53,461 nt of DNA from a virus: the IMG/VR virus record IMGVR_UViG_3300006162_000017, positions 1 to 53,461 of that record; one strand, given 5' to 3'. The notes beneath the pieces were generated by a model that was not told the DNA's origin, ran no database searches, and saw only the letters and a list, made by a program, of their open reading frames with translations. Made by a program: the position numbers and the translations under genes. Shown here in pieces: positions 1-53,461 of the stretch. Within the stretch, counting starts at the first letter, position 1; each line of letters starts with the position of its first letter.

Positions 1-141
1 ATAGCCAAATTGATTGGTATTTCCTGTTTGTAACTGAAGTAGGTTATCTGAAATACGGACTTGGAAGGTCTTGCAAAGAAGAGTACGAACACCAGAAGTC
101 GTAGAAAGGAACGATTCTGATGGGATTCCATATTTGTACAT
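1..141 (-). CDS. Partial structural-region gene (N-terminal 47 residues)
   Basis: An open frame starts at an ATG at 141 behind a clear Shine-Dalgarno (aggagatata) and runs off the left edge after 47 codons. It follows the capsid gene in the same direction, so a head or neck structural protein is the natural guess; no family was recognised. It begins MYKYGIPSESF. Its 3' part is missing. It may be the 5' part of the gene that runs off the right edge of the window, but a direct end-to-end join of the window leaves the two frames one base out of register. Confidence 0.6.
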   Translation of the reverse strand, partial: MYKYGIPSESFLSTTSGVRTLLCKTFQVRISDNLLQLQTGNTNQFGY

Positions 142-149
142 TTATATCT

Positions 150-187
150 CCTAAGAGGCCGGGTTCGCCCCCGGCCCCTCTCTTAGG
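150..187 (-). terminator. Strong hairpin after the capsid gene
   Basis: CCTAAGAG and CTCTTAGG form an outer stem and CCGGG/CCCGG an inner stem, sitting between the capsid stop and the next ribosome site. There is no T-run, so it is better read as an attenuator or mRNA-stabilising hairpin of the late operon than as a full terminator. Confidence 0.55.
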
Positions 188-190
188 TTA

Positions 191-1105
191 TTATGCGCCT
201 GCTGAACCGAACAGACCGCGAGGATCTGACCAGCCGAAGCTAAAGCGAGTCGTTACCTTGAACTTGGCGTTCTCGGTATCAAAATCATTATCTTCGCTAA
301 ACTCGTCTGATCTGCGATCAAAGGACTTCATTCCGTCCATGACGTTGGTTCTGATGAACCATGCATCTGGATCAGTAAGGAAGTGGTTGAGCACGACACC
401 CTTACGGAACTTACCGAGGTCTCTCAGAGCATTTGCATCATTAAGGTCAGAGCCAGGACGCTGGGTGGACTTAAGGATACGATGCGCTTCAAACTCAAGG
501 TTCCAAGGAATAATAAGGCTATCAGGAACCGCAGAGATGATGAGGCCACGGTCATTCTGGAAGACAGCAATTTGAATAACTGCTTGTTCAAGAGCTGCTT
601 CAGAAAGGTCCGCAGGGATTGCTAGAGTGTTGCTCCACGTACCACCAATAACATTGGGGTGTGCGGGGTTGATTAACGAGACACCATCGCCGCCAACATA
701 AGCACTGTTGAAAGCGCGGTTATACACGTTCGCACCAATGATCTCCTTCGTTTGACGAACGGAGAACGCTAGACCCTTAGCACGCTTCTTAGCAGCTACG
801 TCATATAGATCGTCCTCGATCATCTCACGAGTGATGATGAAACCAAGGGCATACACAACGTGGGTGTAGCGGGTGATAAAGCCTTGGCGCTGAGTATCAT
901 ACGTGATACCAGAGCCTTCAGGCTTCTGAACGAGATAACCGAAGGACGTAACAAGCACGTCTTCTTCATAGTTTCTACGTGATGTTTCTTTTTCGAATAG
1001 TTTATCCCATTCGACTGGCCATTCGTTGTAGGCTTCTCCGTACCAAGCATTAATGCCGGGCCAGAGTGCCTTACTAAACGAGCCAGTAGTAACTGGACTA
1101 GACAT
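191..1105 (-). CDS. Major capsid protein
   Basis: A 304-residue protein, the right size for an HK97-fold major head subunit, with the aromatic N-terminal arm seen in phage capsids (PGINAWYGEAYNEWP), a central helix rich in charged residues (EMIEDDLYDVAAKKRAKGLA) and a beta-rich C-terminus ending in WSDPRGLFGSAGA. The gene order portal, GroES-like, scaffold, two small genes, then this protein is that of a head module. The start at 1105 has an aaggag ribosome site 6-7 bases upstream. A strong hairpin follows the stop, as is common for abundantly expressed capsid genes. The family call comes from size, position and sequence character, not from a search. Confidence 0.82.
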   Translation of the reverse strand: MSSPVTTGSFSKALWPGINAWYGEAYNEWPVEWDKLFEKETSRRNYEEDVLVTSFGYLVQKPEGSGITYDTQRQGFITRYTHVVYALGFIITREMIEDDLYDVAAKKRAKGLAFSVRQTKEIIGANVYNRAFNSAYVGGDGVSLINPAHPNVIGGTWSNTLAIPADLSEAALEQAVIQIAVFQNDRGLIISAVPDSLIIPWNLEFEAHRILKSTQRPGSDLNDANALRDLGKFRKGVVLNHFLTDPDAWFIRTNVMDGMKSFDRRSDEFSEDNDFDTENAKFKVTTRFSFGWSDPRGLFGSAGA

Positions 1106-1116
1106 AGTTTAGCTCC

Positions 1117-1761
1117 TTAGATGCCCGCGCTTTGGTTATTACCAAAGAAGCAGTTGTTGAGAATGACTTCTACCTTGGGGTAAATACCCGCAGTAGATAG
1201 ATCTTGGTCAATACGCATTGAGTAGCGTATGATCTTTAGCTGAAGTGTAGACGTTGTGGCAGCGGTTGAGCTATCAACCATCATACCGGAAAGGCCAGCG
1301 CCCAGGTTAGCAGTAGCGGCAGGAGCATAAATAGAGGCGTTGAGGCCAATATAGTTTGTACCAGCAGCGGCGGAAAGGTTAGGGGCAATGGCAGCGCCAG
1401 CAGCGCCGCAAAGTTGTGCTTCATAGACTACATCAGGCGTATCAGCTACCCAAACGTAACGTCCGTTAGCATTTGATGCAGGGTTAAAGCCTGAGTTTTG
1501 CAGGTTGGTGGGGTCCACCTTGAAGCCAACAATGGCTCCAAGTACAGGAACACCACCTGCGGTGGCTCTAGTTACGATGGGTACTCCAAGAGCATATGAA
1601 TCTGTGGAATTGGTAGTACCAACAAACGTAACTAGGTCGCCAACAGCATAAGCATTAGCGTCAGTAGAGGGAATAAAATACAGTTGACTTTGACCGTTAT
1701 ACTTCGAACCGTCAATATGTCGAACTGGCTTAAACCCAAACGGACGATTAATATTCGCCAT
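1117..1761 (-). CDS. Capsid-associated structural protein (probable decoration protein)
   Basis: A 214-residue Ala/Thr/Asn/Gly-rich beta-type protein lying 11 bases upstream of the capsid gene, with a good ribosome site (aggagatccta). The N-terminus (MANINRPFGFKPVRHIDGS) and repeated short strands look like a head decoration or capsid-stabilising protein. Position directly before the major capsid gene supports this. No catalytic motif and no membrane segment are visible. The exact role is inference. Confidence 0.6.
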   Translation of the reverse strand: MANINRPFGFKPVRHIDGSKYNGQSQLYFIPSTDANAYAVGDLVTFVGTTNSTDSYALGVPIVTRATAGGVPVLGAIVGFKVDPTNLQNSGFNPASNANGRYVWVADTPDVVYEAQLCGAAGAAIAPNLSAAAGTNYIGLNASIYAPAATANLGAGLSGMMVDSSTAATTSTLQLKIIRYSMRIDQDLSTAGIYPKVEVILNNCFFGNNQSAGI

Positions 1762-1786
1762 TAGGATCTCCTAGTTGTGAAGCTCC

Positions 1787-2194
1787 CTAAGAACGTCGGC
1801 GTAATTCTCCAGAGATTTTGACATCCCCGTATTGTCCTTCGGAAGCGTTTGGTTTCATTGCAGCTTCCCGATCATTAACAATCTGCTGTTTCTTCTCTTG
1901 GTCCTCTTCGTAGAATTCCTTCTCTATGGACACGAGCATTTGCTTTTTCCCACCACCAACGGAAATTGTGTTATCTGTTGGAGTAGGTATGTCAGTTCGC
2001 TGGCCCCCTAGTACATGCTTCTTAATATCTTCTACTCTATACCCTGCGTCAACAAATTGAGAGAGTCTAGCGTCATCGGCATCAATAATGCGATACTGTC
2101 TATTGGGGTCTGTGTTTACGAATTGAAGCCGTTGTCTTGCGGCAACAGGCTTACGTTCGGGGCGCACTGGCGCTTTGGTAGTTACTTTTTCCAT
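1787..2194 (-). CDS. Hypothetical head-module protein
   Basis: A 135-residue, highly charged protein: basic N-terminus (KAPVRPERKPVAARQR), a short folded centre (PNRQYRIIDADDARLSQFVDAGYRVED) and a probable helical C-terminal half rich in Glu, Lys and Gln. It sits between scaffold and decoration genes with a ribosome site aaagga. Phage head modules often have a small charged accessory here, but I recognise no family and assign no function. Confidence 0.5.
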   Translation of the reverse strand: MEKVTTKAPVRPERKPVAARQRLQFVNTDPNRQYRIIDADDARLSQFVDAGYRVEDIKKHVLGGQRTDIPTPTDNTISVGGGKKQMLVSIEKEFYEEDQEKKQQIVNDREAAMKPNASEGQYGDVKISGELRRRS

Positions 2195-2196
2195 GA

Positions 2197-2952
2197 TTAT
2201 AGTCCTTTGCTCTTCTTGAGCTGTGCTTTGTACTCTTCTGGTGTAATCTTTGCTCCGGCACGAATCAGGTTATCCATGATGCGCTGTTCCATGTCTGTGA
2301 GCTTAAAGGTGTCGCCACCCGAAGTTCTTTTAGTACTGCCCCCGCCTACCGCCGGAGCATCTTCCTTATTAGGATTACGTCTACTAAACTTTTCTGGAAA
2401 CTCTTCCCTAGCTGTTTTGCTAATATCTGCTAGAACTTCGGAAGGAGACTTACCTTGTCTTGCAAGTAAAGCACCCATTCCGTCTGCCCATGCTGTCATC
2501 TTTACATCCTTGCCATACCAGTCATTGTTTTGCTTGAACTGCGTAAATTCGGGATGTTCGGTTTGTTGAGGTTGGTTTGCTGCCTGGGTCTGGGTCTTTT
2601 GGATCTCTTCAATCTGATCCTTGATATCCTCAGCCTTGGTTAGCTCACCGTCCTCTAATGCCTTCCTTCGCTCGGCTCGAAGTTCCTTAATAGCCCGTTC
2701 GTAGGATGTTTGTTCAATAATCTTGTTATGTTGCGTAAGGGCTTCAATGCCCTTCTTCAGTGTACGAAGTTCTTTATGTTGGTCCTCAATCTTATCGAAT
2801 AAGGACTTTCTATCCATAAATTCTTCGGCAGGTCTCCACTTCTTTCCAGAATTCTTGGGATCTGCTTTAAATGCTTCTTCGGGTTGCCAGCCATGTTCCA
2901 TGGCCTGTTGTTCAACCTCAGGAACTTCTGGTGTTTGCGTCTCTTCAGTCAT
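2197..2952 (-). CDS. Probable capsid scaffolding protein
   Basis: A 251-residue hydrophilic protein with no cysteine and almost wholly charged or helical sequence. Residues about 50-130 form a predicted coiled coil (DQHKELRTLKKGIEALTQ). A low-complexity linker (VGGGSTKRTSGGD) follows near residue 205, and a basic, lysine-rich helix (YKAQLKKSKGL) ends the protein, as in P22-type scaffolds whose C-terminus binds the coat. The position between portal and capsid genes fits. It overlaps the upstream GroES-like gene by 8 bases. Confidence 0.7.
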   Translation of the reverse strand: MTEETQTPEVPEVEQQAMEHGWQPEEAFKADPKNSGKKWRPAEEFMDRKSLFDKIEDQHKELRTLKKGIEALTQHNKIIEQTSYERAIKELRAERRKALEDGELTKAEDIKDQIEEIQKTQTQAANQPQQTEHPEFTQFKQNNDWYGKDVKMTAWADGMGALLARQGKSPSEVLADISKTAREEFPEKFSRRNPNKEDAPAVGGGSTKRTSGGDTFKLTDMEQRIMDNLIRAGAKITPEEYKAQLKKSKGL

Positions 2953-3283
2953 GGTATCCTCTCAGACCAGCTACTACGTCTTCGTCATTAATGACAACTA
3001 CCTTAATATCTTTATTTACTGGATCTTCTATGAGCTTTCCAGCATACTTAGCGAAAGCTACATAATCTCCTACCTTAAGTCCGCCAATGTATTCCTGGCT
3101 GCAACTAGGACCAATTTCGAGAATTTGGCCTCTGTCAATACCGGCTTCCCTTCTCTTGTAGTCATCGTTGTCTTCTGGTAGTGCTAAACCAGATTTCTTT
3201 GCTCTAGCTAGAACTGGATCTAGTTCTGCAATAGTATGAACTTTAAGTACTAGCTTACAACCAACAGCGAATACATTGCTCAT
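2945..3283 (-). CDS. GroES-like co-chaperonin
   Basis: A 112-residue protein with the chaperonin-10 pattern: an early strand VGCKLVLKV, a mobile-loop-like segment ending SGLALPEDN (residues about 30-39), a GxILEIGPS strand, then LKVGDYVAFAKYAG and a final INDEDVVAGL. In the family these strands make the beta-barrel of a heptameric lid for GroEL-type chambers. Phage versions (T4 gp31 is the precedent) adapt the host chaperonin to capsid folding, and this gene sits directly upstream of scaffold and capsid. The start codon overlaps the stop of the preceding small gene (ATGA). Confidence 0.8.
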   Translation of the reverse strand: MSNVFAVGCKLVLKVHTIAELDPVLARAKKSGLALPEDNDDYKRREAGIDRGQILEIGPSCSQEYIGGLKVGDYVAFAKYAGKLIEDPVNKDIKVVVINDEDVVAGLRGYHD

Positions 3284-3501
3284 TGTTCCTCCTCTGGGAT
3301 GAAATTGTCTGCCTGAAGGATATCTTTTATCCCTGTAATATACCCTACTAAAAACCTGTCTTTTATGGGGTCTATCCCCGCTGAAGCACCTAACTCTTCT
3401 TCTTTGTCCCTAATTTGATCTTTGATTAGTTGAAAGATTATTTGCGTGATTTTGTCTGCGCGCCAGAGCTGGTATTCTTCTTTTGTAATTGGATCTTCGA
3501 T
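3280..3501 (-). CDS. Small hypothetical protein with an apparent ATC start
   Basis: An open frame of 73 codons fills the otherwise empty gap between portal and GroES-like genes and ends in an ATGA overlap with the latter. It contains no ATG, GTG or TTG before its end. A strong GAGGAGG ribosome site lies 7 bases before an ATC codon at 3501-3499; the next candidate is ATT at 3489. The product would read (M)EDPITKEEYQLWRADKITQ, then two helices rich in Ile, Glu and Lys, and ends FIPEEEQ. Its composition is protein-like and the overlap with the portal 3' end is 64 bases. No family was recognised. Reality as a gene is likely, the start is unusual. Confidence 0.6.
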   Translation of the reverse strand: MEDPITKEEYQLWRADKITQIIFQLIKDQIRDKEEELGASAGIDPIKDRFLVGYITGIKDILQADNFIPEEEQ

Positions 3502-5630
3502 TTTTGAGCCTCCTCATTGAGTTTTAACTTCTGGTCATGAGCTTGCCCGGTTTGGCTGGTTTGCTGCTTGAAAGCCTCTTGTTGCTGCTGAATACCAACT
3601 TGGTGGGATTGCTCTGCGTGTTGCATCTGCTGTTGGGCTGATGCGATCTCCATATTCATCTTGGCGTGATGCTCTTGTGCATCTTGCTGTAGTTCTGCTT
3701 GGCGCATTTGAAGATCCATTTGGTTCTCCTGCTGTTTGGCTTGGAGATCTTGTTGATGTTCCTGCGCTTCATTCTGCATCTTTTGTTGACCCTGTTGCAT
3801 CTGTAGTTGGGTCTTAGCTTGCTCTGATTTAGCCTTTTCCTGAATAGCTTGTACCTTGGGATCAGGGGGTGGTTGATAGGGAGCAGGTTGTCCTTGTTGT
3901 TGCATACCTGGAATGAGTTCAGCTATATTAGGCTGTTCCTGAGCCTCTAGGATGCGTTTTACGAGAATTGGAATAGGCATATAGCCTGGGATAGCCTGAT
4001 TCAATTCCATAAGGGCCTGGGCCTTCATAAGCTTCTCTGTTTGCGTTGTAGCAGTAGGATCGGCCGTAGGACACACATCATACACTTCAGGATTGAAATC
4101 TTCAGGATTTAGGGACTGTTCCCCCAGTATAGCTAGGTAAGTATCCTTGTCTAGATAGTACCCATTTAGGTCAAATACCTTCTTATATTCCTTAGCTAAT
4201 GAACGGTAGATTCGTTTGTAAATAGCGGTGAAGACTTTCATACCCTGCTCGATCGTTGCCATAGTAGTCGTTGCAGGAGTGTTCTGTCCGGGCATTTTCC
4301 CGGTAAAGATCTCGGCTACTGAAGCCAGTTCCTTCCCTGAGGTTACAAGCATTCCCAGAAGTTGGAATAGGACATTCGATGGTTCTTTGGCAGGGATTGG
4401 GACGATTTGTTTTCGTAGGTCATCTCCTGTTGCGTTGACGGCTTTCCACTCTCCAGGGGTGAACTGGGAGGTACCCATCTTGATCCTAAGTCCTTTGCCG
4501 ATAAATCCGATTTGAAGGTTTGATAGAGTTCCGGCATCAATGAGTTGGTTGAGGATTGAATTGATACCCTCGTTGATGGGGCCCAATAGATGCCCAAAGC
4601 CGTAGTCATAATATGATCCGTCAGGATTTGGTATGAACCCAAATTTGGTATAGTAGTGGACTGGCTCATAGCAGACTGGTTTTCCCTTCTTATTTAGCTT
4701 TACGCCCTTTTTGGTGTATCTGGCAGAGATTCTAAGGACTTTCTTTGATGGGTGATCGAAAGTAACAATATAAGGTTCTCTAAGACCATCATCATTGAGG
4801 TCTAACCACGTATGTTGTTCGATAATCTTACGTGGAGTGGTCCAATCTACTTGCTTTGCTGTTTTAACAGCGTTATTTAGCTTAGAAGTCTCTGGAGTAG
4901 GAACATTTCCAAGCTCAATATCAAGAAATTCACCAGAAAGCTGCTTTCCTTTGATCTGATTCTCTGAAAGCCAAGTAACTTCACTGATTCTTTCGCAATC
5001 TTCAAGGCAACGAGTCCAATAATCTACGACAAAATTCTCTGGGAACACCAAAGTAGACTCAATTTTGTCTGTAGTCTTGCAATAATACGTCTTTTTGTGC
5101 ATCATCCCTACTACAGAACACTGTAATAGGAGCTTATCCATGTCCTCTTCCCAGTAATCCAGATCCTGCATCAGTTGCCAGGACATGTATTTACCTATTC
5201 TGTCTCCTGTTTCTGTCTTGGATCCATCTGGATCGTTTCCCCATACCTTAGTCTGTACGATATTTCCATCAGAAGGCACAAGAGAAGGATAGGCACGAGC
5301 ACTAAACTGCATAGCAGCAGTACTAATAAGAGGAAACTTGATGTTAGCAGCATCCGGCCAGGGATAAGTCTTCTTTTCCTTAATTTGACCGGCGAGTTTA
5401 AGCCAATCGGAAGTCGCCATGACCCAATCTTTACGAGAGGTTTCATCGTCTTGAAATCCCTTGTAGCATTCTTCACCAATCTTGGCTAGTTTTTCTTCAT
5501 CTAGCTTTTCAGCTATGTTCACACTTTGAAGGACTACATCAAATTGTGCAGAAGAATCATCTCCAGGATCAGTAGCCTGCCCACTGGGATCGGCCTGTTG
5601 GTTGTTCTGATTGCCGTAGTTCGAATTCAT
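3438..5630 (-). CDS. Portal protein
   Basis: A 730-residue protein of the size of podoviral portals, the dodecameric ring through which DNA enters and leaves the head. It lies immediately downstream of the terminase large subunit gene, whose 3' end it overlaps by 62 bases. The N-terminal third has portal-like features (KKTYPWPDAANIKFPLIS, then YMSWQLMQDLDYWEEDMDKLL). Residues about 590-715 form a long, extremely Gln-rich helical barrel or coiled coil. It ends with a basic tail. The start at 5630 has a gaggaat ribosome site. Confidence 0.85.
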   Translation of the reverse strand: MNSNYGNQNNQQADPSGQATDPGDDSSAQFDVVLQSVNIAEKLDEEKLAKIGEECYKGFQDDETSRKDWVMATSDWLKLAGQIKEKKTYPWPDAANIKFPLISTAAMQFSARAYPSLVPSDGNIVQTKVWGNDPDGSKTETGDRIGKYMSWQLMQDLDYWEEDMDKLLLQCSVVGMMHKKTYYCKTTDKIESTLVFPENFVVDYWTRCLEDCERISEVTWLSENQIKGKQLSGEFLDIELGNVPTPETSKLNNAVKTAKQVDWTTPRKIIEQHTWLDLNDDGLREPYIVTFDHPSKKVLRISARYTKKGVKLNKKGKPVCYEPVHYYTKFGFIPNPDGSYYDYGFGHLLGPINEGINSILNQLIDAGTLSNLQIGFIGKGLRIKMGTSQFTPGEWKAVNATGDDLRKQIVPIPAKEPSNVLFQLLGMLVTSGKELASVAEIFTGKMPGQNTPATTTMATIEQGMKVFTAIYKRIYRSLAKEYKKVFDLNGYYLDKDTYLAILGEQSLNPEDFNPEVYDVCPTADPTATTQTEKLMKAQALMELNQAIPGYMPIPILVKRILEAQEQPNIAELIPGMQQQGQPAPYQPPPDPKVQAIQEKAKSEQAKTQLQMQQGQQKMQNEAQEHQQDLQAKQQENQMDLQMRQAELQQDAQEHHAKMNMEIASAQQQMQHAEQSHQVGIQQQQEAFKQQTSQTGQAHDQKLKLNEEAQKSKIQLQKKNTSSGAQTKSRK

Positions 5631-7083
5631 ATTCCTCTTCTTCTACTTCTTTTTCAGTAGGTGCTTCAATTATATTATCCAACAACATTCCCAAGTATGC
5701 GAAGGCATCAACTTGGTCATCTTTTACACCACGAGGGAACTTTAAAAGCTCATCTTCAAAGACAGGATACCAGTCAGAGGTTTTATCGAACTTTACTGTC
5801 TTCGCCCTCATTCTACCTTGAATACTTCTAGCTCTTTGGATCTTGTCCTTACCACCATGTTTTAGCTTAATTACGTTAGGGAAGATGTTCTGTTTAATCA
5901 TTTCTTCCCTAAGGAAGGGTCCAATGGACTTGGTAATCATCATATCTTCGATACCGAAAGCGTCAGCATCATAGATCTTTTGAAGAGACAGAATGGTGTC
6001 GATTATTTCTTTCGTATCCATCCGTTCTCGTATAACATTCCTAATATGAAGTCCACGATCTTCATCAACGGCAGCAACAACAAAAACAGAATAGTCACTA
6101 CGAGCTTCAGTGGACACAGCAGGATCGAGCGTAATGTAATATCTGACCTGCTTTTTCTTGTCTTCTTCTGGCTCATTTAGGAAGTCTCCACGGCGAAAGT
6201 AGGCTACTGTTTCGTCTAAGGGATTGTTAAGATACTCTTGCGAGTAGAGGTCCATCATCCCATCTTTGGAGAATTCTTCCATTCTTACTTTAAAATACTC
6301 TTTGGAGAATCTTTGTGGCCAGAGTATTTTATCGAAGTTGGGAGTATGCGCTCTATACTTAACTGACTTCCACATTAGTTTTTTAGGGTATGTAGTGTAT
6401 ACCTTTAAACCATCGTCTTGTGTCCATTTATCATTTGGCATCAGGTTCTCTAGGACCGAGTCCATGTGAAGTATAGTTCCCCACATCCTCATCTTGCCCT
6501 TTAGGGACAGTGCTGGGATCAGTGCTCCCCGGAACCATCTCTTGAGTTTGTCCCTTCGATCCTTGTTCATAACCAGTTCGTCGTTCTCTAAATCGTCTAC
6601 TAGAACCAAGTCTGGTCTTATACCATCCCATAAAAGTCCTCTAAGCTTTTGTTCAGCGCCCTTACCCATAACTCTAAAGGTCTTGCCATCTTCAAACTGA
6701 ACAATAAAGTCTGTTTCAGTATCTTTGATTAAACTGGCTTGCTTTTTCTCGTTTCTCTTAATTCCGAACAAATCTATTAAAGATTCATTCTCAGATATTT
6801 CCTGTTTCATGCTGGATACGAACATCGCCGCCTGAGCTTCCGTATCTGACACGATAAGGCAATATCTGGAGTTGCGGAATAACAGTTCGGCCAATCCGTA
6901 TGCTAGGGTTCCAGCCGTAGATTTGGCGTGTCCCCGTGGAGCAGCGATAGCTACAAACTGATGGTCCGAACATGCTAGTTCCCAAAGCTCTTTATGAAAT
7001 TGTGGAGTTTCAACAGCATCATCAAATCTCTTTGCTAATACTGATCCTACAAAACCTTCGATGATTGATGCAGTTAGTTTCAA
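5569..7083 (-). CDS. terL: Terminase large subunit
   Basis: The packaging motor, with an N-terminal ATPase and a C-terminal RNase H-fold nuclease. Walker A is APRGHAKST (residues 48-56), Walker B with the catalytic acid is DLVLVDDLEND (157-167). The nuclease part shows YYITLDPAVS (D319), a central acidic motif near FGIEDMM (375-381) and DDQVDAFAY (454-462). At 504 residues the length is usual. The start is a TTG overlapping the upstream stop (TTGA); there is no clear ribosome site, so translation is probably coupled to the gene before it. Unusually, a receptor-binding cassette separates it from the small subunit gene. Confidence 0.93.
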   Translation of the reverse strand: MKLTASIIEGFVGSVLAKRFDDAVETPQFHKELWELACSDHQFVAIAAPRGHAKSTAGTLAYGLAELLFRNSRYCLIVSDTEAQAAMFVSSMKQEISENESLIDLFGIKRNEKKQASLIKDTETDFIVQFEDGKTFRVMGKGAEQKLRGLLWDGIRPDLVLVDDLENDELVMNKDRRDKLKRWFRGALIPALSLKGKMRMWGTILHMDSVLENLMPNDKWTQDDGLKVYTTYPKKLMWKSVKYRAHTPNFDKILWPQRFSKEYFKVRMEEFSKDGMMDLYSQEYLNNPLDETVAYFRRGDFLNEPEEDKKKQVRYYITLDPAVSTEARSDYSVFVVAAVDEDRGLHIRNVIRERMDTKEIIDTILSLQKIYDADAFGIEDMMITKSIGPFLREEMIKQNIFPNVIKLKHGGKDKIQRARSIQGRMRAKTVKFDKTSDWYPVFEDELLKFPRGVKDDQVDAFAYLGMLLDNIIEAPTEKEVEEEEYEFELRQSEQPTGRSQWAGY

Positions 7084-8747
7084 GGGATTAGTTGAATTGC
7101 TTGCCTAATTTTATCAGCGATTCTTTGGCTATAATATCTATATCCAACTGGGGAGACATAATGAGTGGCATCATAATTATAAATATCGTTGTTACCAACG
7201 CCAGTTTGAGCTAAAGCATATCCAGTACCAGTAACCCAAGGTCCCGTAGTATCATTTGTAATAGAAAAATAAAATGTTTGGGGATCATTAAATTGTGCGA
7301 TAGCCGCTTGATATGCAGCATCTGTTAATGGATATCTACTTTGATTACTTGGAGAATTATTTACTCCAATAAAGAAAATTGGAACATTTCCTCTAAGTTG
7401 CCGAATATTTTGTAAAAGGGCCAATGTAGTAGTTTGTACAGAAGTATATCCATTCCCAGCACCCCAGGAACCATCATTAACAGATCCTTGAATAACAATT
7501 ACATCGGGATCTGGACAAGTTGCAACATCTTGATAACGATATATATAAGGTACTGTACCGGCATTAATAGTATTAGGAGCGATAACGCCAGCCCCAGCTT
7601 GTCCCCAGCTCCAATTATCTTCCCAACCAAGATATTTACCAACCATATTAGTGAAATCTCCACCAAGTCCGGTAGGTCCACCAAAAGAATCAGTAAACCA
7701 AACTGCACGAATAAATTGATTTCTTGCTAAAGGAAAAACACTATCTTGTTGATTAAAATTTAAAGAATAAAAAAAGCTAGTGTATCCTTGAATTTCTATA
7801 ACAACTTTTCTTAATTTGGGCTGTCTAGTTGGATAAGTAGCTGTAAAATCTACTGTAGCCCTAACAATAGCATTTCCTGGTACATTTGCCGCAACATAAT
7901 TTCCATAAGTTACATATTTATCGTCTACTAAAATTCTCATGGAGCCATTGCCGCCCCCACTAGAAATACCAACTCCAAATTTTACAGAATCTGTATAAAA
8001 TACAAGTTTTTGTGTGATTGCTGGAAGAGAATAACCAGTTTGGAAATTTGGTTGAATTGGCCAACCAGCGCCATTATTAGGTTGTGTTTGGGTAGCTCCT
8101 GCAGTTGGACCAGAAACACCATAAAAAGATACTCCAAGATTAGCAGCAGCGTAATTAAACCATAACCCGCCCGTAAAGGTTGCTAATTGCCCAGAAACTG
8201 GATAAGAAACCCCCCAATTTTTATTGTATAAAGTAGTTTCTACACCAAAACCAAAAGCAGTGTTACTGGTAACAGTTACAACTGGAGCGCCGGCTTGGGC
8301 AGAAGAATTAATAACTGGACCAATATAAGTCCAAGAACCGCTTCCATCTGTGATGGGAGTAGTACCTGTTCCAGTAGGAGCAGTGCCTGAAGTAGCTATA
8401 GTAGCTAAACAATTATATAAATTACCAGCATTTGAGACAATATGGTTTTGCTGATATGCTGTTGCAGTAACCCAAGCTGCTTCCGTTTGCCAAGGAGTAT
8501 TGGTCATTGGATTACCGTTTTGCTGTGCTTGTAATGCAAACCTACGTAATTTGCTACCAACAGTTTCTGAAGTTGCAGATGCATACGTCCAACCTGCTTG
8601 CAAAGCACCTGGAATATCTACAAATTGAATATCTGCCGTTCCTCCAGCATTGGACACATATTGAATACCACTTGAAGCACCAGTATATCTTGTATTGGCT
8701 ACAAGGCTAGGGGCTTTTAGTGTCTGAGATATAGTATTATTAGCCAT
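7080..8747 (-). CDS. Virion appendage protein with SGNH/GDSL hydrolase domain
   Basis: A 555-residue protein. The first ~230 residues are Thr/Gly/Asn-rich beta structure of tail-fibre type. The C-terminal part carries SGNH-hydrolase blocks: a nucleophile Ser in FTDSFGGPTG (block I), IQGSVNDG (block III, GxND type) and YDATHYVSPVGY (block V, DxxH). Such domains act on ester or acyl groups of surface polysaccharides, which would suit a receptor-modifying or depolymerising spike. Codons are markedly more AT-rich than in the neighbouring genes. Ribosome site agaggt. The substrate is unknown. Confidence 0.75.
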   Translation of the reverse strand: MANNTISQTLKAPSLVANTRYTGASSGIQYVSNAGGTADIQFVDIPGALQAGWTYASATSETVGSKLRRFALQAQQNGNPMTNTPWQTEAAWVTATAYQQNHIVSNAGNLYNCLATIATSGTAPTGTGTTPITDGSGSWTYIGPVINSSAQAGAPVVTVTSNTAFGFGVETTLYNKNWGVSYPVSGQLATFTGGLWFNYAAANLGVSFYGVSGPTAGATQTQPNNGAGWPIQPNFQTGYSLPAITQKLVFYTDSVKFGVGISSGGGNGSMRILVDDKYVTYGNYVAANVPGNAIVRATVDFTATYPTRQPKLRKVVIEIQGYTSFFYSLNFNQQDSVFPLARNQFIRAVWFTDSFGGPTGLGGDFTNMVGKYLGWEDNWSWGQAGAGVIAPNTINAGTVPYIYRYQDVATCPDPDVIVIQGSVNDGSWGAGNGYTSVQTTTLALLQNIRQLRGNVPIFFIGVNNSPSNQSRYPLTDAAYQAAIAQFNDPQTFYFSITNDTTGPWVTGTGYALAQTGVGNNDIYNYDATHYVSPVGYRYYSQRIADKIRQAIQLIP

Positions 8748-9369
8748 TTATTGAAACCTCTTCCCATTGCATGCCAAAGGCAAGTGATGAAGCTGCAGAA
8801 GCAGCAGATGTGTAGAATGCAGCAAAACCACCTGGGGGAACGATTAGTGAACCTTCAAGGTCCACAACCTGTCCAATATCAGGTACAGTGGTAATAGCTG
8901 CGGTACCGATAACGTTTAGTAGGAGAATGCTTGTTGGGGCCACTGGTAGGGTTACGGCTGAGGCAGCAAGACCGACACCGCCTGCCGTACCTGCAAATGC
9001 ACCCCCAACAACAAGTGGCGTAGTTTGAGTAACAGCCGTAGCACTGACCCCAGACATAATACCAACCAGAAGAGCAGCGGTTTGAACCACTACTGAAGCA
9101 TACGTAACCTTATTAACCACGAGGTTAACAGAAGAGCCCACTGGATTAGTAAGGCAGAAACCAGTGTACGTAGTAGCAAAACCAGAAGTTGTAGTAACAC
9201 CGGCTAGGTTTGAGCTACGAAATAATGCCTTTCTAAAAGCAGTTTCATAATACCTGCCATGTGCTTCAGATACAACAAGGGCCCCGGCTCTATCCTGTCT
9301 TACAGGAGCTAGCTGGGAGCCGTCTGATAATACTGCAGGCCCTACAACGCCTGAGATCGGAAGTGCCAT
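8740..9369 (-). CDS. Virion structural protein (conserved unknown)
   Basis: A 209-residue Ala/Val/Thr/Gly-rich beta protein. After a short N-terminal region comes a segment GRYYETAFRKALFRSSNLAG, then long runs of small residues. I have seen similar proteins among environmental phages beside fibre-like genes, but no function is established to my knowledge. Overlaps by 8 bases with the SGNH gene and follows the repeat-containing gene, so the three probably make one appendage. Good ribosome site (aaggatttaaa). Confidence 0.6.
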   Translation of the reverse strand: MALPISGVVGPAVLSDGSQLAPVRQDRAGALVVSEAHGRYYETAFRKALFRSSNLAGVTTTSGFATTYTGFCLTNPVGSSVNLVVNKVTYASVVVQTAALLVGIMSGVSATAVTQTTPLVVGGAFAGTAGGVGLAASAVTLPVAPTSILLLNVIGTAAITTVPDIGQVVDLEGSLIVPPGGFAAFYTSAASAASSLAFGMQWEEVSING

Positions 9370-9378
9370 TTTAAATCC

Positions 9379-10629
9379 TTATTGAAGTGTTATTGAATCC
9401 AAAATATCTGGCATATCTATATTAAAACCAGACATCTGTGCCAGTTGAAGACTTATTGTTCTTAAAAGAATTGTATTACTTTTTTGTATTTCTACTAATT
9501 GGGCGAGAAGCTGAAGATTGCCGTTTGTTTCTTGGGCAGCATTTGGAGGAAGGATACTATCTACTACAGAAACAAGTAGAGATCCATCAGAGTCTAAAGA
9601 AAGTCCTGCAGATTGTCCTGCAGTTAGAACTAATCTAGGATTGTTGTAAGTAGCTTGCGGGGTTGTCGTAACCGCAGTAGCTATGGAAACTGGTTGTGTT
9701 GCTTGCCAAAACGTACCCGTAACTGGGGTAGTAGGCATGGTAGCAATGCTCACTGGCTGTGTGGCCTGCCAGAAAGTGCCTGTAACCGCTTGTGAAGCAG
9801 GGAAGTTAGATACTGCTACTGTCCCAGAGACCGGCTGAGTCGCTTGCCAGAATGTCCCAGTAACGGCTATACTGGCATTCGTAACATTCACATTCGCGGC
9901 TGTTCCCGTTAAGGTCCACGCTGTGCCGTCTGGCTTCATTGTCCATGGAGCGCCTCCTTGGTTTGCAGTTACTGTTCCAGCTACTGTAAAGCTTCCCGAA
10001 CCCGCCACAGTCCAGGTACCGGATTGGGTGACAGCACCAATTACGTTAGAGCCTGTAGCTAAAGCTGGGAGAGTGGCGATACTGACAGGCTGGGTAGCTT
10101 GCCAAAAGGTACCGCTTACGGGTTGCGTGGCTTGCCAGAAGGTTCCAGTAACCGCCACAGAACCTTGTTGTGCTACAGGAAGGGGATTGGCTGTGGACAC
10201 CCCAACCAGATTACCGGCAGAGTTGTAACCCACGTAGTCTGCGCTAGCGGGTACAGCAGCCCCTGTGGGGCTTGCAGCAGCATTACCACCGGAAATACTA
10301 CCGGCAGCAAGGTTTACGTTCAGATTCCCAGAAGCATCTAAGGCTAGGGAATGTAGTACATTACTAGGATTCTTACCTAGAGCTACAGTGCCAGTAGGAG
10401 TAGTATTAGTAGTGCCATCAGCGTATTGGGTACCACCACCCCCGCCCCCTCCGCCAGTAACATTAAGATTGCCGGATACATCCGCGTTGAGCGTAACATA
10501 GGATAAACTAGAAGGTTGCCAAGCACCAATCGCCACAAAAGAATACCCAGCACTTCCCTGTTGAGGGTCAGTGTTCTGGGTAGCTGGGTTTAGGTGTCCT
10601 TTAGGAACACTAACATAATTATTAGCTAT
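9379..10629 (-). CDS. Repeat-containing appendage protein; apparent ATA start
   Basis: The frame is open to just inside the end of the gene before it. The first ATG/GTG/TTG in frame is a GTG at 10536 with no ribosome site, yet the 31 upstream codons read like a real N-terminus (ANNYVSVPKGHLNPATQN). An ATA at 10629-10627 overlaps the preceding TAA as TAATA, exactly where TAATG overlaps occur elsewhere in this genome, and AGGTGAT lies just upstream. From ATA the protein has 416 residues: a poly-Gly stretch near residue 60, then five copies of GTFWQATQPVS, then a helical C-terminus. Probably a trimeric fibre or baseplate-like spike. Confidence 0.65.
   Translation of the reverse strand: MANNYVSVPKGHLNPATQNTDPQQGSAGYSFVAIGAWQPSSLSYVTLNADVSGNLNVTGGGGGGGGTQYADGTTNTTPTGTVALGKNPSNVLHSLALDASGNLNVNLAAGSISGGNAAASPTGAAVPASADYVGYNSAGNLVGVSTANPLPVAQQGSVAVTGTFWQATQPVSGTFWQATQPVSIATLPALATGSNVIGAVTQSGTWTVAGSGSFTVAGTVTANQGGAPWTMKPDGTAWTLTGTAANVNVTNASIAVTGTFWQATQPVSGTVAVSNFPASQAVTGTFWQATQPVSIATMPTTPVTGTFWQATQPVSIATAVTTTPQATYNNPRLVLTAGQSAGLSLDSDGSLLVSVVDSILPPNAAQETNGNLQLLAQLVEIQKSNTILLRTISLQLAQMSGFNIDMPDILDSITLQ
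9690..10155 (-). repeat. Five-copy repeat encoding GTFWQATQPVS
   Basis: Five copies of the 11-residue motif GTFWQATQPVS, usually preceded by AVT or PVT, in the appendage gene. Copies lie near 9690-9722, 9752-9785, 9830-9863, 10086-10118 and 10119-10152. The DNA of the copies differs at silent positions, so the repeat is old or under selection to diverge. Confidence 0.85.
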
Positions 10630-10880
10630 TACATCACCTGGGAGGTAGCGTGTTTAGACTTATCTAATACTTTGGTAATAGCTTCTCTTAAAGCCTTTTC
10701 TTGTGAAGCTCTAGTCCAGATTTTGAATGGATGCGAGATTTCTACCAAGATTGCCTTGATGACATCCTCAAAATCAACCTCAACATGAATAGCACCCTCA
10801 GGAGCAAGATCGTCCTGATGCAAGGTTATCTTTATACCGGGGTTATGCCAGTAGTTGGATTGGACTAGATAGGTCTTCAT
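10629..10880 (-). CDS. Small hypothetical protein
   Basis: An 83-residue protein beginning MKTYLVQSNYWHNPGIK, with a mixed alpha/beta sequence and a central acidic strand (AIHVEVDFEDVIKA). It starts in an ATGA overlap with the preceding 43-residue gene and ends in the TAATA overlap with the next. No family recognised. Confidence 0.6.
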   Translation of the reverse strand: MKTYLVQSNYWHNPGIKITLHQDDLAPEGAIHVEVDFEDVIKAILVEISHPFKIWTRASQEKALREAITKVLDKSKHATSQVM

Positions 10881-11008
10881 TTCTTCTTTTTAAAGTACTC
10901 TACTTGGGCAAGTCTTTTAGCGGCCGCGGCTTTGCTTAAACCCGGTTTTGACAGGTTTTTGCCCCCCTCGGACTTGACCTGAAAACCCTTTCCCGCTCTT
11001 ACTATCAT
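10877..11008 (-). CDS. Short basic protein, 43 residues
   Basis: Starts with ATG at 11008 behind a strong ribosome site (gggaggtaaaaaga). The product is very basic: MIVRAGKGFQVKSEGGKNLS, then a KPGLSKAAAAKRLAQVEYF segment and a lysine tail. Small lysine-rich proteins with the pattern GG-K-LS-K-GLSKA-A-KRL-QVE-F are widespread in phages, of unknown role; nucleic-acid binding is plausible from charge alone. Ends by ATGA overlap with the next gene. Confidence 0.75.
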   Translation of the reverse strand: MIVRAGKGFQVKSEGGKNLSKPGLSKAAAAKRLAQVEYFKKKK

Positions 11009-11053
11009 TCTTTTTACCTCCCACTAAAGCCTTTGGGAAACTACCGGTATTAA

Positions 11054-11659
11054 TCATAGCCCAAACTGCTTGAGGACACCAAACTTATACAATGCGAATG
11101 CTCCTGCGGCTAAAGCGCTCAGGACGGCCACGATCAAGGTCCAGTTCACCCCTGCACCAGCACTTTGGGTTGGAGCAGGTGCTTCTGATACGGAGGCTAC
11201 TTTCGGGGCCTCTACCACGGGACTCTTTGGAGTTTCCGCCTTGGGTGCCTCTACAGGCTTTTCCACAGGCCTTGCTGGTGTCTCAGTTTGTTGTACAGGA
11301 TGTTGGTCCTCAACCGCCTTAGATTGAACTTCCGCCTTAACTTCTGGCTTGGGCGCCTCTTCCTTGATTCCAGGCGTAGCTTCGACTGCATCATTATGGA
11401 CCTCTTGTTTGGCAGGGAGGGAGGGAGTCGAACCCTCATCCGTCAGTTTTGGAGACTGCTGCACGGCCGGTTGTGCTTCCTCTCTATGTTCTACAGGAAC
11501 CTCTTTAGAGGTTTCCGCAACTGTTTGCTTGATTACGGCCTTTAAGTTATCCTCTACATGCTGATTATGGGCATCAATAAGAACTTGATCCGTACCACCA
11601 GAACCCACATGTTGAACCAATTTAACGATCGAATCAGTGATATTCTTTACCTCTTCCAT
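11054..11659 (-). CDS. Pro/Glu/Ala-rich protein with C-terminal membrane anchor
   Basis: A 201-residue protein. The N-terminal ~50 residues could fold as a helix; residues about 55-165 are low-complexity Pro, Glu, Ala, Val and Lys, resembling the periplasm-spanning linker of TonB-type proteins; residues about 172-192 form one membrane helix (WTLIVAVLSALAAGAFALYK) followed by a short tail. Starts with a TAATG overlap. No signal peptide. Could be a tail-anchored membrane protein of the lysis or host-takeover set; function unknown. Confidence 0.6.
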   Translation of the reverse strand: MEEVKNITDSIVKLVQHVGSGGTDQVLIDAHNQHVEDNLKAVIKQTVAETSKEVPVEHREEAQPAVQQSPKLTDEGSTPSLPAKQEVHNDAVEATPGIKEEAPKPEVKAEVQSKAVEDQHPVQQTETPARPVEKPVEAPKAETPKSPVVEAPKVASVSEAPAPTQSAGAGVNWTLIVAVLSALAAGAFALYKFGVLKQFGL

Positions 11660-11934
11660 TATTTTCCTTTCATGGAGCCATCTTTATTCCTACGATAGCT
11701 CTCGTTTTGATGGGCTGGAATCGCCCTAAGATTACTTCTAGAGTTACTACCGCCCTTTGATAAGGGCTTCTTGTGATCTATCTGTTTTGGGGAATGCTTG
11801 GAAATAACACCTTCTTTTACCATTTCAGCTCGCGCTTTGTGTCTCTCCGCCCGCTCCTCTTTCCGGCCCTTGTGAGCCCGATCCCAGGCGTCCTCCTTCT
11901 TGTAATCCCGTTTTCCATTCGTCATGTATGGCAT
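11659..11934 (-). CDS. HNH endonuclease
   Basis: A 91-residue protein with a basic helix-rich N-terminus ([17 protein letters not shown]) and a compact HNH core: [20 protein letters not shown] (H, N) and [11 protein letters not shown] chose [10 protein letters not shown] (11934), which has a ggag ribosome site, over a start 21 codons upstream without one. HNH proteins beside terminase genes can assist packaging (HK97 gp74 type), or be selfish homing enzymes. The gene overlaps the other HNH gene upstream in a different frame by 110 bases. Confidence 0.75.
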
Positions 11935-12328
11935 TTGATTTCTCCAAATTAAGCTTTTTAGGAATAACCTGAAGATTTGACCAAATATGTAACCCACATA
12001 CAGTCTTACCTTTCAGGGGCAATAAATGGTCGACATGCCATTCTATGCCAGTTACTTCATTTCGTAATTTACGTAGGGCATGCGCCTCAGAAGTAACAAA
12101 CTTGGTAAGTTCGTCATGGAATCTGGCCTTCTTAGCCCGTGTTGCTCTTAAATTTGCTTTTTTTCTATAATATTGTTTTCGTAGTTCATCTGTCATTTCT
12201 AAAGGACTACGGCGAGACAGTTTCCCCACTTTTTTCAAATAATACTGTTTGTTCTTTTCCCTGTGATATGCCAGTTGTTCCGGACGAGTCAGTTTCCTGT
12301 ACGCCACGTTTGTCATGAACGGCATCAT
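11825..12328 (-). CDS. HNH endonuclease, second copy
   Basis: A 167-residue protein: basic N-terminal region ([20 protein letters not shown]), then an HNH core [32 protein letters not shown] (residues about 95-135). The last ~35 residues (Gly/Gln/Ser-rich) are translated from DNA that encodes the next HNH gene in another frame, so the original C-terminus may have been extended by loss of a stop. Start MMPFM at 12328 with a ggagataa ribosome site. It overlaps the 3' part of the small terminase gene by 122 bases. Confidence 0.72.
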
Positions 12329-12860
12329 TTATCTCCTTAGACACCACATCTATTACTTCTATTTTAGTTGTTTTTGATGCGAATTTAGCAAAAGCTTCAG
12401 CTAGCTGTTCCAACTTACCTTGGGTAGCATGTTCCCCAGTCTCTCTTTGAAGCCTATCTTCCTGGTCATTCGCCTTAGATATAAAGTCAGAAGCTATCCT
12501 ATGGGCATCCCTAACAACTATCGGTTTTCTTATCATTTCCCCGGTTTTCTGGTTTAACACCCAATCCCCGTGGGCTATCCTATCCGCCGTAGCCTCTAAT
12601 GCCTTTTCAGCAATACCCCTTAGCTTAGTAGTAAGTTCAATATTGTTCTGAGCCTGGATTTCCCGCGTAAGATCCTTAAACCACTCAGAGTTACACCAAT
12701 TATAGAAGGTGTTTATATGTATCCCAAGGGAGGCAGCAGTAGCAGCCTTATTACCGGTTAGAAGATATAGTTTGACAGCATTTAGCTTGTCATTATCCGT
12801 ATACCAGTTATCTTTCTGTACTACCTTGGTTTTCTTGAACCTTTTTGTGTCTGATAACAT
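12207..12860 (-). CDS. Probable terminase small subunit (HTH DNA-binding)
   Basis: A 217-residue protein. Residues about 20-65 contain a helix-turn-helix ([20 protein letters not shown], then [11 protein letters not shown]), as in small terminases that recognise the packaging site. The middle is helical ([20 protein letters not shown]) and would serve oligomerisation; the end is charged and flexible. First gene of the minus-strand operon, with AGGGGG ribosome site 6 bases before ATG 12860. A TTG six codons upstream is possible but less well placed. The large subunit gene is 5 kb downstream, so the assignment rests on domain type and position. Confidence 0.65.
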
Positions 12861-12879
12861 ACATTTCCCCCTAACCAAT

Positions 12880-12909
12880 ATTATACCATATTTATGACCA
12901 TTATGTAAA
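12880..12909 (-). promoter_or_regulatory. Sigma70-type promoter of the minus-strand (late) operon
   Basis: Reading on the minus strand: TTTACA (12909-12904), an 18-base spacer and a perfect TATAAT (12885-12880), about 20 bases before the small terminase start. The host polymerase could use it directly. Confidence 0.65.
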
Positions 12910-13190
12910 TACCCTGATGATAATAAATCATCCGGAATACCCCTATTTTTAAAATATAGTACAAATTTACTGATGTGGTATTACGCGCGCTAATTAATTG
13001 CTCCTTTTCCCCCCTCCCCCCTTGATTTTAAAGGGAGAATCCCCATGAAATGTTGTATTTATACCACTGTAATTAATTCCATTACTTAGACACGGTATCC
13101 CTCCCCTATTTATGTATCACTTGTGTAGGTTTTAGGGTATGTCCGGTATCGCGGGATGGCGGGGTTCTGGGGGTTGGGTAGCGGGTTTAT

Positions 13191-13209
13191 GGTATGTAAG
13201 TTACATACC
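13191..13209. promoter_or_regulatory. Perfect 19-bp palindrome, probable operator
   Basis: GGTATGTAAGTTACATACC is a perfect inverted repeat of 9-base arms about a central G. A near-identical copy lies at 14258-14276. Each is followed by GC and lies at the head of a rightward transcription unit, so a dimeric regulator site is likely. Confidence 0.7.
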
Positions 13210-13219
13210 GCGTAAAGGG

Positions 13220-13248
13220 TATATTAAGGTCCTGTAGTCCTGTATAAT
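13220..13248 (+). promoter_or_regulatory. Rightward promoter with strong -10
   Basis: TATAAT at 13243-13248 about 50 bases before the gene start at 13298. At the expected -35 spacing the sequence (around 13220-13225, TATATT) is poor, so an activator bound at the palindrome just upstream may be needed. Confidence 0.5.
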
Positions 13249-13297
13249 GGTTGTCATGGATGGGCATCCCGTTCATCCACTACTAGGAGTTAATGCC

Positions 13298-14017
13298 ATG
13301 GCTAAGGTTACGACCGATATGCGCCTTTCGCTGGAAGATGATGATTCCACCTTCGTTGATATTCCCGTGTCCGTGGTTGATGACACTCGCGCGGCTATGA
13401 GTGCGCAGGCTGGGGTATCGCAACGCTGGGTCAAGGCGCAACCGCGAATCAGTGAGACGTTCGGCGCTCCCGCGTGCTATGAGGCAGGCTCGAAGGAGCG
13501 CAAGCTTCTTACCGAATTCCTCAACCAGATGCATCCGCAGTACAAGTCCCTCCAGGCTGCTAAGGCGCGCAAGGAAGAGGCACGCAAGGCGATGGATGGC
13601 GAAGCAGAGCAGCGCGCCAAGCTGGATCTCGCGTTCCTCATCGGGCAGGTGGACAACGATGTTGCTAATGCCATGCGCGCACTGCGCAAGTACTACACGG
13701 ACAAGGGAGACAGCACGGAATCCCGGCGCGAAGGGAAAACCGCTGATGATTTGTTCCTTGATTGGGCGGCCCGTGCTCAGAAGATGGCGGACAAGGAAGG
13801 GACTTCCTCCCCGGACAAGTCCCGCCTTGTTCTGGTTTCTCGTATCCTTAAGCTGTTGATGACGCCCGATGCGATGAACCACGTCCGCACTCTGACCCTT
13901 GCCCTGCCCATCATCCCGCTAACTGACATTGCCGGGAAGATTGAGCACCCAGAGCGGGCGGCTAGCCCGGTCAAGGTCACGAAGGGCGAGCCTGCGAAGG
14001 ATTCGATTGCAGCGTAA
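13298..14017 (+). CDS. Hypothetical protein in its own GC-rich transcription unit
   Basis: A 239-residue soluble protein, mainly helical and charged: acidic strands near residue 10-25 (LSLEDDDSTFVDIPVSVVDD), helices about 75-175, a Pro/Lys tail. Start chosen at ATG 13298 with aggag 8 bases upstream rather than the frame-open ATG at 13247. Its codons are much richer in GC than those of the surrounding genes. It is the only rightward gene before a strong terminator and has its own promoter and palindrome, so it is independently regulated. No family recognised; early host-takeover protein or structural protein are both possible. Confidence 0.65.
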   Translation: MAKVTTDMRLSLEDDDSTFVDIPVSVVDDTRAAMSAQAGVSQRWVKAQPRISETFGAPACYEAGSKERKLLTEFLNQMHPQYKSLQAAKARKEEARKAMDGEAEQRAKLDLAFLIGQVDNDVANAMRALRKYYTDKGDSTESRREGKTADDLFLDWAARAQKMADKEGTSSPDKSRLVLVSRILKLLMTPDAMNHVRTLTLALPIIPLTDIAGKIEHPERAASPVKVTKGEPAKDSIAA

Positions 14018-14036
14018 TCCTCCCTTGATGTACTTG

Positions 14037-14060
14037 GCCCGCTTCGGCGGGCTTTTTTTT
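14037..14060 (+). terminator. Rho-independent terminator
   Basis: GCCCGC-TTCG-GCGGGC stem-loop followed by eight T, just after the isolated gene. Textbook structure; insulates that gene from the tRNA and replication region downstream. Confidence 0.93.
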
Positions 14061-14078
14061 GTCTGTTGTTTTTGTAAA

Positions 14079-14141
14079 GGTCGGTGCTAATAACTCTGCG
14101 GCGGGCGGGTATGTTCAATATGTAAATCTAAAAGGTCGGTG
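14079..14141 (+). repeat. Two copies of the GGTCGGTG octamer in an intergenic region
   Basis: GGTCGGTG occurs at 14079-14086 and 14134-14141, 55 bases apart, both preceded by AAA or AA and followed by C. Ten more copies on the same strand lie at 15280, 16097, 16830, 18524, 19821, 21079, 23428, 25869, 29828 and 38968. I found none on the opposite strand. Confidence 0.75.
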
Positions 14142-14181
14142 CAAATCGTGCACAAGGCTAAGCTAATATAAATCCAAAGTG

Positions 14182-14210
14182 TTGTTTTAATACAACAACC
14201 ATGCTATAAT
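14182..14210 (+). promoter_or_regulatory. Sigma70-type promoter for the tRNA/small-gene operon
   Basis: TTGTTT (14182-14187), a 17-base spacer and TATAAT (14205-14210). The start region just downstream carries ACATAC (14213) and GTATGT (14230) half-sites resembling the palindrome arms. Confidence 0.65.
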
Positions 14211-14257
14211 ATACATACTGGGACATGGGGTATGTGTCTTCAGTATCACGTCAACAT

Positions 14258-14276
14258 GGTATGTAGATTACATACC
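14258..14276. promoter_or_regulatory. Second copy of the 19-bp palindrome
   Basis: GGTATGTAGATTACATACC, one mismatch from perfect symmetry and two bases from the copy at 13191. It lies about 45 bases downstream of the promoter at 14182 and 16 bases before the next start codon, a position suited to a roadblock or leader control. Confidence 0.65.
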
Positions 14277-14292
14277 GCATTTGGAGATAGGC

Positions 14293-14565
14293 ATGGATCC
14301 ATCCCTTGTTCTAGCTCTAGGTCTATGGACCGCTGATTATGGACAAACCCGGTCCATCCCTTCCCATCCTCAATTCTACGAAACCAATCCAATCATAGGA
14401 AAACATCCCAATGAAGGCAGAATTAATACCTATTTTGCTTTGGGCTATGCTGTTATTCCTTTTCTGCATTACCAACTTGGTAACAAGTATACGTTCGTTG
14501 TGGTCGCAATGGAAGCAAACACAGTAAGGCATAACGCCAAGTTGGGAATTAAATTCAACTTTTAA
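14293..14565 (+). CDS. Small membrane-associated protein
   Basis: A 90-residue protein, starting MDPSLVLALG behind ggagata. It has a hydrophobic N-terminal segment (residues 3-14), a conserved-looking loop with ETNPIIGKHPNEGR (about 33-46) and a second hydrophobic stretch (YFALGYAVIPFLHYQ), then a helix. Similar short proteins with an ETNP-IG-HP motif occur in many phages and bacteria as membrane proteins of unknown role. The stop is one base from the tRNA-Arg gene, so the two are co-transcribed. Confidence 0.65.
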   Translation: MDPSLVLALGLWTADYGQTRSIPSHPQFYETNPIIGKHPNEGRINTYFALGYAVIPFLHYQLGNKYTFVVVAMEANTVRHNAKLGIKFNF

Positions 14566-14566
14566 T

Positions 14567-14643
14567 CTGTCCTTAGCTCAGTTGGATAGAGCACTGGCCT
14601 TCTAAGCCAGTGGTCAGAGGTTCGAATCCTCTAGGACAGGCCA
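14567..14643 (+). tRNA. tRNA-Arg (anticodon TCT)
   Basis: Complete cloverleaf: acceptor CTGTCCT/AGGACAG, D-arm GCTC...GAGC, anticodon stem CTGGC/GCCAG with loop CTTCTAA, T-arm AGAGG-TTCGAAT-CCTCT, discriminator G and encoded CCA. Reads AGA codons, which are frequent in the phage genes but rare in many GC-rich hosts. Confidence 0.95.
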
Positions 14644-14659
14644 ACCTTAAGGAAAGTAA

Positions 14660-14995
14660 ATGAGCACTGAGCAATTGAAGATGATTATCGAAATGCTTTC
14701 TTCTCTTGGTGCAAAGGGGATGGAAGGATTTATGTGGTGGTTGGGAATTGAGTATATCTTCAATCCTCTGTTGTGGTTTACGTTCTTTCTCATCATTGCC
14801 CTCATGATCTATCGTTTGATTTCTCGGGCCATGTCTGGTGCAGACAACTATGAAGGCTACCTTATGGAGCTTCGAGCACTGACGAATTCAGGGGAAGGAA
14901 TCTTGAGCAAGCAAGAAGTAGTCCAAACCATGGATAAATTGAGAGCCATGATTCAGTTTTACAAGCAAAACGCCCCAACTTACAGACAAAAGTAG
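14660..14995 (+). CDS. Single-span membrane protein
   Basis: A 111-residue protein: amphipathic N-terminus (residues 1-28), a strongly hydrophobic helix about residues 33-54 (PLLWFTFFLIIALMIYRLI), then a soluble helical tail with an EGILSKQEVVQTMDKLRAM segment. Ribosome site aaggaaag. No signal peptide cleavage site. Lies between two tRNAs and beside a secreted protein gene, so a role at the host envelope is possible; family unknown. Confidence 0.65.
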   Translation: MSTEQLKMIIEMLSSLGAKGMEGFMWWLGIEYIFNPLLWFTFFLIIALMIYRLISRAMSGADNYEGYLMELRALTNSGEGILSKQEVVQTMDKLRAMIQFYKQNAPTYRQK

Positions 14996-15033
14996 TTTTC
15001 TTGTAGTCCAACCGCAGTCAAAAGGAGAAAGTA

Positions 15034-15546
15034 ATGAAGAAGTTCATTCTTGCTGTTCTTGCTGTTCTTGGTATGTCCGCTGCCAATGCTGCTGGCATTG
15101 ATTTCTCGCAGTGGATCAGCATCACTCCGGGGCAGCCCTTGTCCCCGGAACCGGGCTGGTATGCGCAGGCAACGGTGCCAAACTGGAAGACCTGTTGTAC
15201 TGCGCAATACACTGTCAAGCAGACAGCAGATGGTCCTGCTGAATTTACGCTCACGTTTCCAGTGGAAAAGACTGGATGCGGTCGGTGCGTAAACTCGACG
15301 TTGTACACTGTGCCGCTGTCGCTGACTGTCACTGACATGGCTGGCAACAGTTATCCCGGCTGGTCTTGTGTGCCCGATGGAACTGAAGGAGCTGGTTCCT
15401 GCTCTGGTGGCAGTACGTGGACTTACGCGAACTTGCCCGCTGGTACGTACTATCTCACCATGGTGATGATTGGCTATCGCATCACCACTCAAGGTGTTCG
15501 GTACGACAACGACGGCATTACGTACTGGAATCTCCACGCCGAGTAA
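15034..15546 (+). CDS. Secreted cysteine-rich protein
   Basis: A 170-residue protein with a clear Sec signal peptide: MKK, hydrophobic core FILAVLAVLGMS, and cleavage at ANA/AG near residue 19. The mature part is beta-rich and has six cysteines in two pairs and two singles (TCC near 48-49, CGRC near 82-85, C near 107 and 118), which suggests disulfides formed in the periplasm. Codons are more GC-rich than neighbours. Ribosome site aaggagaaag. Phages rarely encode exported disulfide proteins outside lysis; superinfection exclusion or envelope modification would fit. No family recognised. Confidence 0.75.
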   Translation: MKKFILAVLAVLGMSAANAAGIDFSQWISITPGQPLSPEPGWYAQATVPNWKTCCTAQYTVKQTADGPAEFTLTFPVEKTGCGRCVNSTLYTVPLSLTVTDMAGNSYPGWSCVPDGTEGAGSCSGGSTWTYANLPAGTYYLTMVMIGYRITTQGVRYDNDGITYWNLHAE

Positions 15547-15552
15547 TCAAAC

Positions 15553-15570
15553 GGGGAGGGCAACCTCCCC
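15553..15570 (+). terminator. Stem-loop between secreted-protein gene and tRNA-Leu
   Basis: GGGGAGG-GCAA-CCTCCCC with a seven-pair stem, followed by TTCTCG rather than a T-run. Perhaps a weak terminator or a processing signal freeing the tRNA 5' end. Confidence 0.5.
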
Positions 15571-15575
15571 TTCTC

Positions 15576-15658
15576 GTGCCCATGGTGGAATTGGTAGACA
15601 CAAGAGACTTAAAATCTCTCGCGTAAGCGTGCGAGTTCGAGTCTCGCTGGGCATACCA
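15576..15658 (+). tRNA. tRNA-Leu (anticodon TAA)
   Basis: Class II tRNA of 83 bases: acceptor GTGCCCA/TGGGCAT (one G-T pair), D-loop with TTGGTAGA, anticodon stem AGAGA/TCTCT with loop CTTAAAA, an extended variable arm (CGCGTAAGCG), T-arm GCGAG-TTCGAGT-CTCGC and encoded CCA. Reads TTA, a codon typical of AT-rich genes. Confidence 0.95.
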
Positions 15659-15671
15659 AACAGGAGTCAAT

Positions 15672-15887
15672 ATGTATTATGTTATGCGCATGAATGGAGG
15701 GACGAAGCCAGTACGTATTCATCTAACCCTACTTGAGGCGGAAAGAGAAGCTATTAGGCTTGGGGTTAAGGATCCAACTGGAATTTTTCTTGTACTGAAA
15801 ATTGTATCTGGATTTCGCCCAAGAGTTGATGTTGATCGCGTGGATGAACCTGATCTTCAGAAACTTCTCTCTCCTCCATCATTCTAA
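15672..15887 (+). CDS. Small hypothetical protein
   Basis: A 71-residue protein beginning MYYVMRMNGGTKPVRIHLTL, with a strand-turn-strand start and a helix (LLEAEREAIRLG). Ribosome site caggag. It lies between tRNA-Leu and tRNA-Ile2. No family recognised. Confidence 0.6.
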   Translation: MYYVMRMNGGTKPVRIHLTLLEAEREAIRLGVKDPTGIFLVLKIVSGFRPRVDVDRVDEPDLQKLLSPPSF

Positions 15888-15893
15888 TCAATT

Positions 15894-15970
15894 GGGCCGC
15901 TAGCTTAATTGGTTAGAGCAAGCGACTCATAATCGCTAGGTTATTGGTTCGAGTCCAATGCGGCCCACCA
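15894..15970 (+). tRNA. tRNA-Ile2 (CAT anticodon, lysidine type; tRNA-Met less likely)
   Basis: Acceptor GGGCCGC/GCGGCCC, anticodon stem AGCGA/TCGCT with loop CTCATAA, T-arm ATTGG-TTCGAGT-CCAAT, encoded CCA. The stem GCGACTCATAATCGC matches the bacterial minor isoleucine tRNA rather than elongator Met, and there is no initiator-type 1-72 mismatch. After TilS modification it would read ATA. Confidence 0.88.
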
Positions 15971-15983
15971 ACTAGGAGAAATT

Positions 15984-16109
15984 ATGGGTAACTGGAGAAT
16001 GGCATACAGAAAGATTGTGGTATACACAAAATTCAGGCTCAAAGAACATTGGGCTTTCACCATGATTGATGCGGGATACTGCATTGATCGTGAAATGGTC
16101 GGTGGCTGA
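15984..16109 (+). CDS. Small hypothetical protein, 41 residues
   Basis: ATG at 15984 behind ctaggagaaatt. A basic, aromatic peptide beginning MGNWRMAYRKIVVYTKFR, ending REMVGG. Its last codons contain one GGTCGGTG octamer. No family recognised; ribosome site and tight packing support that it is translated. Confidence 0.55.
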   Translation: MGNWRMAYRKIVVYTKFRLKEHWAFTMIDAGYCIDREMVGG

Positions 16110-16127
16110 CAACATAGGAGCATTAAC

Positions 16128-16322
16128 ATGAAGTTTCGCGGAAACAATCGTATTACCCTCTCCCAAGAAACCCTTAAGGAGATAATCACTGAAGGATTAC
16201 CACAGCTTGTTAATGCAAGCACTGATGGTGACTTTCTTACCATTACCAAGGTGTCTTTGTATGAGAACATTGATACAAAGACCATTGAAGCCATCGTTGA
16301 ATTCACCACGGAAGACGAATGA
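16128..16322 (+). CDS. Small hypothetical protein
   Basis: A 64-residue protein with an N-terminal helix (LSQETLKEIITEGLPQLV) and two beta strands (DFLTITKVSLYE, TKTIEAIVEFT). Ribosome site ggagc. Its stop overlaps the next start (ATGA). Unknown function. Confidence 0.6.
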   Translation: MKFRGNNRITLSQETLKEIITEGLPQLVNASTDGDFLTITKVSLYENIDTKTIEAIVEFTTEDE

Positions 16323-16522
16323 AGTTCATTGACGAGCATCTTTGGTCTATTCTCATGTACTTTTGCATGGGAATAGCCGGGTTTATCTGGGGTGCGCGAT
16401 GGGATGAGGACTATCAATCCCGAATTGACGCACGAAATGTTCACGAAGCCTATCTTTGGGGAGAACGGGTAGGCTATCAAGCGGGTACGAACAGGACCAA
16501 AGCCTGTAAATACCTGTACTAG
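16319..16522 (+). CDS. Small membrane protein
   Basis: A 67-residue protein with one hydrophobic helix (SILMYFCMGIAGFIWGAR, residues about 10-27) and an acidic/basic soluble tail. Starts in an ATGA overlap with the preceding gene. Probably inserted in the host inner membrane; no family recognised. Confidence 0.6.
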   Translation: MKFIDEHLWSILMYFCMGIAGFIWGARWDEDYQSRIDARNVHEAYLWGERVGYQAGTNRTKACKYLY

Positions 16523-16530
16523 GAGGAATC

Positions 16531-16617
16531 ATGCAAGAAGAAGAGGATTTCAAAGGAGTTGTCATCCTTTGTGTCATTCTGGTCATGCTCTGTGTGGCCT
16601 TTTCTCTAATTCGATAG
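16531..16617 (+). CDS. Tiny membrane peptide, 28 residues
   Basis: ATG at 16531 behind a perfect aggagg ribosome site. Acidic N-terminus (MQEEEDFKG), then a single hydrophobic helix (VVILCVILVMLCVAFSLI) and a terminal Arg. It looks like a single-pass micro-protein with the N-terminus in the cytoplasm or periplasm depending on charge. Followed by another aggagg and the next gene. Confidence 0.6.
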   Translation: MQEEEDFKGVVILCVILVMLCVAFSLIR

Positions 16618-16626
16618 GAGGAATAG

Positions 16627-16827
16627 ATGCAAAACTTCTTCTTTGTATTCTGTGTGGTAATTCCAGTGGTGGGATTACTGGTTCTTACACCTTTCTTGCC
16701 GCCATTGAAATGCTGGTGGGGGCACAAATGGAGCGAGTGGATGCTTGTTGGATCAACATACGAAGACTGCGAGGTCGAACGCCGCGTCTGCTACAGATGC
16801 GATCAAGTTGATTACAACGTCAGATAG
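16627..16827 (+). CDS. Membrane-anchored protein with Cys-pair tail
   Basis: A 66-residue protein: N-terminal membrane helix (FFFVFCVVIPVVGLLVLT, residues 4-21), then CWWGHKWSEW and a C-terminal VCYRCDQVD. The pattern C-xx-GHKWSEW...C-xx-C occurs in many small phage proteins and suggests a zinc knuckle. Strong aggagg ribosome site. Function unknown. Confidence 0.65.
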   Translation: MQNFFFVFCVVIPVVGLLVLTPFLPPLKCWWGHKWSEWMLVGSTYEDCEVERRVCYRCDQVDYNVR

Positions 16828-16838
16828 GAGGTCGGTGC

Positions 16839-17045
16839 ATGTTTTTCGCCATCGCTGAAGTTCGGGATCATTCATCTCACAAAGAAAATGCGTGCACCAT
16901 CACCAATTGCCACATAGGAGGCTATAAATACCTCAAAAGAGCCCTCAATTCACTACTCAAGCACTATTCAAACGGGTATATTCTTGACGAAAACAGGAAT
17001 ATTGTTGTCTTGATACAAAACAACAAGATAACATATCCAAGGTGA
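16839..17045 (+). CDS. Small hypothetical protein
   Basis: A 68-residue protein with Cys and His in the first half (HSSHKENACTITNCHIGG) and a basic helix (YKYLKRALNSLLKHY). Its ribosome site (taggagg) runs straight into a GGTCGGTG octamer, which therefore occupies the spacer before ATG 16839. No family recognised. Confidence 0.55.
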   Translation: MFFAIAEVRDHSSHKENACTITNCHIGGYKYLKRALNSLLKHYSNGYILDENRNIVVLIQNNKITYPR

Positions 17046-17048
17046 AAC

Positions 17049-17336
17049 ATGCACAATCCAAATGCCATCCCGGAGGATCAAAAGTATGGACTCCTCCTCT
17101 GCACAGGAGAAATTGGAATCGACTATCCCAACATCGAAACCGAATTCTACCGCGGACCAAGAGATGAAATTGAATCCTTATATGCTTCTGCTTTACATGA
17201 TACCGATATGGATGATATACAAAATGCACAAACAGTCTTCCTCGTCAAAATCATCAAGTTCGCAACCCCTGTTGTTAACACCGCCATCTTCGAAGACCCC
17301 GATATCGAAGATGTGTCAATGCTCGGGATCGGATAA
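17049..17336 (+). CDS. Small acidic hypothetical protein
   Basis: A 95-residue acidic protein beginning MHNPNAIPEDQKYGLLLCTG, with alternating strands and one helix; Asp and Glu are frequent towards the C-terminus (FEDPDIEDVSM). Starts three bases after the previous stop and abuts the deaminase-like gene. Unknown. Confidence 0.6.
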   Translation: MHNPNAIPEDQKYGLLLCTGEIGIDYPNIETEFYRGPRDEIESLYASALHDTDMDDIQNAQTVFLVKIIKFATPVVNTAIFEDPDIEDVSMLGIG

Positions 17337-17717
17337 ATGCTCGAACGATTCATCAACTACGCAAGGAGAAAAGGATTCTATGGGAAAAGAAGAGTCATTT
17401 GTTTTGCCCTTAGACAGGGGAGAATCGTATCCATTGGAACAAACAGTTTTAACGACTCCTCCAAGTACCACAGACAGTGTTGTGGAAGATTTTCTGAACG
17501 AATATTTAATCACGCAGAGACAAATACATTACAGAGAATACTTCGACACGGATTGTCTATAGATACGCTTGTTGTTGTTAGATTAAATGCTAGGGGGATG
17601 CCCGTTATGGCTAAGCCCTGCATTATATGTGAAGGTGCAATAAAATCAGTTGGAGTTAAGAATGTCTACTGGACTACTGAAGATAAAGCACACGGATGGG
17701 CAAAGAAAGAAGGATAG
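17337..17717 (+). CDS. Cytidine/deoxycytidylate deaminase family protein
   Basis: A 126-residue protein with both zinc motifs of the family: HAE (His59, Glu61) and PCIIC (Cys95, Cys98), within GRFSERIFNHAETNTLQRIL and MAKPCIICEGAIKSVGVKNV. dCMP deaminase makes dUMP for thymidylate synthesis, which is the usual role in phages; a cytidine or free-nucleobase substrate cannot be excluded. No thymidylate synthase gene was seen. It directly follows the previous stop. Its last 56 bases overlap the next gene in another frame. Confidence 0.82.
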   Translation: MLERFINYARRKGFYGKRRVICFALRQGRIVSIGTNSFNDSSKYHRQCCGRFSERIFNHAETNTLQRILRHGLSIDTLVVVRLNARGMPVMAKPCIICEGAIKSVGVKNVYWTTEDKAHGWAKKEG

Positions 17718-18084
17718 GCATGAATTCTGGGCATGGATGGAGTGGGCCAGAGAAAAGATTCAAGAAGAAATAAAGTCAGGAAGAGTTAGACCTGAGCCGG
17801 GAGATATGTCCTATCGTGGTATATGGAAGACAGAGGGGAGCATGATGTATACTCCCTACTCTCAGCTATCCTGTGCTATTGGGCAAGCTGTTGTGAATTC
17901 AGTAGCTGATTTAGAAAAGCTTTCAGAATTAACTGAAGAACTTGGTAAGTCTTTTATATTTTCTGCAGTGAAGTCAGTGTTAAAGAAGCACATCGAAGCA
18001 AATCCCACCAAATTTTCAGTGCTACTCATCCAAGAAGGATGGATGGATAATGCTGAAGTCATGCTCGTTTCCACGAGGCCATAA
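17662..18084 (+). CDS. Hypothetical protein, possible paralogue of the next gene
   Basis: A 140-residue protein from ATG 17662 (ggag 7 bases upstream); a later ATG at 17737 is possible but has no ribosome site. The start region is basic, the middle has WAWMEWAREKIQEEI, and the C-terminal half contains KSFIFSAVKSVLKKHIE followed by a final strand. A closely similar stretch (KPMIFTAIHSLKTNLEKFI) occurs in the following gene, suggesting a diverged duplication. Function unknown. Its stop overlaps the next ATG. Confidence 0.6.
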   Translation: MSTGLLKIKHTDGQRKKDRHEFWAWMEWAREKIQEEIKSGRVRPEPGDMSYRGIWKTEGSMMYTPYSQLSCAIGQAVVNSVADLEKLSELTEELGKSFIFSAVKSVLKKHIEANPTKFSVLLIQEGWMDNAEVMLVSTRP

Positions 18085-18494
18085 TGAAGCATACTGATGA
18101 ATCTCGTAAGTATCATCTCAACCAGATAGTTCTCCCCATGGATCCTAAAGTAAATAAATTCATGGCGAAACATTTCTTAAATAGTGGTGGTGGGTTTGAT
18201 TTGTATATTGGTATTATGACTAAATCAAACTTCTCGTGTGGATACATGCAAGCAAATCTTTTGTTGTATTCACAGATGGATTTCAAAAAAGAGTGGTACG
18301 AAGAACTGGTTAGGCTATGCGAAGTTCATCGAAAGCCCATGATCTTTACAGCAATTCATAGTCTTAAGACTAATCTGGAAAAGTTTATCAAAAAAGAAAA
18401 TCCAAGGTATCTAAAGAAGCTAACTGAAACAGAATCTGGACATGGCAAATACTACGTTGGTCTTTACATTGTGGATATGCCTGATCTAGAATAA
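18084..18494 (+). CDS. Hypothetical protein
   Basis: A 136-residue protein starting at a TAATG overlap. It has an N-terminal helix, a strand region (GFDLYIGIMTKSNFSCGYM), a helix pair (MDFKKEWYEELVRLCEVHRK) and KPMIFTAIHSLKTNLEKFI shared in pattern with the gene before it, then a strand (YYVGLYIVDMP). No family recognised. Confidence 0.6.
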   Translation: MKHTDESRKYHLNQIVLPMDPKVNKFMAKHFLNSGGGFDLYIGIMTKSNFSCGYMQANLLLYSQMDFKKEWYEELVRLCEVHRKPMIFTAIHSLKTNLEKFIKKENPRYLKKLTETESGHGKYYVGLYIVDMPDLE

Positions 18495-18504
18495 AGGAAA
18501 TGAA

Positions 18505-18690
18505 ATGAGAAGCACAAGAGAAGGGTCGGTGGTTGTGTTGCCAAGGCCAGATGGTAAGACAATCGACATATTCACAGACAAGGGATGGACAAGGCATTCT
18601 GTATTTGAATACCATGATGGTAAAGTATCCTTTGTGAAGGGTGCTGATCTATCTCCATTTGAATTCAAAGTGTTCAAGACGAGATTATGA
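18505..18690 (+). CDS. Small hypothetical protein preceding the amidoligase cluster
   Basis: A 61-residue beta-type protein beginning MRSTREGSVVVLPRPDGKTI. The ribosome site is aaaggaaatga. One GGTCGGTG octamer lies in its 5' end. Its stop overlaps the start of the class I amidotransferase gene by four bases, so it may belong to that operon. Confidence 0.6.
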   Translation: MRSTREGSVVVLPRPDGKTIDIFTDKGWTRHSVFEYHDGKVSFVKGADLSPFEFKVFKTRL

Positions 18691-19307
18691 AAACAATTGC
18701 CAATGCTCTCTTCAGAGACAAAACGTTCAGTAGTAGGACAGGTGTTGTCACTTATCCTGAAGATCTTGCTGGTTATGATCTGCTTGTGCTTCATGGTGGC
18801 GAGGATATCTCCCCATCTATCTACGGCGAAACGGTACGAGCAGCAAGAGCCTCAGAAAATCCATCAACACGAGATAAGCTGGAAATTGCTTTAGCTCGTG
18901 AAGCTCTCAAACTCAAGATTCCTATTCTTGGAATCTGCCGTGGTGCACAGTTAATGTGCTGTCTACTTGGTGGGAAGTTATACCAAGATGTGCCTGCCCA
19001 TGGCAGCGGACAACACAAGCTGATTCTTCCGCAAGATCCATCAAGAGTTATCTTTAGCAATACCTGTCATCACCAGATGATGATTCCAAAGAATGGAACC
19101 ATGATCGCTCATGCTGGCCTTCACAAGGGCGCAAGATTCAAGGAGAATGGATATGTAGAGGAAGAGATATTCGAACCGGAAATAGTTTATTGGGGAGAAC
19201 ACAAGACATTAGCTGTTCAAGGCCATCCAGAATGGGATCATTCTGGTGACAAGAATGGCTTGTATTGTTTTGTCCGTGAGAAACTAAACGAACTCTTTGA
19301 GGTTTAA
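18687..19307 (+). CDS. Class I glutamine amidotransferase (peptidase C26-like)
   Basis: A 206-residue protein with the GATase-1 triad: nucleophile Cys84 in PILGICRGAQLM, His180 and Glu182 in VQGHPEWD, and an oxyanion-type LHGGEDISPS (residues 35-44). The form GGxDxxPxxYG and NTCHHQ is that of gamma-glutamyl hydrolases of the PuuD/C26 group, which cut gamma-glutamyl amides. It is the first enzyme of a tight cluster with two amidoligases, a class II GATase and an ATP-grasp enzyme, so it either supplies ammonia or trims a gamma-linked product. Confidence 0.85.
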   Translation: MKTIANALFRDKTFSSRTGVVTYPEDLAGYDLLVLHGGEDISPSIYGETVRAARASENPSTRDKLEIALAREALKLKIPILGICRGAQLMCCLLGGKLYQDVPAHGSGQHKLILPQDPSRVIFSNTCHHQMMIPKNGTMIAHAGLHKGARFKENGYVEEEIFEPEIVYWGEHKTLAVQGHPEWDHSGDKNGLYCFVREKLNELFEV

Positions 19308-19308
19308 T

Positions 19309-20112
19309 ATGCTATTTATCAAGAGCGATCATAACAAGATAATAACCATTGGTTCAGACCCAGAGTTATTTCTTGTTGACAAATCTGGTAATTTTGTGTC
19401 CGCTATTGGAAAGATCCCGGGCACAAAGAATCTTCCCTATCCTGTCCCCAAGTTTGGGAGGGGATCTGCCCTTCAGGTAGATAATGTTCTTGTTGAATAC
19501 AACACTGCCCCAACAACAGATCTTGGAACTTGGGCAACTCTTCATACTGGGATGCTCGAACATATAAAAGATCGAGTCTCTGAATTTAATCTCCTCCCTA
19601 AGATTGTGGCGGCAGCAGAGATGCCTGAGTCTGAGCTAATGGATCCAGCAGCATGTGTCTTTGGCTGTGACCCAGACTACAATGCTTGGGAACTACAGCC
19701 CAATCCTACTCCTCGTAGTAATAATCCACGCCTTCGAAGTGCTGGTGGTCATATCCACATTGGGGTAGAGGGTATGACTGAATTAGAAAAGATCAATACA
19801 ACCCGAGCTATGGATCTGTTGGTCGGTGCATATTCAGTTGTGCATGATCCAGATACCAAACGTGCTGAGTTGTATGGCAGGCCCGGTGCCATGCGTCCAA
19901 AACCATACGGCATTGAGTACAGAACAGTCAGTAACTTCTGGCTAACTGATTCTGGACATATGGAAAATGTATTTAGTTTTGCGCAGACAGCGGCTAAATA
20001 CAATAGTAGATCTTTTCAACATCTAAAGGAGAAGGTCTATTCAATGTTCAGGAATAGAGACAAGGAGTTAGCAAAGCAGTTGGCAGCAGAAAATTTCGGT
20101 GTGGGGCTGTAA
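19309..20112 (+). CDS. COOH-NH2 ligase, phiEco32-like amidoligase type 2
   Basis: A 267-residue protein with the hallmark segments of the phage type-2 COOH-NH2 ligase family: GSDPELFLVD (15-24), a GTK motif (38-40), QVDNVLVEYN (56-65), GCDPDYNAW (119-127), SAGGHIHIG (144-152) and a later GIEYRTVSNFW. The fold is glutamine-synthetase-like; members are predicted to form an amide bond using ATP. ATG 19309 is used; the next gene overlaps its stop as TAATG. The acid and amine joined are not known. Contains one GGTCGGTG. Confidence 0.85.
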   Translation: MLFIKSDHNKIITIGSDPELFLVDKSGNFVSAIGKIPGTKNLPYPVPKFGRGSALQVDNVLVEYNTAPTTDLGTWATLHTGMLEHIKDRVSEFNLLPKIVAAAEMPESELMDPAACVFGCDPDYNAWELQPNPTPRSNNPRLRSAGGHIHIGVEGMTELEKINTTRAMDLLVGAYSVVHDPDTKRAELYGRPGAMRPKPYGIEYRTVSNFWLTDSGHMENVFSFAQTAAKYNSRSFQHLKEKVYSMFRNRDKELAKQLAAENFGVGL

Positions 20113-20816
20113 TGGAATTCGATATCCAAGCTCTACAGAGGAAGTTTGGTGGAGTGATGGCAGCTCTATTTGTGGAGAATCCATCTAGTGACCCACCTTT
20201 TGAAAATATCTTCGGTTTCGTTGAGGATATTTCTCCTACTGATGGAAAGGGATCTAAACGAGGGGCACCATACGTTCAGGTTAGAGTGTTTCCAACATGG
20301 GAATCAAGAGCGTATGCTGTTTTAACAGAGATTGAAAACTACGTTCTTCCGGGCAGAAAGGTGGCAGAACTTCATCCTTTCTTTGTTAAACCTAAGCTAG
20401 AAATCTCCTACACTAGGGGGCTTGAAATTTGTCCTCCGAATAGACTTGAACAACATACTGAACTTGTCCTCTCCGTTTCTCTATGCCATCGTATTGTTGG
20501 TAAGAGCTTTCTAGCTGGGCCTGCATACGGAGCTAATTTCAAGCGGAAGTTGATTGCTTCTGGAGATAAAATTCTTACGGAGACTATTCCAAGAGAAAAG
20601 AAGTTTCCAACAAGTCCATATGAAACAGAAATTCCAGACGGACTTATAAAAGATTTTCAACATATCTCAGGACTTCTCTATATTCATAGAGACGATCTTT
20701 GTTACGGCCAAAGAACAATTGGAATACATAAGGGAAATAAAGAGTTTTGGATCCCCAATCCAGTGATTGCGAAGCTGGTATCTCCAGAGATTGAAAGATG
20801 GAAAACAAAAAGCTAG
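20112..20816 (+). CDS. Unknown protein inside the amidoligase cluster
   Basis: A 234-residue protein with no motif I recognise. It starts in a TAATG overlap and its 3' end overlaps the next amidoligase gene by 19 bases. It shows alternating strands and helices (KGSKRGAPYVQVRVFPTWES; LVLSVSLCHRIVGKSFL) and an HRDDLCYG near its C-terminus. Its fixed place between the two ligases suggests a substrate carrier, target or accessory subunit of the same pathway. Confidence 0.6.
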   Translation: MEFDIQALQRKFGGVMAALFVENPSSDPPFENIFGFVEDISPTDGKGSKRGAPYVQVRVFPTWESRAYAVLTEIENYVLPGRKVAELHPFFVKPKLEISYTRGLEICPPNRLEQHTELVLSVSLCHRIVGKSFLAGPAYGANFKRKLIASGDKILTETIPREKKFPTSPYETEIPDGLIKDFQHISGLLYIHRDDLCYGQRTIGIHKGNKEFWIPNPVIAKLVSPEIERWKTKS

Positions 20817-21670
20817 ACCGGATCTATCCAAGGACATTAGCAAAGCTAACCGGACAAGTTGGGAGGCTATTTGATGTCAAGGAAAAATTTGGGGATCTTC
20901 CCAAGACATTCTTTTCTTCTTTTACCAAACCAATTGGGCTTGAGTTTGAAGTAGAGGGAATACAACCACATCTAGATTCTTATCGTGCCAGTCTTCAAAA
21001 TCCAGTATTAGCTCTCTGGGCCGTAGAGCAAGATGGTAGTCTACGTAATGGTGGAGTTGAATTTATTTCTTCTCCACTGGTCGGTGAAAACATTGATTAT
21101 GCGCTGCATGAGTTAGAAACAGTTTTTTCTATCTTGGAAGGTAAGTACAATAGACCTCCGAAAGCTTCTGTTAGGACCAGTATCCACATTCATGCAGATG
21201 TATCTGAATGGGGTATCAGGGATGTGTATTTATGCACGGCGTTGTATGCTTTATTTGAGCCTTTGTTCTTTAGTCTCCAGCCCCTAGAACGGATACTTAA
21301 CCCCTATTGCTGGGAGATAACAGACATTCTTCCAGAACAGTTGGGAGTTCATAAGGAGTTCAAATATTGTGCATTGAATCTAGCCCCAATTGAGCGGCAG
21401 TTCTCCATTGAATTCAGGCACGGGGCATTCAGTACGGACATGCGGGTTAATCGTAGGTGGATTCAAGTTGTGTGCAAGTTCATGAAGTTTGTTGAAGAAA
21501 ACAGAGAAAACTTACAGAAGATCATAGAGGATACTATACTTTACGAAGACTACTTTAAGCTATTTTTACGGGTGTTTGGTAAATCTTCCGTTCTTTTTAA
21601 CAAAGATAGCGTACTTTCAATGATGAAGGAAAACGCTATGTGGACAACTCTTGTATTGGAGCTATTATAA
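20798..21670 (+). CDS. Putative amidoligase (GCS/GS-like fold)
   Basis: A 290-residue protein with amidoligase-2 family motifs in order: GLEFEVEG (47-54), DGSLRNGGVEFISSP (79-93), TSIHIHADVS (127-136) and FSIEFRHGAFSTD (202-214). These place the metal- and ATP-binding acids of the glutamine-synthetase/gamma-glutamylcysteine-synthetase fold. It is a second, clearly different ligase from the one at 19309. Start ATG 20798 overlaps the previous gene; its stop overlaps the class II GATase start as TAATG. Contains one GGTCGGTG. Confidence 0.85.
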   Translation: MENKKLDRIYPRTLAKLTGQVGRLFDVKEKFGDLPKTFFSSFTKPIGLEFEVEGIQPHLDSYRASLQNPVLALWAVEQDGSLRNGGVEFISSPLVGENIDYALHELETVFSILEGKYNRPPKASVRTSIHIHADVSEWGIRDVYLCTALYALFEPLFFSLQPLERILNPYCWEITDILPEQLGVHKEFKYCALNLAPIERQFSIEFRHGAFSTDMRVNRRWIQVVCKFMKFVEENRENLQKIIEDTILYEDYFKLFLRVFGKSSVLFNKDSVLSMMKENAMWTTLVLELL

Positions 21671-22908
21671 TGTGTGGACTTTGGGGAGTATTCAACAGCA
21701 GGCCAGAAGGGACGCTGATTCAAAATGACATTGATATGGCTTTGGATATGGCCGTATTCATGTCTCGAAGAGGGGATCATTCATCTGGATTTTGTACCAT
21801 CCCACGAGTTTCAACATACAAGGTGTTCCCATCTACCCCAAACATTGCCCGATGTGTTGGGTCTCCATACGTGATTATTCATAGTAGGGCCGGAACGGAC
21901 TATTTCAAGTGGGCCATTGAAAATGGGAATGCTATCTTTGGGCACGGCAGACGAGCTACTTCTGGGGCGATTAGTGTCAAAAACGCCCACCCATTCGAAG
22001 AGGGAGATTGGATCCTTGTCCACAATGGAACAATCAGGGATGGTGTAAAGGTCAATGAAGAAATCGAAGTTGACTCACATGCCTTATGTGTGAAGTTCAA
22101 TGAAGTTGGAATCAAGGATGCTTTGAAGACCGTCAATGGTGCCTATGCCATCATGGCTTTCCACAAGCCTACAAAGAAGATGTACTTTGCCCGCAATCAT
22201 GAGAGAGACCTCTGGTATTTCCGCCACGTTGGTATGTTCTATTTCATGTCGGAAGACTTCCTTCTTCGGGCTGCTCTCAAGAGAAACAATCACTACTACA
22301 AAGATGGGAACATAGACAACCCTGTACTACTTCCCCCAGAGAAGCTATATACCATCGAAGATGGTAAGCTGGTTTCAGTAGATGATCTGAAGAAGGAATA
22401 TCCTAAGAGAGATTATTACGGATCGGGTACTGTAGCTGAAACCAAGGTAACTAGAGATGATCTATTTGCCAGACGTAGGAAGAAGAATGAAGATGAGCCT
22501 CTCTTTATTAAGAAGGAAGAACTTCTATTATTCAAAGTTATTAGCATGGCATATCATGGAGAGAATAACTACGAGTATACTTGTGAGTCTTCTGATAACA
22601 TGGATGTGCCTGTGGTATTTCACCACAAGTATCAAAGACCGGATATTATCAATAAGTGGGGAGTAGTAGATAAATATACCCACAAACTTGTACAGAACAA
22701 GCCTGAAGATGAGTGTATCTTCGTTCGTTACGAAGAGATTGATTGGGATGAGGAAGAGAAGCTTATTGCCTGTACAGAATGCGCCGGGGCAATCAAGTTC
22801 GGAGAGGGAGAAATCAGGACTCTGGATAACAAACATATCTGTGGCGAGTGTGTTGAATCCTTTATGAGAAGTGGTGGTGGACTACCTAAGGAACAGGCAG
22901 CGGCATGA
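21670..22908 (+). CDS. Class II (Ntn) glutamine amidotransferase with zinc ribbon
   Basis: A 412-residue protein. Starting at ATG 21670 puts Cys at position 2 (MCGLWGVFN), as needed for the N-terminal nucleophile of GATase-2 enzymes; further motifs are SRRGDHSSG, GHGRRATSG, AHPFEEGDWILVHNGTI and the SEDF region. Upstream in-frame codons are therefore not used. The C-terminal 60 residues carry two Cys pairs (CTEC, CGEC), a zinc ribbon. In this family the domain releases ammonia from glutamine for a partner synthetase; the partners are presumably the adjoining ligases. Confidence 0.88.
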   Translation: MCGLWGVFNSRPEGTLIQNDIDMALDMAVFMSRRGDHSSGFCTIPRVSTYKVFPSTPNIARCVGSPYVIIHSRAGTDYFKWAIENGNAIFGHGRRATSGAISVKNAHPFEEGDWILVHNGTIRDGVKVNEEIEVDSHALCVKFNEVGIKDALKTVNGAYAIMAFHKPTKKMYFARNHERDLWYFRHVGMFYFMSEDFLLRAALKRNNHYYKDGNIDNPVLLPPEKLYTIEDGKLVSVDDLKKEYPKRDYYGSGTVAETKVTRDDLFARRRKKNEDEPLFIKKEELLLFKVISMAYHGENNYEYTCESSDNMDVPVVFHHKYQRPDIINKWGVVDKYTHKLVQNKPEDECIFVRYEEIDWDEEEKLIACTECAGAIKFGEGEIRTLDNKHICGECVESFMRSGGGLPKEQAAA

Positions 22909-23603
22909 GACCCCATATCGTAACGTACAACCTGTATAGCCAGTCAGCGAAGTTGATTCAAAAGCATCTCAGCAACATTCTTGGATACAAGGTGTATCGT
23001 GGAACCACACCGAAAGACAATCGCTTTAATCTCGTTTGGGGATTACCTAACGGAATTGGAGCGAACAAACTTAGAACTTTTGAAGTATTTAGAGAGCATG
23101 GAGTACAATCCCCTCCATTCACTACGAGCCGTGCCACTGCCGAACAATGGGCTATGCAGCATCCAATTGTTGCTAGAAAATTGCTTCGGTCTTCAGGAGG
23201 AAAGGGAGCAGTATATATCGAACGAGGGGGAGCGGTTATTGATGCCCCTTTGTATGTAAAATATATCCCAAAGAAGAAAGAGTTCCGTGTCCATGTTCAT
23301 AACGGGAATATCATTCTTGTGCAACAGAAGCGGAAGCGTTCGGGCACTAGCCCAGATACCAAGATCCGCTCTCACGAGAATGATTGGGTATTCTGTATCA
23401 ACAATATTACTGAGCCAGAAGATCTTAGGTCGGTGGCGCTGGCTGCATGTGCTGCTGTGGGTCATGGTGGCGGAGTGGATATCATTTGGAATCAGCTACA
23501 AAATCGCTGCTATGCTCTCGAAGTCAATTCTGCTCCGGGACTTAGTGACAGTTCAGCTTTGACATACGCGAATGTATTTGTTCAGGAACTCCAAAATGGA
23601 TAA
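22905..23603 (+). CDS. ATP-grasp ligase
   Basis: A 232-residue compact ATP-grasp protein. Visible elements: RKLLRSSGGKG (91-101, nucleotide-binding strand and glycine loop), YVKYIPKKKEFRVHV (117-131), then VDIIW (191-195) and YALEVNSAPGLS (203-214), where Glu206 and Asn208 would bind magnesium. Such enzymes join a carboxylate to an amine through an acyl phosphate. ATGA overlap with the class II GATase. Contains one GGTCGGTG. The reading ends in a short overlap with the coiled-coil gene. Confidence 0.82.
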   Translation: MRPHIVTYNLYSQSAKLIQKHLSNILGYKVYRGTTPKDNRFNLVWGLPNGIGANKLRTFEVFREHGVQSPPFTTSRATAEQWAMQHPIVARKLLRSSGGKGAVYIERGGAVIDAPLYVKYIPKKKEFRVHVHNGNIILVQQKRKRSGTSPDTKIRSHENDWVFCINNITEPEDLRSVALAACAAVGHGGGVDIIWNQLQNRCYALEVNSAPGLSDSSALTYANVFVQELQNG

Positions 23604-24000
23604 CAAGGAAATCAAGGCAAAGCTTTCAGAACTAAACACCGCTTCCCAAGGATTCCGGCCGGATGGTGCAGCTAGGGGAGTGATGCGGAAGTACCAAGAA
23701 ATAGCAGAGGAGCTGTATGAGAAGTCATACACTCTGGACTCTATAAGATCGGACATGAAGAAGTATGAGAAAGCCCTTGAAGAGAGAAACAAGCAGGTTG
23801 CAGAATTGTCTCTCAAGGTGGAGAAGTTGAGCAGGTCTGAATTCAGCTTTGATGAATTCCAGAAGTATCTCTCTCAACTGTACCGTGTCCTTAAGCTGTC
23901 TCCTACTTTTAGGGTAAAGAACAAAGAAGATTTTCCGCAATTGATAGATTTCCTATTCACTGAATACGCCAAGAAGGGTGGGGAGCCTGACCTTCCATGA
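23596..24000 (+). CDS. Coiled-coil hypothetical protein
   Basis: A 134-residue charged protein beginning MDNKEIKAKLSELNTASQGF. Residues about 35-90 form a long amphipathic coiled coil (EELYEKSYTLDSIRSDMKKY and on). A small folded C-terminal part follows. It overlaps both neighbours by a few bases and precedes the primase; a structural or adaptor role is possible but unproven. Confidence 0.6.
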   Translation: MDNKEIKAKLSELNTASQGFRPDGAARGVMRKYQEIAEELYEKSYTLDSIRSDMKKYEKALEERNKQVAELSLKVEKLSRSEFSFDEFQKYLSQLYRVLKLSPTFRVKNKEDFPQLIDFLFTEYAKKGGEPDLP

Positions 24001-24698
24001 AAGTTAAACATATGCCCTGCCCAGAGTGCAGGAAGCAAGGCAAGGATAGATCTGGAGATAACCTTGCTGTATACCCGGATGGGGGTACTTTCTGTTTTTC
24101 TTGTGGGCACAGTACGCCAAGTACTAAATTTACTCCAGATCTCCCTCAAACCTTTATTGGCAGTAAATTTAAGGAAAGTGAACTCCCTCAGAGTGCTCGT
24201 AACTACCTGTCGGTATGGCTGAATCAAGAGGAGATAAATAAACACTTTACTTTTGACAAGCCTTATGATAGAGTGGTTCTCAAGGATACCCTTCCTAGCT
24301 TCTATTGGGGAAAGTCCTATACCTCTGGGGTTAGGCCCAAAGTTTACACGGAGGGATCTGTTCCTGTTCATATCTTTGGTGGGTATAATACCACAAATCT
24401 GGTAATTGTGGAAGACCCTATCTCAGCAATAAAGGTAAGTAGAGTTAAAGGTCTTGATGTATTGCCTCTCTTCGGTAGTCATCTGTCGTTAAAAGTCCTT
24501 AGATGCCTTTCTTTGATGCCAAAAGAGAATCTGTTCATTTGGCTTGACAATGACAAGGAAAAGGAGGGACTGTCTATGTGTCTCTCCTTACGGCATTTGT
24601 TTAAGTGTAAGTGGGTGTCTACGAACTTTGACCCCAAGTCATACCGGCCAGAGGAAATAATCAAAATACTAGGACTAAAAGATGCTCCGACCAACTAA
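23997..24698 (+). CDS. DNA primase (zinc-binding plus TOPRIM)
   Basis: A 233-residue protein with an N-terminal zinc finger (Cys8, Cys11, Cys33, Cys36: MPCPEC and FCFSCG) like that of T7 gp4, and a TOPRIM region with VIVEDPISAIKV (Glu near 130) and LFIWLDNDKE (DxD near 183). It makes RNA primers for lagging-strand synthesis. The helicase is not fused but encoded separately about 0.7 kb downstream. ATGA overlap with the gene before. Confidence 0.85.
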   Translation: MKVKHMPCPECRKQGKDRSGDNLAVYPDGGTFCFSCGHSTPSTKFTPDLPQTFIGSKFKESELPQSARNYLSVWLNQEEINKHFTFDKPYDRVVLKDTLPSFYWGKSYTSGVRPKVYTEGSVPVHIFGGYNTTNLVIVEDPISAIKVSRVKGLDVLPLFGSHLSLKVLRCLSLMPKENLFIWLDNDKEKEGLSMCLSLRHLFKCKWVSTNFDPKSYRPEEIIKILGLKDAPTN

Positions 24699-25257
24699 AT
24701 TTGTCAGAAGGGATTTTGAAGGGGATGATGAAACATTCGAGATCTTCTTGGAAGAAGACGAGGATCCAGATCATTCTGGGATCTGGGAGAAGATTTCTGT
24801 TTCCTTGAAGGAACGAACAGTAGTTCATGATCCTATACCAAAAAAGAAGAAGGTTGTTTCTAAATCAAAACCATCTAGTTTTTGGGATACCGTACAGGCT
24901 TTAGCACAGCAAAATGTTCCGGCAGCTCCTCCCGGACAGCATCCATTCCACACAGGGAATCCATTGGGCGCTGCTGGTATAGGACAAACTTTAGGCACTG
25001 CCACTGGAACTACCATCGGTGCCGGTACAGGAAATACGCTTACGTTCACTACAGCTAATCTACAAAATCAAAATCAGCCCCAAAATCAAGCCAATGGTTG
25101 GGATCCAGAGCTAGGTAATTGGGAGGAGGAACGTGATACAGATACCCACGAAAGATTCATGCAAACAGGAAATGCAATAATGCCAATAGGCACCAATAGA
25201 ATGATTAACGGATGGTGGTGGGTGCACCAAGGAGAGGGATTTTGGGTATTAGCTTGA
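24682..25257 (+). CDS. Hypothetical protein with low-complexity centre
   Basis: A 191-residue protein. An acidic N-terminal domain (RRDFEGDDETFEIFLEEDED) leads to a basic linker with KKKKVVSKSK near 54-63. A Gly/Thr/Ala-rich and Asn/Gln-rich disordered centre follows (LGTATGTTIGAGTGNT). The end is aromatic (MINGWWWVHQGEGFWVLA). The gene overlaps the primase 3' end. Between primase and helicase, it might bridge replication proteins; no family recognised. Confidence 0.55.
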   Translation: MLRPTKFVRRDFEGDDETFEIFLEEDEDPDHSGIWEKISVSLKERTVVHDPIPKKKKVVSKSKPSSFWDTVQALAQQNVPAAPPGQHPFHTGNPLGAAGIGQTLGTATGTTIGAGTGNTLTFTTANLQNQNQPQNQANGWDPELGNWEEERDTDTHERFMQTGNAIMPIGTNRMINGWWWVHQGEGFWVLA

Positions 25258-25282
25258 CAACGGACATAAAATATGATAGAAT
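25254..25282 (+). promoter_or_regulatory. Strong sigma70-type promoter before the helicase
   Basis: TTGACA (25254-25259), exactly 17 bases, then TAGAAT (25277-25282). One of the best matches in the window. It would give a leader of about 100 bases carrying the AT repeat before the helicase ATG. Confidence 0.75.
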
Positions 25283-25393
25283 AAATTAAAAGATAATTAT
25301 ATATATATATATATATATATTAATATATAATAGTATACGTATATATACTATAATATATAAAAACATAATATTAATATATTATAGGGTTTTAAT
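25283..25393. other. AT-rich (TA)n tract, candidate origin or unwinding element
   Basis: About 110 bases with hardly any G or C, including a run of about eleven TA dinucleotides (25299-25320), a near-palindrome AGTATACGTATATATACT (25331-25348) and several ATATTAAT elements. It lies between primase and helicase genes downstream of a strong promoter, as expected for a DNA unwinding element. Confidence 0.5.
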
Positions 25394-26569
25394 ATGATTG
25401 AATTACTATTATTAAAAGCTTTACTTGATAGAAATATATTTCTTGAATATAGGAATTATATTTCTATTTCTACTGAACTTGTTCCTGTGTTAAAAGCTAT
25501 TGATCTGTGGTATAGAAACAACACTACTAATCCTTCGGTGTCAGACATAGCTGTTTCCGTGCCCAAAGGATACCCTCAGGAGGCTCTAAATCGGCTCCAG
25601 AGCCTCGATCTCCCGAAAGATGTACCGGGACTGCTCCGAAGGGCGAAAGTGGCTCAAATCGCCTCTAAACTCGCCATAGAGGCACATATGGTGGCTGAGG
25701 AGGAGGGGGATCTACTCCGGGTACTAGAATTATCCCGTGAACTTGGTGGTGTGGAGAGTTCTTTGGTTGTTGGGGATTATGTTACGGACAATATCGAGGA
25801 GATTATCTCCCAGACTGTTCGTACTCCCGGCTTAAGATGGAGGTTAAATTGGCTGAACAAGAGTTTGGGGTCGGTGCGGAAAGGGGATTTAGGCATAGTG
25901 TTTGCACGCCCAGAGACGGGCAAAACAAGCTTCCTAGCTTCCGAAGTAACACACATGGTGTCCCAGACAAGGGAACCTATCCTTTGGTTCAACAACGAGG
26001 AACAGGGCGGGAAAGTCAAGCTCCGCTGTGTTCAAGCCATGTTTGGGGCCACCATCCAAGAGCTAGCGAAAGATTCCAGACAAGCCACCCTGAGATACAT
26101 GAAAGCTACGGACGGACGTATAAAAATCGTTGATGACTCCGGGGTTACGGCCAAGAAGGTAGAAAGCTACGTCCAGAGAGAGAAACCGGCATTGATCGTA
26201 TTCGACCAGATTGACAAGATTCAGGGGTTCAAGTCCGATAGAGAAGACCTAGCCATGGGGGCTATCTACCAATGGGCAAGGGAATTGGCTAAGGAATACG
26301 CTCCTGTAATCGGGGTATGCCAAGCCTCCGGGGATGCTGAAGGAGAGGCGTGGTTGAACATGGGGCATATGTCCAACGCCAAGACAGCCAAGCAAGCAGA
26401 AGCAGATTTCATTATCGGGATAGGGAAGACACATGCACATGACTATATCCGGTACTTTAACATTTCCAAGAACAAGCTTTTAGGAGACCAAGATACAGAC
26501 CCTTCTATGAGACATGGTAGGACCGAGGTAATCATCAAACCTGAAATCTCTAGATACGAGGAAGCATGA
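25394..26569 (+). CDS. Replicative DNA helicase (DnaB/RecA-like)
   Basis: A 391-residue protein. Residues 1-130 are a helical N-terminal domain; residues 135-391 form a RecA-type motor with Walker A ARPETGKTS (171-179), an arginine- and glutamate-rich centre (LWFNNEEQGGKVKLR), Walker B ALIVFDQID (266-274) and a later CQASGDA (motif 3 region). It should encircle and unwind DNA, working with the separate primase. The first ~55 codons are much more AT-rich than the rest. Contains one GGTCGGTG. Confidence 0.87.
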   Translation: MIELLLLKALLDRNIFLEYRNYISISTELVPVLKAIDLWYRNNTTNPSVSDIAVSVPKGYPQEALNRLQSLDLPKDVPGLLRRAKVAQIASKLAIEAHMVAEEEGDLLRVLELSRELGGVESSLVVGDYVTDNIEEIISQTVRTPGLRWRLNWLNKSLGSVRKGDLGIVFARPETGKTSFLASEVTHMVSQTREPILWFNNEEQGGKVKLRCVQAMFGATIQELAKDSRQATLRYMKATDGRIKIVDDSGVTAKKVESYVQREKPALIVFDQIDKIQGFKSDREDLAMGAIYQWARELAKEYAPVIGVCQASGDAEGEAWLNMGHMSNAKTAKQAEADFIIGIGKTHAHDYIRYFNISKNKLLGDQDTDPSMRHGRTEVIIKPEISRYEEA

Positions 26570-26802
26570 TGAAGTTAGTTAGATTTTCTAATGGTAAGTT
26601 TGGTATTACCAAATGGGCATTTCCCTTTGGGCAAGAATTTCTATCAAAGGGGGGTGGATTTTCCTTTTTAGATTCCTTAGCTGGTAGTTCGTGGTTTTGT
26701 TTCGATACCGAAGAGGAAGCTCTAGAAGCCTTGGAAAAATATAAAGAAAACGTTCGTATCAAAAAACAACAACCATTCAAAGTAATCAGGGAGGTAGAAT
26801 GA
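26566..26802 (+). CDS. Small hypothetical protein
   Basis: A 78-residue protein starting in an ATGATG overlap with the helicase stop. It has a strand-turn start (KLVRFSNGKFGITKWAF), aromatic loop, and an acidic helix (DTEEEALEALEKYKENV). The pattern resembles many short phage proteins that begin with a gene-product-like beta hairpin; function unknown. Confidence 0.6.
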   Translation: MMKLVRFSNGKFGITKWAFPFGQEFLSKGGGFSFLDSLAGSSWFCFDTEEEALEALEKYKENVRIKKQQPFKVIREVE

Positions 26803-27065
26803 ATCCAATAGACCTTAGAATTTGGGATATTGCGTTTGTAGATGGACACCTAAGTGTGATAACGGGCGGCCAATATCGAGGGACTCATGGAATCTCTAAT
26901 TTCTGGACATGGCGTAGAGTAAATAAAAACGGCGTTCTTTCTAAAAAAGAACATAGTGGCTATTTTAATGGTTCACATACCTTGAAAAAAGCAGTGGGAT
27001 ACAAGAAAGTAATCACTATTTTGCCATATACATTAGCCGAGAGCGGGAAGGGAGGCCGTGAATGA
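26799..27065 (+). CDS. Small hypothetical protein
   Basis: An 88-residue basic protein beginning MNPIDLRIWDIAFVDGHLSV with beta strands and a Trp-rich turn (SNFWTWRRVNKNG). Overlaps both neighbours by four bases. Its last codons mark a change to GC-rich sequence. No family recognised. Confidence 0.6.
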   Translation: MNPIDLRIWDIAFVDGHLSVITGGQYRGTHGISNFWTWRRVNKNGVLSKKEHSGYFNGSHTLKKAVGYKKVITILPYTLAESGKGGRE

Positions 27066-27694
27066 CAGTCGAGCATGGGGAGGGGGAGATGACTCCCGAT
27101 CAGATTGAAATTTCTCGCCAGCGCAGAGGAAATCGCAGGAAAGGAGACGCAATCGTGAGCAGACCGGAAGAAGCATGGGAGCGTAGCGATGATGACAAAG
27201 CCGCCTCCCCGGAGGAAGCGCCTGCGGTTGGGTGGAAACTGGTTCCCGTGGAGCCGACGCGGGAAATGCTGTTAGCTGGATGGCAAGAGGGCAGCTTCAG
27301 CACGCAAGAACTAGCAACACACTACCGCGCCATGCTCGCCGCCGCGCCGCAGAAGGAAGCGCAGCCCGAGGCGAAGGCTGCTCCGGTGGCTGATGGCGAC
27401 CGAAAGATGCTTGTGGAGATTCTTGCTGACCTCGACCTTACCTACTGGAATTGCGAGCGATGTGGGTATGCGGAATCAACATCAACGATGGATGTTGCGT
27501 ACATGCTGCGCGACTACCTTGCTGACCACCCCTCCCCCGAGGCGGGGCGGATTGAGGCGAAGGATGCCCCGGAGGGATACGTGGTCCTTTACCCGGACGG
27601 TCGCTTTGGGCGAATGTGGGAGCACCCCGTCGTAGTTACAGACTACGACGAGCGGCAGTTCGCGCTCTACCCCATGCAAAAGGAGCAGCCATGA
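27062..27694 (+). CDS. GC-rich hypothetical protein with YRAMLAAAP segment
   Basis: A 210-residue modular protein. The segment WKLVPVEPTREMLLAGW ... HYRAMLAAAP (residues about 58-96) is shared by many proteobacterial phage and prophage proteins of unknown function. A Cys pair (CERC, about 131-134) follows, and the end has VVLYPDGRFGRMWEHP. The codons are very GC-rich compared with the helicase and small genes upstream, marking a block probably acquired from a high-GC source. ATGA overlaps on both sides. Confidence 0.7.
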   Translation: MTVEHGEGEMTPDQIEISRQRRGNRRKGDAIVSRPEEAWERSDDDKAASPEEAPAVGWKLVPVEPTREMLLAGWQEGSFSTQELATHYRAMLAAAPQKEAQPEAKAAPVADGDRKMLVEILADLDLTYWNCERCGYAESTSTMDVAYMLRDYLADHPSPEAGRIEAKDAPEGYVVLYPDGRFGRMWEHPVVVTDYDERQFALYPMQKEQP

Positions 27695-27960
27695 CCCAAG
27701 ACGCCGGGAAGGTGGTGGCAGAGGTCTGTTCCTGTCCACCGGAAGGCTACAACGAGGGAGGCATCATCTGGCTCAAGCCGCTGCCACCTGACGGCACGCA
27801 ACTCGTCCTCGCCTCCGACTATGAGGCGATGAAGGCCGAGCGGGACAGGCTGCGTTATGCGCTAGAAATCGTAGCCGGACTACGACAACCAGCAGACAAC
27901 CTAATGAGCAACGCGGACATCGCCAGCGCCGCCCTTGCCGCGAAGGAGACGCCGAAGTGA
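27691..27960 (+). CDS. GC-rich small hypothetical protein
   Basis: An 89-residue protein from ATG 27691 (ATGA overlap). It has a strand region with PPDGTQLVLASDYEAMKAER and a helix (RDRLRYALEIVAGL) typical of short proteins that accompany the YRAMLAAAP genes. Base composition matches the gene before it, so both arrived together. Function unknown. Confidence 0.65.
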   Translation: MTQDAGKVVAEVCSCPPEGYNEGGIIWLKPLPPDGTQLVLASDYEAMKAERDRLRYALEIVAGLRQPADNLMSNADIASAALAAKETPK

Positions 27961-28391
27961 ATCCCTGCGAAACCTGCGGCAAGCCGTCTACCTACACGTC
28001 CTGCCTGACCATCATCCCGAAGCACTGGTGCGCAGAGCATGGGCCGTTTACCGACCTCCAATCCACTGCGGCCAAGCTGCGAACGGAGGCAGAGATCGCC
28101 TCCCTCCGCTCCCGCCTCGCCGTCCTCGAAGTCGCGCAAGAGCAGCACAACGCGGTGCTACAGGCAAAGGCTCTCGAATGCGAGAAGGCGCTGGCGAGGG
28201 TGAGGGATGAGGCGCTGGAAAAGGCAATTAAAATATGTGAAAAAATGGCATCTACATATAGAAAAAGGGGGGCAGAGATTCGAGAAACAACGGCATGGGA
28301 ATGTGCTGATGAGATACGAATCTTAAAAAAGGAAACTTTAGAAAAATACCATGGGTATTTAGGTGCTCAGGGAGAAGGGGAAGAGCTATGA
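27957..28391 (+). CDS. Zinc-ribbon/coiled-coil protein, compositionally chimeric
   Basis: A 144-residue protein with a GTG start in a GTGA overlap. The N-terminus has CETCGK and a second Cys/His cluster (HWCAEH), then a coiled coil (residues about 40-90). Up to about 28224 the DNA is very GC-rich; from there to the stop it is AT-rich (codons AAA, ATA, AGA, TTA), although the frame is kept. This looks like a recombination junction inside the gene that replaced or fused the C-terminal third. Function unknown. Confidence 0.65.
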   Translation: MNPCETCGKPSTYTSCLTIIPKHWCAEHGPFTDLQSTAAKLRTEAEIASLRSRLAVLEVAQEQHNAVLQAKALECEKALARVRDEALEKAIKICEKMASTYRKRGAEIRETTAWECADEIRILKKETLEKYHGYLGAQGEGEEL

Positions 28392-28409
28392 ACAATAAAA
28401 ATAAAAACC

Positions 28410-28580
28410 ATGACATACGAAGAAGCACTTGACATAATCAAATTATTGTTGTATACTTACAATGAAAGGGGGTATGTAAACCCCCAAGATTTTGAGAAAG
28501 TAAGGGAGGCGTTGTTCATACTTGAGTTACGCAAAAGAACAGAAATACCGCTCGAAGAAACTTCTGGAGGCAGCGCGTGA
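28410..28580 (+). CDS. Small hypothetical protein containing a promoter
   Basis: A 56-residue protein beginning MTYEEALDIIKLLLYTYNER, an acidic helical peptide, ending EETSGGSA. No good ribosome site is directly upstream, so coupling to the gene before is likely. Its DNA also contains a near-consensus promoter and a G/C hairpin. It overlaps the next gene by 59 bases. Confidence 0.5.
   Translation: MTYEEALDIIKLLLYTYNERGYVNPQDFEKVREALFILELRKRTEIPLEETSGGSA
28429..28457 (+). promoter_or_regulatory. Sigma70-type promoter inside a small gene
   Basis: TTGACA (28429-28434), 17 bases, TATACT (28452-28457). It would drive the nuclease-like, polymerase and repair genes downstream independently of the helicase promoter. 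Confidence 0.6.
28468..28485. promoter_or_regulatory. Hairpin/half-operator at the promoter start site
   Basis: GGGGGTATGTAAACCCCC forms a six-pair stem and contains GGTATGTAA, one arm of the palindromes at 13191 and 14258. It lies about 10 bases after the -10 hexamer, where a bound regulator would block initiation. Confidence 0.5.
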
Positions 28581-28827
28581 CTGTCCTTTCTGTTTTGGGT
28601 GTGGGATGTCAAATGATGGCAGTGTTGTTGCTGCTCATTCAAACCAGCATAGAGATGGCAAAGGGCTTGGAACAAAGTCGCATGACTTTAGGGTGGCTTA
28701 TCTTTGTCATAGGTGCCACACTTTTGTCGATCAATCAACTGGTTCGATAGAAAAGAAACTTGAATTGTGGGAAGAAGCACATAGAGCTACTGTAGGGTAC
28801 TGGTTCCTTTCAGGACTTGTAAAATGA
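28522..28827 (+). CDS. DUF1364-like nuclease-domain protein
   Basis: A 101-residue protein resembling the phage DUF1364 family: a basic start KYRSKKLLEAAR, a Cys cluster (CPFCFGCG), VAAHSNQHRDGKGLGTKSHD (residues about 36-55) and LCHRCHTFVDQ (61-71). The Cys/His spacing suggests a zinc-bound, HNH-like nuclease fold; family members sit among phage recombination genes. No ATG exists upstream; TTG 28522 is the most likely start, with gggagg 12 bases before it. Confidence 0.75.
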   Translation: MSYAKEQKYRSKKLLEAARDCPFCFGCGMSNDGSVVAAHSNQHRDGKGLGTKSHDFRVAYLCHRCHTFVDQSTGSIEKKLELWEEAHRATVGYWFLSGLVK

Positions 28828-28997
28828 TTATTACGAATAAAGTAAAATGTAATGTTTGTAATGATATCATAGAGTCAATACATAGACATGATTTTAAGTG
28901 GTGTAAGTGCGGCAATATTGCTGTTGATGGTGGGAAGGATTATTTAAGAAGAGTTGGAAATGTTCGGGAATACACGGAATTATCGGAAGAATCATGA
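28824..28997 (+). CDS. Small zinc-ribbon protein
   Basis: A 57-residue protein: MIITNKVKCNVCNDIIES, then HDFKWCKCG, then NIAVDGGKDYLRRVGN. Two Cys pairs make a zinc ribbon. The pattern C-xx-C ... CxCG-IAVDGG-DYLRR is common in small phage and bacterial proteins of unknown function. Starts in an ATGA overlap with the previous stop. Confidence 0.75.
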   Translation: MIITNKVKCNVCNDIIESIHRHDFKWCKCGNIAVDGGKDYLRRVGNVREYTELSEES

Positions 28998-29122
28998 TAC
29001 CTACTGATCCAGATAGTATTGAGTATATTTTGAGTACAGCCAACATAGATTGGCAAGAGTTTTACGAGGAGCGCGCTATTGACCTACTTGGTGATAGATT
29101 CAGAGAACACTACGTGGAGTAA
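28994..29122 (+). CDS. Small acidic hypothetical protein, 42 residues
   Basis: ATG 28994 overlaps the previous stop. A short acidic helical peptide beginning MIPTDPDSIEYILSTANIDW, ending REHYVE. Its 3' half overlaps the polymerase N-terminal gene by 44 bases. Tight packing supports translation; function unknown. Confidence 0.55.
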   Translation: MIPTDPDSIEYILSTANIDWQEFYEERAIDLLGDRFREHYVE

Positions 29123-30197
29123 AGGTGATCCGCATGACCAAAGAAACAAAAACGTCTGCTGGTCTTTCAAAGAGTCAGGTAAAGAGGCTGTCTGTACAAA
29201 TGAAAAGAAAGAAGTTAGAGAAGCAGTACAAAGAGCTGGGACGCTCGTTGGATTCCACCTTGGGTATGACCTTGAATGGCTTTGGAAAGAAGGAATAGAT
29301 ACAGAAGGTAAGAAGTTTTTTTGTTGTCAGGTAGCTGAATTTGTACTCAATTCGTACACTACACCATATCCGTCATTAAATGACGTAGCCCAAAAATATT
29401 TAAACAGGCAGAAACTGGATGTAGTAGAGAAAGAGTACTGGTCCAAGGGAATAAATACAGATCAAATTCCTTGGGACATATTAGCCGAGTACGCACGCCG
29501 TGACGTTGAACTTACGGAAGCTGTGTACTTAAAACAACTAAAATTAATTCCGGCAAGTAAACAGAAGTTAATTAGTTTGAAAATGCAGGACATGGCAGTA
29601 CTCGCAGAGATGCGCTTTGCTGGCATGAAGTTTGATAGGGAATACGCTGAACAACAAGCAACGAGAATCCGACAAGAGATTCAGGAAATCCAATCAAGAC
29701 TTAACTTACTCCATAATATCCCTTCCTTTAATTGGGCTTCTGGGGATCATTTATCTGCCCTTCTCTATGGTGGGGAGATTGTTGAGAAAAAGAGAGTTCC
29801 GATAGGAAAGTACAAGAGCGGAGCGAAGGTCGGTGAAAATAGATACCAGATCCAAGAAGAAGTTCATTCTCTTCCCAGATTGTATAAACCAATTCGTGGA
29901 AGTGAATTAAAAAAAGGAGGAGTGTGGTCAACTGACGAAGATACTCTTAAGAAGCTAGACGATGGCACAGAACTGATCGGAGGTATCTTAAAGTTACGGG
30001 AGTTGTCCAAACTTGTCGGAACATACTATGAAGGAATTCCAGAACTGGCTAGAGAGTCCTTTTGGCCTGAAGGCTACCTGTATGGCAATTTTAATCAGTG
30101 TGTTGCTGCAACTGGTAGGCTTAGCTCTAGCCGTCCTAACCTTCAGAACATTAGTGGAGACGCTCTAAAGATGTTTACATCGAGATGGGAGGAATGA
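29079..30197 (+). CDS. DNA polymerase I family, N-terminal piece (exonuclease and thumb)
   Basis: 372 residues that align with the first part of a family A polymerase. A DnaQ-type 3'-5' proofreading domain occupies residues about 1-150: LVIDSENT (Asp7, Glu9), GFHLGYDLEWL and YARRDVELTEAVY. A helical thumb follows, and CVAATGRLSSSRPNLQNI near residue 345 is the conserved segment that precedes motif A. The protein stops at MFTSRWEE, just where motif A should begin; the rest lies at 30586-31299. Contains one GGTCGGTG. The start codon is TTG/ATG-poor; TTG-type initiation at 29079 is assumed. Confidence 0.85.
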   Translation: MTYLVIDSENTTWSKGDPHDQRNKNVCWSFKESGKEAVCTNEKKEVREAVQRAGTLVGFHLGYDLEWLWKEGIDTEGKKFFCCQVAEFVLNSYTTPYPSLNDVAQKYLNRQKLDVVEKEYWSKGINTDQIPWDILAEYARRDVELTEAVYLKQLKLIPASKQKLISLKMQDMAVLAEMRFAGMKFDREYAEQQATRIRQEIQEIQSRLNLLHNIPSFNWASGDHLSALLYGGEIVEKKRVPIGKYKSGAKVGENRYQIQEEVHSLPRLYKPIRGSELKKGGVWSTDEDTLKKLDDGTELIGGILKLRELSKLVGTYYEGIPELARESFWPEGYLYGNFNQCVAATGRLSSSRPNLQNISGDALKMFTSRWEE

Positions 30198-30460
30198 TGC
30201 GGTGTGATGAATGTAAGTTTAGTAAGGTTAAGACTACTTTAGCTCCTGATAAGGAACTGGTTTCACAGAGGTTTTGTATGTTCAATCTGCCATCTGTCCA
30301 GCTCATTCCTACCCAACATGGGCCAGCTAGGATCAGTTTCAGGCCAGAAGTAGAAGATGATGATTTCTGTAAGGAGTTCGTAAAGAAACCCGGAAAGGCC
30401 AATGTACATGCAATCTTCAATGAATCAGAGTCAGCAGGAACAGGCCCTGTCGCTGAGTAG
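30197..30460 (+). CDS. Small Cys-rich protein inserted in the polymerase locus
   Basis: An 87-residue protein, MRCDECKFSKV start, with Cys at 3, 6 and two later ones (CMF, CKEF), and a segment QLIPTQHGPARISFRPE. It begins at the ATGATG that overlaps the stop of the N-terminal polymerase piece; an ATG four codons earlier is also possible. The CxxC start resembles small metal-binding phage proteins. It does not resemble a homing endonuclease. Confidence 0.6.
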   Translation: MRCDECKFSKVKTTLAPDKELVSQRFCMFNLPSVQLIPTQHGPARISFRPEVEDDDFCKEFVKKPGKANVHAIFNESESAGTGPVAE

Positions 30461-30752
30461 TCTGTACATCCAGACGTTTGGTGCTAGGACCTATCTGGAT
30501 GCCTTTAAGGATGCTTTCCCAAGAGAGTGTCAGAACCTTGTAGATGTAATTATAGGGCAACAGAAGAAAAAGGGAGTTTTGCTAGATGCTGGTAGTTTGC
30601 GACGCAAGCCAGTTAGAGTGGAGGATACTGCTCCTGCTGAGCGGAGACCAAGTAGGTATCCGGGAGATCGTGGAGGGGCAGGACGTACACGGAAACAACC
30701 AGAAGGAACTGAAGCTGCCGTCACGCCTGATAGCAAAGATCTTCCTGTTTAG
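30402..30752 (+). CDS. Second small protein inserted in the polymerase locus
   Basis: A frame of 116 codons from ATG 30402 (ggaaagg upstream; ATG 30408 or 30420 also possible). Residues about 18-62 look like a true protein (SSLYIQTFGARTYLDAFKDA, then CQNLVDVIIGQQKKKG). After about residue 62 the frame is simply the other-frame reading of polymerase motif A DNA and is Arg/Pro-rich, so the natural protein may once have ended there. No family recognised. Confidence 0.5.
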   Translation: MYMQSSMNQSQQEQALSLSSLYIQTFGARTYLDAFKDAFPRECQNLVDVIIGQQKKKGVLLDAGSLRRKPVRVEDTAPAERRPSRYPGDRGGAGRTRKQPEGTEAAVTPDSKDLPV

Positions 30753-31299
30753 GACTATCTTCAGGGGGTCTGGGTGGGCGTTTGCCAAGGACAATGATTT
30801 CAGGCATATCAGCGATGATCCGAAGTTCTGGGATGAACGGAATGAAGCTTTCTATAGAAAATACTGGGAGATAGACAGATGCCATCAGACGTGGGCAATG
30901 CAAGTGATGAAGAACCATTTCATGTCCGGACCCTCGGGGGCGACATGGGAGATCTCGCCAAAAGAAGATGGCAACATACCATGGACGCAATTGACCAACT
31001 ACCCCGTTCAGGGAACAGCGGCGGACTTAATGTCAATAGCTCGTGTTTCCCTAAGGAACCGCCTCCGGGCTGGGAAATTACAATCATTCTTGACCAGCAC
31101 GGTACACGATTCACTTATAGTGGATGGGCCTGCATCTGAGCTTGACAAAGTAGCAGAATTAATGTACAATACGTTCTATAGTCTTGTACCTAATATGAAG
31201 AAATTGTGGGGAATAGAGAGTCCAATCCCGTTTCCCTGTGAAGTAAAGTACGGCCCTAATCAAGGAGATCTGGTTAAGTATGGAAACGATCCACATTGA
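30586..31299 (+). CDS. DNA polymerase I family, C-terminal piece (palm and fingers)
   Basis: 237 residues starting MLVVCDASQLEWR: motif A with catalytic Asp6. The fingers helix follows (PSRLIAKIFLFRTIFRGSGW, Arg47 and Lys51), and motif C is STVHDSLIVD (His174, Asp175). These are the polymerase active-site parts missing from the N-terminal piece. ATG 30586 has its own ribosome site (agggag, 9 bases before) and follows an in-frame TAG, so it is made as a separate chain that must pair with the first. Alternatively the two are exons around a spliced insert. Confidence 0.85.
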   Translation: MLVVCDASQLEWRILLLLSGDQVGIREIVEGQDVHGNNQKELKLPSRLIAKIFLFRTIFRGSGWAFAKDNDFRHISDDPKFWDERNEAFYRKYWEIDRCHQTWAMQVMKNHFMSGPSGATWEISPKEDGNIPWTQLTNYPVQGTAADLMSIARVSLRNRLRAGKLQSFLTSTVHDSLIVDGPASELDKVAELMYNTFYSLVPNMKKLWGIESPIPFPCEVKYGPNQGDLVKYGNDPH

Positions 31300-31732
31300 G
31301 ATTTTGAACATTGCTGTTGACAAGGTAAAGACCTATCAACAGATGACAGTAACGTATAAGACCCCAGAGGGTAAGCTTGACTCCAAGAAGATCATGGATT
31401 TTGTCAAGCCAACCAATGTTTGGGATGCTCTAGTTAAGGCTAATCCGGGGGATACGTTCACTGTTGAACGTGAAAAGAACGCCAAGGGATATTGGGATTG
31501 GAAGGAAATCCATCGTCAGGATGGGACAGTAGCAGCGGGGGCACCTGTGGCAGGACATTCATATGAAGACAAGAGACAGAAGTTTATTATCCGCCAGAGT
31601 TGTCTGGCGCAAGCAGTAGCTTTAAGCAGGAAGCCCACGGAACCTGATGAAATTAATTATCTGGAAGAAGTGGGAGAGATTTTAAGTCTAGCAGAAGAGT
31701 TTGAAAAGTGGGTACTCAGGGAGACTGTATAA
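31280..31732 (+). CDS. Probable single-stranded DNA-binding protein
   Basis: A 150-residue protein with OB-fold-like strands and aromatic residues (VTYKTPEGKLDSKKIMDFV, then GDTFTVEREKNAKGYWDWKE), a flexible linker, and RQKFIIRQSCLAQAVALSR followed by an acidic C-terminal half (EVGEILSLAEEFEKW). Similar proteins lie beside phage polymerases and are annotated as ssDNA-binding proteins. The start overlaps the polymerase stop. The assignment is by pattern and position only. Confidence 0.6.
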   Translation: METIHIEILNIAVDKVKTYQQMTVTYKTPEGKLDSKKIMDFVKPTNVWDALVKANPGDTFTVEREKNAKGYWDWKEIHRQDGTVAAGAPVAGHSYEDKRQKFIIRQSCLAQAVALSRKPTEPDEINYLEEVGEILSLAEEFEKWVLRETV

Positions 31733-31923
31733 TGTATCAAATCGTAAATCTAAAGAACAACAGAGCACTTAAGGTTAAGTTTAATTCGTACCATGCAGCA
31801 TACGGCCATGTTCGTAAGCTGATCCGTAAGATGACCGATGCCCGTGCTAATGGTCAGCCAATTAATGGTTTCGGTGATTTCGGGATTGACGCTTTTGGGT
31901 ACGGTGTCCGTAAGGTAAACTAA
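31732..31923 (+). CDS. Small basic hypothetical protein
   Basis: A 63-residue protein beginning MYQIVNLKNNRALKVKFNSY with a basic helix (HVRKLIRKMTDAR) and a Gly/Phe tail. Starts in a TAATG overlap after the SSB-like gene. Could bind nucleic acid; family unknown. Confidence 0.6.
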   Translation: MYQIVNLKNNRALKVKFNSYHAAYGHVRKLIRKMTDARANGQPINGFGDFGIDAFGYGVRKVN

Positions 31924-31988
31924 AAGGATTGCGGCGCAGCGGATGCTGCTTAATAGCTATTAGGAAGGTCCATAGCACCGCGACTATT

Positions 31989-32747
31989 ATGGTACTAATT
32001 GACGGTGATATTATCAGTTACAGATGTGCCGCTAGTTGTGAACCAACTAAAGAAAGACAGGAGTTACTAGACCTTGACACAGCAATCCAACGAGCAGATG
32101 AGCTCGTTTATCGCATCCTCGATTCATGTGGAGCTTCAGAGTATAGAGTCTTTCTCTCCGGCTCTGAAAATTTTAGAAAGCTTATCTGCCCAAGCTACAA
32201 AGCTAACCGTATTCAAGAGAAACCAAGATACCTTGATTCCGTTCATGACTTTCTCTTTAAAGAATGGAATGCTGAAGTCTCAGCCGGATGCGAAGCTGAC
32301 GACCGAATTGGAATCGCAGCTAAAGGCGATTTTATCATCGCAAGCATCGACAAGGATTTTAAGCAGATCCCCGGAAGACACTACAACTTCGTTAAAGACG
32401 TTCATTTTGAAGTCAATGAACAAGACGCCACTAGGTTCTTTTATAGCCAGATGCTTGCTGGGGACCGCAGCGATAATGTTAGTGGAATACCCGGAATCGG
32501 TGAAGTCAAATCCACAAGAGCCCTTCAGGGTTTATCTCCCCAAGAGATGGACGCCTGCGTTCGAGATTACTACGAAAGAACCTACGGAGACTTGGACCAA
32601 TTCTTTCTTACTCACCTGCTGCTACGTATCTTAAGAAAAGAAGAGGAACTAGAAGAAATTGAAGCCGCAATCAGCCAAGGCGAAAGGCCGCAAATTACAG
32701 CAATATGTAGTTTCGAGGATACTGAGCTACTTCCCGAGCTTGACTGA
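31989..32747 (+). CDS. 5'-3' exonuclease (flap endonuclease family)
   Basis: A 252-residue protein with the metal-binding acids of the family: VLIDGDIISYR near the start, AGCEADDRIGIAA, ASIDKDFKQIPG and AGDRSDNVSGIPGIGEVKS (helix-hairpin-helix). It would remove RNA primers and resect 5' ends, like T7 gp6 or T5 D15. I start at ATG 31989 because the conserved fold begins there; an in-frame TTG at 31929 is less likely. The 65 bases before it hold only a short GCAGC/GCTGC stem. Confidence 0.85.
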   Translation: MVLIDGDIISYRCAASCEPTKERQELLDLDTAIQRADELVYRILDSCGASEYRVFLSGSENFRKLICPSYKANRIQEKPRYLDSVHDFLFKEWNAEVSAGCEADDRIGIAAKGDFIIASIDKDFKQIPGRHYNFVKDVHFEVNEQDATRFFYSQMLAGDRSDNVSGIPGIGEVKSTRALQGLSPQEMDACVRDYYERTYGDLDQFFLTHLLLRILRKEEELEEIEAAISQGERPQITAICSFEDTELLPELD

Positions 32748-33009
32748 GCGTGACGTTAAATCAACATCAATGGGAAAACCCGGAGCAGACATTGAACTCT
32801 CAGAAGCAGCCAGCAGACTACTACACTATAACTTTGAATGCAAATCTAGGGCACGAAGCAGTATTTACGGAGACTTTGACCAAGCCGCTGAAAGGATTTC
32901 CCAAGGAGAAACTCCGTGCGTTGTTATCAAGATTAATGGAAGATCTCCACTCGCTGTGATAGACCTAGAGGTATTTCTAAAACTAAATGCAAATCAAAAA
33001 AACATTTGA
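32659..33009 (+). CDS. Resolvase-like or VRR-type nuclease
   Basis: A 116-residue basic protein: SAKAKGRKLQQYVVSRIL, then VKSTSMGKPGADIELS and FECKSRARSSIYGDFDQA. The ordering GxxLQ..., D (in ADIELS), ECK is the PD-(D/E)xK nuclease signature. Relatives in other phages have RSTSMGA-GED-LSPAAR and ECK and are treated as Holliday-junction-resolvase-like. The frame has no ATG; TTG 32659 follows a gaggaac/gaagaaa ribosome site. It overlaps the exonuclease gene by 89 bases. Confidence 0.72.
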   Translation: MKPQSAKAKGRKLQQYVVSRILSYFPSLTERDVKSTSMGKPGADIELSEAASRLLHYNFECKSRARSSIYGDFDQAAERISQGETPCVVIKINGRSPLAVIDLEVFLKLNANQKNI

Positions 33010-33178
33010 GCACCGGGATGGAACACTTCTGTTCGAGGCGGAGCTTACGCCAGAAGAAGTATCTATGGTAGTTGAGGTTGGTCTAAACACTTTGTTTGCT
33101 AATGGCTCTATTCCATTTACTAAAGTAGATGCAAAGGATATAGCTAAGGTAGGCCCATTATCGGATAGCGTAAATTGA
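32987..33178 (+). CDS. Small hypothetical protein
   Basis: A 63-residue protein beginning MQIKKTFEHRDGTLLFEAEL, with beta strands and a helix (EEVSMVVEVGLNTLFANG). Similar short proteins occur beside replication genes of several phages. Overlaps the nuclease gene by 23 bases and the next start as TTGA. Function unknown. Confidence 0.65.
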   Translation: MQIKKTFEHRDGTLLFEAELTPEEVSMVVEVGLNTLFANGSIPFTKVDAKDIAKVGPLSDSVN

Positions 33179-33927
33179 AGATCTTGTTTCTTGACATAGA
33201 AACAGCTCCCAATGTAGGATATGTCTGGGATCTATGGAATCAGAATATTGGACTTAACCAACTAGCAGCCCCTAGCTATACTCTTTGCTGGGCGGCCAAG
33301 TGGTATGACGGAAAAGAAATTTTCTTTGATTCTCTTGAAACTTCTCCAAAGAAGAAGATGATTGCCGGGATACACAAGCTTCTTGATGAGGCTGACGTAG
33401 TTGTCCATTTCAATGGCACTAGGTTCGATATCCCAACGCTGAACAAAGAGTTCATAGAAAATGACTTTTTACCACCATCTCCATATAAACAGGTGGATCT
33501 TTACAAGACTTCCAAGCAATTTAAGTTCCCTAGCCACAAGCTAGCATACATAGTAGAAGCCCTTGGCATCGGGCATAAACTAAAGCATCAGGGACAAGAA
33601 CTATGGACAGGGTGTATGAACAATGACCCTGTGTGCTGGAAGATAATGAAAAAGTACAACATCAATGATGTAAAGCTTCTTGCCGTACTTTATGAGAAGT
33701 TCCTTCCTTGGATAAAGGGGCATACGAATCATGGGTTCTTTAGTAGCGGTGCTAGTATTACTTGCCGTAATTGTGGTAGTGACAGAATCCAACGACGAGG
33801 AGTAGCTAGAACTGCTCTAGGAACCTTTACCAGATTCCAGTGTCAGGACTGTGGAACTTGGTCTAGAGACAATGTAAACTTATTAGATAAAGAAACAAAG
33901 GATAAATTATTAAGGCAGATAACATAA
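33175..33927 (+). CDS. DnaQ-like exonuclease with zinc ribbon
   Basis: A 250-residue protein. Residues 1-170 are an RNase H-fold 3'-5' exonuclease: LFLDIETAPN (Asp, Glu), VVHFNGTRFDIPTLN (Asp) and KKYNINDVKLLAVLY (Asp), DEDD type. Residues about 197-228 carry two Cys pairs (CRNCGSDRIQRRG; CQDCGTWSRDN), a zinc ribbon. Translation starts at TTG 33175 overlapping the previous TGA; no in-frame ATG precedes the conserved start. It may act in repair or processing; the polymerase already has a proofreading domain. Confidence 0.82.
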   Translation: MKILFLDIETAPNVGYVWDLWNQNIGLNQLAAPSYTLCWAAKWYDGKEIFFDSLETSPKKKMIAGIHKLLDEADVVVHFNGTRFDIPTLNKEFIENDFLPPSPYKQVDLYKTSKQFKFPSHKLAYIVEALGIGHKLKHQGQELWTGCMNNDPVCWKIMKKYNINDVKLLAVLYEKFLPWIKGHTNHGFFSSGASITCRNCGSDRIQRRGVARTALGTFTRFQCQDCGTWSRDNVNLLDKETKDKLLRQIT

Positions 33928-34082
33928 TGGTGTATTTAAATACACTTTGGCTAGCTTTGTTCTCCTATGTATTTGTTGTAGGAATGCTACAGGACAAAGA
34001 GGAGCTAGCTACCTTTACTAGATTTTTGATGGTAGGAACAATTCTATTATTCGGAGCTAACATATGTTCCTTGCTCTTTTAA
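33927..34082 (+). CDS. Two-span membrane peptide upstream of spanins
   Basis: A 51-residue protein, start in a TAATG overlap. Two hydrophobic helices (LWLALFSYVFVVGML and FLMVGTILLFGANICSLL) with a short charged loop (QDKEELATFTR). It immediately precedes and overlaps the i-spanin gene, so a holin or lysis-regulating membrane protein is plausible. Too short for a confident family call. Confidence 0.6.
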   Translation: MVYLNTLWLALFSYVFVVGMLQDKEELATFTRFLMVGTILLFGANICSLLF

Positions 34083-34456
34083 CGAACAAATATGTTCTTG
34101 GCGCAATAGCCATCCTAGCTATTCTAGGCGGGGTATTCTACTACGGGTATTCAATAGAAGAAAAGAAATTCAGTGCCTACAGACAGGAACTGGAAGCCAA
34201 GACTAATTTAGTAGATACTTTAATCTCACAAAGAGATGAAGCAATTGCTACAAAGACAGTGGAAGAGAAGGTGGTAGTCCAAACCAAGATACAAAAGGTG
34301 CAGAATGATGTTGAAAAGATTGTGGAAAAGCCTATCTATAGGAACGTGTGTCTTGATGATGATGGCCTGCGCGCAGCCAACAGTGCGCTTACGGCCGGAG
34401 CCACTGCCACCGGAAGCACTCCTGCAGAAGTGCCAGTCCCTAACCCCGCTAAGTGA
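34064..34456 (+). CDS. i-spanin (Rz-like)
   Basis: A 130-residue type II membrane protein: N-terminal membrane helix (VLGAIAILAILGGVFYYGYS, residues about 11-30), then a periplasmic coiled coil (residues 32-90) and a Pro/Ala-rich end. The o-spanin gene is nested in its 3' part in another frame, the classical Rz/Rz1 arrangement. The pair fuses the inner and outer membranes at the last step of lysis in Gram-negative hosts. Confidence 0.82.
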   Translation: MFLALLTNKYVLGAIAILAILGGVFYYGYSIEEKKFSAYRQELEAKTNLVDTLISQRDEAIATKTVEEKVVVQTKIQKVQNDVEKIVEKPIYRNVCLDDDGLRAANSALTAGATATGSTPAEVPVPNPAK

Positions 34457-34601
34457 TGGTACCTCTGGTACTGTATTGAAGAAGATTGTAGAAGTATCTG
34501 GACAATATTATGACTGTGCGCTAACTCATAATAATCTAGTAGACGCAATAAAGGCAAATCATGACATTGCAGGATCTAATCCTTCAGCTCAAAAACCTTG
34601 A
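34305..34601 (+). CDS. o-spanin lipoprotein (Rz1-like)
   Basis: A 98-residue protein with a lipoprotein signal: basic start MMLKRLWKS, hydrophobic stretch and lipobox LMMMAC with acylated Cys at about residue 22. The mature part begins Pro-rich (AQPTVRLRPEPLPPEA), as in Rz1. It starts inside the i-spanin gene in another frame and extends about 145 bases beyond it, overlapping the next gene by 41 bases. Confidence 0.82.
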   Translation: MMLKRLWKSLSIGTCVLMMMACAQPTVRLRPEPLPPEALLQKCQSLTPLSDGTSGTVLKKIVEVSGQYYDCALTHNNLVDAIKANHDIAGSNPSAQKP

Positions 34602-34812
34602 TGAAGTAACACTTCTGGAAGTTTTAGACTTGCATTCTGATGAAATAGTGGATCAGTTTGAATGGCTGATAGAAGAGAGATATGACCAGCTTATCGGGAA
34701 AGTCGAAGATCCCCGGGAGGAGCCTAGAGAAGAAAGAAAAGAGCTCTCAGGACACCTTTCGTGGGAAGCACCGGACAAAGAAACATCATTTGAATTCGAT
34801 TTTGATGAATGA
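34561..34812 (+). CDS. Small acidic hypothetical protein
   Basis: An 83-residue, strongly acidic protein: helical first half (MTLQDLILQLKNLDEVTLLE), then EDPREEPREERKE and an acidic Phe-rich end (FEFDFDE). Starts inside the o-spanin gene. Family unknown; acid and Phe tail resembles the ends of ssDNA-binding-partner proteins, which is only a resemblance. Confidence 0.55.
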   Translation: MTLQDLILQLKNLDEVTLLEVLDLHSDEIVDQFEWLIEERYDQLIGKVEDPREEPREERKELSGHLSWEAPDKETSFEFDFDE

Positions 34813-34829
34813 CGCAGAGGAGCAGATTG

Positions 34830-35015
34830 ATGAATATTCAAGACAGAGTGACCTCGATACTTGAGACGTACGCAGTAGCTATCGAGCACGCAGCAGAGCA
34901 TGAGAAAGAGATTATCTCTAGTACAGTACATTCGGAATTAGCTAAGATTGAAGCTATGGTACATGGACTAGTAGCTCAACTAAAGGCTAAGCTGAATGCA
35001 ACAACCAAGGTTTAA
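34830..35015 (+). CDS. Small helical hypothetical protein
   Basis: A 61-residue helical protein from ATG 34830 (gaggag seven bases before), beginning MNIQDRVTSILETYAVAIEH. It could form a small coiled coil. A start at 34809 is possible but lacks a ribosome site. It overlaps the reductase gene by 20 bases. Confidence 0.6.
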   Translation: MNIQDRVTSILETYAVAIEHAAEHEKEIISSTVHSELAKIEAMVHGLVAQLKAKLNATTKV

Positions 35016-36648
35016 GACGCAGTTCGGAGAAAATATATTTCATGCAAAGTATGCAACTGGACCAAATGACACCTGGGACAACCTTGCCGAACGGGTGGTT
35101 GAAGATGTCTGTGGAACTAGGTGGGGCACCGATAGACCGCTCCTTAGCAGTGGAGATCGCAAAGAGCTTGCAGAGTATATTAAAACCTTCAAATTCGTTC
35201 CGGGAGGCAGATATCTGTATTACGCGGGACGGCCAGCAAAGTTTTACAATAACTGCTACTTACTACGTTGTGAAGAAGATACAAGAGAAGAATGGGCAAA
35301 CATAGCATGGAGAGCAATGTCATGCTTAACAACTGGAGGCGGGATTGGAATTGACTACTCAAGACTTAGAGCAAGTGGCGCTCCGCTTAGAAGGACTGGA
35401 GGACTCGCTAGCGGCCCTCTCCCTCTTATGTCAGCAATCAATGAAATCGGGCGTAATGTCATGCAGGGTGGTTCTAGACGAAGTGCGATTTATGCAAGCC
35501 TTAATTGGAGGCACGAGGACATTCCTGCTTTCCTCACTGCCAAAAACTGGGACGAGCAACGAATCGGATCAACTGGAACTACCACTGGAGACTTAAAGAG
35601 AGCTGACTTTAACTTCCGTGCTCCGTTGGATATGACCAATATCAGTGTCAATTATGATGATGCTTGGGGGTTTGATCCAAATAATCCAGTATTTCTAGCT
35701 AACGTAAGACAAGCTATGATGACTGGTGAGCCAGGATTCAGTTTTAACTTTGGTGATAAAGAAAATGAAACGCTTAGGAACGCATGCACTGAGGTTACGA
35801 GCGAAGATGATTCTGACGTTTGTAATCTTGGGTCAGTCAATCTCGGAAATATTCGTTCTTTGGAAGAATTCAGAGCGGTGGTCGAACTGGCTTCGAAATT
35901 CCTCGTATGTGGAACAATTAGGGCAGACCTCCCATACGCGCGTGTCCGTGAGGTTCGAGAGAAGAATCGCCGTCTCGGCTTGGGGCTCATGGGTATCCAT
36001 GAATGGCTCCTCCAAAGAAGCGAAAGATATGGAATCACAGATGAACTTAAAAGTTGGTTAGAGGTATATAAAAATGACTCTATTAGGTCTGCTAACGCTC
36101 ATTGCGATCATCTCTACATTAGCCATCCCGTGGCTTATCGCGCTATCGCCCCGACTGGTACGATCGGAATCCTCGCGTCTACTACTACAGGGATTGAGCC
36201 TTTGTTTGCTGTCGCTTACAAGCGGCGTTATCTTGTGGATGGGACTCGTTGGCGTTATGAGTATGTGGTCGATTCTACTGCCGATCATCTCATCCGTTCT
36301 TATAGTGTTGATCCTAGCAACATAGAAACTGCACAGGACCTAGCAAATGACCCAGAACGAAGAATCAGATTCCAGGCCGACGTTCAAGATTACGTTGACA
36401 TGTCAATATCATCCACTATTAATCTCCCACCTTGGGGAACTAGAGGAAATAATGAAGACTCGGTTGAGTTATTTGCAAGCTGCTTGTCGAGATACGCTCC
36501 TCGCCTCAGGGGCTTCACCTGCTATCCAGATGGCTCTCGTGGTGGACAACCTATCAGTAAAGTAGATTATTCCGAAGCAATCAAGCACAAAGGTGTGATT
36601 TTTGAAGAACATGAAGAAGTCTGTAGGGGGGGAATATGTGGAATCTGA
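34996..36648 (+). CDS. Ribonucleotide reductase, class II (adenosylcobalamin-dependent)
   Basis: A 550-residue protein with landmarks of B12-dependent reductase: YNNCYLLRC (about 83-91), TTGGGIGIDYSRLRASG (113-129), NACTEV (the catalytic Cys/Glu region, about 263-268), CNLGSVNL (about 274-281), APTGTIGI, and the redox pair CRGGICGI at the very end. It makes deoxynucleotides without oxygen and without a small subunit or activase, neither of which is seen. At 550 residues it is short, like other phage NrdJ forms. The host must supply cobalamin. Confidence 0.9.
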   Translation: MQQPRFKTQFGENIFHAKYATGPNDTWDNLAERVVEDVCGTRWGTDRPLLSSGDRKELAEYIKTFKFVPGGRYLYYAGRPAKFYNNCYLLRCEEDTREEWANIAWRAMSCLTTGGGIGIDYSRLRASGAPLRRTGGLASGPLPLMSAINEIGRNVMQGGSRRSAIYASLNWRHEDIPAFLTAKNWDEQRIGSTGTTTGDLKRADFNFRAPLDMTNISVNYDDAWGFDPNNPVFLANVRQAMMTGEPGFSFNFGDKENETLRNACTEVTSEDDSDVCNLGSVNLGNIRSLEEFRAVVELASKFLVCGTIRADLPYARVREVREKNRRLGLGLMGIHEWLLQRSERYGITDELKSWLEVYKNDSIRSANAHCDHLYISHPVAYRAIAPTGTIGILASTTTGIEPLFAVAYKRRYLVDGTRWRYEYVVDSTADHLIRSYSVDPSNIETAQDLANDPERRIRFQADVQDYVDMSISSTINLPPWGTRGNNEDSVELFASCLSRYAPRLRGFTCYPDGSRGGQPISKVDYSEAIKHKGVIFEEHEEVCRGGICGI

Positions 36649-36956
36649 TGTACCTCATTGGTTACATATACTTGGGATGGATACTGTTCATAGCATATGC
36701 AGCAGCGAGCGCTCAGTGGTCAGTATTGCCCAAGTCTATCCGGGCACTGTTGCTTCCGGCGGGGTTACTGGGTTTTGGTATGGACGTAATATTCAACTGG
36801 ACGCTGGCAAACATTCTGTTTCTAGAACTGCCCTCCACCTGGACCCTGACCCAAAGGATGCACAACCATCTACTGGATACAGGGTGGAGGGGTGTGATGT
36901 CTAGATGGATCTGTAAGAACATGTTAGACGCTTTCCAAGTTCATCACTGTGAATAA
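36636..36956 (+). CDS. Conserved phage membrane protein
   Basis: A 106-residue protein with three hydrophobic stretches (LMYLIGYIYLGWILFIAYAA; IRALLLPAGLLGFGMDVIF; WTLANILFLELP) and a C-terminal ICKNMLDAFQVHHCE. Proteins with LNWT-LFLELP and a terminal IC-LLD-F--CH pattern recur in phages of proteobacteria as membrane proteins of unknown role. The start overlaps the reductase stop. Last gene of the plus-strand operon. Confidence 0.65.
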   Translation: MWNLMYLIGYIYLGWILFIAYAAASAQWSVLPKSIRALLLPAGLLGFGMDVIFNWTLANILFLELPSTWTLTQRMHNHLLDTGWRGVMSRWICKNMLDAFQVHHCE

Positions 36957-36985
36957 AAAAAGGCCCCGAAAGGGGCCTTTTCTTT
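36954..36985. terminator. Bidirectional Rho-independent terminator
   Basis: A-tract, GGCCCC-GAAA-GGGGCC stem-loop, then TTTTCTTT. It works on both strands, in the 40 bases between the ends of the converging operons. Confidence 0.93.
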
Positions 36986-36996
36986 AGATGAGAGGA

Positions 36997-37272
36997 TCAC
37001 GCTCCCTTCTGTAATATCTTTAGTTTCTTAACCATCGGCTTTGGAATTCTAATTCGTCCGTTCCAGTGTAGGTCTCCTTGCTCATCAGTAGATATAGTAT
37101 GAGAAATATAGTATGCAGTTTTAGTCTCCTTCACAAGGAATCCTACAGTTAATACTAAAGCATCCTTACTGTCATCTATCTCCGTCTCAGCTTCGTTGTC
37201 CCAATTTGAATCAGTCTCTGCATCATCCCAGGTAATTTCTAGAAGATTAACTGGAATTGGCTTGGTTAGCAT
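36997..37272 (-). CDS. Small acidic hypothetical protein
   Basis: A 91-residue acidic beta-type protein: VNLLEITWDDAETDSNWDNE, later LTVGFLVKETKTAYYISHTI and a basic end (PMVKKLKILQKGA). Last gene of the minus-strand operon; starts inside the holin-like gene. Similar small proteins follow lysis genes in some phages; no function known. Confidence 0.6.
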   Translation of the reverse strand: MLTKPIPVNLLEITWDDAETDSNWDNEAETEIDDSKDALVLTVGFLVKETKTAYYISHTISTDEQGDLHWNGRIRIPKPMVKKLKILQKGA

Positions 37273-37516
37273 CTTCCCTCCTCAGATCAATTGCTCGATC
37301 TCCCCTCATATATTGGGCAGCTCCTAGCGCTCCAATGATCGTACTACACGACCCAGCAAAAGAAATGGCGCTAAAAGTATGTCCCAACCAAAAGACATCA
37401 TAACCAGTAAAACCAAGAAGAGCGACAAAAGCGTGAGCCGCACCCACTTCGGCCATGTTATAATGGCCGGAAGAATCCTTAAACGCATCTAATAATCCTT
37501 GGATGTTCACACCCAT
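37247..37516 (-). CDS. Putative holin or lysis-associated membrane protein
   Basis: An 89-residue protein with two hydrophobic helices (AAHAFVALLGFTGYDVFWLG about 26-45; FSAISFAGSCSTIIGALGAA about 48-67) and a charged C-terminal tail (MRGDRAIDLRRED). It overlaps the 3' end of the lysozyme gene by 10 bases. Size, two-span topology and position beside the endolysin suit a holin. Two other small membrane proteins in the window are also candidates. Confidence 0.55.
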   Translation of the reverse strand: MGVNIQGLLDAFKDSSGHYNMAEVGAAHAFVALLGFTGYDVFWLGHTFSAISFAGSCSTIIGALGAAQYMRGDRAIDLRREDANQANSS

Positions 37517-37935
37517 ACTCCTGTTTTAATCTGTTCTGCGAGCCTTTGCGCGCGGTTTGGAACCTGCTTTGCCCAAAGACTATTCAACATATACGCACTA
37601 GCGTTAACCCAGTTCTGTTCTTTGAATGCTTCTATGGTGTTCGAGAACTGTAGGAATCTACTGATACCTAGATTGAATACCATGTTGCATACTGCTCCCT
37701 GCCGTACAAAATCCATCCCATGATACCATGAGTAAGGATCTAGTTGATCTTCTACTTTAGCGATATCTGCTGCAAGCCAGTCCAGAGCTTGTTGATAACT
37801 GATACCATCCGCAAACTGTTGTAACTCCTCCGCGCTCATTAGGTGCCCAACACCTATTGTCCAATTCCCTAGCGTATCCTTATAGGGCTTTAGTACTAGC
37901 CCCTCATCTCTGATTAGCTGCGTTTGCAGGTCCAT
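37507..37935 (-). CDS. Endolysin, T4-type lysozyme (GH24)
   Basis: A 142-residue lysozyme. The N-terminal RDEGLVLKPYKDTLGNWTIG carries the catalytic set in T4-lysozyme numbering: Glu11, Asp20, Thr26. The C-terminal lobe has NMVFNLGISRFLQF and NRAQRLAEQI. It cleaves peptidoglycan glycan strands and has no signal peptide, so it depends on a holin. It overlaps the 3' end of the 1611-residue gene by 32 bases. Confidence 0.92.
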   Translation of the reverse strand: MDLQTQLIRDEGLVLKPYKDTLGNWTIGVGHLMSAEELQQFADGISYQQALDWLAADIAKVEDQLDPYSWYHGMDFVRQGAVCNMVFNLGISRFLQFSNTIEAFKEQNWVNASAYMLNSLWAKQVPNRAQRLAEQIKTGVWV

Positions 37936-40900
37936 AATAATTTTGTACTCCCAATAGATAATTTCTCAGTCTCATGTACTTTTCGGCACCTTCGAGGTTA
38001 CGTGCGCCTAAAGCAGCCTTCTGCTGAAAGTCTGTATTCCATTTAATAACCAAATCTCGGAAGTGGTTATTAGACATTAGTGTTCTTGGATCTCCGCCAA
38101 GGCTTACGTACTTTTGGATATAGTTCGTAGCCCCGGACATATCATTATTACGGATAGCAGAATCTAGAGAACTGGTAAGGGAGTCTCTACGTTCCTGTAA
38201 AGACTGCTCATTCTGTTTGGATGCGAAGTCTCTTTCCTTTGTAGCTGCTTCCTTGGTACCCATAAATCCCCAGGAACGGATGTTCTCCTCGTTGGTCATT
38301 AGACCTCCGGGGGCTTCTCCACGCCTGTAGTTACCTTCTCCGGGATTGTTGGGGGAACTAGATACCCCAGCAGGGGAAGTGAACCAGCTACGGGTGTTTA
38401 TGGCATCTGGTAAATCCTGCCCAAAAGCCTTGCCAGTTTCCACCATACCGCGCATACCATAAGGAAGCTGATTATAGATCATCTTATGGAGATTGTCTTT
38501 TGATGGGTTTGATATGTAATCCCATACTGGGGCAGTAGTATTCTTTAGTTCTGATAGGAATGGGAATATGCCCGTTAACGATGGATCTACGATAGTACCT
38601 GATTCAAGAGAACTAGCAAAGTTAATCCCTGTCCAGGGAGATACAATACCTCTCTGGGCCTCAAAGGGAAGATGTTGCATTACGAAGTTCTTGGGACTCC
38701 ATTGGGCGAACTCTGGGGATACGAACTTTGTGGGAACCATATCTCTAAACCATCTGTATAGCTGGTCCAAGGATTCGAACCCAACAAATCCCATAATGCC
38801 CGCGTAGGCAAGTTGTATACCAGACATAGCCAGAAGAGGAGCATAGTTTTTCTTTTCTATTGCAAGTTTAGCATAATCATGGAACTGATTAAGGAAGTTA
38901 ATTTCAAACTGACGTAAGGTAGATAGGCCTGTACCAACTAAACCAAGCTTGGTGAATGCTAGGGCACGGTCGGTGTGACGAAATGAGCCCATCGTTTCGG
39001 TTGTCTGTCTGTTGGCATCAGAAAACAAATTCAGCAGATTTTCGTGATTGCTTAGATCTCCGTATTTGCCTGACTGTCTCAAATGGTGTACGAACGACAT
39101 GAAGGCATTGACACGGGCTACGCGTTCGCCTTCTTGCATGAAGTACCCACCAATGGCCTGTGACTTCTTTACGAAAGCGTCCGATACACTACGGCCTAGT
39201 TCTCCAACATCAGAGAACGGATTGTTCGTAGCTACCTGATTGGTTACAAGGAAGTCCGCTGCTTTTTTAGCAATGTCAGTAAGCTTGACTGTATTCCCAC
39301 CATTAAGGCCTTTACTATAATGATTAATAAGAATAGCTTGAGAATCTCGCATCCCATGAACTAATGTCTCCAGTGGATTGTGTGAATACCCTTCAGCAGA
39401 CAGCTTCATATGTCTGGGCATAGTAAAGAAAGGCTGGAACAGTCCATTAACCAACAGGTGCTGTGGCTTCCAGAATCCAAGTGCCTTGAGGTAGATAAGG
39501 TTCTTGGAGAACTTAAGGGCTTGAGTACCTGCTCTCAGGTCAATGGGAACGTTCCTGATACCGGGGATAGTATCTATCATCTCTCCCAGTCCCTTGAATA
39601 CGGCATTCTCAAATGCAGAGACAAGCTTGTCCTTACCAAAGCCCATCTGGACTCTGGCATGCTCGGCAAGGTATTCTAGTGTGTTGGGGTGTGACTGCTT
39701 TAGTTCTGGATCGCTGAGGATCTTGGAGGAGGCGTGTACAGCGTCCTGCATACTGGCCCACTTGTATCCTTGGGACATGTGATCCAGTTGGGTACCCCAC
39801 CAACTGACTGTATCTTTTCTAGCATCCAGCCAAGGTCTATCTCCTACAAAGAATCTGCTTCCTTGTTTAGGTTCGAAATGCTTGGAGAAGTCATTAACGT
39901 TCTTGCCTTCTTTGGCATAGAAATCGTTTATGAAGTCAGCAAAGGCTTTGGTGTGAGGACTATCCTTACCAAAAGCAGTAATGAAGTCTTTGTATGTGGT
40001 CATGTAATCCTGTCCCTTGTCGTAGAGTTGTCTACGATAGTCAACCTTTTCGTTGACTTGGTAATCAGGATTGTTCTTCTTTATGTACTCGATACCCTTA
40101 CGGACTTCAGCCTTGCTGTGTCCAGCAACCCAGCCTACGTTAACAGGCTGCCCATCAATCATCTTGGTTACTTCCGCCTTCCATGGACCAGACCAGTGAG
40201 AGGTCATATACTGATCTCTTGGCTTGATCGGATCCATACCGTTAGCTAGTCTCTTCTCATTGATGAAGTCCAGATTCTTCTTCTGGGTTTCTCTCATCAT
40301 GTCATAGACTTTCTTCTCGGCAGGAGAAAGCTTGGCCTGTTCCTTTAAGTCTGGGGCGTTGTCAAGATCCTCTTTAATCATTAGATCTTTGACGTTCTTT
40401 AGACTTTTCCAATTAGAATCAGGAATAAGGTTCTTAATGTCTTCTCGGAGTTTATTAACAACGGTATCTTCGTAATAATGAGCAAGAGCATTAGCCCTAC
40501 CATACAACTTACCAAACATATAGATAGCAGGATTACGCTTAAGATTAGCATATTGCTCATTCGAGATAGTGAAGTGCTGCTGTACAAACTCCCCAACAGT
40601 CTTTGGTAGGTCCTTTACTCCTAGCATTGCTGCCTTAATCATCTCTGGTTTAGGGGCAGGCTCTACATACTTCTCCTGCATTTTTCCTAGACCAGGCGTA
40701 GCAGACACAGATTTGTCTATTGGATCTTCAGAGATACCTTTTTCATTAGCTTGTCTGGCAGCAGATTGCATGGGAGTTTCCATATGATCTCTGGCTTTGA
40801 TACCAGCTTTATGGAAATCATCCTCTATTTTATTGAAATTCTCTGCATGATATTGAGCAATGGATTTTGTGATGTCTATGAGCGGATTCACTACATAACG

Positions 40901-42739
40901 AGAACCATCAAATACTTTAGACACACCATTGACGATAGTTTGGTATCCGTCAATGCCACGGATCTTTATCTTCTGCAGTAATCTTTGGAAATTGGGATTG
41001 GAAAAGGTCTCGCTGAGAAGTTCTCGTATGTTGCTTAAACCATACACTGGACCTCTCTTTACGTTAGTTCCTTTGAATTCGTAGGAAGTGCGCTGCCAAG
41101 GATCTCCCTCGAACTCTGATCTTGGAGAACCAGCATCCTTGATTCTAGCTAGAATGGTTTCTAGATCTTTATTGAATTTATCAATAGTGGGATTGCTATA
41201 CTTTGTACCAACAAGTCTTAACACTCTTGAAGTGGCAGCATGGAGCATTTCGTGCATAAACACACGATCATTAGTATACCCCTTACCTAAGGAAATTGAG
41301 TGTGTATCGGGATAGTATGATCCTGCGTTACCAGTTTCATTGGCATGCCCATCAAACTTACCAAGCTGTACGTATACGTCAAGGGATTTGAAGATATCTG
41401 GAAATTTCTGGAGCATCTTGGCAGCATAACGGAGATACCCATCAGAATTACTAGAGATCCAGTCCATAGCTTTAAATGGATCTATTCTACCCTGGTCATC
41501 TATTAGATGAGAAAGGTCTTTGCCTCCAGTGGAATTCCAATGGAGATTGGCCTCTTCTCTATCGTCCGGGTGCATGAAATCGCCCTGACCATGCTCATCC
41601 ACCCAAGCTTGTTCTCCGGGATTTAATTCCCTACCAAGGAAAGAACTATAGTGTGGACTGGCGATAGAGGTATCCTTACCTGGGATTCCACCACCTGGAT
41701 TACCTCCCTCAGCTTCCATGTCCTTAGCCTGGGCTTCATGTTCGGTATCCTTCCTAGTGATATTATCATGGGAGGTACCTTCTGGAAACAGGGACATTTG
41801 GTTTCCAGGTTCAAACCCTCTGTGTAATAGAGAACCTTGTTCTCCATACATCTCTGGACGTTCTGCTTCCCAGTCTCTGGGGGTAGTCTTGTCTGCGAAT
41901 AGATCCCCCTGGTGATAACCCCCCTGTAAAGGAAGTTCTAGCTGGGATGGGGGTGGAGTACCTGCTTCAGGAGAAGTCGTCTCTGGGGCCGTTTTAGAGG
42001 GTTCTGAAGGGGGTTTTTCACCCCAGAGAGCATGAGCAATTCCGCCAAAAATGGCATCATTAACCATGCTTTCCATGTCATTCCAAGCAGGTTGTTTTTC
42101 TGCAACATCATTGTAACCTTGGGACTTGAGGTATTGTTTGGTAGCTCCTCTGACGGCAGCATTTGCTGCTACGTTAGCTCCGATGGTTGGTAGGAGTCCT
42201 TTGGGAAGAACAGCACCGGCAGCTAGATTACCTCCAAATTGCATCTCTCCAGAGGTTAGGGCCGTAGTAGGATCAACCCCCTGATTAGAGAGTTGATCCA
42301 TGTGCTCGGTAGCTCCACCACCCATGGCACCGATGGCATTACCTGCCCCGGCACCAAGAGATGTTACACCTGCAATAAGGTTACTAGCCTTCTCCCAATT
42401 ACCTTGGGGGGACATTCCCTGATCTCCAAAGAAATCATGAATGCCTTTGTTAAGAGATCCTGGTTCTCCAGCATTCTCTTTACGAACAGCTTCGAAGAAG
42501 TCGTCTGCTGTTCCTTGTGCACCAAGCGCGCCAGCTACACCACCTATACCAAGTGCAGCACCCTTCAATATACTTTGCCCGCCCATAGCAATGCCTTGAC
42601 CAACAGCACCTGCTGCTTGTCCTAGAGCACTGGGTTGTTTGGGGAATAACTTATCCGCTACCGCCTGAATGTCTTCAGGGGAAGGTTGTTGATCGAAATT
42701 TACGCTATGCCCGGAATCGAAATTAACCGTGTAAGGCAT
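37904..42739 (-). CDS. Giant ejected/internal virion protein with HExxH motif
   Basis: A 1611-residue protein, the largest in the window. The N-terminus is Gly/Ala-rich and possibly membrane-active (about 40-75 and 120-145). A Pro-rich linker (240-270) leads to short motifs LELPLQGG (267-274) and NQMSLFPEG (313-321), then HEMLH (496-500) in VFMHEMLHAATSR, a zinc-metallopeptidase signature. The rest is long helical sequence (700-1300) with a further hydrophobic span. Podoviral proteins of this size travel with the DNA into the host and form a channel or disarm it. It precedes the lysozyme gene. Confidence 0.72.
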   Translation of the reverse strand: MPYTVNFDSGHSVNFDQQPSPEDIQAVADKLFPKQPSALGQAAGAVGQGIAMGGQSILKGAALGIGGVAGALGAQGTADDFFEAVRKENAGEPGSLNKGIHDFFGDQGMSPQGNWEKASNLIAGVTSLGAGAGNAIGAMGGGATEHMDQLSNQGVDPTTALTSGEMQFGGNLAAGAVLPKGLLPTIGANVAANAAVRGATKQYLKSQGYNDVAEKQPAWNDMESMVNDAIFGGIAHALWGEKPPSEPSKTAPETTSPEAGTPPPSQLELPLQGGYHQGDLFADKTTPRDWEAERPEMYGEQGSLLHRGFEPGNQMSLFPEGTSHDNITRKDTEHEAQAKDMEAEGGNPGGGIPGKDTSIASPHYSSFLGRELNPGEQAWVDEHGQGDFMHPDDREEANLHWNSTGGKDLSHLIDDQGRIDPFKAMDWISSNSDGYLRYAAKMLQKFPDIFKSLDVYVQLGKFDGHANETGNAGSYYPDTHSISLGKGYTNDRVFMHEMLHAATSRVLRLVGTKYSNPTIDKFNKDLETILARIKDAGSPRSEFEGDPWQRTSYEFKGTNVKRGPVYGLSNIRELLSETFSNPNFQRLLQKIKIRGIDGYQTIVNGVSKVFDGSRYVVNPLIDITKSIAQYHAENFNKIEDDFHKAGIKARDHMETPMQSAARQANEKGISEDPIDKSVSATPGLGKMQEKYVEPAPKPEMIKAAMLGVKDLPKTVGEFVQQHFTISNEQYANLKRNPAIYMFGKLYGRANALAHYYEDTVVNKLREDIKNLIPDSNWKSLKNVKDLMIKEDLDNAPDLKEQAKLSPAEKKVYDMMRETQKKNLDFINEKRLANGMDPIKPRDQYMTSHWSGPWKAEVTKMIDGQPVNVGWVAGHSKAEVRKGIEYIKKNNPDYQVNEKVDYRRQLYDKGQDYMTTYKDFITAFGKDSPHTKAFADFINDFYAKEGKNVNDFSKHFEPKQGSRFFVGDRPWLDARKDTVSWWGTQLDHMSQGYKWASMQDAVHASSKILSDPELKQSHPNTLEYLAEHARVQMGFGKDKLVSAFENAVFKGLGEMIDTIPGIRNVPIDLRAGTQALKFSKNLIYLKALGFWKPQHLLVNGLFQPFFTMPRHMKLSAEGYSHNPLETLVHGMRDSQAILINHYSKGLNGGNTVKLTDIAKKAADFLVTNQVATNNPFSDVGELGRSVSDAFVKKSQAIGGYFMQEGERVARVNAFMSFVHHLRQSGKYGDLSNHENLLNLFSDANRQTTETMGSFRHTDRALAFTKLGLVGTGLSTLRQFEINFLNQFHDYAKLAIEKKNYAPLLAMSGIQLAYAGIMGFVGFESLDQLYRWFRDMVPTKFVSPEFAQWSPKNFVMQHLPFEAQRGIVSPWTGINFASSLESGTIVDPSLTGIFPFLSELKNTTAPVWDYISNPSKDNLHKMIYNQLPYGMRGMVETGKAFGQDLPDAINTRSWFTSPAGVSSSPNNPGEGNYRRGEAPGGLMTNEENIRSWGFMGTKEAATKERDFASKQNEQSLQERRDSLTSSLDSAIRNNDMSGATNYIQKYVSLGGDPRTLMSNNHFRDLVIKWNTDFQQKAALGARNLEGAEKYMRLRNYLLGVQNYYGPANAANQR

Positions 42740-44301
42740 TACCTACCTCCAGACTTTAGCCTTATTGCTTCTCCAACAGCAGCCAGTTGAACCATCGCTT
42801 CCTGGCTTTGGGGATTCTTTTGGAATAGGTCCCTAGCCTGCATGAACATCTGCTTAAGGGTTGGGAGATCATAGTTCTGAGCAAACATATAACCATTCCT
42901 GCGGGCAGCAATACCAGCCTCTTGTTGAGACATAGCTTGCTGTTGAGGAGCCTGAGGAGGCTGCCCCTGAGGAGCTTGTGGTGCTCCTTGTGGTGGAGCA
43001 GCGACCGCGTTTCCAGCAGCGCCAGTTTGACCAGGATTATATCTACCTTGGCTCATTAACTGTTGCTTTTGATTCAATAGCATTGACATTTCATTACGGA
43101 TAGAACTTTGATCGTTAGCGTATCTAGGATCGGATAGTTCTTGTCTTAAGATGTTAAGCCTGGAATCAATGTCATTTCCCTGGACAGGGAAGTTAGCTCT
43201 GAGATCAGATTGCGGCTGTGCTGGCTGTGGAGGTTGTGCTTGAGGCATTGGCTGCCCTTGAGGACCACCAACAGGAAGACCTGCCATGTTGGGCGTAGCC
43301 GAAGGAGAACCTCCAGGAGCAGCGCCTGGGGCAGTGACTGTATAGCTTTTGCCATTGACTGTACCACTTTCAACGCCAGGAGCAGCTCCACCCCCACCAC
43401 CAACTCCGGGTGGAGTAGCCCCAGTGGGACCGGGCATACCCATCATACCATAGAGCATGTACTGTTGCATGAATGCTTGGAATGCTTTGATGCTATTGTT
43501 ACGATCTGTGGCGTCTTGGGTTTGTCTAATGGCATAAGCTTCTCCATTAGCATCCCCGTTTTGATGTGCTTCAAACGCCTTGGATGCCCAGAATTGACCC
43601 GCCTTTTGGGGGTCAGATTTAAGATCAATTTGATGTTGCGCAGCTTCGAAATCCATTTTCTTTTGTGCAAGCTTTTCTTCCATAGTAAGCTGCATACCAG
43701 TACGCTCAGTAGCTCCTGATTGCTCAATAGCAGTCTTCATAAGCTCTGGATTAAGTTTTAGGAGACGTTCTGCATTAGCTTGATGCCCACCACCACTATA
43801 TTGAAATGCCGCCTGTGCTGGACCTAGACTAGCTTGTTGAGATTTAGCAGCAGCCACTGCTCCGCCCTGCCATCTATTAAGAGCATCTGCTGGATCTATA
43901 TTGTATTTCTTGGCTAATGCCATTTGGGCTTGTTCTGCTTGGGCAGGATTCATATTATCAAACACAGGAGCATTCTTAATGTATTCCTGATCTGCTAGAT
44001 TCCTACGTTCAGATTCTGTTTTGGCTAGTTGACCTGTAAGATCTGATGTAGCTGCTTGGATTCGTAGATTAGGATCTAGGCCAGCAGTAACATCATTCTT
44101 AAGTCTTTCCTCACGAGTTAATTCTTGAGTTTGCCCAGTTTGAGCTTGTGTATTAGCTGTAGTGGCTTGGGCATTAGCCATGTTTTGTTGCCAAGCTTGT
44201 TGCCCCATTTGAGCTGCTTGGGCTGGACCATATAGTGGATTAGCTATGGGAAGGCCAAGGCCATTCCCCATTCCACCAAGATCTGCAGTAGATACTGTCA
44301 T
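42739..44301 (-). CDS. Ala/Gln-rich internal virion protein
   Basis: A 520-residue protein from ATG 44301 (agggtgg upstream). The N-terminal half is helical and Gln/Ala-rich (AAQMGQQAWQQNMANAQATT); residues about 290-450 are Gly/Pro/Gln low complexity (GGGGGAAPGVES; PQAPQGQPPQAPQQQ); the C-terminus is helical. The order of three large genes between hub and lysozyme matches P22 gp7/gp20/gp16-type ejection proteins. Ends in a TAATG overlap with the giant protein gene. Confidence 0.65.
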   Translation of the reverse strand: MTVSTADLGGMGNGLGLPIANPLYGPAQAAQMGQQAWQQNMANAQATTANTQAQTGQTQELTREERLKNDVTAGLDPNLRIQAATSDLTGQLAKTESERRNLADQEYIKNAPVFDNMNPAQAEQAQMALAKKYNIDPADALNRWQGGAVAAAKSQQASLGPAQAAFQYSGGGHQANAERLLKLNPELMKTAIEQSGATERTGMQLTMEEKLAQKKMDFEAAQHQIDLKSDPQKAGQFWASKAFEAHQNGDANGEAYAIRQTQDATDRNNSIKAFQAFMQQYMLYGMMGMPGPTGATPPGVGGGGGAAPGVESGTVNGKSYTVTAPGAAPGGSPSATPNMAGLPVGGPQGQPMPQAQPPQPAQPQSDLRANFPVQGNDIDSRLNILRQELSDPRYANDQSSIRNEMSMLLNQKQQLMSQGRYNPGQTGAAGNAVAAPPQGAPQAPQGQPPQAPQQQAMSQQEAGIAARRNGYMFAQNYDLPTLKQMFMQARDLFQKNPQSQEAMVQLAAVGEAIRLKSGGR

Positions 44302-44302
44302 A

Positions 44303-45982
44303 TTAGAACCACCCTGCAATAGAATTAATAAGGTTAGAACCACCTGAATAGAGATTATTTAATCCTCCTGCTATTCCTCCAAGTTGTCCAATCATCCCCG
44401 CCGTACCACCACCGGAACCATTAGGAGTTCCTAGAATACTATTGATTCCATTGGTTGTAGAAGCAGCATTTGCCGTATTACCAAGAGCAGTACCAAAGGC
44501 ATAATCAGCACCATATTTAGCCTGATTACCAAGGAAGCCCTGAGCTACGTTGTTAACAGAGTTTAGATAGTTATCGTACGTCTGTGCTCCAAAGCCCATC
44601 ATCTTCTGAGTGTAGTCTATTGGGTTGCCATTTGTACCTGCAGCGTTCTTGCCTGCATTAACATTGTTACCATATAGACTAGCTAGAGATTGATAGAAAG
44701 GAGATTGGAAAAACTGGTTTGGGTTAGATACTGTACTATTTACTGTGTTTACCGAAGGTTGGGCTATATTACCAGCATTGGTATACATACCCATTAAATT
44801 ATTGGCAATGTTCTGCTGTGCACGATTTCCAGTAATGGAATTATATAAGCCAGACCCACCGTTTTGCCATAGCTGTTGTAAACCATTACCCACTTGCTGT
44901 ATATTTTGGAAGATATTACTATTTCCATTAGTAGAAGTTTGATCTGCAACTTGTCCTCCAAGTGAAGTAGGGCCAGTAGTTGGAGAAGGGCCATATCCAA
45001 AAGGATTATTAGGATCTGGGACAGAGGGATTGTTAAGTCCGTAAGGATCAGAAGGAGTTCCTCCATAAATATTTGGAGGATTCTGGTTCTGAAACATTAT
45101 AGAATTACCTGAATTTGGTGTAGATAGACTCATATTTGATGTCCCTGAATTTCCTAGTTGTGATGCAATACCTCCAACTCCTCCTGCCCCAGCTCCTATT
45201 TGTCCTAATGTAGGGCCCCCAGTTTCTGCTGGGAGAGAAGTTCCATTAGTAACTATCGTACCTAAATCTGTTGGTGGAGCGGCACTTGGCATACCAGCAG
45301 TAAAATCTGGACCTGAGCCAAGCATAGTAGATGGTGTGTCTCCAGCAACAGACGGCGCTGAATTAGCCGCTCCGGTCGCAGCATCCCCGGCTAAACCATA
45401 ATAAGCCCCGGCTACTGCAGGCAGCACTTGATCTACTGTTTGCACACCATTACGCTGCCACCAGGATTCTCCCCCGTTCTGACTTTGTATATTACTAGGA
45501 GTGTAATATCCCGTGGAAGGATCTAGTGAATAAGAAGCTGTTGTAGTGTCTGCGGTACCTGGACGCTGATAATAATATGTTCCCCCTGTCATGGAGGGGG
45601 CATTGAAACTGGTGTGAGGTACATTGCTAGTTGGATTATATGCGGTGTCACTACCAACACCTAACATTCTATTAGCTGGAGAAGCTGTGTCAGCGGCAGT
45701 CCAAGTAGGCATAAAAGTGCCTCCTTGTGTAATGCCCTGATTTGTAGTACTGTATCCTGCAAGCCCTTGCCCGTTATTCCATTGAGATTGTGTAAATATA
45801 GGTAAAGGAGTATTTCCCACCATTGTCTGGTACATCCCAGTCTGGGGGTTCATATTAACGCCAAAATTAGCGTTAGATCCTGATCCAGAAACTTGTAATC
45901 CATTGCTGTATGGATTACCTTGGGTTACTTGGGGAGGACCAGAGATCCCAGTGGAATTACCATACATTGACTGTAGGCTCAT
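44303..45982 (-). CDS. Asn/Ser/Gly-rich virion protein
   Basis: A 559-residue protein of low complexity, rich in Asn, Ser, Thr, Gly and Tyr, with few charged residues and repeated NPF/NPN-type turns (PNNPFGYGPSPTTGP). The C-terminal ~150 residues are more ordered (YQSLASLYGNNVNAGKNAAG, NYLNSVNNVAQGFLGNQAKY). Probably an ejection or internal core protein; a needle-like role is possible. Starts one base before the stop of the next gene upstream. Confidence 0.6.
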   Translation of the reverse strand: MSLQSMYGNSTGISGPPQVTQGNPYSNGLQVSGSGSNANFGVNMNPQTGMYQTMVGNTPLPIFTQSQWNNGQGLAGYSTTNQGITQGGTFMPTWTAADTASPANRMLGVGSDTAYNPTSNVPHTSFNAPSMTGGTYYYQRPGTADTTTASYSLDPSTGYYTPSNIQSQNGGESWWQRNGVQTVDQVLPAVAGAYYGLAGDAATGAANSAPSVAGDTPSTMLGSGPDFTAGMPSAAPPTDLGTIVTNGTSLPAETGGPTLGQIGAGAGGVGGIASQLGNSGTSNMSLSTPNSGNSIMFQNQNPPNIYGGTPSDPYGLNNPSVPDPNNPFGYGPSPTTGPTSLGGQVADQTSTNGNSNIFQNIQQVGNGLQQLWQNGGSGLYNSITGNRAQQNIANNLMGMYTNAGNIAQPSVNTVNSTVSNPNQFFQSPFYQSLASLYGNNVNAGKNAAGTNGNPIDYTQKMMGFGAQTYDNYLNSVNNVAQGFLGNQAKYGADYAFGTALGNTANAASTTNGINSILGTPNGSGGGTAGMIGQLGGIAGGLNNLYSGGSNLINSIAGWF

Positions 45983-46413
45983 TACTTACCTGTAAAATAG
46001 AATCCCTGGAGGGATATGTTTGTTGACACAGTTATATTACCGCCTAGATTAATAAGTTGCGCTGTGTTAGTCCCACGCTGGAGGATCAGATTGCCCAATG
46101 AAGCGCCAGTCGTGTTGTTTATTAATGGTACGGCCGTAATCATCTGGACTGTTCCAGTAACGTAGGCTAATTGCTTCGGAAGATTTATATATTGGTTCGT
46201 GTTCCATGCAGTTACTCCAGTCATCTGGATGTTAAAGAAAAGACCAGTTGTTACAGCCCTTGTCCAGTAAGCATATGTTGTTGTAGATAATGCCCCTGTT
46301 GGGAAACTACTTGCTGGGATTGGATTCCATATACTAGAGGAAATGTTATCCAGCAGGGTACGCCAGTTCTGGTCTGATATCTCTATAGTGCCATCTGGGT
46401 TGCTGAAGTTCAT
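45982..46413 (-). CDS. Small virion protein
   Basis: A 143-residue beta-type protein beginning MNFSNPDGTIEISDQNWRTL, with alternating Thr/Ile/Leu strands (VTGTVQMITAVPLINNTTGA). It overlaps the hub gene by four bases. Probably a tail or plug component such as a needle-associated protein; no family recognised. Confidence 0.55.
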   Translation of the reverse strand: MNFSNPDGTIEISDQNWRTLLDNISSSIWNPIPASSFPTGALSTTTYAYWTRAVTTGLFFNIQMTGVTAWNTNQYINLPKQLAYVTGTVQMITAVPLINNTTGASLGNLILQRGTNTAQLINLGGNITVSTNISLQGFYFTGK

Positions 46414-47573
46414 GCTGTACCCATATTGTAGACGATATCAAATGCCCTGTGATGGGCAGGTCCAATACCAGTCATATCAATTCTGAAAGATCCTCTACGG
46501 AATCTGGTTACGTTACTCCACTCAATGGTATTCTGATAGCCTTCTGCGGAGGGGTTCTTAGTAGTACACTGCACGAAGTTCGTATACGTAGGATCATTGG
46601 AATACCAGAGAGTAAGGCTATTCTGCCCATAGTCTCCGATAGAGTATACCTTAGCAATATGCTTCCAGTAGTTAACGTCCATATCAATTACTTCGGTATA
46701 ATAACTAGCAGTTCTGGAAACTGTATCTTCCAAGTCCGCAGTACAAATCTTTAGCACGGAAGAATTACCAGAACCTGTTACATAGTAGGGACGTTGTGTA
46801 TTTGGCTTAACCTGTGTTGCTAGGACAATGTTGGATCTGTATTGATCCCCATTATTTATGTCCGTCATCGTTACTGTCCACCAAACTTCTTCTTCGGGGA
46901 AATAAGCTATGGCTTGGTTTGTACCAGTGAAAGAGATAACTATCATGGTATGAGTATCTATCGGAAGTAACTCAATTCCAATAATAGACCCAGAAGTATT
47001 GGTATTATAATAATTCAACACTTCACGGATATAGTGCGTACCAACAGGCTTAATCATGTACTTGGACATGACGTAAACATCTAGATAGTTATTATCGTTC
47101 TTGCCGATAAAGTACATATCGTCTTTATCTTTGGCTATGGTATTGGTTAAACCATAAGCCATTAAACCTAATTGCTTGGAGAAGATAGGCTGCCTTGCTA
47201 ATGGGGAGCCTAATCCATTACCGGCATCATAAAAGAATTCTATGGAGTTTGCTAGGAATGCTACCAGATAGTTGTGGTGCTTCTCCATCCACTGGATTTC
47301 ATCTGGATTGATCTGGGTGATAGCATAGCTAGTAGCATCCCAGTTGGTAAATGGATCTCCTGAATACTGGGAGTTGTAGATATAGTTGTAAGGTCCATTA
47401 CCACCAGCGTCAGATGGAGCAGTGGCGTTGAGCGTAGCAGCTACAAAGAAATAGTTATCTAGATAAACCATTCCCCTGTCTGGAGCTATATACGGCGGTT
47501 GGGTAGGCTGCATATAGTAGTTCGTTGGGGACGAACGGAATGTATATGGAGCTACAACATATGGAGAAGCCAT
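46410..47573 (-). CDS. P22 gp10-like tail hub protein (C-terminal portion)
   Basis: A 387-residue protein. The centre (FLANSIEFFYDAGNGLGSPL, ARQPIFSKQLGLMAYGLTNT, IAKDKDDMYFIGKND) matches the beta-propeller pattern of packaged-DNA stabilisation proteins of the P22 gp10 type, in which a ring closes the portal and holds the spikes. The short N-terminal strap that starts P22 gp10 is missing here; a similar strap begins the next gene upstream. ATGG start in a TAATG-type junction; last codons overlap the 143-residue gene. Confidence 0.68.
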   Translation of the reverse strand: MASPYVVAPYTFRSSPTNYYMQPTQPPYIAPDRGMVYLDNYFFVAATLNATAPSDAGGNGPYNYIYNSQYSGDPFTNWDATSYAITQINPDEIQWMEKHHNYLVAFLANSIEFFYDAGNGLGSPLARQPIFSKQLGLMAYGLTNTIAKDKDDMYFIGKNDNNYLDVYVMSKYMIKPVGTHYIREVLNYYNTNTSGSIIGIELLPIDTHTMIVISFTGTNQAIAYFPEEEVWWTVTMTDINNGDQYRSNIVLATQVKPNTQRPYYVTGSGNSSVLKICTADLEDTVSRTASYYTEVIDMDVNYWKHIAKVYSIGDYGQNSLTLWYSNDPTYTNFVQCTTKNPSAEGYQNTIEWSNVTRFRRGSFRIDMTGIGPAHHRAFDIVYNMGTA

Positions 47574-48904
47574 TATCCGATTACCCCATAAATCGTACCA
47601 TAGGTACCAGCACCAGAATAAGAACCATTGGGGATATTAAGAACAGAGTATCCATTACATTGAACAGCGTTACCAGCAGCTCCTCCCGGAGCGCCATAAT
47701 AAATGGGACCTGTCCCAGAATTACCTCCCCTACCACCAGGAGACGCTGGACCTCCCCCTCCTCCTGCTCCTCCGCCATTTCCACCTACATTAAAATTATA
47801 ATCCGCTCCTTGTGTACCTGCAACTAAATAAGTGTTTCCACCAGTTCCACCAAGAGAGCCACTGGCAGATTGTCCGTTTCCTCCGGTTGTTAATCCTGCC
47901 GGAGAACCACTCCACCCAGATCCTGCGGGATATCCAGCACCCCCTCCTCCAGTTGTTGGATAGGTTCCTAAATATTCTTGTCCTGCACCACCTCCACCGC
48001 CTCCACCGGATATTATGCCTGAATTTGTAATGGAGACATTCCAGTTTAAATACAAACCTGGAGATCCATTTCCTCCGGCAGCAGAAATGCCAGCACTTCC
48101 AGGTAATCCACCACTACCACCACTACCTAGAATATTACCATTATTAATAATATTAATAATGGAACCAGTAGCCCAGCCAGTGCCTGTTTGGAGATTACTT
48201 ACAGAAACAGCGCCGTTGATAGTAACATTTATTTGAGCAGGGGCTCCTGGAGTCATCCCTGCTGAAACAGCATTGGTATAAATATTATACCCGGAAATTT
48301 GATTAGAACTAATAGTAAGTGTAAATTGTGGCAGAGGTCCTAAAATAAGATAATATGGATCGTTACTTGTTATGGTAGGTCCAGAGGCGGGCACACTGAA
48401 CGTCCCCATAGTAGCACATCCTAATGCAGGTGCGCCAAAAAATAAATATAAGGGCTTAACTAGACTGATTACTGTACCTGACGTACCACTGACATCTATT
48501 TCTAAAGATACTGCTACTGTGTTATATGGAGATGCATTCGCTTGTTTGGTCATCAGTACAGTTACGTACAATGCGGTACCACTAGCATCTTCATTAACTA
48601 CTAGCATCTGTCCTATCTGAGAAATAATATATCCAGATAGATTAGCTGGGGGAGCAGCAGCTATGGCACTATTAAAAGGAGTTCCAGCGGTAGTAATCGT
48701 ACCAAGATCGTATGTAGAAAGCTGTTTAAAAGCTTCTCTCATTGCCACTTGATACAATGGCTTTTCGCCAAACTGCTCTTCTTTTACAGGATAACAGTCT
48801 ACATAGTTTAACGTTTGGGGAGTACGTGACGTGTTATTGGCAACCTCGAAAGGACTACCAATAGCTGGAACTCTAATTATATTATGTGACTTTTGTTGAC
48901 TCAT
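47573..48904 (-). CDS. Hub-like N-terminal strap fused to a glycine-rich adhesin-like domain
   Basis: A 443-residue protein. Residues 1-75 (RVPAIGSPFEVANNTSRTPQ, NYVDCYPVKEEQFGEKPLYQ) resemble the first segment of P22 gp10-like hubs, with the pattern N-x-YP-K---G--PLY. A Thr/Val-rich middle follows, and residues about 245-430 are extremely glycine-rich (GSGGSGGLPGSAG; GGGGGGGAG), the composition of poly-Gly-II adhesin tips of some phage fibres. It starts in an ATGA overlap with the gp4-like gene and abuts the gp10-like gene. Confidence 0.6.
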   Translation of the reverse strand: MSQQKSHNIIRVPAIGSPFEVANNTSRTPQTLNYVDCYPVKEEQFGEKPLYQVAMREAFKQLSTYDLGTITTAGTPFNSAIAAAPPANLSGYIISQIGQMLVVNEDASGTALYVTVLMTKQANASPYNTVAVSLEIDVSGTSGTVISLVKPLYLFFGAPALGCATMGTFSVPASGPTITSNDPYYLILGPLPQFTLTISSNQISGYNIYTNAVSAGMTPGAPAQINVTINGAVSVSNLQTGTGWATGSIINIINNGNILGSGGSGGLPGSAGISAAGGNGSPGLYLNWNVSITNSGIISGGGGGGGAGQEYLGTYPTTGGGGAGYPAGSGWSGSPAGLTTGGNGQSASGSLGGTGGNTYLVAGTQGADYNFNVGGNGGGAGGGGGPASPGGRGGNSGTGPIYYGAPGGAAGNAVQCNGYSVLNIPNGSYSGAGTYGTIYGVIG

Positions 48905-49629
48905 CGAGGTCTGGGTTGTACGTAAATACTACCTTCTTCTGTGCCAAAACTTAGGGCTTGCTCTAGGAACATCTTGTAGTCTTCCTTAAGAAGATTACGT
49001 TGTTCCGTATCGATACCATATTCTGGAGCTAGAACTATAGCTAGTCCGTAGATTAAAACTAGATTCCATTCGATAGGAAAGTCTGGTTCATCTGTGCCTG
49101 TAGTGAAGTCCTGATAGGGCCGATGGTACCGAAGGTAGAGGGAACCGTTGACCTGCCAGTAGGTTGGGTCTGGGAGGGGCCAAACATTAATTCTACCAGA
49201 ATTACGAAGAGGCTGATAAAAGACATGAACAGGAGCACCAATAGCATTTTTGTTAGAAAGGATTTCATAGTCTTCATAGGTGTAGATGTTGAGGGGAACA
49301 TCAATTACAGCAAGATTGTCCCTACGCAATCCTTGAATAACTTTAAGTGGTGCTACTTGATTTATTGTTTGTCCTGTCAATCCTATGGTTACGGCCGCTG
49401 TGGAACTAAAGTTAGAGAATGGAATGGTAGCTTCTGTTACTGCCCATACAGGCATCCCTAAAGCCATGTATGCTTTAATCAAAGGATTGAGCATGGCTTG
49501 AGCAGCAAGGTACCTATTGTCGCTAGTAGACAATGTTTCAAAATCACCAACAGCATTAACCTTTCTTAATGCTCCAGTGATTACCGCCGTTTGGCTAGTT
49601 GAATAAGTATAGACTCCAGAGGTTGCCAT
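48901..49629 (-). CDS. P22 gp4-like tail accessory factor
   Basis: A 242-residue protein with the family's pattern: an N-terminal helix of IITGALRKVNAVGDFE type, LNPLIKAYMALGMPVWAVTE, a strand core (NVWPLPDPTYWQVNGSLYLR) and a C-terminal helix (LLKEDYKMFLEQALSF). gp4 forms the ring under the portal that seals the head and carries gp10. The gene order gp4-like then gp10-like agrees with P22. Confidence 0.75.
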   Translation of the reverse strand: MATSGVYTYSTSQTAVITGALRKVNAVGDFETLSTSDNRYLAAQAMLNPLIKAYMALGMPVWAVTEATIPFSNFSSTAAVTIGLTGQTINQVAPLKVIQGLRRDNLAVIDVPLNIYTYEDYEILSNKNAIGAPVHVFYQPLRNSGRINVWPLPDPTYWQVNGSLYLRYHRPYQDFTTGTDEPDFPIEWNLVLIYGLAIVLAPEYGIDTEQRNLLKEDYKMFLEQALSFGTEEGSIYVQPRPR

Positions 49630-49632
49630 TAA

Positions 49633-51378
49633 TTATCTCCTTCTCCTGGCCCATATTTGACCCCCGCAACTAGCATTTGTTCCAGCACCAAGTTGTTCTC
49701 CAACAAGATATACAGTTGTAGTAGTGGCAAATGTAAATCTTTGCGAAGGAACAGGTCCTATGGGAGGAGTACTACTTGAAGGAGTCCCCTGATAAAGTTG
49801 ATAATTAAATGATGGTAAAGTTGCTGCAGTTGTATTAATGCCTGCTGTAAATCCAGTATTGGTAGTTCCCAAAGCCCCGGAAGCGAACGATCCGTGTACA
49901 TCCCAATCCCCGGCAGTTAATGAAATGGAAGTTATAGTAGTTTGCGTATTAGGAGCTACAGCAACAGCAGAGGCATGACTTTCAATATATTCTCCAATAT
50001 TACCTGCTGCTGCATTACTTCCATCTGTCCACCCCTGTATATTAGATCCAGTAGTGGACGTGGAAATAGCAGCACTGCCAGAAACTCCGTTGACGGTAAG
50101 ACCAACGCCGCTAGTTGGCGCAGGAACCGTGACATTTCCAGCGGCGGTTGCCTGTAGGTAGTTGTGCCCATTGATCGCAAAGTAAGTGCTTAGAACAGCA
50201 GATCCGGTTGAGAGCTGCGCGTAAGGAGATCCGCTATTGTCTACAATGCCCAATCCGAAATAGGAGTTTGCAGTAGCAGAAACCAGTTGAAGCGTGGAAC
50301 TTCCGTTAGTGCTGTTATTCCAAATCTGTGCAAAAAGCGTGCTGTTTGTCCCAGGCCCGCCGATAACTTGCAAAGCAACAGGTCCAGCTCCGGCTGCGGG
50401 AGCAACGGTTAAGGAAATGCCGCTGCTGGGAGCGCTAACGTTGACATTGCCTGCATTAGTGATACCGATGCGCTGGTTGTTGTTGGTGACCAACCCAATG
50501 CCGATGTTCTGCGTGGTGCCGAAGTACCCAACCGTCGTGGAGGAATCGACGAGGTAAAAAGCCGCAGCGCCGCCATCCGTGGTCTGGAATTGGTAGATTC
50601 CGTTGTGCGCGGTCGTGCCAACTTGTAGCTGCACCCCGCCGGAGGGGCCAACAACAGTAGTGCTGTTGGTTCCGTAAATCGCCGGGTTGTACGCACGGAA
50701 TGCGATCTGGTTCGTGGGGGTGATCGTGAAGGAGTACAGCCGCGGATCCGAGCCAGAGAACGTCAGGCCCGTGATCGCGGCGTTGTTGTTGACGGTGCTG
50801 ATCGCTTCCACGTCAAGGTTTGCGGGGGAAGCCGTAACCACCGTATTCATCGCAAGAGTCTGTGACAGCGTGGAAGAAAACACCCACTGCCCATTCGCAT
50901 TCACACTGCCATACGTCTGCGACCCGACCGAGTTCTGCCACGACATCGTGGCCGCGCGGAATGCAAGGTTCCCGACTGCCGATCCCGCCGTGAGGAACGC
51001 CCCTGGTGAACCGTTGCCATCTCCGAGAATCAGCGAGAGGTTAGAGTTCGGGGTACCTGTTTTGCAAATGAGCTGTGCTACAGAACTGGCAGAGACTGCA
51101 GCATTATAGACATCAAGATAGACAGTACCATTAAAATTCCCTTGAAAAAGACCACAATCGTAACCAGAAATACCATTAACTGTTAAAGGCACCCCACTTG
51201 TGGGGGCGCCGATAATTACATTTTTTAATAAATTACTTGTACCAGCTACACTAAGATTTCCACTTAAATTTATATTTGCTGTGGAAACAAATATCCCGTT
51301 ATATACAAGATTATTAACATCGTTAAGCCAAGAGGCTACGACCGGGGTTGCTCCATCTACGAAGACTGTTGATGCCAT
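49633..51378 (-). CDS. Tail fibre or spike protein
   Basis: A 581-residue protein from ATG 51378. It begins MASTVFVDGATPVVASWLND, an N-terminal adaptor common in podoviral fibres, then long beta-helix-like sequence rich in Gly, Ser, Thr, Asn and Val. A block APTSGVPLTVNG / APSSGISLTV / APTSGVGLTVNG recurs three times. The C-terminus ends with WARRRR. DNA between about 50.4 and 51.06 kb is far more GC-rich than either flank, so the middle of the fibre seems to come from another source. Confidence 0.7.
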   Translation of the reverse strand: MASTVFVDGATPVVASWLNDVNNLVYNGIFVSTANINLSGNLSVAGTSNLLKNVIIGAPTSGVPLTVNGISGYDCGLFQGNFNGTVYLDVYNAAVSASSVAQLICKTGTPNSNLSLILGDGNGSPGAFLTAGSAVGNLAFRAATMSWQNSVGSQTYGSVNANGQWVFSSTLSQTLAMNTVVTASPANLDVEAISTVNNNAAITGLTFSGSDPRLYSFTITPTNQIAFRAYNPAIYGTNSTTVVGPSGGVQLQVGTTAHNGIYQFQTTDGGAAAFYLVDSSTTVGYFGTTQNIGIGLVTNNNQRIGITNAGNVNVSAPSSGISLTVAPAAGAGPVALQVIGGPGTNSTLFAQIWNNSTNGSSTLQLVSATANSYFGLGIVDNSGSPYAQLSTGSAVLSTYFAINGHNYLQATAAGNVTVPAPTSGVGLTVNGVSGSAAISTSTTGSNIQGWTDGSNAAAGNIGEYIESHASAVAVAPNTQTTITSISLTAGDWDVHGSFASGALGTTNTGFTAGINTTAATLPSFNYQLYQGTPSSSTPPIGPVPSQRFTFATTTTVYLVGEQLGAGTNASCGGQIWARRRR

Positions 51379-51698
51379 TATACGTACGCCTGATGATTTT
51401 GGCCAGCTACCATACAACCAGCTACTCCGAGTCCAGAAACTCCGACTGAGTTAGCTAATGTACAGGCTAGGTGTTGCTCTGAATAAGTATCGCCATCATT
51501 ATCAAAAGTAAAGGGAAGGATATTGGACTTTTCTTGGATACCGCGAACGAAGTCTTGGGGGTGTCTAGGTTCCCAATCTTCATCACATACTAGAAGTCCA
51601 TCCCAACGTTTCCTGATCTCATTAGACTTATACTTACGTCCACAGGACATGCAGTATATATTGAATAGACCAGCAACGTAATATTCCCTGTCATCCAT
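51378..51698 (-). CDS. Zinc-binding-like conserved phage protein
   Basis: A 106-residue protein. The first half (GLFNIYCMSCGRKYKSNEIR, KRWDGLLVCDEDWEPRHPQD, FVRG) carries a CxxC and a third Cys in a pattern shared by many small phage proteins found near tail fibres. The second half is variable, Gly/Ala-rich and may interact with the fibre. Its stop overlaps the fibre start as TAATG. Function unknown. Confidence 0.7.
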   Translation of the reverse strand: MDDREYYVAGLFNIYCMSCGRKYKSNEIRKRWDGLLVCDEDWEPRHPQDFVRGIQEKSNILPFTFDNDGDTYSEQHLACTLANSVGVSGLGVAGCMVAGQNHQAYV

Positions 51699-51891
51699 TC
51701 TTAGTTAAATCCGATGTATCTTTCTTTTGTCTTTTTCTTCTTATATATTCTACTAGCTGAATTGCATACCATAGGATAGAAGCTAGAGCTGCTATATCTG
51801 GTAGAATCTGCATAAAGGATGCAGCGGCTACTCCTGCTGCGGCTGCATCTGTGGCTTGACGAACTGGATGGTCCATTAAGATGCCTGCCAT
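51691..51891 (-). CDS. Holin-like small membrane protein
   Basis: A 66-residue protein: hydrophilic start (MAGILMDHPVRQATDAAAAG), a first weakly hydrophobic segment, a strong membrane helix (PDIAALASILWYAIQLVEYI) and a basic tail (RRKRQKKDTSD). The pattern of a Pro-Asp before a helix and a KKR tail is typical of small holins found in the middle of podoviral structural operons. It overlaps both neighbours. It is the best holin candidate besides 37247-37516. Confidence 0.65.
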   Translation of the reverse strand: MAGILMDHPVRQATDAAAAGVAAASFMQILPDIAALASILWYAIQLVEYIRRKRQKKDTSDLTKNG

Positions 51892-52631
51892 ACTTCTACT
51901 GTAGCTCCAGTACCAGACAGCACAGTGACGTTGGCTCTAGCATACTTGAACCCAGTAGTTACGGTAAATCCATCAGAAGCGGTAAGACCTGAAATTGCGG
52001 TAAAAGTAATTGTACCTAATGCGGTAGTTGCCCAATAGTTATTAGCAAAGGTGACTAGGTATACGCCCGTTGTACCTGTAAATGCTGAAGTAAGTACTAG
52101 GGTGGTTGGGTTAGTGATTGAGGCTACCGTGTTTATGGTACTTGCATTCATAAGCCCTGGAACACCGGTAACGGTCATACCAGCCAGTACAGGGACCATA
52201 TTAGAGGTTGGGTATGCTTCTCCGTACACGGAGGTAATGAGAGCAACTCCTCGATCAATAGGTACTGCAGTAAATGTTGCTGGAGATGATGTTGCGATTG
52301 TTCTAACTGCAGTTGGTTGCATGTTAGCATCTAACACATTCATCTGATAAGGTGCCGTAGGAATTGTTACTGAGGTACTAGAATTGGTAAGAAGTACCGG
52401 CATTGTTAAACCATGCGCAGTCAACATATCATTCGTACCCTGAATTACAATGGTAGCTGAAGCACCTGTTGCTGTAGCAGTTAGGAAAGCTTGATAGTTA
52501 GCATAAATCGAATCTATTTGTTTGCCCATTGAAGGCTGAACAATAGTGGTTGTTACTGCCCCCTGTTCTATTGGTCCAAACGTAAATGGACGAACTGAGT
52601 TGGAGGACTTTACGAGGGTCACATTAGACAT
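51876..52631 (-). CDS. Virion structural protein
   Basis: A 251-residue Thr/Ala/Val-rich beta protein beginning MSNVTLVKSSNSVRPFTFGP, with many short strands and little charge. It looks like a head or neck fibre/decoration protein but belongs to no family I recognise. It lies after a strong hairpin, in the run of structural genes that leads from the capsid to the tail. Confidence 0.6.
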   Translation of the reverse strand: MSNVTLVKSSNSVRPFTFGPIEQGAVTTTIVQPSMGKQIDSIYANYQAFLTATATGASATIVIQGTNDMLTAHGLTMPVLLTNSSTSVTIPTAPYQMNVLDANMQPTAVRTIATSSPATFTAVPIDRGVALITSVYGEAYPTSNMVPVLAGMTVTGVPGLMNASTINTVASITNPTTLVLTSAFTGTTGVYLVTFANNYWATTALGTITFTAISGLTASDGFTVTTGFKYARANVTVLSGTGATVEVWQAS

Positions 52632-52645
52632 GGGGTATCCTTGAA

Positions 52646-52665
52646 ATGGGGGCCGGAGCCCCCAT
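52646..52665 (-). terminator. Hairpin between two structural genes
   Basis: ATGGGGGC-loop-GCCCCCAT, eight pairs and a four-base loop. On the minus strand it is followed by TTTCAAGG, so termination would be partial at best; it may tune expression of the genes downstream. Confidence 0.6.
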
Positions 52666-52670
52666 CTCTC

Positions 52671-53461
52671 TTAGTTAAAGTAGTAAATAAACATTGTCCA
52701 AGGACCACCAGAGGTCGCGGCTACGAAGCCTGACGTGGCATATTCTTGGAAGAATGCATAGATCTGTGCATCTTGGGTGGGTTCTACAAAGTAGTTGTAG
52801 TTACCATCCGCACCTAGCAGAGGACTTAGAGCACCTGAAACACACCACACTGGGGGCGTACCTGGAGCTGAAACAACGCCAGGAGCAGTAGCTCCAACGT
52901 ATGTAGTTGCAGCTTGCCAGTAAGCCGTAGGCGTAGTAGCAGCAAATGATCCAACGTTCTTGACAGGTAGCCACTGCATACCAGTAGCTAGACCACCTGA
53001 TTGAACGTTTGCATTGGTGTAGTAAGAAGTACAGACAATAACACCTTGGGTGGACGTAGTATTAACTGTGGTTGATGGAATAGTTACCGTGAACACAGTT
53101 GGATCTGACGCACTTGGGGTTACTGTTAATGGTTGCTTGTTCTGGATTGTGAACGTTGAGAGGCCATTAAAGGTAGTTGCAGCTACGGTATCGAACGTAG
53201 CAACACCTGAGCCTTGGATATGAATGGTATCTGAAGAGGTTAATCCATGAGCAAACTTACAAGTAACAGTAAGTGTGGTGGCACCAGTAGCAACCATTGT
53301 TAGGAAGGGAATAGCTCTTCCAACAGTCAATTGACCAGCAGCACCAGTACCCGTGGTATTACTTACAGCGTTGTTATAAAGACCGATACCAGCGATAGTT
53401 GCGGTACCAGGAAGGACAACTTTTAGTCCACGAGCATTGCCCATTCCAGCGCCACCAACAG
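52671..53461 (-). CDS. Virion structural protein, 5' end cut by window edge
   Basis: The frame is open to the right edge (53461), and codons before the ATG at 53444 read VGGAG, so the ATG is probably internal. The visible part, about 260 residues, is beta-rich (Thr, Val, Ala, Gly) and ends YFN. Two stretches, KFAHGLTSSDTIHIQGSG and YTNANVQSGGLATGMQWLPV, look like ordered domains. It may be the continuation of the fragment at 1-141; in that case the joined gene has about 310 residues and one base is missing at the junction. Confidence 0.6.
   Translation of the reverse strand, partial: VGGAGMGNARGLKVVLPGTATIAGIGLYNNAVSNTTGTGAAGQLTVGRAIPFLTMVATGATTLTVTCKFAHGLTSSDTIHIQGSGVATFDTVAATTFNGLSTFTIQNKQPLTVTPSASDPTVFTVTIPSTTVNTTSTQGVIVCTSYYTNANVQSGGLATGMQWLPVKNVGSFAATTPTAYWQAATTYVGATAPGVVSAPGTPPVWCVSGALSPLLGADGNYNYFVEPTQDAQIYAFFQEYATSGFVAATSGGPWTMFIYYFN

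Follow-up and report, generated by a model that had tools for sequence, protein, structure and literature searches.

Background

Genes for replication enzymes that are encoded in pieces have been described in several phages. The available part of the report on the OM43 phage MEP401 (PMC10580990) states that most genomes of group I have a split polymerase and mentions an intron as a possible cause, a question that is left open there. In Aeromonas phage 25, the two polymerase chains gp43A and gp43B co-purify and are active (PMC2988022). In T4, a topoisomerase gene was split by the HNH gene mobA. Gene 60, which lies downstream, contains an insertion of 50 nt that includes a stop codon and a stem-loop; ribosomes bypass this insertion, and a protective role against the nuclease has been suggested for it (PMC3014915, PMC5009743). 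For the Vibrio cholerae phage ICP2 (L005, NC_015158, 3959-6527), the RefSeq record joins a DNA polymerase CDS around an HNH gene. Here we analyze a split family A DNA polymerase in a 53,461-base IMG/VR virus record, the whole of which is referred to as the window, and compare it with its relatives.

Results

The family A DNA polymerase of the window is encoded by two ORFs on the plus strand. The N chain (29079..30197, TTG start, 372 aa) comprises the 3'-5' exonuclease, the thumb and the first palm segment, and the C chain (30586..31299, ATG start, 237 aa) extends from motif A to the C terminus. The halves are separated by exactly 388 bases (30198-30585). Translation of the N ORF ends in ...GRLSSSRPNLQNISGDALKMFTSRWEE*, the chain terminating past GRLSSSRPNLQN...MFTSRWEE, and the C ORF begins MLVVCDASQLEWR. 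A sequence-only reading had proposed a polymerase split before motif A, with two small ORFs in a 388-base gap, and this is borne out by the coordinates and by the Pfam matches. The N chain matches the PF01612 exonuclease profile, and its exonuclease motifs DSE and YARRD are present, as is GRLSSS. PF00476 is matched by both chains, at profile positions 54-132 by N and 154-378 by C, so that only about 20 profile positions at the break are uncovered. In the C chain, the Asp of motif A is codon 6, and fingers with the O-helix (R..AK..F) and motif C (VHDS) are found; all catalytic motifs are kept across the two halves. In the alignment, both window ends, on the N stop side and on the C start side, coincide with the half boundaries of other members. 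The same reading had noted that no residues of the usual sequence seem to be lost between the two pieces, a description that holds.

The N stop codon (TGA) overlaps the ATG of the next ORF, an arrangement that suggests translational coupling. A ribosome-binding-like GGGAGGA is located at 30187..30193 on the plus strand, and a second such sequence, GGGAG, at 30572..30576 on the same strand, 9 bases 5' of the C-chain ATG; both may function in translation initiation. The first small ORF, ORF1 (30194..30460, plus strand; longest form from 30185), is Cys-rich and could start at an ATG at 30194 or 30197, in either case overlapping the N stop with its own GGGAGGA upstream. No ORF1 homologues were found in phage records or among the fetched loci. 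The second, ORF2 (30402..30752, plus strand), has in-frame ATGs at 30402 and 30408 and a conserved part at approximately 30408-30585, and overlaps the C gene by 167 bases in a different frame. Domain searches detected no homing-nuclease domain in ORF1 or ORF2, as had been suggested for these ORFs, and the window has neither an HNH gene in its gap nor a frame-breaking insertion at the start of its C gene. Elsewhere in the window, we noted four tRNA genes, for Trp (11410-11485), Arg (14567-14643), Leu (15576-15658) and Met (15894-15970). Directly after the C chain lies an unannotated ORF (31280-31732) that by eye resembles post-C ORFs of several relatives (L001, 4788-5369; L003, 4721-5263; L004, 8708-9247) and perhaps encodes a single-strand DNA-binding protein.

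The nearest tblastn matches among phage records were Alcaligenes phage QDWS535, the Manatee Spring phages ctOsX528 and ct2os315, and the Methylophilales phages MEP401 and MEP402, in each of which N and C match separately, and scans of IMG/VR yielded more than 100 further loci. The split point is identical in 87 of 87 clade members, a recurrence beyond chance, and none has a single ORF. An uninterrupted gene, which the sequence-only reading had named as something to look for in relatives, thus does not occur within the clade; all loci with both halves have them as separate ORFs, with the distant loci L091 and L092 (one ORF each) as the only exceptions. QDWS535, MEP401 and MEP402 are isolates, and the other members are metagenomic phages. 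The distance between the halves ranges from -17 to approximately 3,600 bases. In the zero-gap loci L017 and L062, the halves are in one frame with a single stop followed by an ATG, and in QDWS535 (L001), which has no insert, stop and start overlap as TAATG; a stop and a start are also retained in the insert-free loci L053, L082, L085 and L086. The junction holds one ORF of about 77 aa in MEP401 and MEP402 and one ORF in ctOsX528, while that of ct2os315 (L004) spans 3.6 kb and contains seven annotated genes, one of which encodes a C5 (cytosine) methyltransferase. The ctOsX528 ORF (L002, MW202697, 3791-3997) is annotated as R67 dihydrofolate reductase. The C gene of the same phage has a one-base insertion in an A run, and therefore its annotated C ORF lacks motif A.

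In a FastTree analysis of 95 rows, the 87 split rows formed one group with a local support of 100, and the window was placed inside it, in a four-row subgroup with L011, L039 and L151 whose inner placement is unsure owing to several long branches. Identity between the window and its nearest relatives is only about 50%; single-sequence searches gave no close relatives of the C chain and only relatives at 43-44% for the N chain. With respect to its replication genes, the window resembles Zobellviridae. C-chain pairs in the clade had dN/dS values well below 1. A search restricted to PF00476 detected no other match to this family in the isolates QDWS535, MEP401 and ICP2. When the L017 halves were read through the stop and modeled as a single fused chain, the predicted fold was like those of the Klenow, Bst and Taq polymerases (Foldseek E of about 1e-19, TM of about 0.5-0.6), the model being of moderate confidence (mean pLDDT 69) with an N half derived from four full-length alignment rows.

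Many gaps in the clade encode an ORF of 50-75 aa that ends at or near the C-chain start. An HMM of this junction family, built without the window sequence, recovered 28 strong members, all of which are located between the halves where a locus has both; those of L022 and L028 were automatically labelled 'out' because their stop-to-stop ORFs start inside the N gene. ORF2 of the window matched the HMM with an E-value of 0.023 among 18,538 ORFs, a match that is weak alone but lies at the expected place and fits the family alignment. Gap ORFs of the L070/L075 type gave E-values of 0.01-0.26, also in place. An AlphaFold2 model of the junction protein consists of three helices (pLDDT 88), with no fold match in the PDB. 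The most constant resident of the gap is, as judged from these comparisons, a small three-helix protein, and ORF2 is probably a diverged member of this family. Some junction proteins (L029, 3506-3706; L040, 4338-4529; L047, 5603-5791) start with QLDLF, which we take to resemble the beta-clamp binding motif and which could be a clamp tether for the split polymerase.

Among loci readable through motif A, 17 relatives (18 with L258, a bacterial MAG contig), or about one in six, carry an insertion of 1-10 bases in or beside the DASQLEW codons that gives a stop or a frameshift, as compared with 88 clean split-clade loci including the window. CTT[TAGCCC]GAR is found in L028, L130, L143, L144 and L258, CTT[TAGCTT]GAA in L124, CTT[TA]GAR in L040, L127 and L074, CTT[T]GAG in L038 and L042, CAG[TAGCGG]CTA in L037, and GAA[TAGCTACGNN]TGG in L047 and L048, and other forms occur in L002, L036, L041 and L061. 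The CUU UGA of L038 and L042 is also that of the prfB frameshift. Among the interrupted IMG/VR loci that have a Leu codon immediately before the stop, this codon is CTT in 10 of 10, as compared with 22 of the 88 clean loci. The frame 3' of the insertion is open, and dN/dS was 0.04-0.22 where dS was unsaturated, many nearest pairs being saturated and uninformative and most pairs consisting of an interrupted and a clean locus; for the interrupted pair L143/L144, dN/dS was 0.08. No second PolA was found in the 12 interrupted records searched. Suppression of the stops by a phage tRNA was also considered and rejected, as there was no suppressor tRNA among the loci scanned.

In 6 of the 17 interrupted loci and in none of the 88 clean loci, a free-standing HNH gene or remnant ends at most 120 bases 5' of the Asp codon of motif A (Fisher, 8e-6, a value that is indicative because the loci are related). 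HNH genes are located in the gaps of L028, L036, L041, L074 and L130. Beyond a clearly more diverged first stretch, the C gene of L074, with its HNH gene and [TA] insertion, is nearly identical to that of L058, which has no gap and is clean; the diverged stretch adjoins the insertion, which is the pattern that co-conversion would leave. An intron was rejected as the cause of the insertions, as no group I signal was detected beside the HNH genes of these five loci, and the only intron signal in this comparison was a separate one in the N gene of L047.

In the interrupted loci, the start region of the C gene pairs with the DASQ(L) codons to form a predicted hairpin whose helix ends at the insertion. 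The median folding energy was -17.3 kcal/mol in interrupted loci and -9.2 kcal/mol in clean loci (Mann-Whitney, 1.6e-8), and motif A of the window, which is uninterrupted, lacks this hairpin (folding z +0.34). Swapping the 5' arms between interrupted loci abolished the hairpin, with 0 of 20,000 permutations matching the native sum, whereas the same swaps had no such effect in clean loci (14,844 of 20,000). This suggests compensatory change in different sequences, among loci that are related and not independent.

Discussion

The results indicate that the window very probably encodes a family A DNA polymerase as separately translated N and C polypeptides, and that neither an intron nor a broken gene accounts for the two ORFs. 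Such a split is new for the window record, and its kind is already known from MEP401-type phages. In the best reading, the two chains would reassemble: the N chain would supply the proofreading exonuclease together with the thumb and the initial palm strands, and the C chain, beginning with the strand that bears the catalytic Asp of motif A, the fingers and the remaining palm. By comparison with Klenow-type polymerases, the break presumably corresponds to a turn between two adjacent palm strands. The halves would therefore be expected to pair via the sheet and to rebuild one active site. Both would be translated from one unspliced polycistronic mRNA through the overlapping stops and starts and the ribosome-binding sites. 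The split appears to be ancestral and fixed in a large phage clade, and the interval would now accumulate genes. The junction protein may be a partner of the split enzyme, a role that we propose only tentatively.

It is very improbable that a self-splicing group I or group II intron interrupts a single polymerase gene and is spliced from the mRNA. Phage polA genes are frequent intron targets, the MEP401 authors considered an intron (PMC10580990), and relatives do have real group I introns within the N or the C gene. Rfam group I introns were found in L118, L117, L013, L155 and L047 (E-values of 2e-5 to 0.07, below the curated threshold), in all cases within the N gene, at GRLSSSRP^NLQN, and accompanied by an HNH_3 ORF, which indicates that the search can work in this family. 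In L258, we also noted a probable C-gene intron (about 6453-7234, at NYPV^QGTGAD), as judged from an HNH_3 ORF and an ORF break. However, the same search of 29000-31400 of the window gave no intron core at E<=1. Furthermore, the insert can be 0, 80, 390 or 3,600 bases long and consists mostly of ordinary small genes, in one member of 3.6 kb of unrelated genes, and a stop plus a start is kept even where the distance between the halves is 0 or -1 bases, which is not the behavior of an intron. The sequence-only reading had offered two chains or an intron, and had pointed to group I and group II cores as the signal of the latter; the first alternative is supported by the same break in 87 of 87 members and by the zero-gap stop and start, and the second is disfavored by the Rfam result and by gaps of up to 3.6 kb.

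A broken pseudogene or an assembly error would explain a stop and 388 extra bases in a normally continuous gene. It is nevertheless highly improbable, given that the break recurs in numerous independent metagenomes as well as in isolates, that all catalytic motifs are retained with C-chain dN/dS well below 1, and that the record contains no further PolA. Joining of the chains during or after translation, by a split intein, a ribosomal frameshift or a bypass over the gap, has as little chance of being correct: split inteins occur in other polymerases and relatives have probable recoding sites in motif A, but no intein or Hint domain was detected in N or C at E<=1, N stops at most a few residues from the usual break, C has its own ATG and ribosome-binding-like site, and a bypass of 3.6 kb is not credible.

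In some relatives of the window, HNH endonuclease genes would have entered the interval, accompanied by a hairpin and a short frame-breaking insertion in motif A, and the insertions may be decoded by ribosome slippage or hopping. By analogy, these loci may carry a recoding cassette similar to that of T4 but shorter, and ribosomes probably pass the motif A breaks by a jump that the hairpin assists. In a fuller form of this proposal, the gap is the landing site of a mobile cassette: an HNH homing endonuclease would arrive with the hairpin and the insertion of 1-10 nt in the catalytic motif A codons, masking the endonuclease target, while ribosomes would slip or hop over it by +1, +2, +6 or larger steps, in most cases starting at a CUU codon that a stop follows. 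The polymerase would thereby remain active. The junction protein would be a third subunit of the split enzyme. L124 (CUU UAG CUU) would be a candidate for a natural stop hop. TAGCCC has no matched landing codon and would thus need readthrough or an unconventional landing, and we therefore give this proposal about an even chance. If it is true, a mechanism like that of T4 gene 60 has arisen in many lineages of one family.

The insertions could instead be dead-end scars from the repair of homing-endonuclease cutting, which would leave the polymerases of these relatives inactive. This appears unlikely. In its favor, motif A is precisely where the insertions lie, a free HNH gene or its remnant is present just upstream in 6 of 17 loci, and the divergent tract beside the L074 insertion is as in recent gene conversion. 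On the other hand, the insertions occur in 18 loci from several data sets, among them a bacterial MAG contig, no second PolA was found in the 12 records searched, and the downstream frame is open with dN/dS of about 0.04-0.22 (unsaturated dS; 0.08 for L143/L144). Identical CTT[TAGCCC]GAR insertions in diverged lineages and a compensated hairpin exclusive to interrupted loci also argue against scars. The relatives, though not the window, thus carry a probable homing-linked recoding element of a new kind.

On comparative evidence, our analysis provides a computational answer to the question of intron or two chains posed by the MEP401 report. It also points to an entire phage clade whose family A polymerases consist of two chains divided at the active site, which would be a natural start for split-polymerase enzymology. 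Furthermore, if the insertions are decoded as proposed, bypass of the T4 gene 60 type would be recurrent, testable and tied to homing endonucleases. Two observations are new here: a family of small three-helix proteins encoded between the halves, to which ORF2 probably belongs, and motif A insertions behind a covarying hairpin in 18 relatives of the window. Both go beyond the sequence-only reading, as does the occurrence of homing nucleases in the gaps of relatives.

Among known systems, MEP401 and MEP402 share with the window the split point and the order of exonuclease and PolA N followed by PolA C, with a small ORF between, and belong to the same tree clade; the window differs from MEP401 in having a different pair of small ORFs. 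As compared with the available part of the MEP401 report (PMC10580990), our analysis adds gaps of zero length and gaps with several genes, a wider clade, the family of small proteins, the HNH invasions and the motif A insertions. ICP2 also has a PolA split near motif A, but, unlike the window, it has an HNH gene in the gap, and its break is about 15 residues earlier, after NLQNISN. Its HNH-less sister Rostov-5342 (L251, 2459-4552) keeps NLQNISN*, then AAGGA and ATGAGTGATATT (MSDIKRC...). Because stop, Shine-Dalgarno sequence and ATG are retained without the HNH gene, ICP2 is most simply read as having two chains, and the joined RefSeq CDS probably represents two separate genes. The ICP2 lineage lies outside the clade, grouped with an unsplit polymerase, and therefore its split is probably independent.

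As proposed for the window, the T4-related Aeromonas phages 25 and 44RR (gp43A/gp43B) and Aeh1 (split NrdA) have a replication enzyme made as two chains (PMC2988022), although gp43A/gp43B is a family B polymerase with a different break and is found in few phages. The T4 39/mobA/60 arrangement resembles the interrupted relatives and not the window, in that a split gene with an HNH gene between its parts has a stop-containing insertion and a stem-loop near the downstream start. In the relatives, however, the insertion is of 1-10 nt and not 50, the hairpin is upstream of the stop, many lineages are involved and the recoding is putative. Finally, the group I introns with HNH genes in the polymerase genes of SPO1, Bastille and Pf-WMP3 have the same target gene, and probable examples occur in relatives of the window; in the window itself, by contrast, the gap is without an intron core and the halves are separate ORFs.
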